Part shown: positions 1 to 64,000 of the stretch, piece by piece | Position numbering within the stretch: the first letter of the stretch is position 1 | Layout: every line of letters starts with the position of its first letter | From: Roseibium polysiphoniae | GTDB taxonomy: Bacteria > Pseudomonadota > Alphaproteobacteria > Rhizobiales > Stappiaceae | Reading direction: 5' to 3' | Assembly (NCBI RefSeq): GCF_014842925.1 | Contig: NZ_JACYXJ010000006.1 | Location: 186,001 to 250,000 of the forward strand | Length of the DNA: 64,000 nt | Position numbers and translations under genes: made by a program | The notes under the pieces: generated by a model | The model's input: the letters and a program-made list of their open reading frames with translations, nothing else | Told to the model about the DNA's origin: nothing | The model's database searches: none

Positions 1-53
1 ACACCGTTCGAGATGCCGCTGAACTAGCAGCAGATTGCAGAGGCAAGGCCATC

Positions 54-1037
54 ATGACTGCGGCGAATGCGACCATCGAAATCGGCCTGAATGCGGTGAT
101 TGTCGCCGTGGCCGACGGCTTACCCCAGATCGTTCAGGTTGGCGACGGGGGCACTGGAGAACCCGAAAGCCTGCCCTTCGGAGCCTTCGATCCGCTGCAT
201 CACCGGACCTTCGAGATCGGCCTGAGGTCCTGGGTGGAGGAACAAACCGCCCTGCAGCTCGGTTACGTCGAACAGCTCTATACATTCGGCGATCGTGGAC
301 GCCACAGGTCACGCGGCGATTCCGACCCCCATGTGGTGTCAGTCGGGTATCTCGCCCTGACCCGCCAGACCGAGGGATCCCGGGACGTGCTCACCAGACA
401 TCATTCGGGTTGGCGATCCTGGTATGACTATTTTCCCTGGGAGGACTGGCGCGACGGACGACCGGCCATGCTCGACAGCGATATTCTGCCGGCCCTCATG
501 GCCTGGGCAGAAATCCCGCCGCCGGCTGATGTACCGCCACGGGCCCTGAACCGCATGGAACGTCTGACGCTGGCATTCGGGCTCCACGCCGACAAATGGG
601 ACGAAGAACGCGCGCTCGAACGGTACGAACTGCTCTACGAAGCAAGTCTGGTCGAGGAAGCGCTTCGCGATGGCCGGCCCGCCGCGCTCAAGCGACCGCA
701 TTTGCCCAAGTTCGGACGGCCCATGCGCTTCGATCACCGCCGCGTGCTGGCGACCGCCATGTCCCGGCTGCGCGCCAAGCTGAAGTACCGCCCGGTTGTC
801 TTCGAGCTGATGCCCGGCACTTTCACACTCACAGAGCTGCAGACAACGGTGGAGGCGATCTTTGGCCGCCACCTGCACAAGCAGAATTTCCGACGGCTTG
901 TCGAAAACGCCGATCTTGTTGAGCCGACCGGAGCGACGTCAACGGCGACCGGCGGACGGCCCGCAGCACTCTTCCGCTTCCGCCATGAACTGCTCAAGGA
1001 GCGCCCCGCACCCGGTTTGCGCGTCGGCGGCCGCTGA
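54..1037 (+). CDS. nadQ: NadQ-like Nudix-derived transcriptional regulator of NAD synthesis
   Basis: The 327-residue protein has an N-terminal Nudix-like domain (about residues 5-150) whose Nudix box is degenerate: around residues 50-65 an R-S-W-V-E-E-Q-T string sits where catalytic enzymes have RExxEExG. A C-terminal winged-helix region (about 225-300, with PVVFELMPGTFTLTELQ) is typical of NrtR/COG4111 regulators. The family controls NAD biosynthesis by binding DNA and sensing a pyridine-nucleotide ligand, so loss of hydrolase residues fits a regulatory role. The nadABC operon lies about 6 kb downstream on the other strand with two palindromic sites in front of it. The frame is open to the window edge, so an upstream start cannot be excluded; ATG 54 has an AGAGG-like site 9 bases upstream. 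The NadQ name is inferred from family and context. Confidence 0.72.
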   Translation: MTAANATIEIGLNAVIVAVADGLPQIVQVGDGGTGEPESLPFGAFDPLHHRTFEIGLRSWVEEQTALQLGYVEQLYTFGDRGRHRSRGDSDPHVVSVGYLALTRQTEGSRDVLTRHHSGWRSWYDYFPWEDWRDGRPAMLDSDILPALMAWAEIPPPADVPPRALNRMERLTLAFGLHADKWDEERALERYELLYEASLVEEALRDGRPAALKRPHLPKFGRPMRFDHRRVLATAMSRLRAKLKYRPVVFELMPGTFTLTELQTTVEAIFGRHLHKQNFRRLVENADLVEPTGATSTATGGRPAALFRFRHELLKERPAPGLRVGGR

Positions 1038-1236
1038 ACGAATTTCCACTTGCGCCTTAACCATGAAATCTGCATTTGGCGACTTCTGACGCTGGGGAAA
1101 ATGGCAATTTCTTCTTGTTAACTCTCTTTCAAGGTTAAAGCCTCACCTTCAATTCGATCGCTTCGGAAAAGGTTCAAGTGACGATTGTCGTCAAAAGACT
1201 TTCCGGGCACGCGTATTGAGTTGGAGTTGGCTGCGT

Positions 1237-2493
1237 ATGTCTGGCCCGCGTAATCGTTCGTCCTCCGGGCGCCGTTCGTCTCGTGTTTCCCCGCGCCGGG
1301 CAAAGCCCTCGGCCGCACGGCACAAGCTGAAGCGCCTCGTCCTGACATCGCCCCTCGCCTTCATGTTCCTGACCGGTTCCATCGGCCAGCAGGACATCCT
1401 GTCTCTCCTTGCCGAAAAACAGACCGATGCACCGCGCTGGATGATGGCGCTGGAACCGGCCAGTTTCGCCACCGAGATCAAGCCGACACTCGCGCTGGCG
1501 GCAAGCCGGAACGTGCCGATCAACCCGCTCAAGGAACGGCATCTGACGCTGACCTCGGCGGCCAAAGGCGTTCGCGACACGAATGTCTCGGGTCTTTCCG
1601 CTCTGGCGGCAGAAGTTGCGCCGAAAGAAATTCCTGACGAAATCGCGGTCAACCGATCCGCGAAGGGCGACCGCCATATCTCGCTTGCGCCGGACAGGCA
1701 TATGGTCGACATGGCCGCAGGTGCTGTCTATGCGCTGCCCAGCATGATCGGCGGCGACCACAAACGAGCTTCCCTGCCGCGCGTCTCCTTCGTCAAGCCG
1801 GAACCGCTCAGCGAGCAACAGTCGACACTCCTGGCAGGCATTCCCGCGCGTACGCCGGGAAAAGACGGGCCGCTTGATCTGCAACAGGTCATGATGGCAC
1901 GCAACGCCGCAGCCGCCAGCTTCTCGCTTGTCTCCGCCTATGCTCCTGAAACGGCCCAAGACACGAAAGAGCCCTTCAACGCGCTCTTCGGTGCGGCAAA
2001 ATACGAGCAGGAGCTGCCGCCGCCGGAAGATCCGGAAAATCCGCATTGGTGGGCGCAAAAGCCATTGCCTCTCTCCGTGATGGAGAAGAAGGAACAGCGT
2101 TGTCTTGCAGAGGGCATTTATTTTGAGGCCCGCGGCGAAAGCGAAGAGGGCCAGATCGCCGTTGCACAGGTCGTTCTCAACCGGGTGAAGAACCCCGCTT
2201 ACCCGAACTCGATCTGCGGCGTGGTCTATCAGAACAAGCACAAGCGCAACCGCTGCCAGTTCTCCTTTGCCTGCGATGGCATCAAGGACCGGATCACGCA
2301 GCCAAAGAGCTGGAAACTCGCGCAGCGCCTTGCCAAGGAGGTCATCGGCGGCAAGCAGTATTCCAAGATGGTCGATGCCTCGACGCATTACCACGCGAAC
2401 TATGTGGCTCCGCGCTGGCGCAAATCCATGGTCAAGCGCGGCCAGGTCGGCCTGCATATTTTCTACAAGACCCGTGCCGGCGGCTGGAACTGA
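1237..2493 (+). CDS. SleB-type cell wall hydrolase
   Basis: A 418-residue protein with a basic Ser/Arg-rich N terminus, one hydrophobic segment (about residues 34-48) that could be a signal anchor, a long low-complexity linker, and a C-terminal Hydrolase_2/SleB domain (about 290-415). The motif EGIYFEARGE carries the presumed catalytic glutamate and is followed by QVVLNRV, as in spore-cortex-lytic and alphaproteobacterial peptidoglycan hydrolases. It probably cleaves peptidoglycan in the periplasm during wall remodelling. The frame also has a TTG at 1216, but ATG 1237 has a GGAG about 10 bases upstream and is preferred. It stands alone, 126 bases before the P-type ATPase. Confidence 0.82.
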   Translation: MSGPRNRSSSGRRSSRVSPRRAKPSAARHKLKRLVLTSPLAFMFLTGSIGQQDILSLLAEKQTDAPRWMMALEPASFATEIKPTLALAASRNVPINPLKERHLTLTSAAKGVRDTNVSGLSALAAEVAPKEIPDEIAVNRSAKGDRHISLAPDRHMVDMAAGAVYALPSMIGGDHKRASLPRVSFVKPEPLSEQQSTLLAGIPARTPGKDGPLDLQQVMMARNAAAASFSLVSAYAPETAQDTKEPFNALFGAAKYEQELPPPEDPENPHWWAQKPLPLSVMEKKEQRCLAEGIYFEARGESEEGQIAVAQVVLNRVKNPAYPNSICGVVYQNKHKRNRCQFSFACDGIKDRITQPKSWKLAQRLAKEVIGGKQYSKMVDASTHYHANYVAPRWRKSMVKRGQVGLHIFYKTRAGGWN

Positions 2494-2546
2494 CCAAGCG
2501 CGCGTCGGACACCCGGCATAATTGAACTCGTTCACATTTGCTGTAC

Positions 2547-2593
2547 AACTCGAATGGCCACCTTGCGGACGCTCGCAAGGTTGCCATTGAGTT
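2547..2593 (+). promoter_or_regulatory. Long imperfect hairpin upstream of the P-type ATPase
   Basis: Two 15-base arms (2553-2567 and 2574-2588) pair with one G/T mismatch around a 6-base loop. After a single bulged base, AACTC 2547-2551 pairs with GAGTT 2589-2593, extending the stem to about 20 pairs. No T-run follows, so it is not a textbook terminator. It lies 27 bases before the ATPase start and could be a leader RNA structure, an attenuator, or a terminator for the hydrolase gene. Confidence 0.6.
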
Positions 2594-2619
2594 TCAGTTG
2601 ATTACGCGGGAACGTTTCG

Positions 2620-5388
2620 ATGCAGACGCAACAGCAGCCCCGGTCCGACGTACGAAACCCGCCTTCCGGGGTGGAAGCCTCCCTGTTCGAAGATGCACCG
2701 CCCCATACGCTGTCATCCGACGAGACGGCCCAAACGCTGGGTGTCGCCGTCGAACGGGGACTGTCGCAGCAAGATGCCGTCAGCCGTTTGGGCAGGTACG
2801 GCCCCAACAAGCTGGCCGAAGCAGCCAAGCTGTCGCCGCTGATCCTGCTGCTGCAACAGTTTGCCAATCCCCTCTTGATCATCTTGATGGTTGGCGCCGC
2901 GATTTCCGCTTACACCGGGCACACGGTTGATGCGGTTGCCATTCTGGTCATCGTCGTGATCAACGCCCTCATCAGCTTCTGGCAAGAGTACAAAGCCGAG
3001 CAGTCGCTTGCAGCGCTTGGCGAAATGGCCGCTCCCCAGGCGCATGTCATGCGCGATGGACAGTGGAGAGACGCTCCCGCTGCCGATCTGGTTCCCGGTG
3101 ATATCGTCAAGCTCAAGGCCGGAGACATCATTCCGGCTGACATGAGGTTTGTCTCCGCGCACCGTCTTCAAATCGATGAGGCTGCTCTGACCGGCGAATC
3201 AGAACCCGTCGACAAGAACGACCAGATCTTCGCGGACGTTCAGACTGTCCTCGCCGAGCGTTTCAACATGGGCCACATGAGCACGCAGGTGACCGGCGGC
3301 ACTGCATTGGGCATCGTCACCTCCACCGGGATGGCGACGGAAGTCGGTCACATTGCCGGGTTGATGGCAGCGGCCAAAGAACCCAAGACGCCCCTTCAGG
3401 AGCGCATCGAAGGCCTGTCGCGCGTGCTGATCGGCGCAGCCCTTTGCGTCGTGGCGATCATTATCGGCATTGGCATTCTCAACGGCATGGACGCCATTGA
3501 AATGCTCAACACGGCGATCTCTCTTTCGGTCGCGGCCATTCCCGAAGGCCTTCCGACCGTCGTGACCATCGTGCTGACCCTCGGGTCACAGAACATGGCC
3601 TCCAAAAACGCCCTGGCCCGCCGCCTGTCCTCGGTGGAAACGCTGGGAACCACGTCGGTCATTTGCTCCGACAAGACGGGAACCCTGACCCAGAACCAGA
3701 TGCAGGTGATGCGTCTTTGGGCAGGCGGAAAAACGTGGCAGGTCACAGGAGAGGGCTTCGACCCAAAAGGAACGTTTCTGGGCGCGGATGACACCGAAGC
3801 AAATCCGGAGGTCGAGGACGATCTGCGCGAGATGTTGATGATCTCCGCCTTCTGCAATGAAGCGCGCATGATCGAGCTTGACGGGCGTCCGGCGATCCAG
3901 GGCAATCCGACTGAGGGCGCGCTGGTCGTGGCCGCTGCCAAGGTCGGTGTTTCGAGAAGTGATCTGAAGGCCCGGAACTACGTCCCGCTGTCGCATTTCC
4001 CGTTTGATTCCACGCGCAAGATGATGAGCGTGCACACCCGACTGCCGGAAGGCGAGGAATACCTCGTCGCAAAGGGCGCACCGGACATGATCCTGGCGCG
4101 GGCAACGCACGTTCGTCTACATGGCGAGGAAGTGCCGATCAATGATGGCAACCGCGCCGAGATCGAGGCGGTGATCAGCTCTTTTGGCAATGATGCCCTG
4201 CGTACACTTGCCGTAGCCTATCGGAAGATTTCTGCGGGTGATCTCAATCATGAAGATCCCGAGCGTGACATCGTGCTCATCGGCATCCACGGCATCATGG
4301 ATCCGCCACGGCCGGAAGTGCCTGATGCGGTTGCCCAAGCCACCAGCGCCGGTGTCCGCACGGTGATGATCACCGGAGATCATGCCGTCACAGCACAGGC
4401 CATTGCGGAACAGATCGGCATCAAGACATCGGATGAGCAAACCGTTCACGTCGGCGCCGAGCTGGACGGGCTTTCGGATGAAGAACTTGGAGAAACCGTC
4501 AAACGCGCCGCCGTCTTTGCCCGGGTGACGCCTGAACACAAACTGCGGATTGTAGCGGCCCTTCAAGCCAACGGCGAAGTGGCGGCAATGACCGGAGACG
4601 GCGTGAATGACGCGCCCGCCTTGCGCAAGGCGGACATCGGCATCGCCATGGGCATATCGGGAACCTCAGTCGCCAAGGACAGCTCTTCGCTGGTTCTTCT
4701 GGACGACAATTTCTCGACCATCGTCACCGCTGTTCGCGAAGGACGTCGGATCTACGACAACCTGCGCAAATTCATTCGTCAGGCCCTCACGGCCAATGTC
4801 GCCGAGGTGTCTACTATCCTCTTCGCATTCCTGCTGATGGGAGCGGACCCGCTCCTTCCCCTGACACCGTTGATGATCTTGTGGGTGAACCTCGTCTCGG
4901 ATGGCATCCCTGCCCTTTCCCTCGGTTTTGAACCGGCGGAGCCGGACCTGATGAAACACAAACCACGCGGACGGGACGAGAACATCTTTTCCGGCGGCCT
5001 CAAAGAGATGATCATCATCCGCGGCCTCGCCGTCGGCGGCCTCACCTTCTACGTTTTCAACACGGCGCTGGAGCGCGGTCAGCCACTCGCCTATGCGCAG
5101 ACTTTGGCTTTTGCGACGCTGATCTGCGCCCAGCTCTGGCATATTTTTGATGCGCGCTCGAGCCGGACGCTTTTCACCAAGAACCCTTTCGACAATCGGT
5201 ATCTGCTTGGCGCGGTTGCCCTGTCAGCTGCCCTGTCGTTGCTCGCGATCTACACGCCAGTGGGGAACTACATTCTCAACACCGAGCCACTGAGTGCCCG
5301 CCATCTGCTAGAAGCGATCTTCATCGCCGCCTTGCCCACGCTTCTGCTGTCGGGGATCAAGGAGCTCTTCGGCTTCAAGTTTCTCTAG
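2620..5388 (+). CDS. Cation-transporting P-type ATPase (P2, Ca2+-like)
   Basis: A 922-residue P2-type ATPase in standard order: N-terminal cation-ATPase domain, actuator domain with TGES (about residue 191), phosphorylation site DKTGTLT (Asp about 351), TGD (about 585), GDGVND (about 659), and C-terminal helices M5-M10. Residues that bind Ca2+ in SERCA are kept: Glu in PEGLP of M4, Asn and Glu in NVAEV of M5, and Asn and Asp in NLVSDG of M6. This points to Ca2+ export, though related enzymes move Na+ or Mn2+, so the ion is inferred. It is an inner-membrane pump. The start ATG 2620 has a GGGAA-like site. A strong hairpin lies just upstream, and the HupE-like gene follows 110 bases later. Confidence 0.9.
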   Translation: MQTQQQPRSDVRNPPSGVEASLFEDAPPHTLSSDETAQTLGVAVERGLSQQDAVSRLGRYGPNKLAEAAKLSPLILLLQQFANPLLIILMVGAAISAYTGHTVDAVAILVIVVINALISFWQEYKAEQSLAALGEMAAPQAHVMRDGQWRDAPAADLVPGDIVKLKAGDIIPADMRFVSAHRLQIDEAALTGESEPVDKNDQIFADVQTVLAERFNMGHMSTQVTGGTALGIVTSTGMATEVGHIAGLMAAAKEPKTPLQERIEGLSRVLIGAALCVVAIIIGIGILNGMDAIEMLNTAISLSVAAIPEGLPTVVTIVLTLGSQNMASKNALARRLSSVETLGTTSVICSDKTGTLTQNQMQVMRLWAGGKTWQVTGEGFDPKGTFLGADDTEANPEVEDDLREMLMISAFCNEARMIELDGRPAIQGNPTEGALVVAAAKVGVSRSDLKARNYVPLSHFPFDSTRKMMSVHTRLPEGEEYLVAKGAPDMILARATHVRLHGEEVPINDGNRAEIEAVISSFGNDALRTLAVAYRKISAGDLNHEDPERDIVLIGIHGIMDPPRPEVPDAVAQATSAGVRTVMITGDHAVTAQAIAEQIGIKTSDEQTVHVGAELDGLSDEELGETVKRAAVFARVTPEHKLRIVAALQANGEVAAMTGDGVNDAPALRKADIGIAMGISGTSVAKDSSSLVLLDDNFSTIVTAVREGRRIYDNLRKFIRQALTANVAEVSTILFAFLLMGADPLLPLTPLMILWVNLVSDGIPALSLGFEPAEPDLMKHKPRGRDENIFSGGLKEMIIIRGLAVGGLTFYVFNTALERGQPLAYAQTLAFATLICAQLWHIFDARSSRTLFTKNPFDNRYLLGAVALSAALSLLAIYTPVGNYILNTEPLSARHLLEAIFIAALPTLLLSGIKELFGFKFL

Positions 5389-5498
5389 ATCGAACAACTT
5401 TCATTCCGGATGCGAATCCGCGACCATCGACGTCGCCATTCGGCAACGGTGCGACCCACTCCGGGGCACCGGATCAACTTGCATCCAAGGATCTACTC

Positions 5499-6092
5499 AT
5501 GACGTTTCAACGTTTTGCCGCCGCAGCGGCCTTCCTGCTGCTGTCCTCGCCGGCCCATGCCCATCTCGACCCAGCCTCCCACGGTTCCTTTGCGGCCGGC
5601 TTTACCCACCCGGTCTTCGGCCTGGATCATGTGCTCGCGATGATCGCCGTCGGCCTATGGGCAGCTCTCATCGGTGGCAAGGCCATCTGGGCGCTGCCAA
5701 GCGCATTCGTCGGGCTGATGATTGCCGGCTTCGGCCTGTCCCTTTTGGGCATTCATGTGCCGCTGGTGGAGCCGGTGATCCTGGCATCTGTGGTCGCCCT
5801 TGGCGCGCTCGTCGCACTCGCCGCACGCTTTGCGCTTCTGCCAAGCGCCCTTCTTGTCGGTGTCTTCGGATTTTTCCACGGTCACGCCCATGGCGGCGAG
5901 ATCGGTGGGGCCGGTGAACTTGGCTATGCAGCAGGCTTCGTCGCCGCGACGGCATTGCTGCACGCAGCCGGCGTCCTTATCGGGTATGGCGCCAAGGTTG
6001 GCCTCGGCCCTGAAACCCGCCGCGGCGAACTCGCAACCCGGTTCCTGGGCGGCGTCACCGCCCTGTGCGGTCTTGCTCTGATGGCCGCTTAG
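5499..6092 (+). CDS. HupE/UreJ family membrane protein
   Basis: A 197-residue protein with a cleavable-looking signal peptide (residues 1-21, ending AHA) and about six membrane segments. The signatures HPVFGLDH near the N terminus and FHGHAHG in the middle are the histidine/aspartate motifs of HupE/UreJ permeases, which move nickel or cobalt into or across the inner membrane. No urease, hydrogenase or cobalamin gene is nearby, and I see no cobalamin riboswitch in the 110 bases upstream, so the metal and purpose are uncertain. It follows the P-type ATPase on the same strand and may be cotranscribed. Confidence 0.82.
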   Translation: MTFQRFAAAAAFLLLSSPAHAHLDPASHGSFAAGFTHPVFGLDHVLAMIAVGLWAALIGGKAIWALPSAFVGLMIAGFGLSLLGIHVPLVEPVILASVVALGALVALAARFALLPSALLVGVFGFFHGHAHGGEIGGAGELGYAAGFVAATALLHAAGVLIGYGAKVGLGPETRRGELATRFLGGVTALCGLALMAA

Positions 6093-6109
6093 CTCTTGAT
6101 AGCTGTCAT

Positions 6110-6128
6110 CCTCGGCCTCACGCCGAGG
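6110..6128. repeat. Small palindromic repeat unit between HupE and nadC
   Basis: CCTCGGC (6110-6116) and GCCGAGG (6122-6128) form a perfect stem with a 5-base loop. The preceding bases (gtcat) resemble the GTCATCCTCGGG palindromes at 25,781 and 33,561. It sits between the convergent ends of the HupE-like gene and nadC and may also act as a bidirectional terminator. Confidence 0.5.
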
Positions 6129-6179
6129 GTGCAGTGCTCGAAACTTTTGACGCTCGGGACAAGGCCTAGTAGAATGACC

Positions 6180-7040
6180 TCACCCGATCTCGATATCCAG
6201 ACCCAGGTCCAGAACAGGTGCGGAGTGGGTGATCCAGCCGGAGGAGATGAGGTCGACACCGGCTTCGGCAATCGCCTTGATGGTGTCGGCTTCGATGCCG
6301 CCTGAAGCTTCGAGAAGCACCTGACCGTCGGCGATCTGGACTGCCTGCTTCAAGAGATCCGGCCCCATGTTGTCTAGCATCACCACATCCGGTTTCAGGG
6401 GAAGCGCCTCGCGCAACTGGTCGAGCGTATCGACTTCCACCTCGATCTTGACCAGATGCCCGGCAAAGGCCTTGGCCGCCTCGATGGCCTGACGCACGCC
6501 GCCGGCGACGGCTATGTGGTTGTCCTTGATCAGGATGGCATCGTCCAGGCCGAAGCGATGGTTTGAGCCACCACCGCAACGCACGGCATATTTTTCAAAG
6601 GCACGCAGGCCCGGTGTGGTCTTGCGGGTGCAGACGATGTCCGCGCTGGTGTGGGAGATCAAGTCCGCGAAATGCGCCGTGGCGCTGGCAATTCCAGACA
6701 GATGGCCCAGGTAGTTGAGGGCAACACGCTCTGCCGAAAGGATGGCCCGCGCGGGTCCGGAAATTCGGGCGACGATCGTGCCTTTTTCCAACCGCCCGCC
6801 GTCAGACGCCAGTCCTTCAAACCGCAACGCATCGTCGGTTTGGCGGAATGCGCTCTCGGCCAAACCAAGGCCGGAGAGCACCCCGGGTTTGCGCGCTGCA
6901 ATCACCGCCGTTGCGGCCTTGTCCGCCGGGATCGTCGCCTGACTGGTTATGTCCCCTGCCCGGCCCCAATCCTCCAACAGCGCGGCCTTGACGGTCTCGT
7001 CGATCATCAGTTTCGGCAGCACGGGCAATTGGGCGGACAT
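6180..7040 (-). CDS. nadC: Nicotinate-nucleotide pyrophosphorylase (carboxylating)
   Basis: A 286-residue quinolinate phosphoribosyltransferase, which converts quinolinate and PRPP to nicotinate mononucleotide, CO2 and pyrophosphate, the third step of de novo NAD synthesis in the cytoplasm. The conserved block RKTTPGLR followed by EKYAVRCGGG and H-R-x-G-L-D-D is intact, with KDNH following, all contacting quinolinate and PRPP. Length is normal for the family. Last gene of the minus-strand nadA-nadB-nadC operon: its ATG is 3 bases after the nadB stop, implying coupled expression from the nadA promoter. Confidence 0.96.
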   Translation of the reverse strand: MSAQLPVLPKLMIDETVKAALLEDWGRAGDITSQATIPADKAATAVIAARKPGVLSGLGLAESAFRQTDDALRFEGLASDGGRLEKGTIVARISGPARAILSAERVALNYLGHLSGIASATAHFADLISHTSADIVCTRKTTPGLRAFEKYAVRCGGGSNHRFGLDDAILIKDNHIAVAGGVRQAIEAAKAFAGHLVKIEVEVDTLDQLREALPLKPDVVMLDNMGPDLLKQAVQIADGQVLLEASGGIEADTIKAIAEAGVDLISSGWITHSAPVLDLGLDIEIG

Positions 7041-7043
7041 TGA

Positions 7044-8678
7044 TCAGCTTCCCATCGCGTTCGAGACGGAATTGCCGGCAGCCTGATCAGCCGCTGCCTC
7101 GGCGATGGCGTTCACCTCATCAAGCGTTATGTAGGAGCGCCGCGCCTGCGCTGGGTCGGCATCGGGATAGTCGGCCCGGAAGTGACCGCCCCTGCTTTCC
7201 GCGCGCTTGAGGGCCGCGGCTGCAATGATCCTTCCGGATGTCATCATGTTGCGGATCGAGACCCGCTGACATCTGGCTTCTGCCTGACCGATGTCGACAA
7301 GCGCCTGACGCAGGCTGTCGGCGCTGCGCTCCACACCAACGTTCCGGCTCAAGGTTTCGCGCAGCACGGTGATCGCCTCACGTTCGTCAGTGTTGCGCTG
7401 GCTCGGCAGTCCCGGTTCGCTGTCCATCTCGTTCCAATAGGCGCTGCGCGGCGTCGGCATCAGGCCTTGAATGTCTTCGGCGATGCGTGCGGCGAAGACG
7501 ACAGCCTCCAGAAGTGAGTTCGACGCCAGGCGGTTCGCGCCATGAGCTCCGGTGGCCGCCACTTCGCCAGCCGCCCAAAGACCGTCGAGCGAAGTTCTGC
7601 CGTTGGCGTCGGTCAGAACGCCGCCCATGTGATAGTGCTCGGCTGGGGCAACCGGGATCGGCTGGGTCGCCGGATCGATGCCCGCCTCCTGACAGGCCGC
7701 AAAGACGGTCGGGTAGCGTTCGGCAAAACTCTTGCCGACGGCGTCCCGGCAATCGAGGAGGGCACCGCGCCCCGCTTCGACTTCGCGGTGGATTGCACGC
7801 GCAACGATGTCTCTGGGGGCCATCTCGGCAAGATCGTGAACGCCCTCCATGAACCGTTCACCTGCGGCGTTGATCAAAAGGGCGCCATCACCGCGCAGGG
7901 CCTCTGTCGCCAGAGGCGCGGGATCCTTGCCGACGTTGAGCGCGGTCGGGTGAAACTGGACGAACTCCGCATCAGCGATCACAGCGCCTGCACGCGCGGC
8001 CATCGCCAGACCATGGCCGTTTGCTTCGCCTGGATTGGTCGTCACGCCAAAAAGGTGCCCAATGCCGCCAGACGCCAGCACCACCGCATGGGCGGGAAAG
8101 GCCATACGCTCAAGGCCGCCGCGCTTGCGGGCCAGAACACCGGTGACATAACGGCCTTCGCCCATCAGGCTCTCGCCCATAAAACCTTCCAGCAGTCGGA
8201 TTGACGGCGTCTTGCGAACCGCTGCGATCAACGCAGCCATGATCGCCTGGCCGGCCATGTCGCCACGCACGCGCACGACCCGGTTTTCGGAGTGGGCCGC
8301 CTCGCGGGAAAGCTCCAGCCGCCCTTCCAGATCCTGGTCGAAAGGCACCCCGTAAGACAGAAGATCGCGGACACGCTCCCCTGCTTCCCGGGTCATCATC
8401 TCGACGATCTTGTCTTCGCAGATGCCTGCGCCAGCGGCCAGCGTGTCGTCGCAATGCTTCTTGTGCGTATCCTGCTCCGAGACAGCTGCCGCGATGCCGC
8501 CCTGGGCCCAGGCGGAGGATGCGCCCTGCCCGATCGGTGCATTGGAGATCACGGTGACTGGACGCGGCGCCAGTTTGAGCGCGCAGAACAGACCGGCCAG
8601 GCCACCGCCCAGAATGACGACGTCGTCAACGTCCTTACCCGCCAGCGCGGGGACAAAATCCTCAGAGGAAACGCCCAT
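7044..8678 (-). CDS. nadB: L-aspartate oxidase
   Basis: FAD-dependent L-aspartate oxidase of 544 residues, making iminoaspartate, the substrate of NadA. The N-terminal FAD motif [11 protein letters not shown], the [12 protein letters not shown] loop, the HPTAL active-site segment and TEALRGDGA of the succinate dehydrogenase/fumarate reductase flavoprotein fold are present; the helical C terminus follows. The frame extends to a TTG at 8762 near the nadA stop, but ATG 8678 has GGGAAG about 8 bases upstream and gives the usual family length (E. coli about 540). Middle gene of the nad operon. Confidence 0.95.
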
Positions 8679-8773
8679 GGAAAACTTCCCAAGATGAACG
8701 GCAGCACGCTGACTGCCAAGATATGCGCCCGGCCAATCGGGCCGGGGCAGATTTGATTTCAAGCGGACAAGGA

Positions 8774-9874
8774 TCAGCTCTTCAGGTTAATCATCCGTTC
8801 GACCGCGATGCGCGCCTTTTCAGCGATGCTCGGATCAACGACCACCTCTTCCCGCATTTCGACAAGGCTGTCGAGAATTTTGCCAAGGGTGATGCGTTTC
8901 ATGTGCGGGCACAAGTTGCAGGGTCGGATAAAGTCGACACCGGGCGTCTCACTGGCCACATTGTCGGCCATGGAGCACTCGGTGATCATCATCACCTTTT
9001 CCGGCTGCTTCGTCTTGACCCAGTCGATCATATGCGCGGTGGACCCCGCAAAATCGGCTTCGGCCACGACTTCTGGCGGACACTCGGGGTGAGCGATGAT
9101 CTTCACTTCCGGGTCGATCTTGCGGTAGTCGCGCAGCTCCTGAGCGGTGAACCGCTCATGAACCTCACACGCGCCATCCGACACAAGCACCTCCACATCG
9201 GTCTTGTTGCCTACATTGGCCGCCAGATATTTGTCCGGGATCAGGAACACCTTGTCAGTGCCGAAGCTCTCCACGACCTGCAGGGCGTTGGAGGACGTGC
9301 AGCAGATATCGCATTCGGCCTTCACGTCGGCCGAGGTGTTCACATAGGTGATGATCGGCACACCGGGATTGCGTTCGCGCAGCGCACGAACGTCTGCTCC
9401 CGTGATCGATTCAGCCAGCGAGCAGCCTGCCTTCATGTCAGGGATCAATACGGTCTTGTCCGGGCTGAGGATATTGGAGGTCTCGGCCATGAAATGCACA
9501 CCGCACTGGACAATGACGTCCGCATCCGTGTGCGTGGCTTCGATCGCAAGCTGCAGGCTATCGCCAACGATATCGGCAACGCCGTGGAAGATGTCCGGGG
9601 TCATGTAGTTGTGCGCCAGGATGACCGCGTTGCGTTCTTTCTTGAGCCTATTGATCGCATGGATCGTCGGAGCGAGCGCCGGCCACTCAATGGCCGGGAT
9701 GATATGCTTGACCTTCTCATAGATCGGAGCCGTCGCCTCGGCGACCTCGGGCGTGTAGTCGAGGGATGGGCGCTCGATCAGTCCGAACCGTTGCAAGGCT
9801 GACGGCGGGCTGGTGGAAAAGGCGGTTGTCTGCTCGACGCTTTCACAGGTGACACCAAAGTTCGTCGTGGTCAT
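8774..9874 (-). CDS. nadA: Quinolinate synthase A
   Basis: A 366-residue quinolinate synthase, a [4Fe-4S] enzyme that condenses iminoaspartate with dihydroxyacetone phosphate. Cysteines in [15 protein letters not shown] and PCNLCPH match the three cluster ligands, and HPECPPEV is conserved. The frame also opens at ATG 9889, but those first codons contain the ribosome-binding site GGGAGG, which sits 5 bases before ATG 9874; 9874 is therefore the start. First gene of the nadABC operon. Two palindromes of the form CTCA-N3-TGAG lie 20-100 bases upstream and probably bind the NadQ-like regulator. Confidence 0.96.
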
Positions 9875-9893
9875 GGCGGCCTCCCTCATATAT

Positions 9894-9912
9894 TATACTC
9901 ATATTGAGCATA
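9894..9912. promoter_or_regulatory. Putative NadQ operator 1 of nadABC
   Basis: TATACTCATATTGAGCATA is an imperfect palindrome: TATACTCA and TGAGCATA differ from perfect symmetry at one position and are separated by 3 bases. The core CTCA-N3-TGAG recurs 61 bases further upstream. It sits just upstream of the nadA ribosome-binding site, where a bound regulator would block transcription. Assignment to the NadQ-like protein is inferred. Confidence 0.62.
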
Positions 9913-9953
9913 TTAGATGCAAAAGAAAACAGGGCGATGTGCCCCACCAACTC

Positions 9954-9972
9954 TTTTGCTCATAATGAGTTA
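9954..9972. promoter_or_regulatory. Putative NadQ operator 2 of nadABC
   Basis: Contains CTCA (9959-9962), TAA, TGAG (9966-9969), the same core as the nearer site. Centre-to-centre distance is 61 bases, close to six helical turns, so two bound dimers would sit on nearly the same face of DNA. Confidence 0.6.
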
Positions 9973-10257
9973 TATATCCCCGCCGATCTGAAAAATCCAT
10001 AAAATTCCTCACACATGACCCTTTCGTTCTAATTTCACTATTATTTTCATATACTTGAATACTTTTGATCGAGACATATCACCGAAGCCGACTTAGCAAG
10101 ACCGGTCGCGCATCTTGCCATATCAGCCCACTGACCTGCGATCGCGGCACCACCACTCATTCAGAATTTTGATCGTTTCTTCAAAAGAAATCACTTTTTC
10201 CAATGTCCTCCGGACCGTATCGTACCGGTTCTTTGAAACGCGGATCGGGACAAGATC

Positions 10258-11496
10258 ATGCCTAATAGCCAGACTGCTACCGCTCGTTCCGGTCCGAATA
10301 TTCCACTGGTCATCGTGTGTGGTTGCGTGATCGCCCTCCTGTCTTTCGGCCCGCGTTCGGCCATGGGACTGTTGTTCCAGCCGATGACGGACGCACGTGA
10401 CTGGAGCCGCGAGATCTTCGCGCTCGCCATCGCGATCCAGAACCTGATGTGGGGCATCGGCCAGCCGATTGCCGGCATGTCGGCAGACCGCTTCGGCACC
10501 TGGAAGACCATGACGGTCGGCGCCCTGCTCTATGCGGCCGGTCTGTTGATGATGGCAGATGCTGAAAGCGTCGTCGCGCTCCAACTCTCCGCCGGCGTTC
10601 TCATCGGCCTTGGCATCGCCTTCTCGTCTTTCTCGCTTGTGCTTGCGGCCTTCGGCCGGATCGTCACCCCCGCGCAGCGCTCCCTTGCCTTCGGCATCGG
10701 CACAGCATCCGGATCGCTCGGCCAATTCATCTTCGCACCGCTCGGAAACGGCCTGATCGCAACCGTCGGCTGGCAACAAACGCTGATCCTCTTCGCCGGT
10801 ATCATCATGATGATACCGCTGATGGCCGTGGCCCTGAAAGGCAAGGCGTCCAATCAGTCGACATCTCCTGAAGTATCCAACCAGACGCTCAAGTCTGCCA
10901 TTTCAGAGGCCTTCGGAACCCGTGGCTTCATCCTTCTGACCTTCGGCTTTTTCGTCTGCGGCTTCCATGTGGCCTTCATCACGGTCCACCTGCCGCCCTA
11001 TATCGCAGACCTTGGCCTGGACCCGTCCTGGGGAGCCATCGCTCTTGCGCTCATCGGGCTCTGCAACATCGTCGGCTCACTCGCTTCGGGCTACATTGGC
11101 GGGCGCTGGTCCAAGCCGATTTTCCTGTCGTGCATTTATCTCGCCCGTTCGGTCGTGATCGCCCTGTTCCTGATCTTCCCGGCCTCACCGCTGACCGTCC
11201 TGCTGTTCTCGGGCGCCATGGGGCTGCTGTGGCTCTCCACCGTGCCGCCGACCTCGGGGCTGGTGGCAGTCATGTTCGGACCGCGTTACATGGCGACCCT
11301 GTTCGGCTTCGTCTTCCTGGCCCATCAGGTCGGCTCGTTCCTGGGTGTCTGGCTCGGCGGCAAGCTCTACGACGAGACGGGCTCCTACGATATGATCTGG
11401 TACGTCAGTATTGCTCTGGGGATCTTTGCAGCTGCCGTTCACTGGCCGATTGAGGAAAAGCCTGTGCCGCGTCTGGCCAATGTCCCCGCCGAGTAG
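10258..11496 (+). CDS. MFS transporter (oxalate/formate or monocarboxylate porter-like)
   Basis: A 412-residue major facilitator with about 12 membrane segments and a hydrophilic central loop (about 198-220). The loop after the second helix, GMSADRFGTWK, is a variant of the MFS motif GxxxDRxGxR/K. Overall layout resembles carriers of small organic anions (oxalate/formate antiporter, monocarboxylate porter groups), but the substrate cannot be read from sequence. It diverges from nadA across a regulatory region; a nicotinate-type substrate would be a guess. An inverted repeat follows the stop. Confidence 0.82.
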   Translation: MPNSQTATARSGPNIPLVIVCGCVIALLSFGPRSAMGLLFQPMTDARDWSREIFALAIAIQNLMWGIGQPIAGMSADRFGTWKTMTVGALLYAAGLLMMADAESVVALQLSAGVLIGLGIAFSSFSLVLAAFGRIVTPAQRSLAFGIGTASGSLGQFIFAPLGNGLIATVGWQQTLILFAGIIMMIPLMAVALKGKASNQSTSPEVSNQTLKSAISEAFGTRGFILLTFGFFVCGFHVAFITVHLPPYIADLGLDPSWGAIALALIGLCNIVGSLASGYIGGRWSKPIFLSCIYLARSVVIALFLIFPASPLTVLLFSGAMGLLWLSTVPPTSGLVAVMFGPRYMATLFGFVFLAHQVGSFLGVWLGGKLYDETGSYDMIWYVSIALGIFAAAVHWPIEEKPVPRLANVPAE

Positions 11497-11512
11497 CTTT
11501 GACATGAAAGCT

Positions 11513-11546
11513 TCAAGAGAAGCTGATTGACATCTTCTTCTCTTGA
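11513..11546. promoter_or_regulatory. Perfect 10-bp inverted repeat upstream of the chromate genes
   Basis: TCAAGAGAAG (11513-11522) and CTTCTCTTGA (11537-11546) are perfect reverse complements separated by 14 bases. The repeat lies between the MFS stop and the chrB-like start 93 bases on. It could be an operator for the chr operon or a weak terminator; it lacks a GC-rich stem and a directly following T-run. Confidence 0.45.
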
Positions 11547-11638
11547 GGACATTTTTCGCGCAAGGGGTTCCCGCGACGTCCCCGTGAAGCGCAAGCTCAA
11601 AGATCGCGTCCTGAGATCCATACGCTATGGAGGACGCT

Positions 11639-12457
11639 ATGCCTGCGCCTAATCAAATCACCGTTTCCCAACTCAACCGCCTGATCGGAACGCCGGATTG
11701 CCCGATTCTTGTCGACGTCCGTATCGATGAGGATTTCGAGGTCGATCGCTTCCTTGTTCCAGGGTCCTTCCGTCATCCCCATGACCAGATCGATGCCCTC
11801 GTAGAGAGGCTTCGCGGCCGACGGGCCATCATCATTTGCCACAAGGGCAAGAAGCTGAGCGAAGGGGTTGCGGCCTGGCTCCGCCACGAGGGAGTTGAGA
11901 CCGAAAGCCTTGAAGGCGGAATGGTTGCCTGGAACGAAGCCGGCCTGCTGCGCGTCAACTGCCAGAACCTGCCGGAGCGTGATGCAAAAGGCCGCACAGT
12001 CTGGGTCACCCGGCTGCGTCCGAAGGTCGACCGGATTGCCTGCCCCTGGCTGATCCGCCGGTTCGTTGACCCATCGGCCGTCTTTCTGTTCGTCGCCAAG
12101 CAGGAGGTGACCGCGGTGGCCGAGCGCTTTGACGCGACGCCTTTTGACATCGAGGGTGTCACCTGGTCCCACCGCGGCGAAAATTGCACCTTCGACACGA
12201 TGATCGAGGAGTTCGGGCTCTCAAGTGATCCCCTGCTTCATCTGGCCCGGGTCGTGCGCGGAGCGGACACGGAACGGCTGGACCTTGAGCCCCAATGCGC
12301 GGGTCTTCTGGCAGCTTCTCTCGGGCTGTCGCGGATGTATCGGGACGACGTGGCCCAGCTGGAAGCAGGCCTTGCGCTCTATGACGCGTTCTACAGGTGG
12401 TGCCGAGACGCCACGAGCGAAACCCACGACTGGCCAGAGATGCACAGCGGAAAATGA
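11639..12457 (+). CDS. chrB: Rhodanese-ChrB fusion, chromate resistance protein
   Basis: A 272-residue protein with an N-terminal rhodanese domain (about 1-100) carrying a Cys active-site loop CHKGKKLS, then a ChrB C-terminal domain (PF09828 type, about 115-265) containing WVTRLRPKVDRIACPWLIRRF, the family signature. ChrB-type proteins sense chromate or assist its efflux or reduction, and the rhodanese half resembles ChrE-like proteins. The start is ATG 11639 with GGAGG 5 bases upstream, rather than ATG 11627, which overlaps that site. Its TGA overlaps the chrA ATG (ATGA), so the two are translationally coupled. Regulatory versus enzymatic role is undecided. Confidence 0.85.
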   Translation: MPAPNQITVSQLNRLIGTPDCPILVDVRIDEDFEVDRFLVPGSFRHPHDQIDALVERLRGRRAIIICHKGKKLSEGVAAWLRHEGVETESLEGGMVAWNEAGLLRVNCQNLPERDAKGRTVWVTRLRPKVDRIACPWLIRRFVDPSAVFLFVAKQEVTAVAERFDATPFDIEGVTWSHRGENCTFDTMIEEFGLSSDPLLHLARVVRGADTERLDLEPQCAGLLAASLGLSRMYRDDVAQLEAGLALYDAFYRWCRDATSETHDWPEMHSGK

Positions 12458-13725
12458 CCTCCTCACATCCCAACCTGAAGGAAGCCGCAGCGACATGGCT
12501 GAAAATCGGCTTCCTGTCATTCGGCGGTCCCGCCGCGCAGATCGCCCTCATGCACAAGGTGCTTGTCGATGAGAAGAAGTGGCTCAGCGAGAAGACCTAT
12601 CTCAACGCGCTCAGCTTCTGCATGCTGCTGCCCGGCCCAGAAGCGATGCAGCTTGCCGCCTGGTCCGGATGGCGTCTCCACGGCACCCTTGGCGGACTGA
12701 TCGCCGGGCTCAGTTTCATCATGCCCGGCGCATTGGTGATGCTGGTCCTCGCCAGCCTCTATGCCGCTTTCGGCACCGCGCCGCTCGTGGCCGCCTTGTT
12801 CCTCGGCATCAAGGCGGCTGTGATCATCATCGTCATTGAAGCCCTGCTCAGGATTTCGAAGCGCGCGCTCAAACGCCGGGACTATTGGGTTCTGGCGGGA
12901 CTGGCCTTCGTCGCGATCTTCTTCTTCAGCGTTCCCTTTCCGGTGATCATTCTGGTCGCTGCGCTTTATGGCTATTTCACCAGCCACGGCAGCGAGGAGG
13001 TAGACGACGCTTCACCTCAGCCAGCCGTCCTGAAGCGGACCATCCTGACGGCAGGTTTCTGGCTGGCGCTTTGGGTCGTCCCGCTCGGAGCGCTCTGGCT
13101 GGCCCTCGGGGCGGATGATCTTCTGGTTCAGGTCGGGATCCTGTTTTCCAAGCTGGCGGTCGTGACCTTCGGCGGTGCCTATGCGGTGCTGACCTATCTT
13201 GGACAGGAAGTGGCGATCAACCGTTCCTGGCTTACAGCCAAAGAAATGATCGATGCGCTCGGACTGGCGGAGACAACACCAGGTCCGCTCATTCTGGTGA
13301 CCGAATTCGTTGCCTATCTTGCAGGCGAAAAGGCGGGCGGTGCGGTGATGGGGCTGGCGGCCGCGGTCGTCGGCCTTTGGGCCACCTTCGTGCCCTGTTT
13401 CCTGTGGGTGTTCACGGGAGCCCCGTTCATTGACCGGCTCGACCGCGCGCCCAAGCTCAGCGGCGCACTTGCCGCCATCACGGCCTCTGTGGTCGGCGTG
13501 ATCCTCAATCTGGGCATCTGGTTCGCACTCCACACCCTGTTTGGATCGGTGAGACAGGAGCAACACGGGCCCTTGACCCTATGGCTGCCGGACCTGGCAA
13601 GCTTCGACTGGCGGGCAGCGGCGCTGACCTGTCTTGCCGGGGTCCTGCTGCTGCGCCTTCACATGGGTCTGGGCAAGGTGCTGGTTCTGATGGCGGCCAG
13701 CGGCTGGCTGGTCAGCCAAGTCTGA
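12454..13725 (+). CDS. chrA: Chromate efflux transporter ChrA
   Basis: A 423-residue long-form CHR transporter with two homologous halves. The first has FLSFGGPAAQIALMH and LPGPEAMQLA, and the second FGGAYAVLTYLGQE and ETTPGPLILVTEF, which are the paired CHR signatures; about ten membrane segments are visible. ChrA exports chromate using proton motive force. The frame extends upstream to 12397, but ATG 12454, overlapping the chrB stop by 4 bases, gives the normal start. Together they form a compact chromate resistance operon. Confidence 0.93.
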   Translation: MTSSHPNLKEAAATWLKIGFLSFGGPAAQIALMHKVLVDEKKWLSEKTYLNALSFCMLLPGPEAMQLAAWSGWRLHGTLGGLIAGLSFIMPGALVMLVLASLYAAFGTAPLVAALFLGIKAAVIIIVIEALLRISKRALKRRDYWVLAGLAFVAIFFFSVPFPVIILVAALYGYFTSHGSEEVDDASPQPAVLKRTILTAGFWLALWVVPLGALWLALGADDLLVQVGILFSKLAVVTFGGAYAVLTYLGQEVAINRSWLTAKEMIDALGLAETTPGPLILVTEFVAYLAGEKAGGAVMGLAAAVVGLWATFVPCFLWVFTGAPFIDRLDRAPKLSGALAAITASVVGVILNLGIWFALHTLFGSVRQEQHGPLTLWLPDLASFDWRAAALTCLAGVLLLRLHMGLGKVLVLMAASGWLVSQV

Positions 13726-13761
13726 TCGCTCGATGTTCCCAGACTGAAAGACGGCCGGGCT

Positions 13762-14298
13762 TTATTCGGGCGGTGCCCAAAGATCGCGCTTGTTCCACGG
13801 CTCCGGTACGACCAGCGTGCCCGACACGTCGCTCGCGCCGTCGGACAAGGTTCTCGATTGCCAGCCCTCGCGCCATTCCACCGGAATCTCGAAGGGCGTT
13901 ACGACCTTGCTTTCGGGGCCAAATCCGAACCTGCCGTAATAGGCGGGATCTCCCAGAACGAAAATGCGGGACACGTTCTCATCAGCCAGCAAGCTGAAGC
14001 CCCTTTCGATAAGGGCAGATCCAATGCCCTGCTTCTGCCGGTCCGGGCCGACGGCGACCGGCCCTAGCAGGGCGGCTTTCACGTCTGTTCTGCCGACTTG
14101 CACCATCGTGAAGACAACATGCCCCACCACGGCTCCGTCAGCTTCTGCAACGAGCGACAGAAGATCGCAACCGGATGCAAACAAGTCCCGCAGCAAAGGC
14201 AGGAGATCCTCGTCCGGGAACGCCAGGGGATAGAGGCCCTCAAGAACCGGAAAGTCGGAGGCGACGCTTTCGCGGATCAGTTCGGGCATTGCATTCAC
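13762..14298 (-). CDS. GNAT family N-acetyltransferase (YhbS-like)
   Basis: A 178-residue acetyltransferase with the GNAT core: LGPVAVGPDRQKQGIGSALI holds the acetyl-CoA pyrophosphate-binding loop (Q-x-x-G-I-G), followed by VLGDPAYYGRFGF, which is typical of the YhbS/COG3153 group. The substrate is unknown. ATG 14298 and ATG 14289 are both possible starts. It is convergent with chrA and ends 36 bases after it; glyS lies just upstream on the same strand (14322 stop), so readthrough from glyS is possible. Confidence 0.88.
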   Translation of the reverse strand: MNAMPELIRESVASDFPVLEGLYPLAFPDEDLLPLLRDLFASGCDLLSLVAEADGAVVGHVVFTMVQVGRTDVKAALLGPVAVGPDRQKQGIGSALIERGFSLLADENVSRIFVLGDPAYYGRFGFGPESKVVTPFEIPVEWREGWQSRTLSDGASDVSGTLVVPEPWNKRDLWAPPE

Positions 14299-14321
14299 CT
14301 CGCCTCGTTCTGCCTGCTGCG

Positions 14322-16706
14322 TTATCCTGCCACCTTGGAGAAATCGGCAACAACATGGGTAGCGTCGCGGATTTCGGACAGGAGCCGCAAACGGTTCATG
14401 CGGATGTCCGGATCTTCGTCGTTGACCAGGATGTCCTCGAAGAAGGTGTCGACTGGCGCGCGAAGCTTCGACAGCGCTTCCATGGCGCCTTCGAAGTCCT
14501 CATCCTTGACGGCAGCCTCTGCTTCGGCGCGAGCCGTGTCGATGGCTGCAGCCAGATCGATCTCGGCCTGCTCCTTGAAGTGGTCCGCATGAGGCCGGCC
14601 GGTGACGGGCGCTCCGCCCTTCTTTTCCTCGGCGCGCAGAATATTGACCGCGCGCTTGTAGCCAGCAGCCAGGTTCGCACCGTCGTCAGAAGCGACGAAT
14701 TTGCCAAGCGCCTCGACGCGCTTGACGACCATCAGCAGATCATCCTGACCGCCGAGCGCAAAGACGGCGTCGATCAAATCGTGACGAGCACCTTCGTCCT
14801 TCAGGTGGACTTTCAGGCGGTCCGCGAAGAAAGACAGAAGGTCTTGCACGACAGGCGTCAATGCGCCTGCAAAGCTAGCATTATACGCACTAACAACACT
14901 CTCGTACTCGTCATCGAATGAGTTCTTAAAATCCTCAGAAAACCGCTCAGAATTATTTGCATAGACGAATGCTGGAACGTCAAACCAAACATCGCCATAG
15001 TATCCATCCCTGCCGCCGGGAATTCCAATCTTATTGAAATACTTTTTCCAATTAGAAAGAATAATGGCTAGTCGCCCACCCTCGCCCTGAATTATCTCAT
15101 TAAGATCTTCTTTAGTATCGTCTGCTCTTAATGACAGATTAGATAAAATCTCAATTACATCATCGCCTGCGCCAAGTGCCAAATAGAGAGCTTTCCTCAC
15201 ATGCGCTTCTAGCGAAACCCGCAGCCCATTCTCCAAAATGATCCGCACGACACCCAGCGCAGCACGGCGCAAGGCGAAGGGGTCCTTGGAGCCGGTCGGT
15301 TTTTCGTCGATAGCCCAGAAGCCAGCGAGCAAGTCGAGCTTGTCGGCCAGCGCAACGGCGATGGCAACCGGATCGGTCGGCACGCTGTCGCTCGGCCCCT
15401 GCGGACGGTAGTGATCCTCGATGGCAATGGCGACGGAGACGTCTTCACCCTGCTTTTCAGCATAGGTCTTGCCCATCAGGCCCTGGAGCTCGGGGAACTC
15501 ATAGACCATCGCGGAGACTAGATCCGCCTTGGCCAGCTGCGCGGCGCGCCTGGCCTTGTCGACATCGGCACCGACCAGCGGCGCGATTTCAGCTGACAGC
15601 GCTTCGATGCGTTTGACGCGTTCGCCCTGGGTGCCGAGCTTTTCGTGGAACACGATACTGTCGAGCTTTGGCAGATTGTCCGCAAGCTTCGTCTTCAGGT
15701 CGGTTTCCCAGAAGAAGCGGGCATCGGAGAGGCGCGCGCGAATGACCTTCTCGTTGCCCGCAACGATGGTCTTGCCGCCGTCGCTCGCCTCGAGATTGGA
15801 GGTGAGCACGAAGCGGTTGGCCAGCTTGCCAGTCTTCGGGTCGCGCAGAACGAAGCACTTCTGGTTCACCCGGATGGTCAGCTGGATGCATTCGTCCGGG
15901 ATTTCGAGGAAGGCCTCATCAAAGGTACCGGTCAGAACCACAGGCCATTCGACCAGGCCTGCGACCTCTTCCAACAGTCCTGGATCATCAACCAGCTCAA
16001 GACCAAGCGCCAGTGCCCGGTCGCGCGCATCATGCAGGATCATGTCTTTGCGGCGATCGGCGTCGATGACAACCTTGTGCTTTTCCAGCTTCGGCGCGTA
16101 GTCGTCAAAGCGGCGGACCTCGAAGGCCTCATCGGCAAGAAAGCGGTGGCCGCGCGTGGTCTGTCCTGCTGTGACACCCTCGACTTCGAACGGAACAACA
16201 TCCGGCTCTTCGGTTTCCGGGCCGAAGGTCGCCACGATGGAATGCAGCGGACGCACCCAGCGCATCGATCCTGTGCCCCAGCGCATGGACTTCGGCCAAG
16301 GGAAGCCCTTGATCAGCCCGGGCATGAACTCGGCAATGATGTCGATGGCCTGCCGGCCCGGCTTTTCGATCACCGCGACATAGAACTCGCCCTTCTTGGG
16401 ATCGCTCTGGATGGTCGCCTCATCGATGGAGGAAAGACCTGCGCCGCGCAGAAAACCCTCGACAGCCTTGTCCGGAGATCCAACCCGCGGGCCCTTGCGC
16501 TCTTCACGCGTTGCCGCCGATGCTGCCGGAACGCCGGCAACATGCAGGACAAGACGGCGCGGCGTTGCAAAACCCTTTGCACCTTCATAGGGCAGACCCG
16601 CATCGACCAGGGCATTGGTCACCAGGGATTTCAGGTCTTCAGCGGCGCGGCGCTGCATGCGCGCGGGGATTTCCTCGCTGAAAAGTTCAAGCAGGAGATC
16701 GGGCAT
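14322..16706 (-). CDS. glyS: Glycyl-tRNA synthetase beta subunit with low-GC insertion
   Basis: Beta subunit of the tetrameric bacterial glycyl-tRNA synthetase, 794 residues from ATG 16706 (a TTG at 16715 is also open). N-terminal [14 protein letters not shown], the GPDKAVEGF-like and NQKCFVL blocks, the HD-type core and the C-terminal [13 protein letters not shown] plus anticodon-binding region are all present. The protein is about 100 residues longer than E. coli GlyS (689). The extra length lies at about residues 494-613 (14,868-15,225), which is only about 41% GC and rich in Asn, Phe, Tyr, Asp and Ser, while the flanks are about 57-68% GC. The frame stays open, so the gene is probably functional with an inserted surface segment. 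Confidence 0.95.
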
Positions 16707-16925
16707 CGGAGTCAACAGCCTTCAGGTGTTTGGCGGGCGGTTTGCCCGGGGTCGGTCGCGGGCAACATGCCCGGTAAATTCAGAGCCCGTCCGTTAGCAA
16801 TTCAGGCTGGTTTTGTCACCCCCTGGAAGCATCTCACCGCTCGGCCACATTATCCGCAAGGCCAGCCCCGCACCCAGATCTTAGATAGCAGAAGAAAGTA
16901 TTTACAACTAGAAACAATCAGAAAC

Positions 16926-16943
16926 ACTGTAATTTTTTACAGT
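16926..16943. promoter_or_regulatory. Perfect lux-box-like palindrome abutting the GGDEF-EAL start
   Basis: ACTGTAATTTTTTACAGT consists of perfect 7-base arms around TTTT and ends immediately before ATG 16944. It fits CTG-N10-CAG, the core of boxes bound by LuxR-family regulators. It also occupies the place of a Shine-Dalgarno site, so it could instead be an RNA stem limiting translation. No luxR or luxI gene is in the window. Confidence 0.5.
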
Positions 16944-18644
16944 ATGATGACGAGTAAATTTCTTAATTCACGCTTCTTAAATAAAGATACGCCAGATTTA
17001 AAGCATAACACCATCAGATCGAGCCTTGAAATTGTGAGCCTGTTTCAACCCCTGCGGCGCTATACTCTTCGAAGTGGTCTTTGGCTTGCCATCGCGATTG
17101 TCCCAATCGGATACCTTCTCGCCGAGACCGGGCCTCATGCGCTCCTGATGCAGCATGGCTCCACCTGGCTTTTCAGGGTTTTTGACCTGATCGTCGGCTA
17201 TTCCCTGACGCTCTCCATCGCAGGCTCCATCTACGGCATCTTCCGCTTGCTGCACCTCAAGGGCGAAATCAGCCGTCATGAAGTTGCCGAGCAACAGGCG
17301 CGCGAGCTGGCTGAGCACGACCCTTTGACCGGGCTTGCTAACCGCCGCAAGTTTCTCGACGGATTTCCGAAACTGACGGCCAACACCATTCATGGCCAGA
17401 GCCGCGCGGTGATGATGCTCGACATCGATGGTTTCAAACCGATCAACGATGTCTATGGCCATGCTTTCGGCGACGCATTGCTGCGCGAGTTCGCGCTGCG
17501 GCTGTCCAGCGAAGTGGGCAACGACGGCATGATCGCCCGTCTCGGCGGTGATGAATTCGCCATCGTCACGCCTCCCCTCGCAGAGAAGAATGATGCCGCG
17601 GATCTGGCAAGACGCCTCCTGGCACGCATCCAGGAGCCGATCTGTCTCGAAAGCCGTCAGGTTCAGGTCGGCACCGGCATCGGGATCTCGGTCTTTCCGG
17701 ACGACGGGTTTTCGGTCTCCGAGCTTCTGCGGCGGGCCGACATTGCACTTTACCGGGCCAAGACGTCCGGCCGCTCTGTCTATCGCTTCTTCGAGATGGA
17801 GATGGACGCGTCCATCCTGCACCGGACCCTGCTGGAGCAGCGACTGCGGTCGGCCCTTGCGGAGGATGAAATCCAGGTTCATTTCCAACCGATCCTGGAC
17901 CTTGCCAGCCGGAAGATCCGTGGCTTCGAGGCCCTGGCCCGTTGGTCGGACCGGGATTTCGGCCATGTGCCGCCCAATCAGTTCATTCCGATTGCCGAAG
18001 ACTGCGGTATCATCTCGGAACTGACCGACCGCCTTCTGCGCGAAGCCTGCCGTGTGGCCAGCAAATGGCCGGAGCACATGTTCCTGAGCTTCAACGTTTC
18101 ACCCGTCCAGCTGCACGACCATACGTTTCCGCTGAAGGTGATGTCGATCCTCGCCGACAGCGGTCTCAGCCCGGACCGGCTGATCCTCGAGATTACCGAA
18201 ACCTCCCTGTTCAAGAACCCGCGTGCGGCAAAGGCTGTCCTTGAGCAACTGGCGGAGGCACGTATCCAGATCGCCCTCGACGACTTTGGCACCGGCCACT
18301 CGAGCCTTGGCTATTTGCGCGACTTCCCCATCAGCAAGGTCAAGATCGACAAGTCCTTTACCCTGCATATGGAAGACGACGCCGAGTGCGCCGCCATCAT
18401 CGACGCGATCCTCGTGCTGGCCAAGGGGCTCGGCATCGAGACGGTGGCTGAAGGCATCGAGCAGCCCGCGGTCATGGCCAAGTTGACCGAAAGCGGCTGC
18501 CAGTTCGGGCAAGGCTTCCTCTTTGGTGCCGCCAAGGCTGCTGCCCGGATTGACGAAATGGTTGCCGAGCAAGGCTCCGGGGCCACGATGCCCTACGCCA
18601 GAGACGAACCGTCCGGGGCCGACATGGCCAAGGTCATGACCTGA
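16944..18644 (+). CDS. Membrane GGDEF-EAL protein (c-di-GMP cyclase/phosphodiesterase)
   Basis: A 566-residue protein with two N-terminal membrane segments (about 45-65 and 78-100), a GGDEF domain (about 120-280) with an intact GGDEF, and an EAL domain (about 295-550) with intact EAL, ETS, DDFGTG, K-x-D and ETVAEG catalytic motifs. Both cyclic-di-GMP synthesis and breakdown are therefore possible. I see no clear RxxD inhibitory site before GGDEF. There is no sensor domain beyond the membrane part. The reading frame is open far upstream through antisense of glyS, but composition and domain layout place the start at ATG 16944 or 16947. No good ribosome-binding site is visible; a perfect palindrome occupies that position. 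Confidence 0.88.
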   Translation: MMTSKFLNSRFLNKDTPDLKHNTIRSSLEIVSLFQPLRRYTLRSGLWLAIAIVPIGYLLAETGPHALLMQHGSTWLFRVFDLIVGYSLTLSIAGSIYGIFRLLHLKGEISRHEVAEQQARELAEHDPLTGLANRRKFLDGFPKLTANTIHGQSRAVMMLDIDGFKPINDVYGHAFGDALLREFALRLSSEVGNDGMIARLGGDEFAIVTPPLAEKNDAADLARRLLARIQEPICLESRQVQVGTGIGISVFPDDGFSVSELLRRADIALYRAKTSGRSVYRFFEMEMDASILHRTLLEQRLRSALAEDEIQVHFQPILDLASRKIRGFEALARWSDRDFGHVPPNQFIPIAEDCGIISELTDRLLREACRVASKWPEHMFLSFNVSPVQLHDHTFPLKVMSILADSGLSPDRLILEITETSLFKNPRAAKAVLEQLAEARIQIALDDFGTGHSSLGYLRDFPISKVKIDKSFTLHMEDDAECAAIIDAILVLAKGLGIETVAEGIEQPAVMAKLTESGCQFGQGFLFGAAKAAARIDEMVAEQGSGATMPYARDEPSGADMAKVMT

Positions 18645-18680
18645 TCGGCCTGCGCTCGCGCGCCGTTTGATCGGGTACGT

Positions 18681-19901
18681 CTAACCGCCGAGAAACAGCC
18701 AGATGATCGCCGCGTTGGACAGGTCGACGAAGAACGCCGAGACCAATGGCAGGATCAGGAAGGCGCGCGTCGCCGCGCCATATTGCTTGGTCACGGCGGT
18801 CATATTGGCGATCGCCGTCGGCGTGGCGCCCAGCGCAAAACCGGCAAAGCCTGCCCCCAGCACAGCGGCCTCATAGTCGCGACCCATGACCGGGAACAGC
18901 ACATAGACAATGAAGAGCGCAGCCCCGACCAATTGGGCTGCCAGAATGATCAGCATCGGTCCGGCAAGGCCGGCAACGGTCCACAGCTGCAGGCTCATCA
19001 GCGACATGGTCAGGAAGATGCCCAGCGCAAGGTCAGAGATGACCGCCAGTGAGCGCGAACGGGCGGGCCACGTCATCTTTTTGAAGACCGCGGGCACTGT
19101 GTTGGACAGCAAGATGCCGCAGAACAGGCAGACGACGAAAAGCGGCAGGTCGAGACCAATCCCCAGCTTGAGGCTTTCCTGAAGGCCGACACCAAACCCG
19201 ATGGCGATGTTGAGCCACAGGAGACTGCGCATCAGGCCGGTGTGGGTCACCGTGGCGGTGGCTTCGTCATCATGTTCGAGGCCGATGACCGGTGTTTCGT
19301 CATGCACCGCCACCGCAGGCTTTGCCCCGCGCTTGTTGATCAGAATGTCGGCAATCGGCCCGCCCAGCAGGGAAGCCGCGATCAGTCCGAGAGTTGCCGT
19401 GGCCGCCCCGATCTCGACCGCACCTGTGACGCCATAGGTTTCGGCAAGGGTCGGACCCCAGGCGATGGCAGTGCCGTGTCCGCCGACGAGAGAGATCGTT
19501 CCGCCAAGAAGGCCAAAACCTACCGGCAGGCCCATCGCAAGGGCTATGCTTGTGCCGATGCCGTTCTGCACGAACATATAGCCCACCGTGAGGACCAGTA
19601 GGATCAACAGTGGTTTGCCGCCCTTGGCGAGATCGGAGAACTTTGCGTTGAGGCCGATGGCCGTGAAGAAATACAGCAGCAGGAAATCGCGGGCCGCGAG
19701 CGAGAAACCGATCTCAGCACCGGTTGCCAGATAGACCACCAGCGCAAGGGACGCGACCAGCAAGCCGCCGGAGACCGGCTCGGGAATGTTGTAGCTGTTG
19801 AGCAGCGGGAACACCGCGTTAAGGCGCACCCCGAGAAAATAGACGATGATCGCGATGTTGAAACTCGCGAACTCGCCGATTGTGAGCAGTCCCTCTGTCA
19901 T
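18681..19901 (-). CDS. gltS: Sodium/glutamate symporter
   Basis: A 406-residue GltS-family carrier that imports glutamate with Na+ across the inner membrane. It shows about ten to eleven membrane segments, the signature SLVGGHGTAIAWGP in the first half and GLLVASLAL near the N terminus; the C-terminal half has FAGFALGATPTAIANM, a repeat-related re-entrant motif. A hydrophilic loop (about 190-220) separates the halves. Length is normal. It lies convergent to the GGDEF-EAL gene and downstream of the DUF2207 gene on the same strand. Confidence 0.93.
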   Translation of the reverse strand: MTEGLLTIGEFASFNIAIIVYFLGVRLNAVFPLLNSYNIPEPVSGGLLVASLALVVYLATGAEIGFSLAARDFLLLYFFTAIGLNAKFSDLAKGGKPLLILLVLTVGYMFVQNGIGTSIALAMGLPVGFGLLGGTISLVGGHGTAIAWGPTLAETYGVTGAVEIGAATATLGLIAASLLGGPIADILINKRGAKPAVAVHDETPVIGLEHDDEATATVTHTGLMRSLLWLNIAIGFGVGLQESLKLGIGLDLPLFVVCLFCGILLSNTVPAVFKKMTWPARSRSLAVISDLALGIFLTMSLMSLQLWTVAGLAGPMLIILAAQLVGAALFIVYVLFPVMGRDYEAAVLGAGFAGFALGATPTAIANMTAVTKQYGAATRAFLILPLVSAFFVDLSNAAIIWLFLGG

Positions 19902-19966
19902 TTGCTTTTACGCCCCCCAACGCGCCGATGGCATCCTTTGTAGCCGCGGTTGTGGAAAGACACCAG

Positions 19967-21928
19967 CTACCAGCCGCCTCCGCCGCCGCCGCCACCGCCA
20001 CCGCCAGAAGAGCCCCCACCGGAGGATCCGGAACTGGAAGATTTCGGAACGGGCAGAGAAGACTGAAACGACCCGGCCATTGCGGTTGCCGTTTGCCCGA
20101 TGCTGCGGGTGATATCGCGGCTGTTGAAGTCACGGCCACTGTACCAGGTCGGGTGATAGTCGCGATTTTCATTCGATTGCGTTGCGGAGGTCAGCCAATG
20201 CTGGAAACTCTCCGCCCAGGGCTCTTCAACCCCGAGGGCAACCGCATAGGGGAGCAATGCCTCAAAATGCACGACACTCATCTCCGGAACGCCGGACATG
20301 TTCAAACGATCCTTTTCAGCAACTGACAGATAGAGCTTCAAACCCTCTATCTCGCTCATCATGGAGCGCCCTTCCGCTGTCGGCGCATCTATGTGGTTCG
20401 CATAGAAGATAAACAGGACGACGATCGCGAGGACAAACAGCGGCAGCAAGGGAATCTCGGAGCCAGCACCGACAATCAGCGCTGTCAGCAGACTGATCAG
20501 ATACAGGCCGCCAACAGCAATCGCGGCAAAGACCGTCCAGAACAAAACGTCCCTGGCAGCCTCGCTTAAAGCAGACTTGAACGGCATCAAGACCAAATGC
20601 GCCAGCCCGAACGAAAGGGCGGTTGAGAAAACCGAGAAAAATCCAAACAGCAGGGACCTTTCCAGTTGTTCCTCGCTCAAATTCCCGAAGACAAACAGAG
20701 ACGCGATGGCCATCACGCTCAGCACAAATGCTGCGAACAGGTACCAACCGTTGGTGATGAAAAAGACACCGCGATTTTCCCCGGCAATTGCCGACCGGAA
20801 TTTTTCGCCGAGCGTCTTGATCGCCTCACCGTTTTTCTTGTCCAGCGCCAAGGTCCCGCCCCGCCCGGAGACGAAGGCCTCAATGGCCGCTTCTCCATTT
20901 GGCAATTTCTTGTCTGAGCCGGACCTGGACGTATCGGCCGACTGCAGCATCATGACATCGTCGTCTTTTGTCAGGGACAGATGCCCCTTCGCGGCCAGGC
21001 TCAGACAAGCCGACGACAGTGCCGTCCATCCTGTGCTGCCAAAACCGCGCTCGACGATATAGCTTGCAAGAGCGGGCGAGACCCCGTCCGGTGCCTTGAA
21101 CCTTGGAAAGACAACACCCTTCTTCCGGTCCCGGCCGACAGCCAGCCAGGTCACCAGATAGTAGAGCATCAGGACCGAAAGCCCGATGCTGCCAACAACC
21201 AGCACGCGCTGATCCTGGAGCCAGGTCAGAAGCTTTTCCTGATCGCTTGGTTCAACTGCAACGCCCTTCGGGAAAGCGACGGCAACCGTCAGCCCTTCGT
21301 AAGCACCAAGAGGCGATGTCGTTGTGATGACGACCTCAGACGTCACCGGATCCAGCTCGGCAACATAAGCGGTCCCCGCGTCGCCGTGTCCGCCGGTATA
21401 ACCGGCCCATTCTTTCGCTTTCGCTGACTGCGGCAGGGAAATCCGGGCAACAGCCTCGTCTATCGGGAAAATCCATTCATTGCCCGTGACGTTCCAATAG
21501 ACCTCGTCATAATCTGAGAAAAACCGAACCTGCCGATCCATCACATAGGTGATGGCATAGGTGTAAGTCCCGGGTTCCAGAAAGACGCTTTCATCACCAA
21601 TATAAATCCGGATGCCATCGCCATTGCGTCTGGTGAAATATCGGGCGTTTTTGCCGTCCTGATGGACAGACAACAGCTCAAAGCCGACATCATGGGTCCA
21701 GCCATCCGCGTCTTTGGCCCTCAAGGGAATGTCGCGAAAGATACCGCGTTTGATTTCATTGCCTTCGGCGCGCACGGAAATGGTTTCGGTCACCCGCAGA
21801 TGACCATCTTCCATGACCTCAATGTCAGACAGGAACTTCAGGATACGCTCGTCCGCTTGCGCACCCGCCATCCAAAAAAATGCGGTGACAGCGAAGAGCA
21901 GCAGTTTCAGGGAACGGCAGCAGGTCAT
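19967..21928 (-). CDS. DUF2207 membrane protein with glycine-rich tail
   Basis: A 653-residue protein with a signal peptide (about 1-25, ending AQA), a periplasmic DUF2207 domain (about 27-220), a membrane segment near 240, a cytoplasmic stretch, three or more membrane helices between about 395 and 510, and a C terminus that ends in a Ser/Gly tract closing with a polyglycine run and Trp. This layout is typical of DUF2207 proteins, which are commonly encoded next to LemA. Molecular function is unknown; an envelope-stress or membrane-assembly role is inferred. Its start lies 11 bases after the lemA stop, so the pair is an operon. Confidence 0.85.
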
Positions 21929-21939
21929 GGAAGCGTTCC

Positions 21940-22497
21940 TTAAAACTGGACTTTGGGCACCGCGCGCTCAGCCGCATCCTCGATCTCGAAATACTCTGCC
22001 TTTTCGAACTTGAACTGATTGGCGATCAGGTTCGACGGAAAGCTCTCGACGGCAACATTCAGACCGCGCACAGCGCCGTTGTAATAGCGCCGGGCCATCT
22101 GGATGGCGTTCTCGATTTCATCGAGTGAACTGTGCAGGTCGGAAAAATTCTGGCTGGCCTTGAGATCCGGATAGGCTTCGGCAACCGCAAACAGCTTGCC
22201 CAGCGCCTGGGACAACATGCCTTCGGCCTTTGCCCGCCCGGCGACATCATCTTTCGGCAGGGCGCTGACCTGCGCCCGCAGGTCGGTGACCCGGTCCAGC
22301 GTCTCCTGCTCGTGAGAGGCGTAGCCCTTCACGGTTTCGATGAGGTTGGGGATCAGGTTTGCCCGGCGCTTCAGCTGAACGTCAATGCCGCTCCAGCCTT
22401 CCTCGACCATCTGCCGCTTCTTCACCAGCGTGTTGTAGAGAAGAATAGCGAAAAGCGAGAGCGCAATCAGAAATGCAAGAATGAACCAACTGACCAT
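21940..22497 (-). CDS. lemA: LemA family protein
   Basis: A 185-residue LemA protein with one N-terminal membrane helix (about 3-22), then a soluble helical bundle with the conserved [17 protein letters not shown] and YPDLKA segments and RYYNGAVR near the end. LemA proteins face the periplasm or cytoplasmic membrane surface and have no settled biochemical function. It is followed directly by the DUF2207 gene. Confidence 0.93.
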
Positions 22498-22670
22498 GAA
22501 AACCTCCGAAACGATTGTTCCGGAAGCTATCGGGAGATTGGCCGCTTGTCACCGGCTGGACAGCCGGCAGGGCTGCAAAACTGGCGAACTGTAATGCAGA
22601 TTACACTTTGGACGTTCCGGCGGTGGTTCTGGCGGGCAGCGTCAGATGACAACGCCGCCCGGATACCGGC

Positions 22671-23636
22671 TTACTCTGCTGCCTCGAGCTGATAGCCGAC
22701 GCCGCCAGCTTCCGTTTCCAGGAAGGCGGCCCCGCAGGCCTTGGCAAGGTCGCGCACCCGCAGGATGTAGCTCTGGCGCTCGGTGACCGAAATCACGCCG
22801 CGCGCATCCAGCAGGTTGAACGCATGGGATGCCTTGATGCACTGGTCATAGGCCGGGAGCACCACCTGGTGCACACTGGCGCCGGCGTCTTCGCGGGCCT
22901 TGGCGCCTGCATCCAGGATGGCGCGGCATTCGGCTTCCGCATCCTTGAAATGCTGGAACAGGATGTCCGTGTCCGCATGTTCGAAATTGTAGCGCGAATA
23001 TTCCTGTTCGGCCTGCAGGAAGACGTCGCCATAGGTGACCTTTTCGTCGCCTTCCATGCCGTTGTAGTTCAGGTCATAGACGTTATCGACGCCCTGAACA
23101 TACATGGCGATGCGTTCAAGGCCGTAGGTCAGCTCGCCGGACACAGGTGAGCATTCGAAACCGGCGACCTGCTGGAAGTAGGTGAACTGAGACACTTCCA
23201 TGCCGTCGCACCAGCATTCCCAGCCAAGACCCCAGGCGCCCAGCGTCGGGCTCTCCCAGTCATCTTCGACGAAGCGAATGTCGTGCAGCGCTGAATCGAG
23301 CCCAATGGCCTTCAGAGAGTCCAGATAGAGCTGCTGCAGGTTTTCCGGCGACGGCTTCAAGATCACCTGGAACTGGTAATAATGCTGCAGACGGTTCGGG
23401 TTCTCGCCATAGCGGCCGTCGGTCGGGCGGCGGGACGGCTGCACGTAAGCGGCCTTCCACGGACGCGGCCCGAGCGAGCGCAGCGTCGTTGCCGGATGGA
23501 ACGTGCCCGCGCCGACTTCCATGTCATAGGGCTGCAACACCACACACCCCTGATCCGCCCAGTAGCGCTGGAGGGTCAGGATCAGGCCCTGAAAGGAGTT
23601 TTCGGGACGCATATGCGCCGGGACATCGCTCGACAT
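22671..23636 (-). CDS. glyQ: Glycyl-tRNA synthetase alpha subunit
   Basis: The 321-residue catalytic alpha subunit of the alpha2beta2 glycyl-tRNA synthetase, a class II enzyme charging tRNA-Gly. The blocks [36 protein letters not shown] and the [18 protein letters not shown]-like stretch (here [18 protein letters not shown]) are characteristic. The frame runs upstream to 23867, but ATG 23636 gives the usual length and N terminus. glyS lies about 6 kb downstream on the same strand, separated by lemA, DUF2207, gltS and the opposite-strand GGDEF-EAL gene, so the two subunits are not in one simple operon. Confidence 0.96.
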
Positions 23637-23957
23637 GGCTTTTCGTTTCCGTCGGATCTCGTTGATTTTCGGGCAGCGAAGATCACGCCGCTCCATTGTT
23701 GGCGACAGGTGCCATGCAAGGGGCAGAAGGTCAAGACAAAGAGCCCGGACTGTCGCTTCCTGACAGAAGAGAGATCCAGTGAAGGCGTGTGCCTGGCATT
23801 TTGGCCGCAAAACAGGCTGAGAACTTGACACCGATCGAAACAAGTTCTGTCTCACAAGCTTCGACATTCGCTGCCATTACCAGTCCCTACTTAAGCCTAT
23901 GAAACTATGTCATATTCCTCTAACGTCCCGCGCGAGCGAAATATGGGAAGCGAATTT

Positions 23958-24839
23958 ATGGGCGACGTGCATAAAGACATCATTCCACGCGATATACACT
24001 TTGGCATCTCAAAGGCCGCGCAGCGGCACTGGTTCGACAACGACTTGCAGAAAACCGCGATCATTGATTGCTTTTCGGTCGCGCTGCCCGAGGGTGAGCG
24101 GTTCTTCATTCGCTCCCTGACCCACTATGCCAGCAAGCTTTCCGACAAGGAGCTGACCGCTGAGATTAAGGGTTATTCAGTGCAGGAAGCGTTCCATACG
24201 CGCGAACATCTGGACTACAATAACTCGCTTAAAGCGCTTGGTTATGATGTCGACAAGATGGAGGCCAACCTTTGTGCCACGTTAAAGACCATCAAGAGCC
24301 CGATGATCCGGCTCGCAGTCACCTGCGCCATTGAGCATTTTACAGCTGTTTTCTCCTTTGCGGTCCTTCGTCATCCGGAGGTTTTTGAAGGCGCAGACAT
24401 CCGCTATCGCAGGCTTTGGACCTGGCACGCACTTGAAGAGCTTGAGCATATGGCCGTCGCCATCGACGTCTTCAAAGATGCTTCCCGGGATATGCCCGCC
24501 TGGAAACGCTATTTCCTGCGCACCGGCGCAATCAACGGCGTGGCTGTTACATTCCTGATCAACTACCTGCGCAACGTCGGCCTCTATGCACGGGCCGATG
24601 GCGAAAAGACCGGCATTCGATTTTGGACACGGTTCTGGTGGCTGCTGATCGTCAAACCTGGCTTTGCGCGCTTCAGCTTGCTCGCCTTCCTGAAGTACTA
24701 CCTTCCAGGCTACGACCCTGCGAAAGAGCGGGATGAAAAGCTGATCGACAAATGGCGTGAGTGGGTCGACAGGGAAACGTCTGACCTCATTGCCAAGCCC
24801 AAGACGGCACCTGCACCTGAACTGGCACCGGCAAACTGA
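23958..24839 (+). CDS. Predicted metal-dependent hydrolase (PF10118, COG3687)
   Basis: About 293 residues from ATG 23958, which has GGGAAG upstream; ATG 23907 and 23943 in the same frame are also possible. The all-helical protein has the metal-ligand pattern of the PF10118 family: EAFHTREHLDYN, CAIEHFTA and WHALEELEHM, spaced as in ferritin-like di-iron proteins. Biochemical role is not established. The methyltransferase gene starts 34 bases downstream, so the two are likely cotranscribed and may act on the same lipid or hydrophobic substrate; that is inference. Confidence 0.8.
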   Translation: MGDVHKDIIPRDIHFGISKAAQRHWFDNDLQKTAIIDCFSVALPEGERFFIRSLTHYASKLSDKELTAEIKGYSVQEAFHTREHLDYNNSLKALGYDVDKMEANLCATLKTIKSPMIRLAVTCAIEHFTAVFSFAVLRHPEVFEGADIRYRRLWTWHALEELEHMAVAIDVFKDASRDMPAWKRYFLRTGAINGVAVTFLINYLRNVGLYARADGEKTGIRFWTRFWWLLIVKPGFARFSLLAFLKYYLPGYDPAKERDEKLIDKWREWVDRETSDLIAKPKTAPAPELAPAN

Positions 24840-24873
24840 AATTGCCGAGACCTTTCCAGAGGAAGAGATTTTC

Positions 24874-25701
24874 ATGACAAGTCGTGTGTTCGACATGGTG
24901 CTGGAAGCAGCCGACAGAGGCATTTTTCCAAAGGCCCGAAAGTGGGGCTGGCAACGGCTCTATAACCTCATGTCCCGCTTTTGGACTGACGGCGACTGGC
25001 GTTTCATGAACTACGGCTATCTGCCGCCGGCAGACAAGGCCGCATTCCCACTTGATGAAATCGACGAGCCGGAGCGCGCCTTCATCGGTCTCTATTTCCA
25101 GGCAGTCGACGGCGTCGACCTCGCTGGCAAGCGGGTGCTGGAGGTCGGCTGCGGCCGCGGAGGTGGAACCGCCTATGTTGCAAAGTATCACGGTGCGGCC
25201 AAGGCCGTCGGAGTGGACTATTCACCGGTGACTGTGAAACGTGCGCAGGCGCTCAATGGCGAAACGGACGTCTTGTCCTATGCCTTTGGCGATGCCGAGA
25301 AGCTGCCCTTCGAAGATGGTTCTTTCGATGTCGTCGTGAACATTGAATCCTCTCACTGCTATTCAGACATGGACGCATTTTTGCGCGAGGTTGCCCGTGT
25401 CCTCACACCCGGCGGCAGCTTTACCTGGGCGGACATGCGCGGCAAGGCGATGATGCCCGGCACCGACACCTCTTTCGAGGCGGTCAAGGCCCTTGAAAAA
25501 CAGCGAGAGACAGTGCTCTCACCCGGCGTGGTCGCCGCTCTTGATCAGATGAATGAACGCAAAGTCGCTCGGATCGCCAAGATCCCGCTTGCTGGTCGTT
25601 TTTTCAAGGAATTCGCAGGTACCAAGGGCTCAGCGCTTTATAAATGGCTGAAAAACGGCGAGGTGATCTATCTGGCGCGCGTCTATCGGAAGGCGGGCTA
25701 G
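24874..25701 (+). CDS. SAM-dependent class I methyltransferase
   Basis: A 275-residue methyltransferase of the Methyltransf_11 type. SAM motif I is VLEVGCGRGGG (about residue 88), the acidic residue after strand 2 is in VGVDYSP, and SFDVVVNIESSHCY gives motif IV. The N-terminal 80 residues are helical and resemble phthiotriol- or polyketide-type O-methyltransferases; the substrate is unknown. ATG 24874 has AGAGGAAG upstream; the frame opens earlier inside the hydrolase gene. A composite repeat follows about 80 bases downstream. Confidence 0.87.
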   Translation: MTSRVFDMVLEAADRGIFPKARKWGWQRLYNLMSRFWTDGDWRFMNYGYLPPADKAAFPLDEIDEPERAFIGLYFQAVDGVDLAGKRVLEVGCGRGGGTAYVAKYHGAAKAVGVDYSPVTVKRAQALNGETDVLSYAFGDAEKLPFEDGSFDVVVNIESSHCYSDMDAFLREVARVLTPGGSFTWADMRGKAMMPGTDTSFEAVKALEKQRETVLSPGVVAALDQMNERKVARIAKIPLAGRFFKEFAGTKGSALYKWLKNGEVIYLARVYRKAG

Positions 25702-26138
25702 GCAAGGCATTCGCCAACGCCGCACCCGCGATTGCTGGTCCCGGTTCTCCAAAGAGCGTCATCTCAAGTGAATTGGAGATGGATCCTCGGGACGCGCCCG
25801 AGGATGACGCGACCAAGTGTGACAAGGTCTTGCGGACCGCTTCATGCTTTCCGAGACAAGCGCAGCGACGAGCCGGGATCCAGTATGCCGGGACTTCACG
25901 CCCCATTCCGCGCCGCCTGCGGCTACTGGATCCCTGCCTGCGCAGGGAAGGCACGATTTGCGCAGCCAGGGACATCGCTGATCTGCCTAAAGCTCTCGCC
26001 GATCGGTTGGACCATCAGCCCCCAATGGATGATCATTTCAGGGAAGCTGTCTTAGCCATTGCCCCGCGCGTCATCTTCCCGTAAAACCCGCGCAAAGATT
26101 TCCCATTTCTGAATCAAATGCCGGAGAAGCGGAGCCCC
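25702..26138. other. Non-coding region with composite repeat before ettA
   Basis: This 437-base gap between the methyltransferase gene and ettA contains a composite intergenic repeat (25,781-25,950). Reading frames here are short and in all frames lack family signatures. The ettA promoter must lie in the last part (about 25,960-26,110). Confidence 0.6.
25781..25950. repeat. Composite palindromic intergenic repeat, copy A
   Basis: Three blocks occur in order: a palindrome with arms ATCCTCGGG / CCCGAGGAT; a middle block with AAGCGCAGCGA and CCGGGATCC; and a palindrome TCCCTGC-CTGC-GCAGGGA followed by AGGCA. The same blocks recur in the same order and spacing at 33,561-33,732. The pattern fits the dispersed REP-like elements common in alphaproteobacterial intergenic DNA. 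Confidence 0.72.
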
Positions 26139-27791
26139 ATGGCGCGCCAGTTCATCTATCACATGCACGGACTGTCGAAGTCCTACACCGGGGGCAAGAA
26201 GGTCCTCGACAACGTCAATCTGTCGTTCTACCCGGACGCGAAGATCGGTATCCTGGGCCCCAACGGCGCCGGTAAGTCGACCCTGCTGAAGATCATGGCC
26301 GGGCTCGACAAGGACTTCACCGGTGAAGCCTGGGCCGCAGAAGGCGCGCGCGTCGGCTATCTGCCGCAGGAGCCGCAGCTGGATCCGACCAAGAACGTGC
26401 GCGAGAACTGCATGGAGGGCGTCGCCCACAAGCAGGCCATCGTCGATCGCTACAACGAACTGATGATGAACTACTCGGACGAGACCGCCGACGAAGGCGC
26501 AAAACTCCAGGACATCATCGACGCGGAAGACCTGTGGAACCTCGACAGCAAGGTCGAGATGGCGATGGAAGCCCTGCGTTGTCCGCCGGAAGACGCTTCG
26601 GTCGAAAACCTGTCGGGCGGTGAAAAGCGCCGCGTGGCCCTGTGCCAGCTGCTGCTGTCCGAACCCGATCTGCTGCTTCTCGATGAGCCGACCAACCACC
26701 TGGACGCGGAAACCGTCCACTGGCTGGAACGGCACCTGCGCGAGTTCAAGGGCTCCGTGCTGATCATCACCCACGATCGCTACTTCCTTGACAATGTCAC
26801 CGGCTGGATCCTCGAGCTCGACCGCGGTTCGGGCATTCCGTATGAAGGCAACTACTCTGCCTACCTGGAGAAGAAGTCCAAGCGCATGGCCCAGGAAGGC
26901 CGCGAAGACATGGCCCGCAACCGGGCGATTGCCCGCGAGCGCGAATGGATGGGCATGTCGCCGAAAGGCCGCCAGACCAAGTCCAAGGCCCGTATCAAGG
27001 CGTTTGACGATCTGCTGTCAGCTCAGGAAGAGCGGATGCCGTCCATCGAGCAGATCCTGATCCCGGTCGGCGAGCGTCTTGGCGCCAACGTCATCGAGGT
27101 CAAGAATGTTTCCAAGGGCTTCGAAGACCGCCTTCTGATCGATGACCTGTCGTTCAAGCTGCCGCGCGGCGGCATTGTCGGCGTCATCGGCCCGAACGGT
27201 GCTGGTAAGTCGACCCTGTTCAAGATGCTGACCGGTCAGGAAAAGCCGGACAACGGTGAGATCATCGTCGGCGACACGGTGCATCTGGGCTACGTCGACC
27301 AGTCCCGCGACAAGCTGGATCCGGACAAGACCGTGTGGGAAGAAATCTCCGACGGCGGCGAGGTCATCTACCTCGACGACAAGGAAATCAACTCCCGCGC
27401 CTATTGCTCGTCCTTCAACTTCAAGGGCCCGGCCCAGCAGGCCAAGGTGGGCGACCTCTCAGGCGGTCAGCGCAACCGGGTGCATCTGGCGAAGGTCCTC
27501 AAGCAGGGCTCCAACGTTCTCCTCCTCGATGAGCCGACCAACGATCTCGACACCGAGACGCTGGCAGCGCTTGAAGACGCGCTGGAAAACTACGCCGGCT
27601 GCGCCGTGGTCATCTCGCATGACCGCATGTTCCTTGACCGCCTGGCCACGCACATGCTCGCCTTTGAAGGCGACAGCCATGTGGAATGGTTCGAAGGCAA
27701 CTTCGAAGACTACGAGAAGGACAAGGTCCGCCGCCTCGGCGCCCACGCCGCCGACCCGCGCCGCATCAAGTACAAGCCGCTTACTCGCTAA
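26139..27791 (+). CDS. ettA: Energy-dependent translational throttle protein EttA (ABC-F)
   Basis: A 550-residue ABC-F protein with two nucleotide-binding domains. Walker A GPNGAGKST appears twice (about residues 38 and 353), signatures are LSGGEKRR and LSGGQRNR, and Walker B segments are LLLDEPTNHLD and LLLDEPTNDLD. It has no membrane segments. An arm insertion in domain 1 and the linker rich in Arg/Lys (KGRQTKSKARI) match EttA, which binds the ribosomal E site and tunes the first elongation step to the ATP/ADP ratio. ATG 26139 gives the family N terminus MARQFIY; the frame opens at 26118. A strong terminator follows. Confidence 0.95.
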   Translation: MARQFIYHMHGLSKSYTGGKKVLDNVNLSFYPDAKIGILGPNGAGKSTLLKIMAGLDKDFTGEAWAAEGARVGYLPQEPQLDPTKNVRENCMEGVAHKQAIVDRYNELMMNYSDETADEGAKLQDIIDAEDLWNLDSKVEMAMEALRCPPEDASVENLSGGEKRRVALCQLLLSEPDLLLLDEPTNHLDAETVHWLERHLREFKGSVLIITHDRYFLDNVTGWILELDRGSGIPYEGNYSAYLEKKSKRMAQEGREDMARNRAIAREREWMGMSPKGRQTKSKARIKAFDDLLSAQEERMPSIEQILIPVGERLGANVIEVKNVSKGFEDRLLIDDLSFKLPRGGIVGVIGPNGAGKSTLFKMLTGQEKPDNGEIIVGDTVHLGYVDQSRDKLDPDKTVWEEISDGGEVIYLDDKEINSRAYCSSFNFKGPAQQAKVGDLSGGQRNRVHLAKVLKQGSNVLLLDEPTNDLDTETLAALEDALENYAGCAVVISHDRMFLDRLATHMLAFEGDSHVEWFEGNFEDYEKDKVRRLGAHAADPRRIKYKPLTR

Positions 27792-27807
27792 AATGACGCG
27801 GTAAGAA

Positions 27808-27856
27808 CGATCTCAAACGGCGGTCCATCGGGCCGCCGTTTTTGTTTGGGCAGGGG
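27808..27856 (+). terminator. Rho-independent terminator of ettA (direct repeat copy 1)
   Basis: AAACGGCGGTCC and GGGCCGCCGTTT form a 12-pair stem (one T-G pair) with an ATC loop, followed by TTGTTT. The 49-base segment including flanks recurs almost exactly at 30,171-30,218 with one substitution and one T missing. It closes the ettA transcript. Confidence 0.85.
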
Positions 27857-28039
27857 CGCGCAGATTTGCGTTCACCATTTTTGTGGGTTCCGCCCAAATT
27901 TCACCATAGTTACTCAACGGGAAGTGGTTTTTTATCCCCTTGGCGGCTAAGATCAGGTCTTAGTCACTCGTTTATTCGGCGCTCACTCGTTTGCGAGCCG
28001 CCTAAAACCTTTTTCAAGACGCCAAATTGGCTGGGGAAA

Positions 28040-29128
28040 ATGTTGCTTGATATTATGAAATCCGGAAACCGCATTGCCCACATCATCAAGACCGTTTCAG
28101 TCACGTTCTGGCTCTGTCTCCTTGGCCTCACGGCTCAGGCCCAGGAGCAGGAACCGCTAGCTGCCTTCGAGAACTTTGTTGTCAGCGGCGACCTGAAGTC
28201 CGCGCACTTTTACCTCGAGAACCAGCTTCTGAAACCAGAACTGATCGAAACATCCCGCTTGTTTGTCGAAGCAGTCATCCAGAGCAATATGAAGGGCACC
28301 AGATCAAACGCCCCCTTCTCGGTGAGCCGCCTACCCTCCGTCGAACTGCTCTACAACTATCTCGGAGCCATCCGGCCAATTGATCTGAACGGGGTGCAGC
28401 GCTGTAACTATTATTCCGGGCGCCTGCGCAATGATCACGTCTGCAGCCTGGCGACCTTCCTGTTTTCCATCGGCGCAACACCGCAGATGTTCGAATTCTT
28501 TCAAAGTCGCGGGATGACGACGACTTCCTTTTCCAAAGACACTCTGCCGCCCGTCGTGGTTTTTGTCAGTGACTTGGGTGTTGCTTACGGCATGAACGAG
28601 CTGACTTGGTTTTCCCAAAATGGATTGCCCCTCGGCCCCGAGACATACAGCCGTGTTCAGCTTACCGCCTGGGACGGTTTGGTCAGCAAGCACCGGTTCA
28701 CACGTCTGCCTGACGACAAACCGGAGACGAGCGAGTTCAACTTCATTGACCTGCTGACTCTCTCCATCGCCAACACCGGCTATCATGGCCGAGAGTTGAA
28801 CAACCATCGTGATTTTCTATGCCGCTACATCACCCATGTGGCTGCGCAATTGCCGCCTACCTTCGATCACTTTTCCTACCTGCTCAAGAACGTCAAGGAG
28901 TTCCGGGGCAGCATGATCGGCAAGTCTAGCCACCCGCAACAGTGGGGCATCGTGGACAGGGCGGTCTTCCCGCATTCCTGCCGCGTGCTGATTGAAGCAA
29001 TGGGACGCAGCAGCCTGCAACTCGATACAATGATCTCAGAATTTTCCGCCGTGTCTGACCTGAAGACAGCCCAATGGCTTGTCTCACTCAAGCAGAGCAA
29101 AGGGGGCTCCAATGCTCAAAGCAACTAG
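28040..29128 (+). CDS. Secreted protein of unknown function
   Basis: A 362-residue protein that I do not recognise. It starts at ATG 28040 (GGGG 4 bases upstream) or ATG 28055, and has a signal peptide (hydrophobic VSVTFWLCLLGL, probable cleavage after AQA about residue 35). The mature part looks mainly helical, with no clear repeats or catalytic motif and several aromatic-rich stretches; a few cysteines (RCNYYSG, DHVCSL, FLCRYI, HSCRVL) could form disulfides. Composition is less GC-rich than the neighbours. Its end overlaps the start of the peptidoglycan-binding gene by 17 bases, so the two are coupled and probably act together in the envelope. Confidence 0.72.
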   Translation: MLLDIMKSGNRIAHIIKTVSVTFWLCLLGLTAQAQEQEPLAAFENFVVSGDLKSAHFYLENQLLKPELIETSRLFVEAVIQSNMKGTRSNAPFSVSRLPSVELLYNYLGAIRPIDLNGVQRCNYYSGRLRNDHVCSLATFLFSIGATPQMFEFFQSRGMTTTSFSKDTLPPVVVFVSDLGVAYGMNELTWFSQNGLPLGPETYSRVQLTAWDGLVSKHRFTRLPDDKPETSEFNFIDLLTLSIANTGYHGRELNNHRDFLCRYITHVAAQLPPTFDHFSYLLKNVKEFRGSMIGKSSHPQQWGIVDRAVFPHSCRVLIEAMGRSSLQLDTMISEFSAVSDLKTAQWLVSLKQSKGGSNAQSN

Positions 29129-30152
29129 CATTTTCTCCGCGCTGGTACTTGCGCTGACATCTCTTTCATTCACTTCAATTCCGGCTAGGGCTGGTGGGGA
29201 AGGCGTCGCTGCCGGCATCATTGGCTTTGCCGCCGGTGCCATTGTCGGAAGCCAGATCAATAAGAACCGGCAAAAGCGGGTTTACCGGAACAGTTCACGC
29301 AGCAGTGGTCGTTCTGCAGAAGAACGTACTTACTGGAAGAGCATTCAGGCCGCTCTGAACACGGTCGGCTATAATGCCGGACCCGTTGACGGCGCACCGG
29401 GCCGCAAGACCCGTACCGCAATCAAGAATTTCCAGCTGTCGCTTCCGGCACAACCGACAGGCAAACTCACTCCAGAACAGGCGCAACTTCTTTTCGCGCG
29501 TGCCAATCCACAGCCGCAACCAACATATGTGGCGACGCAGCCACCTGCCGCTTATCAGCAGCAGCCGGCCCAGGCGTTTCCCAATGTGACGCTGCCTGGC
29601 AACGGTACCGCCACCTCAATTCAGCCAGCCACCGTACCGAACGGTCAGCAGGTGACGTTCCCCGCGCCTTCCATCTCGCAGGACACTCCGCCGATGCCAT
29701 CCCCTGCGGTTGTACCTGCGCAGAATTTCCCCTCTGTGAGCACGCCGACCGCAACTGCCAAGGCGCCCAGCGTCTCGCCGGAGAGCCAGGCGGTAAACTT
29801 CCCGACAGCAAACACGGACCAGAAGACAGCGACGCTGCCGACCCCGGTATCCGTTCCCGCTTTCCCAAGCGCAGCCCAGCCGGATGGCGGGACAATGGTT
29901 GCGTCGACAGACCCGACCGCTCCGTCGTTTCCAGCCGTTCAGGATGGTGCTCCTGTCGTGACGAAGCAGCCAATCGGCGTGACCGCCGCCGCTGCAACAG
30001 CACCAGCTACGAATGCACCTGCACCAGCGACCAACGTTGCTCCTGCACCGGCGGCGCAAGCGCAGGTTCAGATCGACGCAAGCGGACAGCCTTTTATCCT
30101 CGTCAACGGCCAGAAGTTCCTGTTGCAGGCGGCGGCTCCTGCAGCGCAATAA
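29112..30152 (+). CDS. Exported peptidoglycan-binding protein with Ala/Pro/Thr-rich tail
   Basis: A 346-residue protein with a signal peptide (about 1-27), a glycine-zipper-like segment (GVAAGIIGFAAGAIVGSQ), and a PG_binding_1 domain (about 75-130) with YWKSIQAALNTVGYN and GRKTRTAIKNFQ. The rest (about 145-346) is a low-complexity Ala, Pro, Thr and Gln tail ending in a short ordered piece (QPFILVNGQKFLL). It likely anchors in the periplasm by binding peptidoglycan and may span the wall. Start ATG 29112 has AGGGGGC upstream and overlaps the preceding stop. A copy of the ettA terminator lies 18 bases after the stop. Confidence 0.8.
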   Translation: MLKATSIFSALVLALTSLSFTSIPARAGGEGVAAGIIGFAAGAIVGSQINKNRQKRVYRNSSRSSGRSAEERTYWKSIQAALNTVGYNAGPVDGAPGRKTRTAIKNFQLSLPAQPTGKLTPEQAQLLFARANPQPQPTYVATQPPAAYQQQPAQAFPNVTLPGNGTATSIQPATVPNGQQVTFPAPSISQDTPPMPSPAVVPAQNFPSVSTPTATAKAPSVSPESQAVNFPTANTDQKTATLPTPVSVPAFPSAAQPDGGTMVASTDPTAPSFPAVQDGAPVVTKQPIGVTAAAATAPATNAPAPATNVAPAPAAQAQVQIDASGQPFILVNGQKFLLQAAAPAAQ

Positions 30153-30170
30153 CATTTGCCTCGGCAACTG

Positions 30171-30218
30171 CGATTTCAAACGGCGGTCCATCGGGCCGCC
30201 GTTTTGTTTGGGCAGGGG
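30171..30218 (+). terminator. Rho-independent terminator (direct repeat copy 2)
   Basis: The same 12-pair stem, ATC loop and T-rich tail as at 27,808-27,856, followed by the same GTTTGGGCAGGGG. It closes the two-gene envelope module and forms a direct repeat with the ettA terminator, 2,363 bases apart. Confidence 0.85.
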
Positions 30219-30288
30219 GGCGGCCTTGTGGCCCTGGAAGGTTTTCCAATAGGTTGCCACCGAAGCACCCTTTCACCGGAGCAATCGA

Positions 30289-30846
30289 TTGGCCAAGCAG
30301 TTCCCCGAACTCGATGATGCCCACCGCAGCTATATCGCGCGGCAGCACATTTTCTTCACAGCCACCGCCGCGCCGACCGGCCGGGTGAATGTCTCGCCGC
30401 GCTCGACAACGGCGCTGAAGCTGCTGGGACCGAATGCGCTAGTCTATCTGGACCGGACGGGCAGCAGCAACGAAACGGCAGCGCATCTGAAACTGTCCGA
30501 CCGGATGACGATCATGTTCTGCGCCATGGATGGCCCTCCGCAGATCATGCGGCTTTACGGCAAGGGCCGGATCATCCGCCGGGGCAGCACTGAGTATGAC
30601 GCCCTGCTGGAAAGCGCCTTTGCGGGTGAGGAACCGGGCGGCGCGCGGCAGATGGTTCACCTGGACTTCGACCTGGTGCAGACGTCTTGCGGCTACGGCG
30701 TTCCGCTGCACGGCTATGAAGGTGAACGGCCGTCCCTGGACAACTGGGCGGCGAACAAGAGCGCAGAGGAGCTCGAGGCCTATCAGCGGCAGAAGAACCA
30801 GGTCAGCATCGACGGATTTCCGACCGGCCTCTTTGAAGACGCGTGA
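30289..30846 (+). CDS. Pyridoxamine 5'-phosphate oxidase family protein
   Basis: A 185-residue split-barrel flavoprotein-like protein. The segment FFTATAAPTGRVNVSPRS and LVYLDRTGSSNETAAHL are the FMN-phosphate and dimer motifs of the PNPOx-like family; it lacks the full PdxH signature, so it is a general flavin or heme-utilising family member with unknown substrate. The start is TTG 30289 with GGAG about 7 bases upstream; no ATG is available near the N terminus. It stands alone after the terminator. Confidence 0.85.
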   Translation: MAKQFPELDDAHRSYIARQHIFFTATAAPTGRVNVSPRSTTALKLLGPNALVYLDRTGSSNETAAHLKLSDRMTIMFCAMDGPPQIMRLYGKGRIIRRGSTEYDALLESAFAGEEPGGARQMVHLDFDLVQTSCGYGVPLHGYEGERPSLDNWAANKSAEELEAYQRQKNQVSIDGFPTGLFEDA

Positions 30847-30884
30847 GGCTCAAGCGCGCGCAGTGCTGCCAACGGCCGTTGGCG

Positions 30885-31010
30885 TCAGGCCTGTTCCAGG
30901 TGACGCATGATGTCTCTGGAGCTTTCCGTGATGTTGTCGGAAATCGTCTTGATCTCTTCGGTCAGGGCGCCGAATTCGCGGCCATGGGCGCCAGCGCTGA
31001 CCGGCCCATC
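30885..31010 (-). pseudogene. Possible remnant of a chemotaxis-type signalling domain
   Basis: On the minus strand a 41-codon open stretch ends in TGA and has no start codon; an in-frame stop bounds it upstream. The translation includes AHGREFGALTEEIKTISDNI and SSRDIMRHLEQA, which resembles the helical signalling hairpin of methyl-accepting chemotaxis proteins (AGxxGxxF...EIK pattern). It lies in the gap between the PNPOx-like and MOSC genes. The resemblance is short and the call is tentative. Confidence 0.3.
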
Positions 31011-31104
31011 TCACTTGCCAATCAGTTGATCAATGTCTTTCATTGGTCCCACAGCAAGGCTTGGGCTAAGTCTCGGCCGACAATGATTTTCGAAAGGGCC
31101 ATTG

Positions 31105-31728
31105 ATGTCTTCCGCGGTTTCTCCTGATGCGATGATTGAGCAGCTTACTATCACGCCGGCGCGCAAATTGACCGGGCAGGTCTCAGATGTCCTGAAGACC
31201 CTGTCGCCAGGTGATTTTGCCACCCAATCGTGCAACGCGCTTGACCTTGAGTTTTCCGGCATCTCAGGCGATCGCCACGGCGGCTTCACGCGCAAATCCG
31301 GGGGACGTGAACCCTGGTATCCGCGCGGAACGGAAATGTGCAATGAGCGTCAGGTGTCCATCCTTTGCCCGGGCGAGCTGGCACTTGTGGCCCAGCGCAT
31401 GGAGCTCGAAACCGTCGAAGCGGCCTGGATCGGTGGCAATATCGTGCTGGAGGGCTTCCCCAACCTGTCCCTGATCCCACCGCGCACGCGGCTGGTGTTT
31501 GACGGCGGCACCGTCATCCGGGTGGATGGCGACAATGCGCCTTGCCGGGTGGCGGGCAGATCCATCGCAGCTCACGTTCCAGGCCGCGACGGGCTGGATC
31601 TTCTGTTCCCGAAAGTGGCAAAGCGCCTGCGTGGTCTTGTCGGCTATGTGGAAAAACCAGGCACGATCAGCGCCGGCGAAAGCGTGACGGCGGTCATCCC
31701 CGAGCAGTGGATCTACAATCCGGCTTAG
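31105..31728 (+). CDS. MOSC domain-containing protein
   Basis: A 207-residue stand-alone MOSC protein. It has SGISGDRHGG, NERQVSI and the conserved cysteine in APCRVAG, which in molybdenum cofactor sulfurases and YiiM-type proteins receives or transfers sulfur to the molybdenum cofactor. It may detoxify N-hydroxylated compounds or carry sulfur; the substrate is not readable. ATG 31105 is preferred over TTG 31102, with an AAGGG site upstream. Confidence 0.88.
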   Translation: MSSAVSPDAMIEQLTITPARKLTGQVSDVLKTLSPGDFATQSCNALDLEFSGISGDRHGGFTRKSGGREPWYPRGTEMCNERQVSILCPGELALVAQRMELETVEAAWIGGNIVLEGFPNLSLIPPRTRLVFDGGTVIRVDGDNAPCRVAGRSIAAHVPGRDGLDLLFPKVAKRLRGLVGYVEKPGTISAGESVTAVIPEQWIYNPA

Positions 31729-31755
31729 GCTCTCCGCAGAATGGCTGGGCCGGCC

Positions 31756-32085
31756 CTAGAACGCCTCGCCGTCATCTGGATCCAGGCGCTTCGCGCTGCC
31801 CCAGTCTTCCAGCACCTGGTTCATGTGATCCAGAACGAAGAAGCGCGCCGCATCCCGGTCATAGCCCTCGTCCAGCAGGGCGTCATAGTCGGTATGGGCG
31901 TGGCGAATGCGGCTGGTGGTTGCCTGCCAAAGCGCGATGGATGGCGGCAAATGCCGCAGATGCCCGGCCCGCGCTGCCTCAAGGATGGCTTCGGCATCGG
32001 CCATGGGCATGCGCGGAGCCAAAGACCTCAGCGCCTTGCGCATTTCCTTTTGCCGCTTTGTCCCCCCTGCCAATGACGTGCCCAT
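31756..32085 (-). CDS. DUF2293 domain-containing protein
   Basis: A 109-residue helical protein matching DUF2293: LAPRMPMADAEAILEAA, AGHLRHLPPSIALW and HTDYDALLDEGYDRDAARFFV are the conserved blocks. Function is unknown; members occur widely in Hyphomicrobiales. It lies between the MOSC gene (convergent) and the DUF1127-like gene on the same strand, 31 bases downstream of the latter. Confidence 0.85.
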   Translation of the reverse strand: MGTSLAGGTKRQKEMRKALRSLAPRMPMADAEAILEAARAGHLRHLPPSIALWQATTSRIRHAHTDYDALLDEGYDRDAARFFVLDHMNQVLEDWGSAKRLDPDDGEAF

Positions 32086-32116
32086 CCTTTTTCCAAGCTT
32101 TGACCATAAGCCCGTG

Positions 32117-32350
32117 TCAGCGCCAGTACCAGTCGCTGAAGGCCGGGCGAGCCCGGCGCCGCTCGTTTTCTTTCGCCCTCAATTCCGGGTCCTTGATCAC
32201 ATCATCAATCAGCTCATCGGGGATCCGGCGCAAGGCGCGGCGACGCCTATAGGCCAGCCAAAGGTGCCATAGGGGGCGCAGATGGCGGGCAACACACCTG
32301 CCGAGCCTCAGGCTTATGCCGAAACGCTGGTGAAGATGGTCAGGTCGCAT
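32117..32350 (-). CDS. DUF1127-like small basic protein
   Basis: A 77-residue arginine-rich protein. The C-terminal half, WLAYRRRRALRRIPDELIDDV, resembles the DUF1127 pattern (R-rich helix followed by L-x-x-L-x-D-x-x-L-x-D-I-G), although the last glycine motif is not clear. DUF1127 proteins in alphaproteobacteria bind RNA or regulate phosphate and carbon metabolism. It diverges from the cysteine-rich regulator across an AT-rich gap. Confidence 0.6.
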   Translation of the reverse strand: MRPDHLHQRFGISLRLGRCVARHLRPLWHLWLAYRRRRALRRIPDELIDDVIKDPELRAKENERRRARPAFSDWYWR

Positions 32351-32481
32351 GATGTCCTCCCGGGATGCTGATGAGATATAACGAAAGTTTTTTCTTTCTT
32401 TATCATGCTCGCCCTTTTCGGGCCTGGCAATATGAAAAGCAAAATCTTTTTTAAAATACGGATCTATGTTAGAAGCATGCC

Positions 32482-33114
32482 ATGTCCGATCGTACCAAGA
32501 CCCGACTGATCACGGCGCTGAAGACCGCCGGACCCCAGACCGCTGCCGAGCTTGCCAAGGCCGAGGGCGTGACCTCGGTCGCCGCCCGACAACATCTGGA
32601 CAGCCTGCTCGCAGAAGGTCTTGTGGGATTTGAGGACATCAAGGGCACGGTTGGCCGGCCCAAACGGGTCTGGACGCTGACCCGTGAAGGCCACGCCCAG
32701 TTTCCCGACAATCATTCCGGCCTGATCCTTGGATTGCTGGACGGCATGAAGGTGCTTTATGGCGATGAAGGCATCGACCGGTTGATTGCTCACCGGGAGC
32801 AGGAGGCGCTGAAGGTCTATTCAGCCGCCCTTGCCGACAAGGTTGATCTCAAGGACAAGCTCTCCGCTCTCGCCGAGATCCGCTCTCGCGAAGGCTATAT
32901 GGCAAGCGTCGAGGAAGACGCAAATGCGGGTGGCTTTCTGCTTGTCGAAAACCACTGTTCCATTTGCGCTGCGGCCACTGCCTGCCAGGGCTTTTGTCGG
33001 TCTGAGATGAGCCTCTTTCGGACCGTCCTGGGCCAGGACGTCGACCTCACCCGCACCGAACACCTCCTCTCCGGCGGCCGCCGCTGCGTCTACCACGTCA
33101 AGCAGTTGGCCTGA
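32482..33114 (+). CDS. Winged-helix regulator with cysteine cluster (SufR-like, COG2345)
   Basis: A 210-residue regulator with an N-terminal winged helix (about 5-70; GPQTAAELAKAEGVTSVAARQHLD) and a C-terminal domain with closely spaced cysteines, NHCSICAAATACQGFC, plus RRCVYHV near the end. That pattern suggests an iron-sulfur cluster, as in SufR-type sensors, but spacing differs from classic SufR, so the ligand is inferred. The upstream 130 bases are AT-rich and shared with the divergent DUF1127-like gene, a likely target. No suf genes are in the window. Confidence 0.82.
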   Translation: MSDRTKTRLITALKTAGPQTAAELAKAEGVTSVAARQHLDSLLAEGLVGFEDIKGTVGRPKRVWTLTREGHAQFPDNHSGLILGLLDGMKVLYGDEGIDRLIAHREQEALKVYSAALADKVDLKDKLSALAEIRSREGYMASVEEDANAGGFLLVENHCSICAAATACQGFCRSEMSLFRTVLGQDVDLTRTEHLLSGGRRCVYHVKQLA

Positions 33115-33315
33115 GGCGTTAGGTTGCCTTGCCACGTTCTGCCATGGCATCCATGCCGTGACCTTGCCTGGCAGCACCACTTCGATTTGGCGACGCACGG
33201 TTGTGCAGGATCAGGTCCTGCAATGACGGCTGAAGGTGGAGCCGAGACCTGTCCCTATCCACCTCTTTGCAAACCTCTCCCTCGTCATCCTTGGATTCCC
33301 CCCAACCACCGACGG

Positions 33316-33341
33316 TCATCCCCGCCTTGTGCGGGGATCCA
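33316..33341 (+). repeat. REP-like unit, forward
   Basis: TCATCCCCGCCTTGTGCGGGG with flanking GGATCC forms a stem of CCCCGC and GCGGGG. The identical core appears inverted at 33,431-33,456. Confidence 0.7.
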
Positions 33342-33430
33342 ATCCACATTGCCGCCAATCAGTCAGGTGCAAGCGGGCTGGAAACTTCCGCGCGATCACT
33401 GCTTTGGTCTTGAGACTTCGGGAACCAATA

Positions 33431-33456
33431 GCTCCCCGCACAAGGCGGGGATGACG
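33431..33456 (-). repeat. REP-like unit, inverted copy
   Basis: CCCCGCACAAGGCGGGGATGA is the reverse complement of the unit at 33,316-33,341; the pair forms a long-range inverted repeat with about 90 bases between. Confidence 0.7.
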
Positions 33457-33560
33457 TCCCAGATTGAAGCGAGACATTGCGGTTGAAAACACACTCTCCG
33501 TCGTCATTGTCGGGCTTGTCCCGGCAATCCAGGAAGGTTCGCGGCAGACACAGGAAGAGT

Positions 33561-33732
33561 GGATCCTCGGGACACGCCCGAGGATGACGCCAGTGGGTGT
33601 GGTCCAGCCTTGCCTCTCTCCCCACGCCTTCCCGGACGAGCGCAGCGAAGATCCGGGATCCGGTACGCCGGAACCTCAAGGGTCATGCCGAAGCGCTCGC
33701 GTTTACTGGGTCCCTGCCTGCGCAGGGAAGGC
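33561..33732. repeat. Composite palindromic intergenic repeat, copy B
   Basis: Carries the same three blocks as 25,781-25,950 in the same order: CCTCGGG-ACACG-CCCGAGG, then CGAGCGCAGCGAAGATCC with a CCGGGATCC core, then TCCCTGC-CTGC-GCAGGGA and AGGCA. Total length 172 versus 170 bases. The middle parts between blocks have diverged more than the palindromes. Confidence 0.72.
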
Positions 33733-34705
33733 AAAGAGAGGATGGAGCAGACCTTATCCCTCATTCGGACGGGGATAGGCGCCTCGCAAGGCATTGAAAA
33801 AACACGCACTGCCTATGAATAGCCGGAACTTATCCTCCCCCGCTGAACCTGTCGTATCATTGATCCCGTTCCTGCCATCACGGGGCCGAGTGCGGACCGT
33901 CCGTTCGCGGTGGTCGGGACCGGGTTTCGAGGATCGGGTCTGGTGTAACGGACCAGAGCCTTATCCGGTGACTGGCAGCTTGGACCTGCAGCGGGGAGTG
34001 ACGCGGTAGATCTCAGGCGCGTCTCGTATCTGGCAAACCGGAGGACGCTCTACTTCCGGCGCGCAGAAAAGAGAAAGACGCAAGTTCAGTCATTTGGGAC
34101 ACGGAACCTGGGCAGGCGTGAAGGCCTTGCACATCCCACCTTCCCAACCGCTCCCGGCAAGTCCGGAGCGCCTGCCATCCCGTTGAACGGGAAACTGAGA
34201 ACCAGCCAAAACGCCGGGGAGACATCCAGCGGCGGGATTGGTGTTGGCTTAACGGCTTGGTGCTAGGAACCGCCGCGATGATCTTGAGGCTTCGGCGCCA
34301 GTGGACCCCGCACGGGGCGGGGATGACGGCAGTGGGTGAGCCCCGATCCGCGTTACCCGGCTCAAGGCTCACGACAGGTCCGACTGTCACGATAGAACCA
34401 CCGGACAAAGATCAAGACGCCGGTGAAAAGGGCCCTGAAGCTGCAAAAAGCGACGCCGTGAAAACAATTCACCTTGTTTGAAACGCCCGAAAATAGCCGT
34501 CTTTGGATGGTCTTCGACAAGTCGAACGAGCGCATAAACGTCTTGGTTACCAAGATTGCTCATAGTCAGAGAATGTCAGCGGCCGGGGCTGACAGGTCGG
34601 AAAACGGGATTTTGACATCGCCGCCGCCTATCACCCAGCCGCAAAGTTTGATCGAGCGCGGACGTGTATTCCGTGCGGGTACGCGTAAATTGGACCCAAG
34701 AGTAC

Positions 34706-35968
34706 ATGCGTAAAAACACTCCGCAAACTGCTGCCGGTTCGGCAGAAAAAAGCCTCACAGGTGCCGTTCGCCTCGCCGTTTTCGGCGGTGCGAGCATTGT
34801 CGCCGGACTGGCCCTGATCTGGACCTTGAACGGTCCGCCCCAGGCGCTCGTGAGCCTTGGTCAGATATCTCAGGCAGAAAAGATGCCTGAGACGTTGGCC
34901 CCTCAAGGGCAGACAGACCCCGCGAAAAGCGCCGTCACCGCAACCGATGCAGGCCTTCCAGATGCAGGCCTTCCGGGGCCGCGTGAAATCGCCGCGATCA
35001 TTGCCCAAAAGGCGCGGCAGCACGAAGCCCTCGCGGCGCGGCATGACGAACGTCTCGAGGATCGAGCCGCTGCACAAATCAGCGCGACGGTTTCGACAGC
35101 CCTTGCCGAAGTTACCCCTGAGGCGATCGACCCGAAGGTCGCCCAGGCAGAGCAAGATGCAAAAACCAAATTGCGGCGCCTGATTGAAACACGGCAAATG
35201 GCCGGCCTGCTGACATTCCCCGAGGCGAATGCCCAAACAGTGGCCGTCGCGGAGCCAACCGCTGGCGACATTCCGGTGGACGCCGTTGTTGCGGCCGTGG
35301 CCAGTCTTGAGCCGGCAGAAGACCCGATCGAAGTGCCAGCGGTAAGCTCAGTCGCTCTGCTAGAGGCCGAGCCCGTGCCGGTGCCAGGCAAGCGCCCTGC
35401 CGCTCCGAAGCGCCGGATCGTCAAGCCGCGCGACAGCGCCGCGACAGCGTCGGCCTCCCTCGCCTATGCCCGCGACGTGGATCCGCGCAAGGAAGGCGAT
35501 GGCATCTTCAGCGGCCTGTCGAAAGTCTTCAATTCAGGCGAAGTACGGCTGCCAGGACGCGGCAGCGGCATTGCCGTCTACGACATCAGCGCAGCCACCG
35601 TGTATATGCCGGACGGCACGAAGCTGGAGGCACATTCAGGCATCGGCAAGATGCTCGACAACCCGCGTTATACCAAGGTGCGCAACAATGGGCCGACCCC
35701 GCCCAACATCTATAATTTGCGCATGCGCGAGCGTCGGTTCCATGGCGTGGAGGCCATCCGCATGCTTCCCGTCGATGTCGCTGCCATGCATGGGCGCGAC
35801 GGCATGCTGACCCACACGCCTCTCCTGCGCGGACGTATCGGCTCCCATGGCTGCGTGGCCTTCAAGGACTACAACAAGTTCCTCAGGGCGTTCAAAGCCG
35901 GCAAGGTGAAGAAGATGATTGTCGTGCCAAAGCTCGAAAAGCTTCCGGTCTACATGGCGGCGCTGTGA
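34706..35968 (+). CDS. Tlde1/DUF2778 L,D-transpeptidase-like exported protein
   Basis: A 420-residue protein with a membrane anchor or signal segment (about 22-42), a long Ala/Glu/Pro-rich linker (to about 265), and a C-terminal DUF2778 (Tlde1) domain (about 290-415). The domain has SGIGKMLDNPRY, GPTPPNIYNL, and a catalytic His/Cys motif GRIGSHGCVAF with Cys near residue 383, resembling L,D-transpeptidases and the Tlde1 effector fold. In rhizobia such proteins are probably wall-modifying. No type VI secretion gene is nearby, so a housekeeping wall role is more likely. ATG 34706 is used; an upstream ATG at 34664 is in frame. The next gene overlaps its stop by 4 bases. Confidence 0.85.
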   Translation: MRKNTPQTAAGSAEKSLTGAVRLAVFGGASIVAGLALIWTLNGPPQALVSLGQISQAEKMPETLAPQGQTDPAKSAVTATDAGLPDAGLPGPREIAAIIAQKARQHEALAARHDERLEDRAAAQISATVSTALAEVTPEAIDPKVAQAEQDAKTKLRRLIETRQMAGLLTFPEANAQTVAVAEPTAGDIPVDAVVAAVASLEPAEDPIEVPAVSSVALLEAEPVPVPGKRPAAPKRRIVKPRDSAATASASLAYARDVDPRKEGDGIFSGLSKVFNSGEVRLPGRGSGIAVYDISAATVYMPDGTKLEAHSGIGKMLDNPRYTKVRNNGPTPPNIYNLRMRERRFHGVEAIRMLPVDVAAMHGRDGMLTHTPLLRGRIGSHGCVAFKDYNKFLRAFKAGKVKKMIVVPKLEKLPVYMAAL

Positions 35969-36456
35969 GCGAACCATCGATCGCGACTGGTCAAGGTCCC
36001 GGCACTCCACTGGACTTCGTGACCGCCGGCGATGAAGATGGCGAGTGCCTTGCGAATTTACGCGTGGCGGCGATGCGCCCGAGCCTCGAGGCGATTGGCC
36101 GGTTTGACCCGGCCCGGGCGAAAGCAAGATTCCTGGAAAGCTTCACACCTGACGAGACCCTCCGGATCGAGGCTTCAGGTCAGCTTCTGGGGTTCTTTGT
36201 GCTGAGAACCCGGTCCGATCATCTCTACCTCGACCACCTCTATGTCCTGCCGGACATTCAGGGCAAAGGCATTGGCACTCATGTGGTAAGATATGCGCAG
36301 CAGAAGGCCGAAGCAGCCAAGCTACCCCTGCGGCTGGTTGCGCTCAGGGGCAGTGCCGCGAACGGGTTCTACACAAGGCTCGGTTTCAAGCTAAAGGGCA
36401 GCGCCGAGTTCGACAATGCCTATGAATGGACAGCCGGACAGGCCTCCGAAAGATAG
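35965..36456 (+). CDS. GNAT family N-acetyltransferase
   Basis: A 163-residue acetyltransferase starting at GTG 35965, which overlaps the preceding stop (GTGA). LYVLPDIQGKGIGTHVV contains the acetyl-CoA motif Q/R-x-x-G-x-G/A, and RLVALRGSAANGFYTRLGF is the usual C-terminal GNAT segment. The substrate is unknown. It is cotranscribed with, and translationally coupled to, the transpeptidase-like gene. Confidence 0.87.
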   Translation: MSEPSIATGQGPGTPLDFVTAGDEDGECLANLRVAAMRPSLEAIGRFDPARAKARFLESFTPDETLRIEASGQLLGFFVLRTRSDHLYLDHLYVLPDIQGKGIGTHVVRYAQQKAEAAKLPLRLVALRGSAANGFYTRLGFKLKGSAEFDNAYEWTAGQASER

Positions 36457-36464
36457 GCCCGGCT

Positions 36465-36647
36465 TTATTCAGGCCGGTATTTGCCCGTCACCGGATCCTG
36501 CACCAGTTTTTCCGCAGGTCTCTTGTTGGCAGAGCGGGCGGCAATATCCGACAAATGACGCTCGACATCTGCCATTTTCTTTTTCATGCGCTTGACGATC
36601 CAGTAGCCGCCAACGGCCAAAGCCGCCACACCGAGAAGTTCTGTCAT
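36465..36647 (-). CDS. Small single-pass membrane protein
   Basis: A 60-residue protein with one N-terminal hydrophobic segment (LLGVAALAVGGYWIV), then a basic stretch (KRMKKKM) and a soluble tail ending DPVTGKYRPE. The ATG 36647 has a strong GGGGAAGGGGAG site upstream, which supports a real gene. It is convergent with the GNAT gene (8-base gap). Unknown function; a cytoplasmic-facing tail is inferred from the positive charges. Confidence 0.68.
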   Translation of the reverse strand: MTELLGVAALAVGGYWIVKRMKKKMADVERHLSDIAARSANKRPAEKLVQDPVTGKYRPE

Positions 36648-36712
36648 CTGCTCCCCTTCCCCAAACTGATTTCAAACATTCCAGAGCGTTTGCAACCCGT
36701 CAATGCGCGGCA

Positions 36713-37573
36713 TCACAAACCGAAACGGGACCAGAGCGAACGCTCTTCGGCTGCCGAAATGAGGTCGCTGCCGATGCCATCGACAAGGCCCTGCCGTCCG
36801 GCTGCAATTCCGCCGACACCGGAACGACGGCCAAACAAGCCACGCGGGGCAGAAAAAAGCTTCGGCTCCGCGTCCTTGCCATAGCGCTCCTTCAAGGTGC
36901 TGCGAAGGTCACCAAGGCTGTCGATCAGGCCAAGATCACGTGCCGCACCGCCGGTCCAGAACTTGCCGGAGAAGATCTCGGGATCGTCGGCGAGGACGTC
37001 GCCGCGGCTTTTCTTGACCATCTCGATAAATATCTCGTGGATCTCGAGCTGGAGGTTTTTCAGGTACTCGATATCGTCAGGTTTTTCGGCCTGGAACGGA
37101 TCAAGAATGACCTTGCTCTCACCGGCCGTGTAGACCCTGCGCTCGACGCCGATCTTCTTCAGAAGATCAGGAAAACCAAAACCGGCAGAAACAACGCCGA
37201 TGGATCCGACGATGGACGACGGGTCCGCGATGATTTCGTCTCCGGCAAGAGCGATCATGTAGCCGCCGCTGGCCGCCACGTCCTCGACGAAGACCAGAAC
37301 ATCCTTTTCGTTCTCCTTGGCAAGATCACGAATGCGCTGGAAGATCAGTCTGGACTGAACCGGAGAACCGCCGGGGGAGTTAACGATCAGTGCAACGGCG
37401 GGCGCCTTCTTTACAGAAAAAGCGCGTTCCAGAGGCAGGGACGCTGTCGCGAGCGAAAGCCCAGGACGCAGCGGGGTCGCCATGCCGATCGGGCCCTGGA
37501 GGCGGACAACCGGGATTACCGGGCCATCGTTGCGGAATTTCTTTGGAAGCAGGCTGCGGAGTTTTTCGAACAA
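36713..37573 (-). CDS. S49 family signal peptide peptidase-like protease
   Basis: A single-domain S49 protease of 286 residues from TTG 37573 (the frame opens at TTG 37645; GGA lies 9 bases before 37573, which gives the usual family N terminus). The nucleophile Ser is in DVAASGGYM (about residue 101) and the general-base Lys in GESKVILDPF (about 153). VNSPGGSP and PSSIVGSIGV are further signatures. It lacks a clear membrane helix at this start, so localisation is uncertain; family members degrade signal peptides or membrane proteins. The PilZ gene lies upstream on the same strand. Confidence 0.87.
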   Translation of the reverse strand: MFEKLRSLLPKKFRNDGPVIPVVRLQGPIGMATPLRPGLSLATASLPLERAFSVKKAPAVALIVNSPGGSPVQSRLIFQRIRDLAKENEKDVLVFVEDVAASGGYMIALAGDEIIADPSSIVGSIGVVSAGFGFPDLLKKIGVERRVYTAGESKVILDPFQAEKPDDIEYLKNLQLEIHEIFIEMVKKSRGDVLADDPEIFSGKFWTGGAARDLGLIDSLGDLRSTLKERYGKDAEPKLFSAPRGLFGRRSGVGGIAAGRQGLVDGIGSDLISAAEERSLWSRFGL

Positions 37574-37666
37574 ATCGGCGGGTCCCGGTTGAAAGGTATC
37601 CGGGATATAGGACCTGAACGAAAGGGATAAAAGGCCCCGGCACAAGGTTTGCGCAAGCCTGGAGGT

Positions 37667-38410
37667 TTAATTCTGTTTTGGCGTCGGGGGAGAGCGTCGG
37701 CGCGGACCGAACGCATCGGCGCGCTGAGGAGTTTCTTCTGCAGCGCCTGCCAGTCCTGCTCTTGCATGTGAAGAGGCGCCTTTTCGGGTTTTCTTTTGGC
37801 CGGAGGCTTTGCCATCGCCAGCTGCGCCCGTAGTGCCACCTGGTCCATCAACGGCGGAGGCGCCCCCTAAACCTGCGCCTTTGACATCGGCGCGCTTGGA
37901 AAATTGCCAGAGCAATTCCAGCCCGGCGCAACCGGGCGCTCGCCAGACAATACGTCCGCTGACCGGCAGGTCCAGGCCGCGAATATGCATGCGGACGTTG
38001 TCGGGAAGGTGATCCAGATCGCGTGCATCCAATCGGCAGCCGGACTTGCTGGCATCGACGATAATCGCGTGTATCACGACCCCGCCCCTAGGGTCTGACA
38101 CCTGCGCGGGAATGCGGACAGCACGGCGCTCTTCCTTGCGTTTCTCCCGTGGCGCTTCGTCTTCGAATTCGAAAACAACATTCGCATTGGTGTCTGAAAC
38201 GCCAGTGACCCGGCCGCGGATCATCTTGTCGAGCCCGTCGACCCTAAGACCGATGGTCTCGCGCAACTCACCGACACGATCCGACAGGATATTGCATCCC
38301 GACTTGTTAAAGCCGGAAGCAGACGCCTCGATGCAGTTCAATCCCTCCAGGTCGATGACCAACACGGAAACGATTGCGTGCTCGGGTATATCGGCAGTCA
38401 ATGCGTTCAA
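37667..38410 (-). CDS. PilZ-domain protein, tandem with a degenerate first copy
   Basis: A 247-residue protein from TTG 38410, with AGGGGA about 8 bases upstream. The second domain (about 88-170) has the cyclic-di-GMP motifs RRAVR (R-x3-R) and DASKSG (D-x-S-x2-G). The first domain (about 10-85) ends its equivalent strand with ASGFNKSGCNI, similar to the second motif, but lacks an R-x3-R, so it looks like a non-binding PilZ copy. The C-terminal 70 residues are Gly/Ala/Lys-rich and probably disordered. It may relay c-di-GMP made by enzymes such as the GGDEF-EAL protein at 16.9 kb; that link is inferred. Confidence 0.78.
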   Translation of the reverse strand: MNALTADIPEHAIVSVLVIDLEGLNCIEASASGFNKSGCNILSDRVGELRETIGLRVDGLDKMIRGRVTGVSDTNANVVFEFEDEAPREKRKEERRAVRIPAQVSDPRGGVVIHAIIVDASKSGCRLDARDLDHLPDNVRMHIRGLDLPVSGRIVWRAPGCAGLELLWQFSKRADVKGAGLGGASAVDGPGGTTGAAGDGKASGQKKTRKGASSHARAGLAGAAEETPQRADAFGPRRRSPPTPKQN

Positions 38411-38555
38411 AATATATCCCCTGATGGAGATTTATTACCATACTACACGCAAACCAAAGGTTAACATCATGCGTAAAATTGCCAGTTCTCGGCACTGCGC
38501 AGTTAATCGAACGTCAGAAATCAGCCAATTTACGCTGAGACTTCATGGTCTTACG

Positions 38556-39566
38556 TTAACTATTGGCGTCTTCACTTAGCTTTTGACGCAGGGACAAGAA
38601 ATCACGCCAGCTAAGCCTTTTTTCTATAGGACTACGAAGGAGATAAGCTGGATGATAGGTCGCCAGACTTGGTATCTTGCGTCCATTGCAATCATAGGTC
38701 ATCCAGCGACCACGCATACGGCGGATGCCATCCTGAACATCAAGAAGTGTCTTGGCAGACGCCGCGCCGAGGAAGACCAGAACATCAGGTGCTGCCAACT
38801 CGATCTGGCGCGCGATGAACGGCCGGCAGATTTCGGTTTCCTGAGGCGTCGGCGTGCGGTTTCCGGGCGGCCGCCACGGCACCACGTTGGCGATATAGAC
38901 TGATGAGCGGTCGAGGCCCACTGCGCCAAGCATCTTGTCGAGAAGCTGACCTGACCGGCCGACGAAGGGCTTTCCCTGCAGATCCTCATCACGGCCAGGC
39001 GCTTCACCAATGATCATGACGCGGGCGTTCGGATTGCCATCGGCAAAAACAAGGTTCTTCGCCGTCAGGCGCAGGTTACAGCCGTTGAACGCCTGCAGGC
39101 AGCTCTTCAGCTCATCCAGGGTCTGGGCAGTACGTGCCGCATCCCTCGCCGCATGGATCGCCTCCGTATCGGGCACCACTGCATCGGCGAACGCACCTCC
39201 TGAAATCGGCGCATTGGCCGCGCTCGGTTCCCGAGTTGGCGACGCAGGTGCCTGTGGCCGGGATTGTTGTGCGGGCCCACCGGACTGTATAGGTGCGGAA
39301 TGGGCGGCTGGGCGAGCAGGCGCAGACGTTCGGGCTTCGGCCTGCGCGCGGGCAAGCTCCGCCGACAAGGCAAACCTGTCGACTGCGTCCTCTTCCAGAA
39401 AACAGTCGAGGCCAGAAGCCAAATAGAATTCAAGCAGGGATTCAAGTTCGCGCTGCGCTGCGTCGGATGTTTGCAAAACCAAGCCTCCAGGCGGCAACTT
39501 AACGCCAGCAGCTGGAAAAACAAAGTCTGCAGGGTGCATCGCGGCGGCGGCGCTTAGGTTGTCCAA
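38556..39566 (-). CDS. Uracil-DNA glycosylase (family 4-like)
   Basis: A 336-residue DNA-repair glycosylase that removes uracil from DNA. The motifs GEAPGRDED (motif 1), [17 protein letters not shown] and the C-terminal HPAYLLR are typical of family 4/5 enzymes. The N-terminal 140 residues are a poorly ordered Ala/Pro/Gln-rich extension ending before AFNGCNLR. Cysteines at FNGCNLR, KSCLQ and TEICRP may ligate the iron-sulfur cluster of this group. Start TTG 39566 is uncertain; ATG 39539 is the alternative. It diverges from the ETF-QO gene. Confidence 0.9.
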
Positions 39567-39824
39567 TGGTTGTGCATGGAATGCACACTTCGGCCACGCG
39601 CTTCCAATCGCAAGCTCCTTGCAATATCTTCCGTTTACGTAAAGGTCACATCAAACCTTGACGCGGCACGGAAAAATAAGGCTATGTCCGACGTGACGCG
39701 CCGCAGCATGGCGGCATTTTTTCCGATTTCGCAAATGCGGCAAATTTTGTCGTGCTTCGAAAAGGGAAAAAATGCAAAAAGGATATCGTCCGGGCTCGGT
39801 CCGGAGCGCATGAGGGAGAACCAG

Positions 39825-41501
39825 ATGTCAGAACAGGACGCACTTGGCGAACGCGAAAGCATGGACGTCGATGTTGTCATCGTCGGAGCAGGTCCAGCCG
39901 GCCTTGCTGCAGCCATTCGCCTAAAACAGATCGCCGCCGACAAGGGCGAAGAGATCAGTGTCGTTGTTCTGGAAAAAGGCTCGGAAGTCGGCGCGCACAT
40001 TCTTTCAGGCGCTGTGATCGACCCGATAGCACTCGACCAACTGCTGCCGGAATGGCGCGAGGAAGACACGCCGATCAAGACCGAGGTCAAGGCCGACCAT
40101 TTCCTCGTTCTGGGACCGGCGGGCTCCATTCGTCTGCCGAATCTCTTCATGCCGAAGCTGATGAACAATCACGGCAACTACATTGTCTCGCTCGGGAATG
40201 TCTGCCGCTGGCTTGCCGAAAAGGCGGAAGGCCTGGGCGTGGAGATCTATCCGGGCTTTGCAGCCGCAGAAATTCTCTATGACGATCAGGGCCGCGTTGT
40301 CGGCGTTGCCACCGGCGACATGGGCATTGGCCGGGACGGCAAGCCGAACGCCATGTTCACCCGCGGCATGGAACTGCGCGGCAAATATGTTCTGATCGGC
40401 GAAGGCGCGCGCGGGTCTCTCGCCAAGCAGCTGATCGAGAAATTCGATCTCGACCAGGACAGCGACTTCGCCAAGTTCGGAATTGGCATCAAGGAGCTCT
40501 GGCAGGTCGACCCTGAAAAACACAAGGAAGGGCTCGTCCAGCATTCCTTCGGCTGGCCGCTGGACGGCAAGACCGGCGGTGGGTCCTTCCTGTATCACCT
40601 GGAAGACAACCAGGTCGCGGTCGGCTTCGTGCTGCATCTCAACTACGAGAACCCGTGGCTTTCGCCTTTTGACGAGTTCCAGCGTTTCAAGACACATCCG
40701 GCGATCCGCGACACCTTCGAGGGTGGCAAGCGCATTTCCTATGGCGCACGTGCGATCACGGAAGGCGGGTACCAGTCGGTTCCGAAGCTCTCCTTCCCGG
40801 GCGGCCTGATCATGGGCTGTTCTGCCGGTTTCGTGAATGTTCCGCGGATCAAGGGCTCACACAACGCGATGCTGTCGGGCATGCTGGCCGCCGAAGAGGT
40901 CATGTCGGCAATCGGCCGCGGCGAAGACAATGCCGAGCTCACCAGTTACGACGATGCCTGGAAGGCCAGCCCGATCGGCAAGGATCTGAAGACCGTTCGC
41001 AACGTCAAGCCGCTGTGGTCTAAGTTCGGCACGGTTGCCGGCATCGCGCTCGGCGGTCTCGACATGTGGACCAATGAGCTCTTCGGCTTCTCCTTCTTCG
41101 GCACTTTGAAGCACGGCAAGGCAGACGCGGATACGCTGAAACCCGCAAAGGACTGCAAGAAGATCGATTATCCGAAACCGGACGGCGCCATCTCTTTCGA
41201 CAAGCTGTCGTCGGTGTTCCTATCGAACACCAATCACGAGGAAGATCAGCCGATCCACCTCAAGGTGAAGGACGAGACACTTCAGAAGCTGTCAGAACAT
41301 GATGTCTACGCAGGTCCGTCAAACCGCTACTGCCCTGCTGGCGTTTATGAATGGATCGAAGAAGGCGAAGACGCGCCGAAGTTCCAGATCAATTCGCAGA
41401 ACTGCGTCCACTGCAAGACCTGCGACATCAAGGATCCGAACCGAAACATCACCTGGACGGTGCCTGAAGGCGCGGGCGGCCCGAACTACCCCAACATGTA
41501 A
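39825..41501 (+). CDS. etfD: Electron transfer flavoprotein-ubiquinone oxidoreductase
   Basis: A 558-residue ETF-QO that passes electrons from acyl-CoA and amino-acid dehydrogenases via ETF to the ubiquinone pool at the inner membrane. N-terminal FAD motif VVIVGAGPAGLAAA, the middle ubiquinone-binding region, and C-terminal CPAGVYEW with CVHCKTC for the [4Fe-4S] cluster are intact. The frame extends to 39570, but ATG 39825 has GGGAG upstream and normal family length. Monocistronic, with a hairpin 36 bases after the stop. Confidence 0.96.
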   Translation: MSEQDALGERESMDVDVVIVGAGPAGLAAAIRLKQIAADKGEEISVVVLEKGSEVGAHILSGAVIDPIALDQLLPEWREEDTPIKTEVKADHFLVLGPAGSIRLPNLFMPKLMNNHGNYIVSLGNVCRWLAEKAEGLGVEIYPGFAAAEILYDDQGRVVGVATGDMGIGRDGKPNAMFTRGMELRGKYVLIGEGARGSLAKQLIEKFDLDQDSDFAKFGIGIKELWQVDPEKHKEGLVQHSFGWPLDGKTGGGSFLYHLEDNQVAVGFVLHLNYENPWLSPFDEFQRFKTHPAIRDTFEGGKRISYGARAITEGGYQSVPKLSFPGGLIMGCSAGFVNVPRIKGSHNAMLSGMLAAEEVMSAIGRGEDNAELTSYDDAWKASPIGKDLKTVRNVKPLWSKFGTVAGIALGGLDMWTNELFGFSFFGTLKHGKADADTLKPAKDCKKIDYPKPDGAISFDKLSSVFLSNTNHEEDQPIHLKVKDETLQKLSEHDVYAGPSNRYCPAGVYEWIEEGEDAPKFQINSQNCVHCKTCDIKDPNRNITWTVPEGAGGPNYPNM

Positions 41502-41537
41502 GCAACAGGCTTAGAGACTAAGGCTAAAAATGCGAAC

Positions 41538-41562
41538 GGCGCCGGACCATAGGTCCGGCGCC
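41538..41562 (+). terminator. Perfect hairpin after etfD
   Basis: GGCGCCGGACC, ATA and GGTCCGGCGCC form an 11-pair perfect stem with a 3-base loop. No T-run follows on the plus strand, so it may stabilise the 3' end or act in Rho-assisted termination; the minus strand has a T-run 8 bases after it. Confidence 0.6.
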
Positions 41563-41867
41563 GCCGACTTGTGGGCGATGGGTTTTTCCAGGATCCAAGG
41601 TGAAAATCACCGGTCCCTGGTCGCGGTTATCTGGTGCTGCTTCTGCTCTGCGTGCTCCAGCCCCCTGTCTGGAGGCCAGGCCCGTCTCTTTGAAAAACAG
41701 GCACACCTTTCCGCTGCCACAAGATTTAATGCGCCGTCACATGAGGCTCGAGCCGGTCTGGCCGGGCACGCGCGCCGCTATGCTGACCCAGATCGAACGG
41801 TACCCGATGATCTGATGCCGCGCGGCTTCGCACGCCCTGTTCCGAACTGCCGGACATGGCCGAAATC

Positions 41868-41896
41868 ATCCATCAGCCCAAGAGGGGCTGTTGGAT
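41868..41896. other. Stem-loop of unknown role in the etfD-rhlE gap
   Basis: ATCCATCAGCCC and GGGCTGTTGGAT pair with one mismatch around a 5-base loop. It is flanked by unassigned DNA and lacks a T-run. Confidence 0.4.
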
Positions 41897-42196
41897 TTGC
41901 ACATCATGTAAACGAACGCTGCGTCGCCGATACCTGCATCCTTTGCGCGCTTCCCATTTGGGAAACGTGTGAACGGGCTATTCCGTTCAAGGCCTGCAAT
42001 CGCGCCGCCGATGAAAGGGAACATAAGTTACCTTAACGGCAATTTCAACATTTTTTTCAGTTGATGTAATTTTTTTCGTTAACCAAGATAGTGCTTTTAA
42101 TTCAGTTAGATACGAGGATAAGTCGAGATTCTGACTGTTTTTGCAGGCTAGCCATGCGCACAATGCATGGATGATTTCCGTACGTTTACGTAAAAG

Positions 42197-42227
42197 GAAA
42201 GCGCGGTTACCAGGTAACCGCGCTTTC
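42197..42227 (-). terminator. Terminator of rhlE
   Basis: GAAAGCGCGGTTACC and GGTAACCGCGCTTTC are perfect 15-base inverted repeats around a single A. On the minus strand CTTTT follows, suiting termination of the helicase transcript about 35 bases after its stop. Confidence 0.82.
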
Positions 42228-42260
42228 TTCATTTCAGTAATGCAGGTCAGCTGGTGCTGA

Positions 42261-43574
42261 TCAGGCCGCTGCCGTCCGCCGACGTCGTTGCTGACGGCGG
42301 CCACGGTTTTCGTTGTCGTTGCCACCGGAAGGTGCCCCAAAGGACCTCTTGCCAGGCTTTGGCCCATTGCCGCCGCCACCGTTGCGGCGACCACGGTTGC
42401 CACCACCGCCACGGCCCTTGCCGGGAGAAACGGCACGGCTGTCGGCCGGAACTTCACCGCTTGCGACCTCGATGGAAATGCCGATTAGCTTTTCGATCTG
42501 GCGGAACAGGCCAATTTCCTCTGGTGCGCAAATAGCGATTGCATCGCCATCGGCACCGGCACGGGCCGTCCGGCCGATCCGGTGGACATAAGCCTCAGGA
42601 ACTTCAGGCAGCTCGAAGTTGTAGACGTGGCTGACGCCCGGGATATCGATCCCGCGTGCAGCAACGTCAGTGGCCACCAGAACTTTCAAGGAACCATCCT
42701 TCAGGCCCTTGATGGCGCGGTCGCGCTGGTTCTGGCTCTTGTTGCCGTGAATCGAACCTGCGGAGATGCCCGAGGACACCAGCTTCTTCATCAGCCGCTC
42801 TGCACCATGCTTGGTGCGGCAGAAGACGAGAGACAGGTCGTCAGGACGCGTGCTCATCAGGTCGACCAGGAAGTCTGTCTTCGCCTTCTGATCCATGAAA
42901 TGGACACGCTGCGTGATCTTGTCCGCAGTCTTGCCGGCGGTTGCCACTTCCACCCGCACCGGATCGGTCAGGTAGGACTTGGCAAGATCGGCGATCTGCT
43001 TGGGCATTGTCGCCGAGAAGAGCAAAGTCTGACGCTTCTTTGCGACCAGCGCGGAAATCTTGCGCAGGGCATGAATGAAGCCAAGGTCCAGCATCTGGTC
43101 CGCTTCATCGAGCACGAGGAAGGACGCCGTATCAAGACGCACCGCATCACGATCCACGAGATCCAGCAGGCGACCAGGCGTCGCGACCAGGATGTCCGTG
43201 CCGCGGGAGAGGCGCTTGATCTGACCGTTGATCGATACACCGCCAACAACGGAGGCAACGCGAAGCGGCGTGCCGCGCACGAAGGAGATCAGGTTTTGAG
43301 CGATTTGGTTTACCAGCTCGCGGGTCGGCGCCAGGATCAGTGCCCGCGCGCCCTTGGAAACCGGCTGCTTGGGGTTGGCCAGAAGCTGTTCGATGAGCGG
43401 CAGGCCGAAGGCGGCAGTTTTGCCGGTGCCGGTCTGGGCCAGACCCATAATGTCCTCACCCTTGAGGATGTATGGGATAGCGTCGCGCTGAATCGGGGTC
43501 GGCGCTTCATAGCCGTTGGCTTCGATGGCCTTCAGAATTTGTTCGGAGAGGCCAAGCGATTTGAAATCTGTCAA
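42261..43574 (-). CDS. rhlE: DEAD-box RNA helicase, RhlE type
   Basis: A 437-residue ATP-dependent RNA helicase. The Q-motif YEAPTPIQRDAIP, motif I AQTGTGKT, motif II DEAD, motif III SAT and motif VI HRIGRTARAG are all intact. The C terminus is a Gly/Arg-rich tail (NRGRRNGGGG, QQRRRR) typical of RhlE-type RNA-binding extensions. The frame opens at 43715, but homologues begin at TTG 43574 (TDFKSLGL), which has AAAGG about 9 bases upstream. A long non-coding leader (43,575-43,995) precedes it, as in cold-inducible helicases. Confidence 0.93.
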   Translation of the reverse strand: MTDFKSLGLSEQILKAIEANGYEAPTPIQRDAIPYILKGEDIMGLAQTGTGKTAAFGLPLIEQLLANPKQPVSKGARALILAPTRELVNQIAQNLISFVRGTPLRVASVVGGVSINGQIKRLSRGTDILVATPGRLLDLVDRDAVRLDTASFLVLDEADQMLDLGFIHALRKISALVAKKRQTLLFSATMPKQIADLAKSYLTDPVRVEVATAGKTADKITQRVHFMDQKAKTDFLVDLMSTRPDDLSLVFCRTKHGAERLMKKLVSSGISAGSIHGNKSQNQRDRAIKGLKDGSLKVLVATDVAARGIDIPGVSHVYNFELPEVPEAYVHRIGRTARAGADGDAIAICAPEEIGLFRQIEKLIGISIEVASGEVPADSRAVSPGKGRGGGGNRGRRNGGGGNGPKPGKRSFGAPSGGNDNENRGRRQQRRRRTAAA

Positions 43575-43995
43575 GTTTTTACCTTTGTCATTGGCACCAG
43601 ACGCGATGCGCCATGGCATGCCAGAACCCTCGTGTTCCATCGCGGAGCTCGAGAGCCATTTAGCGGTTGCGGCAGGTGCTGCGCCCAGGACCGAACTGTC
43701 CTTGAAAGGCGGCAAATGCCGTCAGAACCCCGCGTGAAATGGGAACTTGGAAAAGGATACCCCGTCTGAAAGGAGGGGTTTTGCAGTATCTTGCGGTTCT
43801 TCTTGGAACTTTTCCGGATCGTGCCGAAAGTTTGCAAGGGGCGGGCTGCTCACGCGGCAACCGGATAATGCACGCCTCCCTATCTGCCGAGTGGGCGACA
43901 ATGTCAAGGATAATCGTCCTATCGCGAATAACAGTTCCTGCGGCAGAGCGCATCGCCCCGCCGCCGGTCTTGTCTCACGACGCCTGTCCTTGCGC
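43575..43995. other. rhlE upstream region
   Basis: This 421-base gap between the end of maeB and the rhlE start contains a small stem (ACCCC 43,759-43,763 with GGGGT 43,775-43,779) and no credible gene. It is a probable 5' leader and promoter for rhlE. Confidence 0.45.
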
Positions 43996-46290
43996 TCAGG
44001 CCCCGGCTTTTTTCTGAGCCTCGACGCTGGCCAGCGCCGACATGTTGACCACGCCGCGCGAGGTCACCGAAGGGGTCAGGATATGCGCCGGCTTCGCCGT
44101 GCCCAACAGGATCGGCCCAACGTGAAGGGCCGAGGTAGCAACTTTCAAAAGGTTCAGCGCGATGTTGGCGGCATCAAGGTTCGGGAACAGCAGCAGGTTT
44201 GCTTCGCCCTTCAGGCGGCTGTCCGGCATGACCCGTTTGCGCAGCATCTCGTTGAGCGCTGAATCCCCGTGCATTTCGCCGTCGACCTCAAGGTTCGGAC
44301 AGCGCTCCCAAAGGATTTCCAGCGCGTCTCGCATCTTTCGAGACGAGGCGGTGTCGCGCGAGCCGAAATTCGACAGGGATAGAAGCGCCACCTTGGGCTC
44401 AATGCCGAAGCAATGGATTTCCTCGGCGGCAAGGGCTGCCATCTCGGCAAGCTCCTCTGCGGTCGGCTCTTCGCTCACGAATGTATCCGAGAGGAAGATC
44501 GCGCCACTGCTGTTGATCAAGAGCGACAAGGCGGACAGGTCACGCACCCCATCGCGCAAGCCGATGATCTGGCGAATGTCGCGCAGATGACGGATGAAAC
44601 GGCCTTCAAGTCCGCAGATGACCGCATCCGCATCCCCGCGGCGCACGGCCAGAGCAGCAATGACCGTCGAGTTGGTCCGCACCACGGTACGTGCAGCATC
44701 GGGCGGCATGCCCTTGCGGCCGACACAGGCGAAATAGTCGTCGACATAATCACGGTAGCGCGGATCGTCCTGCGGGTTGATGTATTCGAAATCGGTGCCT
44801 GGACGGATCTTCAGACCGAAGCGCTCGCAGCGGCTCTGCAGCACGTCGGGACGGCCGACCAGAACCGGTATCGCCACCTTGTCTTCGAGTAGAACCTGGG
44901 CGGCGCGCAGCACGCGCTCATCCTCGCCCTCAGCATAGATGATCCGCTTGGCATCCTGACCGGCGGCCTGGATGATCGGCTTCATGATCAGGCCGGACCG
45001 AAAGACGAAGCGGTTCAGGCGATCCAGATAGGCGTCGAAGTCCTCGATCGGACGTGTGGCGACGCCGGTTGCCATCGCTGCCTTGGCGACCGCGGGCGCA
45101 ATCCTGAGGATCAGCCGCTGATCGAAAGGCGACGGGATCAGGTATTTCGGACCAAAGGTCTCTGTCGCGCCGCCATAGGCACGGGCCGCCACATCGGACG
45201 GCTCTTCCTTTGCCAGTTCGGCGATGGCCTCAACGGCGGCGTGTTTCATTTCCTCGTTGATGGAGGTCGCGCCGACATCCAGAGCACCGCGGAAGATGTA
45301 GGGGAAGCACAGAACATTGTTGACCTGGTTCGGGTAGTCGGAGCGTCCCGTGCACATGACAACATCCGAGCGAACCGCCTGGGCGTCCTCGGGCATGATT
45401 TCCGGACGCGGGTTGGCCAGCGCCAGAATCAGTGGGCCCTTGCCCATGGTGGCAACCATCTCCGGCTTAAGGACACCGGCAGCAGAGAGCCCGAGGAAGA
45501 CGTCCGCACCCTCGATGATTTCGGACAGCGTGCGCTTGTCGGTCTTTTGCGCGAACTTCGACTTCCACTCGTCCATCAGGGCTTCGCGGCCCTCGTAGAC
45601 GACGCCTTCAATGTCGGAAATCCAGATGTTCTCGCGCTTGACCCCGAGCGAGACGAGCATGTTCAGACAGGCCAGAGCTGCGGCGCCGGCGCCAGAGGCG
45701 ACGACCTTCGCTTCGGACATTTTCTTGCCCGCCAGCTCCAGACCGTTGCGGACGGCAGCGCCAACGATGATGGCCGTTCCATGCTGATCATCGTGGAAGA
45801 CCGGAATGTTCATCCGCTCGCGCAGCTTGGCTTCGATCTGGAAGCACTCCGGCGCCTTGATGTCTTCAAGATTGATGCCGCCGAAGGTCGGCTCCAGAAC
45901 GGCGACCGCGTCGACGAAACGATCGACGTCGAGCTCGTCCACTTCGATGTCGAAAACGTCGATGCCGGCGAATTTCTTGAAGAGGACCGCCTTGCCCTCC
46001 ATCACCGGCTTGGACGCCAGAGGACCAATGGCACCAAGACCCAGAACAGCCGTGCCATTAGAGATCACGCCGACAAGGTTAGCTCGGGCCGTATAGTCGG
46101 CCGCCTTGGCGGGATCCTTGGCGATCTCCTCACAGGGCGCGGCCACACCGGGCGAATAGGCCAGCGCAAGGTCACGCTGGTTGCCCAGGGGCTTGGTTGC
46201 CTGGATCTCGAGCTTGCCCGGGCGCGGATGCTGGTGAAAGAAGAGCGCGGCTTCCGTGAGATCGCTGCCGGTGGACTTGTTGTCACTCAT
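43996..46290 (-). CDS. maeB: NADP-dependent malic enzyme with phosphotransacetylase-like domain
   Basis: A 764-residue MaeB-type malic enzyme that decarboxylates malate to pyruvate and makes NADPH. The N-terminal part (about 1-430) has [24 protein letters not shown] and the NADP-binding SGAGAAA; the C-terminal part (about 435-760) is a phosphotransacetylase-like domain ([29 protein letters not shown]), usually regulatory. Length is normal. It sits downstream of the ceramidase-like gene with a 123-base gap. Confidence 0.96.
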
Positions 46291-46413
46291 GGTATCCGCA
46301 GCCTTTCCATTGGCGGTTCAGGGACCTTCCCTTACGTCCCCGATCGGGTGCGAACGGTCCTGCCGGACCAGCGCGGGAACAGGAGACAAAAGGAACCTGC
46401 ATTAGACGATTGT

Positions 46414-47067
46414 TCAAGGGGTGTAACCGGCACGCTGCGAAATGAGAAGACGAAGAAGTAAAAACAGCACCAATCCGTTGAACATATGCCACAGAAAATG
46501 CGTTCCAACTTCCAGAGCTGCACACAGTGGGGCGTCGATGGTGCGAAAAGTCAATGAGATCAAAAACAAGAGCCCAACAACGAAGAGCGGCTTTGACAGC
46601 CCCTGCCCCTTAGGTCGGACCAGTGCCGCCATAGCGAAAATAGCGAGCAATGCGGGAACATAGCCGGCAGATGAGGCTGCAACCGGCTGCGCGAGGCCGG
46701 CGATATAGGGTGTCGCAACAAGGAAGACCGCAACAAGGGCGATGGCCGCCCACCATGGCAGACCGAGATAGCGCCTCAACGCCAGCAGCAGGTAGCCGTG
46801 AATGAAGATGGCAATCGGCACCACGTCGGTCAGCATCGCCCAGCGGGTCGCGACCGTGTGGAACAAGAAGGAACCAACGCCTGTGGCCAGGACCACGACA
46901 ATCAGGAACAGGGCGGGCCAATCGCCGGGCGTTTGCCTTCGCCAGAGAACGTAAGCCCAAAGCGCGGCAACGACGAAAGACAGATTGCTCACTGCATTGA
47001 GTGGTTCGGCCCAGAACTCTGGTCCGATCCGTTCACAATAGTTGTCGAGGCGCTCGTTCCAGTCCAA
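46414..47067 (-). CDS. Ceramidase-like integral membrane protein
   Basis: A 217-residue seven-helix-type membrane protein of the alkaline ceramidase (CREST) family. The zinc-ligand motifs are present: NYCERIGPEFWAEP at the N terminus, LNAVSNLSF, GSFLFHT with DVVPI, and GTHFLWHMFNG near the end. Predicted to be a lipid amidohydrolase, but bacterial members are poorly characterised. TTG 47067 has GGAG about 8 bases upstream and follows the aminotransferase stop by 15 bases, so the two form an operon. Confidence 0.83.
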   Translation of the reverse strand: MDWNERLDNYCERIGPEFWAEPLNAVSNLSFVVAALWAYVLWRRQTPGDWPALFLIVVVLATGVGSFLFHTVATRWAMLTDVVPIAIFIHGYLLLALRRYLGLPWWAAIALVAVFLVATPYIAGLAQPVAASSAGYVPALLAIFAMAALVRPKGQGLSKPLFVVGLLFLISLTFRTIDAPLCAALEVGTHFLWHMFNGLVLFLLLRLLISQRAGYTP

Positions 47068-47082
47068 TCACTTGCTCCTGCC

Positions 47083-48309
47083 TCAAGCGGCCCAGGGCAT
47101 CCGTTCCGCAATCAGGCGCCCCAGCCGGGCGATGCCTTCCTCGATCCTATCCGGCCCACATGACGTGAAGTTGAGCCGCATGCAATTTTGTCCCGATCCA
47201 TCGGCGAAAAATGCATGGCCGGGCACAAAGGCCACCTTCGCGCTTGTCACAGACTGCTCCATGAGGGCACCTGCGTCCATCGCCTCCGGCAATTGCAGCC
47301 AGAGGAACATGCCGCCTTCAGGCCGTCCCCAGGTGACACCGGCGGGCATGTGACGCTCGAGAGCGGCCAGCATGTGATCTCGCCGCTCGCTGTAGACCTT
47401 GCGGATCCTGGTGACCTGTTCCTCGAAACAGCTCATCGCAACCTTCGCCATGACCATCTGGTTGAGCGTCGAGGAATTAAGGTCCGAGGCCTGTTTGATC
47501 AGAACGAGTTTTTGAATAACCGGCGTGGCCGCGCAGACCCAGCCAAGCCGCAGGCCAGGGGACAGAGTCTTGGAAAAGCTGCCGCAATAGATGGTTCTCG
47601 TCGCCTCGATGTCGCCGCAGCGCGCAATGTCCAGTGCCATGAGAGGCGGCAATGCCTCACCATCGAAGCGCAGGGACTGATAGGCTGCATCCTCAATGAC
47701 GGCAATGTCCAGGTCACCAGCGAGATCCAGAATGCCGTTGCGCGCGTCCAGGGTCAGCGTCTCGCCGGTGGGATTGGCAAAGTCAGCGGATGTATAGGCG
47801 AACTTGACGGCACCACCTGCGGCCGCTGCCGTCTCGCGATAGGCCTGCGCCGACATGTTCGCAAAGGGGTCAAGCCGCTGGTAGGCTGGCTCATAGGCGT
47901 TGAAGGCCTGAAGCGCGCCGAGATAGGTCGGCCAACCGACAAGTGCCGTGTCACCAGCCGACAGGAACAGCTTGCCGAGATAATCCACCGCCTGCTGGGC
48001 ACCGGACGTGATGATGATGTTCTCGGCCGAGCAAGGCACACCGATGGCTGCCATCTGGCCGGCGATCCAGTCCCGCAATGGCTTGTAGCCTTCACTGACC
48101 GAATATTGCAGAGCAGTCTGATGGCCACCGTCTGAAAACAGGTCCTCAAAGGCCTGCTTGAAGGCATCTGCCGGAAACAGCGCCGGATCGGGTATGCCAC
48201 CAGCAAAGGAAATCATGTCCGGCTGGTCCAAGAGCTTCAACAGCTCCCGGATTTCCGATGCACCCATCCGCTTGGAGCGGTCGGCGTAGAGGTGAGCCCA
48301 ATCAGTCAT
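47083..48309 (-). CDS. PLP-dependent aminotransferase (MocR/2-aminoadipate type)
   Basis: A 408-residue class I/II aminotransferase from ATG 48309, with AGAGAGAA upstream; the frame opens at 48357. The N terminus MISFAGGIPDP and the PLP-lysine in CGSFSKTLSPGLRLGW (about residue 250) are as in 2-aminoadipate and kynurenine/aromatic aminotransferases without a GntR domain. Amino-donor specificity is not readable. It is the first gene before the ceramidase-like gene. A 19-bp palindrome lies 61 bases upstream of the start. Confidence 0.9.
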   Translation of the reverse strand: MTDWAHLYADRSKRMGASEIRELLKLLDQPDMISFAGGIPDPALFPADAFKQAFEDLFSDGGHQTALQYSVSEGYKPLRDWIAGQMAAIGVPCSAENIIITSGAQQAVDYLGKLFLSAGDTALVGWPTYLGALQAFNAYEPAYQRLDPFANMSAQAYRETAAAAGGAVKFAYTSADFANPTGETLTLDARNGILDLAGDLDIAVIEDAAYQSLRFDGEALPPLMALDIARCGDIEATRTIYCGSFSKTLSPGLRLGWVCAATPVIQKLVLIKQASDLNSSTLNQMVMAKVAMSCFEEQVTRIRKVYSERRDHMLAALERHMPAGVTWGRPEGGMFLWLQLPEAMDAGALMEQSVTSAKVAFVPGHAFFADGSGQNCMRLNFTSCGPDRIEEGIARLGRLIAERMPWAA

Positions 48310-48369
48310 GGCGTTTCTCTCTTGCTGGTCTTTTTTGTTGTCTGAACGATAAATCACGCCAGCAATTAA

Positions 48370-48388
48370 AGGTCAATATTACTGACCT
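48370..48388. promoter_or_regulatory. Palindromic operator candidate before the aminotransferase
   Basis: AGGTCAATATTACTGACCT has perfect 6-base arms with a 7-base AT-rich centre, 61 bases upstream of ATG 48309. It is of the size and shape bound by GntR or Lrp-type regulators; the regulator is not in the window. Confidence 0.45.
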
Positions 48389-48516
48389 ATAATTTATCAT
48401 TATTTCTTCAGATGGCCTCATTTTGGAATATTTGACACAGCTCGCCCCATCTCGCTCTGCCCCTGACTGGCGCCGGGGCGCCGGCTCTACTATGTCTTGG
48501 TCAGAGGAGTTTCCCG

Positions 48517-49074
48517 ATGAACCGTATTGACGAAAGCCGCCCGTTCATTCCGCTCAACATTGCTGTTCTGACGGTGTCGGACACACGAACGCTGGAAGAA
48601 GACCGCTCCGGATCGACGCTCGCCGACCGCATCGAGAAGGCGGGACACAAATTGGCTGACCGGAAGATTGTGGCTGACGATGTTCCGGCGATACAGGCGG
48701 TCGTGCGGGGCTGGATCTCCGACAAGGGCGTCGATGTGGTGATTTCAACCGGCGGCACCGGCTTCACCGGACGCGATGTGACACCGGAGGCCGTCGAGCC
48801 ACTGTTCGAAAAGCGTATGGACGGATTTTCGGAAGTGTTTCACCGGATCTCCTACGACAAGATCGGCACCTCGACCATCCAGTCACGAGCGACCGGCGGC
48901 GTTGCGGGAGCCACCTATATCTTTGCCCTGCCCGGCTCTCCCGGCGCCTGCAAGGACGCCTGGGACGGGATCCTCAAGCTTCAGCTCGACTACCGCCACA
49001 TGCCCTGCAACTTCGTCGAGATCATGCCAAGGCTGGACGAACACCTGAAGCGCGGAAAACTGCAGGAGGCGTAG
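48517..49074 (+). CDS. moaB: Molybdenum cofactor biosynthesis protein B
   Basis: A 185-residue MoaB, related to MogA, that adenylylates molybdopterin. The GGTGFTGRDVTPEA loop, LTVSDTRTLEEDRSG and ALPGSPGACKDAWD are diagnostic. ATG 48517 has AGAGGAG 8 bases upstream. No other moa gene is adjacent. Confidence 0.95.
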   Translation: MNRIDESRPFIPLNIAVLTVSDTRTLEEDRSGSTLADRIEKAGHKLADRKIVADDVPAIQAVVRGWISDKGVDVVISTGGTGFTGRDVTPEAVEPLFEKRMDGFSEVFHRISYDKIGTSTIQSRATGGVAGATYIFALPGSPGACKDAWDGILKLQLDYRHMPCNFVEIMPRLDEHLKRGKLQEA

Positions 49075-49226
49075 AGGCGGGAGATTCAAAAAGACGCCAG
49101 TCCTTGCAGCCAGTTTGGCCTACCCGGAAGACCGATCAGGAACCTTGAGAGCCGCCAAACCACTGATTGTCGCAATTTCGGACTAGGCTCGCCCAAGCAT
49201 CATCCTGCCGATTGGAGAGACAGATC

Positions 49227-50438
49227 ATGAAACGCAAGACTGCCCTTTGGGTATCCGGTCTGATCGTCATCGCAGCTCTCTGTCTCACCTACTTGTTCAT
49301 GACCGGCGAGAATGGTCTCTCGAGACCATCTGCGCCAGAGCGCGCGCTCGACATAACACGCCTGTCTGATGAAAAAGCAGAAAGCCTGGGCTGGCATTCC
49401 GGTCGACTCGATGCCGCCTTGAGCCACGCCGCGACGCTTAGCACCGACAGCTTCATCATCGTTACAAACGATCAGGTGGTCGGCGCATTCGGCAATTTGG
49501 AAAAACCATACGCCACACACTCGATGCGCAAATCGTTCCTCAGCGCGCTCGTCGGCTTGCACCTCGGCTCAGGCCCGGGGCAGATCAACCTGGACGCCAC
49601 GCTGCAGGAACTGAATGTCAGCGACACTCCTGGGCCACTTTCAGCGAAGCAAAGACAAGCAACGGTTCTCAATCTGCTCAAGAGTGTGTCGGGCATCAAT
49701 CATCCGGCTGCGGCCTCGGGAGGGATACAAGCCGACATCGATAAAAGATTGGGCCACGGGGAAAACGAACCCGGCAGGATTTGGGCCTACAACAACTGGG
49801 ACTACAATGCTCTCACCACGATTTTCGAAGACCGCACAGGTCTTGGAATCGCGGAGGCATTTGACAAGGGCGTTGCTCGACCGACGGGCATGGAAGACTT
49901 CAGTGTTGATGCGGTGTCCCATATCCTTGATGCTGATTTATCGATGCATAAGGCTGCGGCGTTTCGCATGTCGGCCCGGGATCTGGTCAGGCTTGGCCAG
50001 CTTTACCTTCACAATGGTCGCGCGGACAATCAACAAGTTCTGCCTGAAAGCTGGATCGACCGCGCAGTTGAGGATTTCACCGAAACGGGGAACGACGGCC
50101 TGAGATGGGCGCATGGATATTTGTGGTGGATTCCCGGCCCTGAAACTGGCCTGCCAGAAGGATCTTTCTGGGCTTGGGGCCTTGGAAATCAAGCTCTCTT
50201 CGTCGTGCCCGAATGGGACACTGTCATCGTTCACCAGTCCGACACGACCGAGTTCTTAAAACGCTTCCTTCCGATGATCGAAGTGGACGGCATGGAAGGC
50301 GAGGCTGCGATTGAACAGCTCATGCTATCGTGCCTTGAGCGTGGCAACCGCGAGAGCGAGTATTGCGTCGAGCATCGCTTTACCACACGGCGCGAGTTCG
50401 ACGAGCTGATGGCGCTTATTGCCAGGGCAAGAATTTAG
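49227..50438 (+). CDS. Serine hydrolase of the beta-lactamase/CubicO family
   Basis: A 403-residue protein with an N-terminal hydrophobic segment (about 6-25, signal or anchor). The S-x-x-K nucleophile motif is HSMRKS (about residue 100) and the Y-x-N motif is in AYNNWDYN; the third motif region (HG-YLWWIPG, then WGLGNQ) is present. Such proteins are penicillin-binding-protein-like peptidases or esterases, and no true beta-lactamase resistance role is implied. ATG 49227 has GGAGAG upstream. The VOC gene begins 16 bases after its stop. Confidence 0.83.
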   Translation: MKRKTALWVSGLIVIAALCLTYLFMTGENGLSRPSAPERALDITRLSDEKAESLGWHSGRLDAALSHAATLSTDSFIIVTNDQVVGAFGNLEKPYATHSMRKSFLSALVGLHLGSGPGQINLDATLQELNVSDTPGPLSAKQRQATVLNLLKSVSGINHPAAASGGIQADIDKRLGHGENEPGRIWAYNNWDYNALTTIFEDRTGLGIAEAFDKGVARPTGMEDFSVDAVSHILDADLSMHKAAAFRMSARDLVRLGQLYLHNGRADNQQVLPESWIDRAVEDFTETGNDGLRWAHGYLWWIPGPETGLPEGSFWAWGLGNQALFVVPEWDTVIVHQSDTTEFLKRFLPMIEVDGMEGEAAIEQLMLSCLERGNRESEYCVEHRFTTRREFDELMALIARARI

Positions 50439-50454
50439 CGAAGGAAAACGCAGC

Positions 50455-50871
50455 ATGATTGCCTACGTCACGGTCGGCGTTGATGACATCATTGGTGCCA
50501 AACGGTTCTATTGTGCGTTCCTGCCAGCTCTAGGTTACGAGCTGGAAGAAGGGCCCGAGGGCCTGAGCTTCGCGCTGCCCGTGCCATCAGGCCAGGCTCC
50601 TTTGCTGCCGGAGTTCTATGTAAAACCAACCTTCGATGGCCGTCCTGCATCCGCTGGAAACGGCACAATGGTCGCCTTTGAGGCTCGCAGCCAAAGCCAG
50701 GTTCGAGACCTTCACGCCGCCGCACTTGCTGCCGGCGGCTTTGACGAAGGGCAGCCGGGTTTTCGTGATGCGTATGGTCCGCGTTTTTACGTTGGCTACC
50801 TGCGTGACCCTCAACGGAACAAGATCGCATTGTTTTCCAGCAACCCAAATGAACCCGGACGCGACGACTAA
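50455..50871 (+). CDS. VOC (glyoxalase/bleomycin resistance) family protein
   Basis: A 138-residue protein from ATG 50455. Two beta-alpha-beta-beta-beta halves are visible: AYVTVGVDDIIGAKRFYCAF at the start and GFRDAYGPRFYVGYLRDPQRNKIAL at the end, a pattern of metal-binding VOC proteins. The ligand is unknown. It probably forms an operon with the serine hydrolase. Confidence 0.85.
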   Translation: MIAYVTVGVDDIIGAKRFYCAFLPALGYELEEGPEGLSFALPVPSGQAPLLPEFYVKPTFDGRPASAGNGTMVAFEARSQSQVRDLHAAALAAGGFDEGQPGFRDAYGPRFYVGYLRDPQRNKIALFSSNPNEPGRDD

Positions 50872-50893
50872 GGCGACTTTGATGCGCGAGCTC

Positions 50894-51123
50894 GCGCTCA
50901 CACCCTAATCCTTCCTGCGTCCCTCCCTCAGCACGATGAAGATTCCGCTGGCGATGATGATGGCGGCGCCGAGGTAAGTGGCGAGATCTGGAATTTCGCG
51001 CCAGAACAGCCAGCCGAGAAGGGTCGCCCAGATGAGCGCGCTGTAATCGAGGGGCGCCAGCACGGTCGCAGGCGCAAGGCGAAAGGCCTGGGTCATGAGG
51101 GTGATGCCTATCGTGCCGAAGAA
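50894..51123 (+). repeat. 230-bp direct repeat, copy 1 (EamA gene 3' end)
   Basis: Matches 53,267-53,496 over 230 bases with 5 substitutions (97.8% identity) and no gap. It begins 11 bases outside the stop codon and ends inside the EamA coding frame. Together the copies flank the permease-LysR cassette, 2,373 bases apart. Confidence 0.92.
50905..51123 (-). pseudogene. Truncated 3' fragment of an EamA/DMT transporter gene
   Basis: The fragment encodes the last two to three membrane segments of the 53,278-54,162 transporter (FFGTIGITLMTQAF to LREGRRK), differing in the last residue (Asp instead of Gly). The upstream part of the gene is absent; the open frame continues into unrelated sequence (51,124-51,162). 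It is a duplication scar, not a working gene. Confidence 0.88.
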
Positions 51124-51213
51124 ATCGTTGGTCTTCTGCAATTTGAACGGAAGTAAGTTCAACAGGTGTAGCCGACTTCGCCCGATGTTTGGGTTAGGAA
51201 ATACCCGGTCAAC

Positions 51214-52266
51214 CTAGACAGCCCACTCGAACACATACCCTGCAGCAAGTGAGCCGAGAACGGCCAGGCAAAGGTATAATAGAAAAGGTTTCAGTTTTAG
51301 GACCGGGGCAATGGCCATAGCCCCCCAGATACTGACAACTCCGCCTGAGATCAAAAAAGCCATGGCCGCGCCTTGGGACATGCCATTGTCGATCAGACCA
51401 CGCGCCAGCGGCAGCGCCGCGTAACCGTCAATGTAGGCCGGAGCGCCAACAAACACGGCCGCGGGTATGGCCCACCATTGCCCCTCCCCGACATATGCCG
51501 CTAACGATCCGGGCGCTAATGCGGCATTGAGCACATACTCCGCGGCGAAGGCTGGCGTTAGGCAGATCAGGATCAGACGTGCCGTGACCCACAACTGCTG
51601 AATAAACGATTTTCGCCGCGCACTGGTCCGCCAAACCCAGGGATCAAACACCTGGGCTCGAGTACATTGCGTGGTGCTCAGCTGCTTGGTTAAACCGCTG
51701 TCCCGAAGCGCGTGAAGGGCCCACGGTCTTTGCGCGAACAAGGCAGTGATCAGACCACCGAACACACCCAAGCCGAAAGCTGCCACCGTTTTCCCGACCG
51801 CAAAGCTCAGGCCAAGCGTGGCCGCCGTCGTTGCCAGCATTGCCGGATCCGTGATCGGTGAGGACAGCCAAAATGCCATGATAGGTGCCAGCGGCACCCC
51901 CGCCGCCAAAAGCCCGGCCATCAATGGCAAAACGGTTACGCCACAAACAGGTGTTATCGCCCCGATCAGAGAGGCCACAAACACGGTGCGTAACGTCCGT
52001 CCCTCAAAAGCCCCTGCGATGTGGCTGTCGGCACCGCTCGCAATGATCCACGCGGCAAGAATGATGCCCGGGACGACGATAGGTGCGACGGCAACCAAGC
52101 CCCAAAATACGAAGAGTGTTGTACGTTCAATATGGTCGGGCCAAACCAGACTGACTCCAACCATCAGAGCAAGACAAGCAGCCCACAGTGCATGTTTCTT
52201 GCCTGCGCTTTTCTTGCCCATTCCCTTCCGGCTTGCTTCATGGCGAGCAACGGTTTGACTGGTCAT
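51214..52266 (-). CDS. Predicted permease (PF03773/DUF318, YraQ/ArsP-like)
   Basis: A 350-residue permease with about eight to ten membrane segments arranged as two related halves. GAITPVCGVTVLPLM and LSSPITDPAM in the first half, and VGAPAYIDGYAALPL with AAMAFLISGG in the second, are the two-fold signature. Members export arsenic compounds, thiols or unknown solutes; the substrate is not readable. ATG 52266 has AAGGAGA upstream. It diverges from the LysR gene, which probably controls it. Both genes lie inside the direct-repeat cassette. Confidence 0.85.
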   Translation of the reverse strand: MTSQTVARHEASRKGMGKKSAGKKHALWAACLALMVGVSLVWPDHIERTTLFVFWGLVAVAPIVVPGIILAAWIIASGADSHIAGAFEGRTLRTVFVASLIGAITPVCGVTVLPLMAGLLAAGVPLAPIMAFWLSSPITDPAMLATTAATLGLSFAVGKTVAAFGLGVFGGLITALFAQRPWALHALRDSGLTKQLSTTQCTRAQVFDPWVWRTSARRKSFIQQLWVTARLILICLTPAFAAEYVLNAALAPGSLAAYVGEGQWWAIPAAVFVGAPAYIDGYAALPLARGLIDNGMSQGAAMAFLISGGVVSIWGAMAIAPVLKLKPFLLYLCLAVLGSLAAGYVFEWAV

Positions 52267-52321
52267 TGGCGTCTCCTTCAGCTTGAAAGCTACCGCCAGA
52301 TCTCCCATACATAAAATAAAT

Positions 52322-52331
52322 AATTCGAATT
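52322..52331. promoter_or_regulatory. Palindrome in the permease-LysR divergent region
   Basis: AATTCGAATT is a perfect 10-bp palindrome 20 bases before the LysR start in the 84-base divergent region. LysR-type regulators usually bind near such sites (T-N11-A dyads) between divergent genes, so this is the best operator candidate. Confidence 0.42.
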
Positions 52332-52350
52332 TCAGCTATTGGAAAATTAA

Positions 52351-53208
52351 ATGGATACTCTGGATAGTGATCTCCTTCGCACCTTTGTCGCGGTCACCCA
52401 AGCAGGAAGCATTTCAGATGGAGCTGCTCGGATTCGCCGATCACAATCGGCCACCAGCCTTCAGATCAAACGCCTCGAAGCGATACTCGGGAAACCCGTT
52501 TTTGACCGGCATGGGCGCGGCGTCGTTCTCAGTGAGACCGGTCGACGCCTGTTACCGATCGCCCAGGAGGTAACCGACCGCCTGGACGCAGCACTGCGCG
52601 ACATCGCCAGAGAGTGCGTGACGGGCAAATTACGGGTCGGCATTCCTGATGACCATGGAAGGGCGAAACTTGCACAGATCATCGCAACCTTCAGCCGCCA
52701 ACACCCTCAGGTCGAACTTGATGTGAGCTGCGCGCTCAGCGCGGTTTTCCCGAACGCTCTTCAAAAGGGCGCACTGGACCTTGCTATCTATGAGGTCAAT
52801 CTACCGGCCGCCAACGAGGAAGTTCTGTTCGAAGACCCGACGTGTTGGGCGGCCTCAAAGAATTCAGCTTTCACGACATGTGAAATCCTCCCCGTGGCCC
52901 TGTTTGATCAAGCCTGCTGGTGGCGGAATGCAGCCATCAGTTCGCTTGAAGAGCGCGGAAAACCCTATCGCATCGTCTATACCAGTCAGAGCGTATCCGG
53001 CGTTGTTGCCGCGGTAGATGCTGGAATTGCCGTCGGGCTCCTGGGGCGATCTTCACTCCATTCGGGCCTTTCAATTGAAAGCGAAAGACTGGGGCTTCAG
53101 ACCTCTCCGACATCCAAACTGGTCATGGCCGCGAGCGGCTTGCCAGAAGATCGTCCTTTGGCGGCGATGAAGTCGGCGATCCGGGCCGCCTTTCAAACTG
53201 TCACCTAA
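52351..53208 (+). CDS. LysR family transcriptional regulator
   Basis: A 285-residue LysR-type regulator. The N-terminal winged helix (about 1-60; LLRTFVAVTQAGSISDGAARI, SQSATSLQIKRLE) is standard, followed by the ligand-binding domain (about 90-280). It is transcribed divergently from the permease gene and presumably regulates it and itself. Codon use is somewhat less GC-rich than the surrounding housekeeping genes, fitting a cassette of other origin. Confidence 0.92.
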   Translation: MDTLDSDLLRTFVAVTQAGSISDGAARIRRSQSATSLQIKRLEAILGKPVFDRHGRGVVLSETGRRLLPIAQEVTDRLDAALRDIARECVTGKLRVGIPDDHGRAKLAQIIATFSRQHPQVELDVSCALSAVFPNALQKGALDLAIYEVNLPAANEEVLFEDPTCWAASKNSAFTTCEILPVALFDQACWWRNAAISSLEERGKPYRIVYTSQSVSGVVAAVDAGIAVGLLGRSSLHSGLSIESERLGLQTSPTSKLVMAASGLPEDRPLAAMKSAIRAAFQTVT

Positions 53209-53266
53209 AAAGCCGTCTGTCGGGAAAACCTTAGCCGGATGCCAGCAAACGGCAGAAAGTCAGATA

Positions 53267-53496
53267 GCGCTCACACCCTACCCCTTCCTGCGTCCCTCCC
53301 TCAGCACGATAAAGATACCGCTGGCGATGATGATGGCGGCGCCGAGGTAAGTGGCGAGATCTGGAATTTCGCGCCAGAACAGCCAGCCGAGAAGGGTCGC
53401 CCAGATGAGCGCGCTGTAATCGAGGGGCGCCAGCACGGTCGCAGGCGCAAGGCGAAAGGCCTGGGTCATGAGCGTGATGCCTATCGTGCCGAAGAA
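53267..53496 (+). repeat. 230-bp direct repeat, copy 2 (within the intact EamA gene)
   Basis: Copy of 50,894-51,123. This copy includes the true 3' end of the intact transporter gene plus 11 bases beyond its stop. Confidence 0.92.
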
Positions 53497-54162
53497 GGCG
53501 ATGGCGACGAAGAGCCAAAGATGTCGAGGCTCAAGATCGACCCAGAAGAAGGGGCAGACCAGAGCGCTGAGCAGCGCGCCCGCGCCGACGAGATAAAGCA
53601 TCAATGTCCAGACGCTCTCGCGTGGATCAACCCAGCGCGCACCGATCATCAGCACCGCATAAAGAACCGCGGTCGCGAGCGGCAGGAGCAGTGCCGGCTG
53701 GAAGCTGCCGCCGCCAGGCCGGACAACGATCAGGACACCCAAGAAACCAACCAGAACGGCACTCCAGCGCCGCCAGCCGACGGTTTCGCGCAGGAGAAAG
53801 GCCGACAGGGCCGTGATGAACAGCGGAGCTGCGAAGACCAGCGCCGTCGCCTCAGCCAGATCGAGAAGCGTGACGCTGGTGAAGAAAAGCGTTGCCGCAG
53901 CCATCCACAAAAGGCCGCGCGCCATATGGGCGCCGAGACTATAGGTCCTCAAAGCGCCCGCTCCGCCCAGGAAGTAGGCTATCAGCGCGGCAAACGGCAG
54001 CGCGATGATGTTGCGCATGAAGAGGATTTGCACGGGCGGATAGGTCTCACCGAGGGTCCTGGCGAGCGCATCATTGACGCAGAGACACGCGACGCCGACG
54101 CACATCATGATGATGCCGGTGGTTGTGCGGGTGGCTGGCACTGCTGCTGCGGCCGTGGTCAT
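53278..54162 (-). CDS. EamA/DMT family transporter
   Basis: A 294-residue drug/metabolite transporter with ten membrane segments in two EamA repeats (RNIIALPFAALIAYF region and LAPATVLAPLDYSALIWATLLG region). Substrate unknown; RhaT/YdcZ-like carriers export amino acids or metabolites. The 3' 230 bases are duplicated 2.4 kb away, on the far side of a permease-LysR cassette. Confidence 0.87.
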   Translation of the reverse strand: MTTAAAAVPATRTTTGIIMMCVGVACLCVNDALARTLGETYPPVQILFMRNIIALPFAALIAYFLGGAGALRTYSLGAHMARGLLWMAAATLFFTSVTLLDLAEATALVFAAPLFITALSAFLLRETVGWRRWSAVLVGFLGVLIVVRPGGGSFQPALLLPLATAVLYAVLMIGARWVDPRESVWTLMLYLVGAGALLSALVCPFFWVDLEPRHLWLFVAIAFFGTIGITLMTQAFRLAPATVLAPLDYSALIWATLLGWLFWREIPDLATYLGAAIIIASGIFIVLREGRRKG

Positions 54163-54361
54163 GGTTTCTCCTCACCTTGCCAACGCTGTGTCAGAGCGTT
54201 GCAGCTTAAAGCTTAGTCATGCCCTGCAATGCACCACAAGCCGACTTACATCCCGAATAGTTCCCTCCCCTGGCGCTCCGCCTCTATTCGTGGTCATTTT
54301 GCTGAAACATCGCGTAGATAGGTCACGGGCTTTATGTGACGCGCTTTCAGTCGGACGGTCC

Positions 54362-55117
54362 ATGCCAGTCTATGATGCCTATGTAATCTGCACCTCTCCG
54401 CGCAGCGGCAGCACACTCTTGTGCAAGCTGCTGTCGGCCACCGGCGTCGCCGGCCGGCCGGGGTCCCATTTTCACGAACCCTCGCTTGACGCCTGGCTTG
54501 ACTATTACGGTCTTGAGAGTGGGCCTTGTGAAATGGAGAACCTCAAAGCGGTGTTTGACGCGGCGCGCGCGAAAGGCAGGGGCGGAACAGACGTCTTCGG
54601 CCTGAGACTGCAGCGACACAGTTTCGATTTCTTTCAGCAAGAGCTGGCCCTCCTCCATCCTGAAGCGCAGAGCGATCGTGGGCGCATGGAGGCGGCCTTC
54701 GGACGGGTGCTCTTTGTCCATCTGACACGGGCCGACAAGCTTGAGCAGGCGATTTCCTTTGTGAAGGCACAGCAGACCGGCCTTTGGCACAAGGCGCCGG
54801 ATGGACGCGAGCTGGAGCGCCTCAGCGCCCCACGCGAGCCGGTCTACGACGGGCCGGCAATCAAGGCGGAGCACGACCGTTATGAGGCTTTCGACCGAGA
54901 CTGGATCGAGTGGTTCGCCGCTCAGGGCGTCGACCCGCTCACCATCACCTATGACACGCTGTCAGAAGACCCACTGCGTGTTCTTGCGGAAGTCCTGACA
55001 AAGTTGGGGCTTGATGGTGATCTTGCGAAAGATGTCGAACTGCCCGTCGCCAAGCTTGCCGATGAGACCAACCGGGACTGGGCAGAGCACTTCCGTCAGG
55101 AATACGCAACCGGTTGA
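54362..55117 (+). CDS. Stf0-type sulfotransferase
   Basis: A 251-residue sulfotransferase of the Stf0 (LPS/trehalose sulfotransferase) family. The 5'-phosphosulfate loop TSPRSGSTLLCKLL is at residues 11-24, followed by GRPGSHFHEP; FVHLTRADKLEQAISF is the second PAPS-binding region. Likely transfers sulfate to an outer-surface carbohydrate. The frame extends to 54,074, but ATG 54362 gives the family start. It converges on the glycosyltransferase gene (6-base gap). Confidence 0.87.
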   Translation: MPVYDAYVICTSPRSGSTLLCKLLSATGVAGRPGSHFHEPSLDAWLDYYGLESGPCEMENLKAVFDAARAKGRGGTDVFGLRLQRHSFDFFQQELALLHPEAQSDRGRMEAAFGRVLFVHLTRADKLEQAISFVKAQQTGLWHKAPDGRELERLSAPREPVYDGPAIKAEHDRYEAFDRDWIEWFAAQGVDPLTITYDTLSEDPLRVLAEVLTKLGLDGDLAKDVELPVAKLADETNRDWAEHFRQEYATG

Positions 55118-55123
55118 AGTGCC

Positions 55124-55828
55124 TCAGCCGTGAAGCTTGAGCAGTGCCTTGGGCGGCAGGCGAAGGGTGTTGACACAGAAGCGGGCGACCGACTTCCGAA
55201 AACCTGAAATCAGGCTGTCAGACTGGCCCGGCTCGGACCCACGGCCAGAACAAACGGCACCGGAGCGCAGGAACACGAGACGCCGGCCGCCAATGCGTTT
55301 AACCAAGTCCAGATCTTCCATCTCCCGAAGGGGCCGATAACCGCCAAGGCTCTGGTAAAAGCGTCTGGAGATCAGCAGGCCCTGGCTGCCGTCCGGCATG
55401 CCCAAGAACCTTGAGCGGACAACGGCCATGAATTCAGACACGCGCGCGCCCATGCCGAAGGCCTCGAACCGCAGCTTGAAGGCAGCAGCTGTCTTGTCAG
55501 CGCTGCCAGCCCGTTCAGCACGCTCAATGAAGTTCTGCACTTCGTGATGCCAGCTGGCTTCAAGAACCGTGTCGGCGGGTAGAAACAGCAGCCATTCGCC
55601 GCGCCGTGAGGCCTGGGCCCCGGCCGCCAATCGCTCGCTGCGTGGTCCCTTGACCTCGCGCCAATCGCAGCCCGCAGCGTCTGCGACGCGTTCGGTGTTG
55701 TCCGAGGATCCGCCGTCAACGACGATCACTTCTCGCACGACGCCCTCGGCGGCCGCTGGAACGAGTGCGGCAAGGCAATGAGCCAGGTCCGCTTCGGAAT
55801 TCAAGGTCGGTACAATCACACTGATCAT
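55124..55828 (-). CDS. Family 2 glycosyltransferase (TIGR04283-like)
   Basis: A 234-residue GT-A glycosyltransferase. MISVIVPTLNSEADL, VIVVDGGSSDNT, LLFLPADT (variant DxD) and GSQGLLISRRFY are typical of the TIGR04283 group, which includes arsenosugar-type enzymes. ATG 55828 is chosen; an upstream ATG at 55858 is also open. The acceptor is unknown. It diverges from the radical SAM gene. Confidence 0.83.
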   Translation of the reverse strand: MISVIVPTLNSEADLAHCLAALVPAAAEGVVREVIVVDGGSSDNTERVADAAGCDWREVKGPRSERLAAGAQASRRGEWLLFLPADTVLEASWHHEVQNFIERAERAGSADKTAAAFKLRFEAFGMGARVSEFMAVVRSRFLGMPDGSQGLLISRRFYQSLGGYRPLREMEDLDLVKRIGGRRLVFLRSGAVCSGRGSEPGQSDSLISGFRKSVARFCVNTLRLPPKALLKLHG

Positions 55829-55941
55829 GACCTTCCTTGTACCGCCTTTTTTTTGCAATGGCGAGGCAAACGCCTTGTTTCACCTCTTGTTTCGATTAAT
55901 GTTCCTATTATGTTCTTATTTCTCGTGATCGGATTCGCACG

Positions 55942-57090
55942 ATGCCCATGACTGCCGCTAAGGAAGGTCCCACTCAAGTGCCAGCCTCTGCCCAGGCGGC
56001 GGAAGGTGTTTTACAGCCCATCGGCATTTCTGACGAGCGCCGGCGCGGTCGCGGCGCCGGGTTGAATATGGCCGGACGGTTCGAGCCGCGGGCCACGGAA
56101 ATCGTGGATGACGGCTGGGACAGCCATGAGGACCTGCCTCCGTTCAAGACAACCGTGCAGGAAGAAAAAGCCCGGACCATCATCACCCGGAATGCCTCGC
56201 CGGACATTTCCTTCGACCGATCTATCAATCCCTATCGTGGCTGCGAGCACGGCTGTACCTATTGCTTCGCCCGACCCAGCCACGCCTTCATGGGCCTTTC
56301 GCCCGGGATCGACTTTGAAGCGCGCCTGTTTGCCAAACCCAATGCTGCCGATCTTCTGGAGCGGGAACTCTCCGCCCCTGGCTATGTTCCCAAGCCGATC
56401 GCCATCGGCACCAACACAGATGCCTATCAGCCCGCAGAGCGCAGCTACACGCTGATGCGCGAGATCCTGGACGTGCTCGACCGCTATCATCATCCGGTGG
56501 CCATTGTGACCAAGTCAGCGCTGGTGGAACGGGATATCGACATTCTGGCGCGCATGGCCGAGCGCAATCTGTGCAAGGTCGCCCTGTCGGTTACGACGCT
56601 CGACAAGAAACTCTGCAGGTCCATGGAGCCCCGCGCATCGGCCCCGCACAAACGACTGCAAGCGATCAAGGCGCTCAGCGAGGCGGGGGTGCCGGCCTCC
56701 GTCATGGTTGCACCGGTTATTCCGGCGCTGACCGACAGCGAGATCGAAGCCATCCTGGAGGCTTCCGCCGAGCATGGCGCGGCCGAAGCCGGGTTTGTGC
56801 TTCTGCGCCTTCCGCGTGAGGTCTCCGAGCTCTTCCGCGACTGGCTGCTGCGCGAACGGCCCGGCCAGTATCAGCATGTGATGAGCCTGATCCGCTCCAT
56901 GCGCGGCGGCAAGGACTATGATGCCAACTGGGGAGAGCGCATGCGCGGCAAGGGCCCCTATGCCGACCAGATCGCCAAACGTTTTCAGCTCGCCGCCAAG
57001 CGCCTGGGGCTGAACACACGCCGACGCAAGCTCAACACGGAGCTTTTCGTGTCACCGCAAAAAGGTGGGGTACAGCTGGACCTGTTTTAA
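55942..57090 (+). CDS. PA0069 family radical SAM protein
   Basis: A 382-residue radical SAM enzyme. The cluster motif CEHGCTYC (CX3CX2C) and the preceding SINPYRGCEHG identify the PA0069/SPL-like group, whose substrates are unknown; the N-terminal 60 residues are a disordered Ala/Glu-rich extension. The downstream rnhB gene begins 45 bases later, an order seen in many Hyphomicrobiales (from general knowledge). Confidence 0.9.
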   Translation: MPMTAAKEGPTQVPASAQAAEGVLQPIGISDERRRGRGAGLNMAGRFEPRATEIVDDGWDSHEDLPPFKTTVQEEKARTIITRNASPDISFDRSINPYRGCEHGCTYCFARPSHAFMGLSPGIDFEARLFAKPNAADLLERELSAPGYVPKPIAIGTNTDAYQPAERSYTLMREILDVLDRYHHPVAIVTKSALVERDIDILARMAERNLCKVALSVTTLDKKLCRSMEPRASAPHKRLQAIKALSEAGVPASVMVAPVIPALTDSEIEAILEASAEHGAAEAGFVLLRLPREVSELFRDWLLRERPGQYQHVMSLIRSMRGGKDYDANWGERMRGKGPYADQIAKRFQLAAKRLGLNTRRRKLNTELFVSPQKGGVQLDLF

Positions 57091-57135
57091 GGAGCAAGCC
57101 TTGCCGCATGACACGCACAGCGGCACACTTGGGCG

Positions 57136-57819
57136 ATGAGCAAGCGCACTGCCCCTTCCCTCTTCGACCTTCCCTTTCCCGACGCGCCCGATGCCCGAGT
57201 GGAGCGGCGCCATGCTGCGTCGTTTGACGGGCTCCTGGCGGGCGTGGATGAGGCGGGCCGCGGGCCCTGGGCAGGGCCGGTGGTGACGGCGGCCGTTATC
57301 CTGGACTACGACAATCTGCCGGAAGGTCTCAACGACTCCAAGAAACTGACCGAGGCCAAACGCGAAGCTCTCTTCGATCAGATCATGACATCGGCCCATG
57401 TGGGCATTGCCAGCGCCAGCGCGGTGACCATTGATGAGAAGAACGTCCGGGCGGCCACGCTTGGCGCAATGGTGCGGGCTGTCGGTGCGCTGGCCTTGTC
57501 CCCCAAGATGGTTCTGGTGGATGGACGGGACGTGCCGCCTGGTCTCACACAAGATGGACAAAGCCTGATCAAGGGCGACGGGCGTTGCCTGTGCATTGCG
57601 GCCGCCTCGATTGTGGCCAAGGTGCTACGTGACCGAATGATGGTGCGCGCCGACGATCATCACCCTGGATATGGATTCGCCGTTCACAAGGGCTACGGCG
57701 TGCCGAAGCATAGCGAAGCGCTCTCGAGGCTTGGGCCTTGCCCGCTGCATCGCAGGTCCTTCAAACCTGTGCGGATGGCGTCAGGTTCGGTCAACGAGTC
57801 GGATCTGAAAGCTCTTTGA
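57136..57819 (+). CDS. rnhB: Ribonuclease HII
   Basis: A 227-residue RNase HII, which cuts RNA in RNA-DNA hybrids and at single ribonucleotides. GVDEAGRGPWAGPV holds the first two acidic catalytic residues (D, E) and KMVLVDGRDVP the third; VIDEKNVRAA-like ITIDEKN is also kept. Starts at ATG 57136. Its 3' end overlaps the opposite-strand YunG gene by 29 bases. Confidence 0.95.
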   Translation: MSKRTAPSLFDLPFPDAPDARVERRHAASFDGLLAGVDEAGRGPWAGPVVTAAVILDYDNLPEGLNDSKKLTEAKREALFDQIMTSAHVGIASASAVTIDEKNVRAATLGAMVRAVGALALSPKMVLVDGRDVPPGLTQDGQSLIKGDGRCLCIAAASIVAKVLRDRMMVRADDHHPGYGFAVHKGYGVPKHSEALSRLGPCPLHRRSFKPVRMASGSVNESDLKAL

Positions 57820-58171
57820 TTAAGGCTTCTTTCAGCGTGTCGAATTCCCGTCGTGGAATGCCAACCATTGCCGCATCGTGCGTTGTAAGTTCGTGATCAT
57901 AGGACGAAGGCGCCTCAAACACCGACCGAGGCCCCGAAAACTGGCTGTCGGTAAAATCTATCGTCTGACGATCAATGCGATTGTAATAATGCATCACACC
58001 GGGCAGCGCAGTGCGCAGGATTTCTCCGCCGAAGAGGTCCTCAATAACAGCTGCCGTAACGTTGCACTGCCCCAGAGCCGGATTTTCCTCTGTCCATTGA
58101 ACGGCGGTTTCCAGTGACCAGGCTTTCTTCAAGGCCGCCCTGATCTGGGCTTCGTCAAATACCAGGGCCAT
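57791..58171 (-). CDS. YunG family protein
   Basis: A 126-residue protein from ATG 58171 with GGGAG upstream (an ATG at 58252 is also open). WSLETAVQWTEENPALGQC, VTAAVIEDLFGGEIL and YNRID are YunG signatures. Function unknown. It overlaps the end of rnhB in opposite orientation and follows the terminator of the atp operon. Confidence 0.82.
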   Translation of the reverse strand: MALVFDEAQIRAALKKAWSLETAVQWTEENPALGQCNVTAAVIEDLFGGEILRTALPGVMHYYNRIDRQTIDFTDSQFSGPRSVFEAPSSYDHELTTHDAAMVGIPRREFDTLKEALIKELSDPTR

Positions 58172-58242
58172 TGCAACATCTCCCTTACCCTTGGGCTTCC
58201 AAGTATTATCACACACGAAAAGATCAGTGGCTGCAACGGTGC

Positions 58243-58274
58243 CCAAAAACAAAAAAGCGGCCCGGAGGCCGCTT
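58243..58274 (-). terminator. Terminator of the F0 ATP synthase operon
   Basis: On the minus strand AAGCGGCC, a short loop and GGCCGCTT form a stem followed by TTTTTTGTTTTT. It lies about 27 bases after the atpF stop. Confidence 0.85.
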
Positions 58275-58300
58275 CTCGTTCAAACTGATCTTTGGTCAGA

Positions 58301-58780
58301 TCAGTTCAGCTTTTCTTTCACCTGAGCAATGCTCTTGGACAGGATGTCATCAGCCACCTTGTCCTTGACCTTGGCGGACAGGATCTGTTCAGCCGCAGCC
58401 ACCGCGATGTCCGCAGCACGTGCACGAACTTCGGCGATAGCCTGTGTTTCGGCCTGGGCGATCTTGTCTTCCGCAGCCTTGGAACGGCGAGCGATCATCT
58501 CTTCCAGAGCGTTGTTGGTTTCAACGGTCAGACGTTCGGCTTCAGAGTTTGCTTCAGCGATGATCGCTTCTGCTTCGCCTTCGGCTTCATGACGCTTGCG
58601 CTGATAGTCCGACAAAAGAGCCTGGGCTTCTTCACGGAGCTTCCGCGCTTCGTCCAGTTCCTTGCGGATGTCATCTGCACGGTTGTCCAGCGCACCGCTG
58701 ATCTTGCTCGGGACCTTGACCCAGAACATGGCAGCGAGAAAGAGGACGAGACCGACAAAGGCCCAAAATGTTGCGTCCAT
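58301..58780 (-). CDS. atpF: ATP synthase F0 subunit b
   Basis: A 159-residue subunit b: one N-terminal membrane helix (FWAFVGLVLFLAAMFWV) and a long charged coiled coil that forms the peripheral stalk linking F0 to F1. Last gene of the operon, 10 bases after subunit b'. Confidence 0.95.
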   Translation of the reverse strand: MDATFWAFVGLVLFLAAMFWVKVPSKISGALDNRADDIRKELDEARKLREEAQALLSDYQRKRHEAEGEAEAIIAEANSEAERLTVETNNALEEMIARRSKAAEDKIAQAETQAIAEVRARAADIAVAAAEQILSAKVKDKVADDILSKSIAQVKEKLN

Positions 58781-58790
58781 TGTCGTCTCC

Positions 58791-59351
58791 TCAGTTCATC
58801 GCCGACTTGAGCGCCTTGGTCAGATCGGTCTTTGTCGGAGCCTTGCCCATCAGCACTTCAACGAGCGCTGTGGTGGTTTCTCCGGCAATGTCGCCAATCT
58901 GTGACAGGGCCTCGGTCTTGATACCGGCAATGTGGGTTTCTGCTGCTGCGAGCTTTTCGGCAAGCTCGGTTTCAGCCTTTTCCCGGCGCGCTTCGTTCTC
59001 GGCCTTCAGCTTGGCACGCGTGTCATGGGCGATGCCATGAGCCTTGTTGCGCGCTTCGGCAAGGGCCTGTTCGTAAGCGGCGATGGCAGCGTCGGTTTCC
59101 TGCTTGAGGCGATTGGCCTCGGCAAGGTCACCAGCGATACGATCCTTACGATCTTCGAGAATGCCAGCAATCCGCGGCACGGCCACGTTCTTCATGATCC
59201 AGTAGAACAGGCCGAAGGTGATGGCCAGCCAAAGGATCTGCGAAGCGAAGGTCGAGCTGTCGAACGGCGGGAAACCCGCACCATGTTCACCCGGCGGCAC
59301 TTCGATCACTTCGTGCGTGCCTTCGGTAGTCGAATGGGTTTGGCTTGCCAT
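58791..59351 (-). CDS. atpF': ATP synthase F0 subunit b'
   Basis: A 186-residue b' subunit with an N-terminal soluble extension (Gly/Pro-containing), one membrane helix (LWLAITFGLFYWIMKNV) and a coiled coil. Having separate b and b' genes is typical of alphaproteobacteria and photosynthetic lineages. It sits between atpE and atpF. Confidence 0.94.
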   Translation of the reverse strand: MASQTHSTTEGTHEVIEVPPGEHGAGFPPFDSSTFASQILWLAITFGLFYWIMKNVAVPRIAGILEDRKDRIAGDLAEANRLKQETDAAIAAYEQALAEARNKAHGIAHDTRAKLKAENEARREKAETELAEKLAAAETHIAGIKTEALSQIGDIAGETTTALVEVLMGKAPTKTDLTKALKSAMN

Positions 59352-59448
59352 TTCCTGTCTCCAAATCCCGGTTAGGCGGCGCTGTTACCTTGAAGGCCTG
59401 GGCGCCGCCACCGGAGTCGCGTCAGTTTCGCTAGGGACTAGCGAGTTC

Positions 59449-59673
59449 TTACGCGAAAAGGAGAAGAAGGGCGATCAGCAGGGAGAAGATGCCCAGAGCT
59501 TCGGTAACGGCGAAGCCGAAAACCAGACGACCGAACTGGCCGTCAGCTGCTGTCGGGTTGCGCAGTGCGCCAGCGAGGTAGCTGCCGAAGATGTTGCCGA
59601 GTGCGATAGCTGCACCGCCCATGCCAAGGCATGCGATACCGGCGCCGATGTACTTTGCTGCTTCTGCTTCCAT
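59449..59673 (-). CDS. atpE: ATP synthase F0 subunit c
   Basis: The 74-residue proteolipid that makes the rotor ring. Two membrane helices flank the polar loop RNPTAADGQ, and the proton-carrying acid is Glu in [11 protein letters not shown] 59673 gives the usual length; the frame opens at 59733. Confidence 0.96.
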
Positions 59674-59751
59674 GACACGTGCTCCTAGATTGTGTTTTGC
59701 AGATTGTCTCACCAGGCGGTGCCGCTTCGGCACCGCATGAGCTTGAAACGC

Positions 59752-60501
59752 TTAGTGTGACGGGTGGATTGCGTCGTTCAGATACATGCAGGTCAGGACC
59801 GTGAAGACATAGGCCTGCAGGAAGGCGACGAGGAATTCCAGCGCTGTGAGCGCAACCGTCATTCCGAGCGGAAGAATTGCACCGAAGATGCCGACAGCGC
59901 CCATTGCGCTCAGGCTTACGATAAAGCCTGCGAACACCTTCAAGGTGATGTGACCGGCAAGCATGTTCGCGAACAGACGAACAGAGAGGCTAACCGGACG
60001 GGAAAGAAAGGAAATCACTTCGATCGGCGCCACAATCGGGATCAGGGCGCCGGGAACACCAGCTGGCACGAAGAGACCCAGGAACTTCATGCCATGACGC
60101 ATGAAGCCGTAGATTGTCACCGTCAGGATCACCAGCATCGACAGCGCGAAAGTGACGATGATGTGGCTGGTGACCGTGAAGAAGTAGGGGAACATGCCGA
60201 ACAGGTTTGCCACCAGGACAAACATGAACAGCGAAAAGACCATCGGAAAGAAGCGCATGCCTTCAGTTCCGGCGGAGCTTCGCAGCATTCCTGCCACGAA
60301 CTCATACGCCATTTCGGAAATGGACTGCATGCGGGTCGGGACCAGGCCGCGACCGCTGGTCGAGAAGATCAGGAAAGCAGACGCCGCTGCCACGGTCGCA
60401 ACCATGAACAGCGAAGAATTGGTGAAAGAGAAATCCATACCCCCGACTTCAATCGGGAAAAGTTTCTGGATCTGGAACTGATGGATCGGATCGTTCGCCA
60501 C
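59752..60501 (-). CDS. atpB: ATP synthase F0 subunit a
   Basis: A 249-residue subunit a, the proton channel stator. The essential arginine is in [14 protein letters not shown] (helix 4), and [12 protein letters not shown] is conserved. Starts at ATG 60501 and is followed by atpE. Confidence 0.96.
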
Positions 60502-60561
60502 CGGTCAGCCTTCTTCGCTCGTTCATTTCAAGGCGCGCCAATTACGGCGCGGACACATTAT

Positions 60562-60948
60562 TCAGTCGGAACCGTCTTCGGTCTCATCGGAGTGAAGCTT
60601 GTTCTCTGGTTCAGCGACATAACCCGCCGACCTAAGAACATTCAAGACCCCAGCCCCAAAGCCCAGCAACAAAAAGACGATTAGGCCAAATGGCGTCGTC
60701 CCCAGCCACTGATCAAGAACCCAACCGACTCCGCCTCCAACCAGAATGCCCGCAATGAATTCCGAAGAAAGTTTCATTGCCTGGCCATAGCCGGAGGAGC
60801 TGCCTTTTGACCTGGCTGCAGAAACCCGTTCGGCTTCCTGCCTGTCGTCCAGCATCCGGTTCAACCGGTCCCGTCGCTCTGACAGTTCAGCTTCCAGAAG
60901 TTCGCCCTTCGGTCCTGATTTCGGTTCGTCGTCTGCAGAGCCGTTCAT
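60562..60948 (-). CDS. atpI: ATP synthase protein I
   Basis: A 128-residue AtpI with a charged N-terminal half (coiled coil, about 15-50) and two membrane helices (FIAGILVGGGVGWVLD, GLIVFLLLGFGAGV). AtpI helps assemble the c-ring. First gene of the F0 operon; its promoter lies in 60,949-61,150. Confidence 0.93.
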   Translation of the reverse strand: MNGSADDEPKSGPKGELLEAELSERRDRLNRMLDDRQEAERVSAARSKGSSSGYGQAMKLSSEFIAGILVGGGVGWVLDQWLGTTPFGLIVFLLLGFGAGVLNVLRSAGYVAEPENKLHSDETEDGSD

Positions 60949-61156
60949 ATGTTCCCCGCTGCAACAATCCGCTCAGATCCGGCAGTTATTCAACCCCCGT
61001 AAGCCGCGCGCACCATAGTCGGCACCCCCTGCCCTGTCAAGAACCGCCATATGACGGATAAGCTTTTGTTTTAAATGAAAAATTTCGCACGCAGAGCAAC
61101 AATGCCAGACCTAAGTCGAATGGATCTGCGCGCATTGCAACAAGGATTTGGCGATC

Positions 61157-64000
61157 CTAACCGGCCTCGCGGAATCGCTCCGCGGTTTCCAGATCGACCG
61201 AGACCAGCTGCGAGACCCCGCGCTCAGCCATTGTGACGCCGAACAAGCGGTTCATCCGGGCCATGGTGATGGGATTATGGGTGATCACGACAAACCGGGT
61301 TTCGGTGCGCCGCGCCATTTCGTCAAGCAGATCGCAATAACGCTCGACATTTGCGTCATCGAGCGGCGCGTCGACCTCATCGAGAACGCAGATCGGCGCC
61401 GGATTCGTCAGGAAGACGGCAAAGATCAGCGCCATGGCAGTCAAGGCCTGCTCGCCGCCGGACAGGAGCGTCATGGTCTGGGGCTTTTTGCCAGGTGGGC
61501 GGGCGATGATTTCAAGACCCGCGTCCAGTGGATCATCAGAATCGACCAATTGCAGCTCGGCTGTGCCCCCGCCGAACAAATGCGTGAACAACCGCTGGAA
61601 ATGATCGTTGACCACCTCGAAAGAGGACAACAAACGTTCGCGGGCCTCCTTGTTCAGGTTGGAGATGCCAGTCCGCAGGCGTCGAATCGCTTCGATCAGA
61701 TCATCCCGCTCGCTGGTAAGGGTTGTCTTCTGCTCATCAATCTCGCGAAGTTCTTCCTCGGCCCTGAGATTCACGCCTCCGAGACGTTCGCGTTCGGCCT
61801 TTAACCGCTCCAGCTTGCGTTCGATCGCTTCCGGGTCCGGGAGTGGCGCGCCTTCCTTCAGCCCCGCGATCTCCGGCAACGCCGATACCGGCTCCTCGAG
61901 GTCTTCATCGATCCGGGCCTCGATGGAGGTCTTGCGCTGGCGCGCTGCTTCAAGACGCTCTTCCGCGCGGATCTTTTCTTCGCGCGCCCCGGCCAGACCT
62001 TCCATCGCGGCGCGAGCAGCGTGGTCGACGTCAGCAAGATCCGTCTCGGCCCGAAGCAGGTCGTCGTCTTTCTGTTTCTTGGCGTCTTCCGCCTTGGCAA
62101 TTTCGCTGAAAAGACTGCGCCGCTTCAGTTCGATCTCCTCAGGCGCCTCAATCAGTTCAGCCCGCTCGTCTTCTGCCTCCTGCTTGCGCCCCTGGAGGAC
62201 CGCGATCTGCTGGGAGGCATTGGCAGCACGGGCTTTCCAGCTGTCGTATTCGCGCGCAATGGACTCCAGCCGCCGGTCACGCATCTGCTGTTCGCGGGAA
62301 ATGCCTTCTGAAACGGCACGTGCCTCAGCGAGCGCTGCCCGTGCTCCTGCGACATCGGCCTGAAGGCCTGCGATCTCATCCTGAAAGCCGGCCACCTCTG
62401 GCGCACCGGCGAGTTCTTCTTCTGCCTCTGTCAGAGTCTCGCGTGCTTCGGCGGCTTCTTCACCGAGCCGTTCCGCGCGCTCTTCAGCGGCCGCCTTCTT
62501 GCTCGAAAGCTGGGAATAGGCGCGCTCGGCAACGACCAGCGCCTCACGTGCAGCTGTCAGGTCTTGTTGGAGCCCCCGCGTCCGGCCCTTGGCAGCCTGT
62601 TCGTTTTCGGCGGCCTGACGGACGTTGCCTGACGCCCGCTCCAGCTCGGTACGGCTGTCCTCCACAACGACGCGGGCCGCATCAATCTTGTCGGACAATT
62701 CTGCGAGGCGGTTTTTCTGGGCAAGACGCTGCGCTGGCGGGGTCGGCGCATCGGCGCTGACGACAAAGCCATCCCAGCGCCACAGGTCCCCGTCCTTTGA
62801 CACCAGCCGCTGGCCGGGTTTCAAGAGTTTTTGCAGACGTGGGCCATCCTGCGCCTCGACGAGCCCGACCTGTGCCAGTCGACGCGACAGCTGGTGCGGC
62901 GCATCGACTTGCCCGCCAAGCGGCTTCACCCCTTCCGGCAGAGCTGGATCTGAAGAGGCGTCGGGCGTTTCACCCCAGCGCACCGGCGCTGCAGCATCGA
63001 GCGGGGCGTCGAGATCCTCGCCAAGCGCGGCACCCAGGGCGGTTTCAAACCCCGGCGCAACTGTCAATTTGTCGACGGCGGGCTGCCATTCTCCGCCAAG
63101 AGAGACGTTGAGAACCTTTTCAAGGGTCTTTGCTTCTGTCTCCAGGGCCGAAAGCGCCTTCTCGGCGTCGTTGACCGGACCGCGTGCCGCTTGCTCCCGT
63201 TCACGGGTCTCTCGTGTTTGCGTTTCAGCAAGCTCGACAGCTGCTTCCGCCTCCAGAAGCAGCTCTTCAGCCAGCTCCACCGCGGCCTGTCTCTCGGCCA
63301 TTCCGTCGTGCGTCGCCATCTCTTCGCTCAACGCATCGAGCACAGTCCGCGCTTCAAGCGCCTGCGCGGCGAGGCGCTCTGACCGCTGGCGCGCATCAAC
63401 GACCTGACGCTCCAGTCGTTGACGCTCGGCCAATCCGCGCGCCTGAGCTGCCGTCACATCGCTCAAGCGGCTTTCGTGGCCGGCCAGTACTTCACCGACC
63501 TCGGCCACTTTTTCGCGGGCAAGTTCTGCCCGCTCCAGAACAGTTTCGCTTTCTTCGACCAGTTCCGCACGCTCTTCGGCGAGACGCTCCAGAACTTCGT
63601 CGTTTTCCGAGACCAGCATTTGCTCGCGGGTGACGTCTTCGCCGAGCTGAACCAGTCGGCGCTCGAGGTCCTGAAGACGCTCCTTGATCCGGCGTTCTTC
63701 GGAATCCAGTTCGTTTCGCGCAATCACCAGCCGCTGCAACACTGCGCCGGCGGTCGCGGCAGCATCTCTCAGTTCCGGCAGCTTATGGGAGGCGATCGCC
63801 TGTATCCGAGCGCTTTCGGCCTGCAAGCCGGCAGCTTCGGCGACCTGCTGCTGGGCGGCATTGAAATGCGTTTCAGCCTCCGACAAGGCCGTCCCTGCAT
63901 CATTCCAGCGCAGATAGAGAATAGAGGCCTCCGCCGCACGGATCTCGGACGAGAGATTGCGATACCGCGACGCCTGGCGGGATTGTCGACGCAGGCTGTC
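61157..64000 (-). CDS. smc: Chromosome segregation ATPase SMC, C-terminal part (5' end outside the window)
   Basis: The minus-strand frame is open to the window edge, so only the C-terminal about 947 codons are present. Two long coiled coils flank a hinge (about 62,700-63,100), and the C-terminal head has the ABC signature LLSGGEQALTAMAL and Walker B LDEVDAPLDD. SMC organises and segregates chromosomes. The frame shown to begin at TTG 63886 is not a start; the coding sequence continues upstream. It is followed by the atp operon on the same strand, about 208 bases away. Confidence 0.96.
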   Translation of the reverse strand, partial: DSLRRQSRQASRYRNLSSEIRAAEASILYLRWNDAGTALSEAETHFNAAQQQVAEAAGLQAESARIQAIASHKLPELRDAAATAGAVLQRLVIARNELDSEERRIKERLQDLERRLVQLGEDVTREQMLVSENDEVLERLAEERAELVEESETVLERAELAREKVAEVGEVLAGHESRLSDVTAAQARGLAERQRLERQVVDARQRSERLAAQALEARTVLDALSEEMATHDGMAERQAAVELAEELLLEAEAAVELAETQTRETREREQAARGPVNDAEKALSALETEAKTLEKVLNVSLGGEWQPAVDKLTVAPGFETALGAALGEDLDAPLDAAAPVRWGETPDASSDPALPEGVKPLGGQVDAPHQLSRRLAQVGLVEAQDGPRLQKLLKPGQRLVSKDGDLWRWDGFVVSADAPTPPAQRLAQKNRLAELSDKIDAARVVVEDSRTELERASGNVRQAAENEQAAKGRTRGLQQDLTAAREALVVAERAYSQLSSKKAAAEERAERLGEEAAEARETLTEAEEELAGAPEVAGFQDEIAGLQADVAGARAALAEARAVSEGISREQQMRDRRLESIAREYDSWKARAANASQQIAVLQGRKQEAEDERAELIEAPEEIELKRRSLFSEIAKAEDAKKQKDDDLLRAETDLADVDHAARAAMEGLAGAREEKIRAEERLEAARQRKTSIEARIDEDLEEPVSALPEIAGLKEGAPLPDPEAIERKLERLKAERERLGGVNLRAEEELREIDEQKTTLTSERDDLIEAIRRLRTGISNLNKEARERLLSSFEVVNDHFQRLFTHLFGGGTAELQLVDSDDPLDAGLEIIARPPGKKPQTMTLLSGGEQALTAMALIFAVFLTNPAPICVLDEVDAPLDDANVERYCDLLDEMARRTETRFVVITHNPITMARMNRLFGVTMAERGVSQLVSVDLETAERFREAG

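Follow-up and report, generated by a model that had tools for sequence, protein, structure and literature searches.

A permease-LysR gene pair inserted between host-derived direct repeats of an EamA gene end in Roseibium polysiphoniae

The locus was studied in a stretch of 64,000 bases (the window) from contig C9 (546,913 bases) of the Roseibium polysiphoniae genome (G000; 4.58 Mb in 12 contigs). A divergent pair of genes for a permease and a LysR-family regulator lies there between two long direct repeats, next to an EamA-family transporter gene. The features, in window coordinates, are as follows.

50455-50871, forward strand: gene to the left of the insert, named VOC in the first-pass annotation; adjoins EamA in the closest relative, G028
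50894-51123, reverse strand: left repeat (copy A), a severed EamA 3' end plus 11 bases past the stop; 225 of 230 bases shared with copy B; to the left, sequence continuous with G028
51124-53266, no strand: insert of 2,143 bases, absent at the G028 locus, where the flanks join at a single repeat copy
51124-51213, no strand: spacer of 90 bases from copy A to the permease stop codon, without convincing match among the loci compared (best E 0.24)
51214-52308, reverse strand: predicted permease of the ArsP_1 family, 364 aa (PF03773, E 6.5e-34)
52351-53208, forward strand: LysR-family regulator, 285 aa, divergent from the permease (PF00126, PF03466)
53209-53266, no strand: spacer of 58 bases from the LysR stop to copy B, without convincing match among the loci compared (best E 0.94)
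53267-53496, reverse strand: right repeat (copy B), 3' terminus of the intact EamA gene with 11 further bases, from alignment to copy A and G028
53278-54162, reverse strand: intact EamA-family transporter, 294 aa (PF00892, E 3e-25), 99% identical to the G028 protein

Alignment of the two repeats gave five mismatches in 230 positions (97.8% identity), at the positions and with the number of substitutions that the first-pass annotation had given. The 2,373 bases by which it set the copies apart is correct as a start-to-start distance and not as a gap, which measures 2,143 bases. The duplicated segment comprises the last 219 bases of EamA, stop codon included, and 11 more. The EamA reading frame and the PF00892 matches bear out that copy B is the end of an intact gene and copy A a severed fragment, the latter matching this family at E 1.1e-8 on an 85-aa frame. 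The divergent permease and LysR genes between the repeats were equally recognised by their Pfam families. Against the NCBIfam Cu/Zn efflux model SO_0444 the permease scored 74.7 bits, far under the cut-off of 300. The name VOC could not be confirmed for the gene at 50455-50871, which had no match at E 0.001 in Pfam or at E 0.01 in NCBIfam; we take it to be VOC-like in appearance.

A chance origin of the 230-base pair is excluded. Direct repeats of at least 60 bases and at least 88% identity, spaced 600-30,000 bases apart, were sought in the whole of C9 and in C4 1-760000, C6 1-700000 and C5 1-420000, together 2,426,913 bases (2.43 of 4.58 Mb); at this threshold, older cases below 88% would escape. 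Besides the pair in the window, only three pairs reached 95% over at least 100 bases, and all three belong to the gcvPB and icd cases described below. The three remaining direct-repeat families of at least 60 bases in the window are 73-79% identical. A 63-base direct repeat at 27794-27856 and 30157-30219 (79%) has a common hairpin followed by a T run and looks terminator-like by eye.

Among the 45 genus genomes searched (that of R. polysiphoniae included), G028 was the closest relative. It matches window positions 48400-51131 and 53267-55900 at 95%, and the two matches overlap by 238 bases, which correspond to one repeat copy and a few chance matches. In the detailed alignment, 4,131 bases at 95.2% and 4,210 bases at 95.1% share a single 230-base copy. 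Host sequence at the joint is complete relative to G028, both sides being kept up to and including the repeat. An empty locus with the presumed VOC gene next to EamA, proposed beforehand as a check on insertion, was thus found in G028 with one copy of the repeat, and insertion after the split from this relative, the closest one compared, is supported. The opposite outcome, in which all close relatives have the same repeat-cassette arrangement and repeats diverged to an equal degree, does not hold because G028 lacks the arrangement.

The age of the duplication was read from the 230 repeat positions. Copies A and B differ at five, A and G028 at 19, and B and G028 at 16, and at 14 positions A and B agree against G028; A thus shares 14 of the 16 bases by which B departs from G028. 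These 14 common sites place the duplication after the G028 split and derive it from the lineage's own EamA. Barring later gene conversion, A and B are sisters made after that split, and both copies are host lineage sequence, not a foreign EamA end. Three of the five A/B differences could be polarised, all as changes in the severed copy A, and two are three-state; none of the five reveals a crossover point.

The same counts bear on two other readings. Had the arrangement been ancestral and recombination between the two repeats removed the pair from G028, one clean copy would likewise be left; the five differences between A and B against 19 and 16 to G028, together with the 14 common changes, would then require later gene conversion, and this reading is very unlikely. 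That the structure is an assembly artefact is hardly credible, as the copies differ at five sites, C9 is 546,913 bases long and three loci with different repeats are involved.

The permease-LysR pair itself is widespread. The permease was matched at E 1e-60 or better in 29 of the 45 genus genomes (R. polysiphoniae again included). Of 84 loci inspected, a count in which three contigs appear twice, 83 showed the divergent arrangement; at the remaining one, L090, the permease matched only in part and LysR gave no hit. Homology of the insert to its relatives stops within about 30 bases of both stop codons in the best 25 of 122 alignments, and the few relatives that align past the LysR stop do so for up to about 27 bases. 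A quick permease tree of 109 rows, made with a simple model, contains 28 other rows from the genus, and 16 of these make up a single clade (support 100). The window permease falls outside this clade, within a group of 49 made up mostly of roseobacters, with six other same-genus rows; the groups enclosing it have SH-aLRT values of 82-88, none starred, and the tree does not fix its exact branching position. On this tree, the pair appears to belong with homologues from roseobacters and not in the main clade of its own genus. G028 has a pair of its own at C1:1930 kb (L037), with 70% DNA identity and no flanking repeat. Different copies at different places in the two species are as would be expected for a pair that moves between lineages. 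The G028 pair adjoins a gene resembling a GNAT acetyltransferase by eye; R. polysiphoniae has a copy of this gene, 88% identical, in an unrelated position (C6:371791-372321).

The G+C content of the insert (56.5%) is near that of the contig (58.0%), so composition does not mark the insert as foreign. A plasmid search with the permease returned six records, four of them from Phaeobacter, with 76% as the best match, and no donor for the pair was found among these records. IMG/VR gave no match to the sequence of the left joint.

Flanking repeats were sought at 82 loci (the window, the G028 pair and 80 named loci), of which 64 had more than 2 kb on both sides. Direct repeats of at least 50 bases and above 75% identity flanked the pair at three of the 82, namely in the window, at L061 (52 bases) and at L063 (582 bases, 87%), and the duplication is therefore not a property of the pair. 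At L063:6294-10319 (MAG Proteobacteria bin.20), a related permease-LysR pair and one more open reading frame lie between the 582-base repeats, each of which holds a whole 162-aa gene; this may be a comparable event in a different organism.

Two further repeat-insert-repeat cases were found in the scan, at the 3' ends of gcvPB and icd, and each of these sites is empty in G028. Their repeats are located as follows.

C9:266453-266611 and 267872-268030 (L169:16453-18030): gcvPB 3' end, 159 bases with four differences; gcvPB identified by an NCBIfam equivalog match
C6:512803-512940 and 516113-516252 (L246): icd 3' end and 62 bases past the stop, about 140 bases at 95.7%

The gcvPB case is located 16 kb past the window's right end. 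Its insert of 1,260 bases (G+C 46.5%) has one open reading frame of 268 aa, which matched no Pfam family; at E 1e-20, just one of the 45 genus genomes besides R. polysiphoniae has a homologue. The G028 matches overlap here by 158 bases, leaving one copy. Over the 159 positions the two copies agree against G028 at 18, A differs from G028 at 21 and B at 19; three of the four differences between the copies were polarised to the severed one. At the new joint the final glutamate codon is formed again and a stop follows directly; this restoration of the last amino acid and stop may be due to chance.

In the icd case a further 71-base piece of icd follows after a deletion, the whole structure spanning C6:512803-516591. 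The insert of about 3.1 kb holds two DUF4189/Sel1-type genes with a common block of 950 bases at 99%. The G028 matches overlap by 135 bases, again as one copy. In 133 gap-free columns the copies agree against G028 at seven, differ from each other at four and differ from G028 at nine (A) and ten (B). Two of the three polarised differences lie in the intact copy, so decay of the severed copy is not uniform.

The three inserts share only a 16-base match at chance level. Their cargoes are unrelated, as are the targets EamA, gcvPB and icd, and the duplication varies by site (230, 159 and about 140 bases, three different sequences). The recurrence of the pattern at three genes is a hint that this genome may gain genes repeatedly with no obvious mobile element involved. 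Other repeats met in the scan are of different kinds. A pair at C9:3825/4299 (122 bases, 100%) is spaced by only 474 bases inside a large open reading frame with internal repeats, and the pair C6:554973/557970 is also present in G028. At C6:363220-372553 and C9:486061-487639, repeats of about 65-190 bases (85-92%) resemble dispersed non-coding repeats; further repeats were seen at C6:527534 and C6:169938, and tandem arrays on C4 and C6.

Recombination enzymes were sought in the inserts and in the genome. The earlier statement that no integrase or transposase is visible holds for the two genes of the window insert in Pfam and NCBIfam. An insertion sequence or composite transposon was rejected, with no transposase match in these two genes and a duplication of 230 bases instead of a short one. 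Among the five main open reading frames of the three inserts, no recombinase family and no restriction-modification family was matched in Pfam or NCBIfam. No Ku homologue was found in the R. polysiphoniae genome by a search that was positive in one of 14 control genomes, Bacillus subtilis.

Integrase islands such as e14 in icd target gene 3' ends, leaving the severed original end on one side and the complete gene on the other, and the Roseibium inserts likewise lie between a severed 3' end and a complete gene. Such a site-specific island or satellite would bring a replacement 3' end, with its integrase lost or acting in trans. All three cases are at gene 3' ends with the gene left whole, the gcvPB joint forms the last glutamate codon and an immediate stop, and icd is a classical island target. 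Unlike in e14-type islands, no integrase was found among the main open reading frames of the inserts, the inserts have no common ends, and the restored copy carries the lineage's own alleles in place of a diverged foreign end. This origin is improbable and was rejected for the absence of an integrase among the insert's genes and of common insert ends.

The route we infer is a single-crossover integration of a small circle with a piece of host gene, which we consider the most likely. A linear fragment would be ligated into a short DNA circle that joins the foreign permease-LysR pair to a piece of the species' own EamA end. This circle would recombine with the chromosomal EamA by one homologous crossover (insertion-duplication), giving a whole EamA (copy B) and, across the insert from it, a severed end (copy A). 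At gcvPB and icd, at least two more events of this kind took place; their structure is observed directly and their route is proposed. Direct repeats of common homology at both ends and a joint without host loss, as in Campbell-type integration, are present. Single crossover of a circle with host homology accounts for these features, for main open reading frames free of recombinases and for three different targets. Homologous recombination was called the likely route in the first-pass annotation; it is a plausible one, with a precedent from experiment (PMC3240628). Three points count against the circle: neither a circle nor a donor nor a conspecific strain was seen in the data compared; the circle must already join the species' EamA end to the foreign pair, which needs an earlier joining event; and direct capture at a staggered or sister-chromatid break gives the same structure in one step. 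In our judgement it is an evenly balanced proposition that the foreign pair was inserted downstream of EamA, after the G028 split, through one homologous crossover of a circle bearing the EamA end.

In the direct-capture alternative, end joining would take up linear foreign DNA at a staggered break, or between two sister chromosomes with breaks at different positions, and the overlap would be copied into a long target duplication; the incoming DNA would need no homology. Such capture produces the observed repeat-insert-repeat structure in a single step, with host origin for both copies, and it agrees with the positions at which A and B concur against G028 (14/230, 18/159 and 7/133) and with three unrelated cargoes and targets. 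The failure to find Ku lowers the standing of end joining, and no clear microhomology was seen by eye at the two new joints, although alternative end joining need not leave much. Capture of this kind is possible but rather unlikely, and classical Ku end joining in particular is a candidate of lowered, not negligible, standing. An HK97-type capsid gene followed 4-5 kb on by a DUF2460 gene occurs twice (C4:212302-217247 and C5:65097-70823), and a particle like a gene transfer agent may therefore exist as a source of linear DNA; the two loci are a possible gene transfer agent or prophage.

The crossover of a circle, our first choice, can be set beside laboratory work. For E. coli, PCR of 60 Lac-minus clones yielded the duplication product in 56. 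Sequencing of 14 clones showed duplications of 109-950 bp, which the authors attributed to a single crossover of a circle, and the other four clones were attributed to homology-facilitated illegitimate recombination (PMC3240628). There too, upon integration of the recircularised plasmid, a partial duplication of the target gene (109-950 bp) flanks the insert, but the E. coli case used a laboratory plasmid with cloned homology (PMC3240628), whereas the Roseibium case is known without a donor molecule. Homology-facilitated illegitimate recombination, in which foreign DNA has one homologous end and is joined non-homologously at the other, bears a likeness to the Roseibium case; it generally leaves a host deletion, while the Roseibium joint shows no loss of host bases relative to G028 (PMC3240628, PMC5361080).

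The closest described pattern is 'insertion with long target duplication' (Nobusato et al., Gene 2000), known from Helicobacter pylori and frequently, not obligatorily, associated with restriction-modification genes according to later papers (PMC1643837, PMC3154945, PMC3031569, PMC4978471, PMC7494987). The Roseibium cases resemble it, as described in those papers, in an insert absent from a close relative, a long direct target duplication and detection by comparison of two genomes, and they appear to fit this already-known pattern. They differ in cargo, restriction-modification genes being frequent in H. pylori and the Roseibium cargoes being the permease-LysR pair, an orphan protein and DUF4189 genes, and in host, Roseibium being an alphaproteobacterium with all three cases at gene 3' ends. 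What is added to the known pattern is unrelated cargo and repeated use in one genome. Among the titles listed in the literature searches, none dealt with Roseibium, a weak negative. The recurrence at two other genes and the name in the literature lay beyond what the first-pass annotation could see.

All three cases keep the gene whole by duplicating its 3' end, and insertions at such ends survive because one complete gene remains. Selection alone could be the source of the bias, since a duplication within the gene body would disrupt the gene; three cases do not separate survival from targeting at 3' ends. A broader idea, that recurrent recombinase-free gene gain in this lineage puts small unrelated cargoes directly behind conserved genes, copying 140-230 or more bases of the 3' end in every instance and thereby keeping the gene whole, and that 3' ends are preferred and not merely survived, is doubtful.

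When DNA enters a chromosome with no integrase or transposon to carry it, a clean insertion leaves no scar, which makes the event hard to trace; long host-derived duplications are such a scar. With three cases in about half of one genome and a relative with all three sites empty, R. polysiphoniae and G028 form a tractable species pair. This pair is suited to testing single crossover of ligated DNA versus end capture, and to testing the generality of a pattern known from Helicobacter restriction-modification genes.
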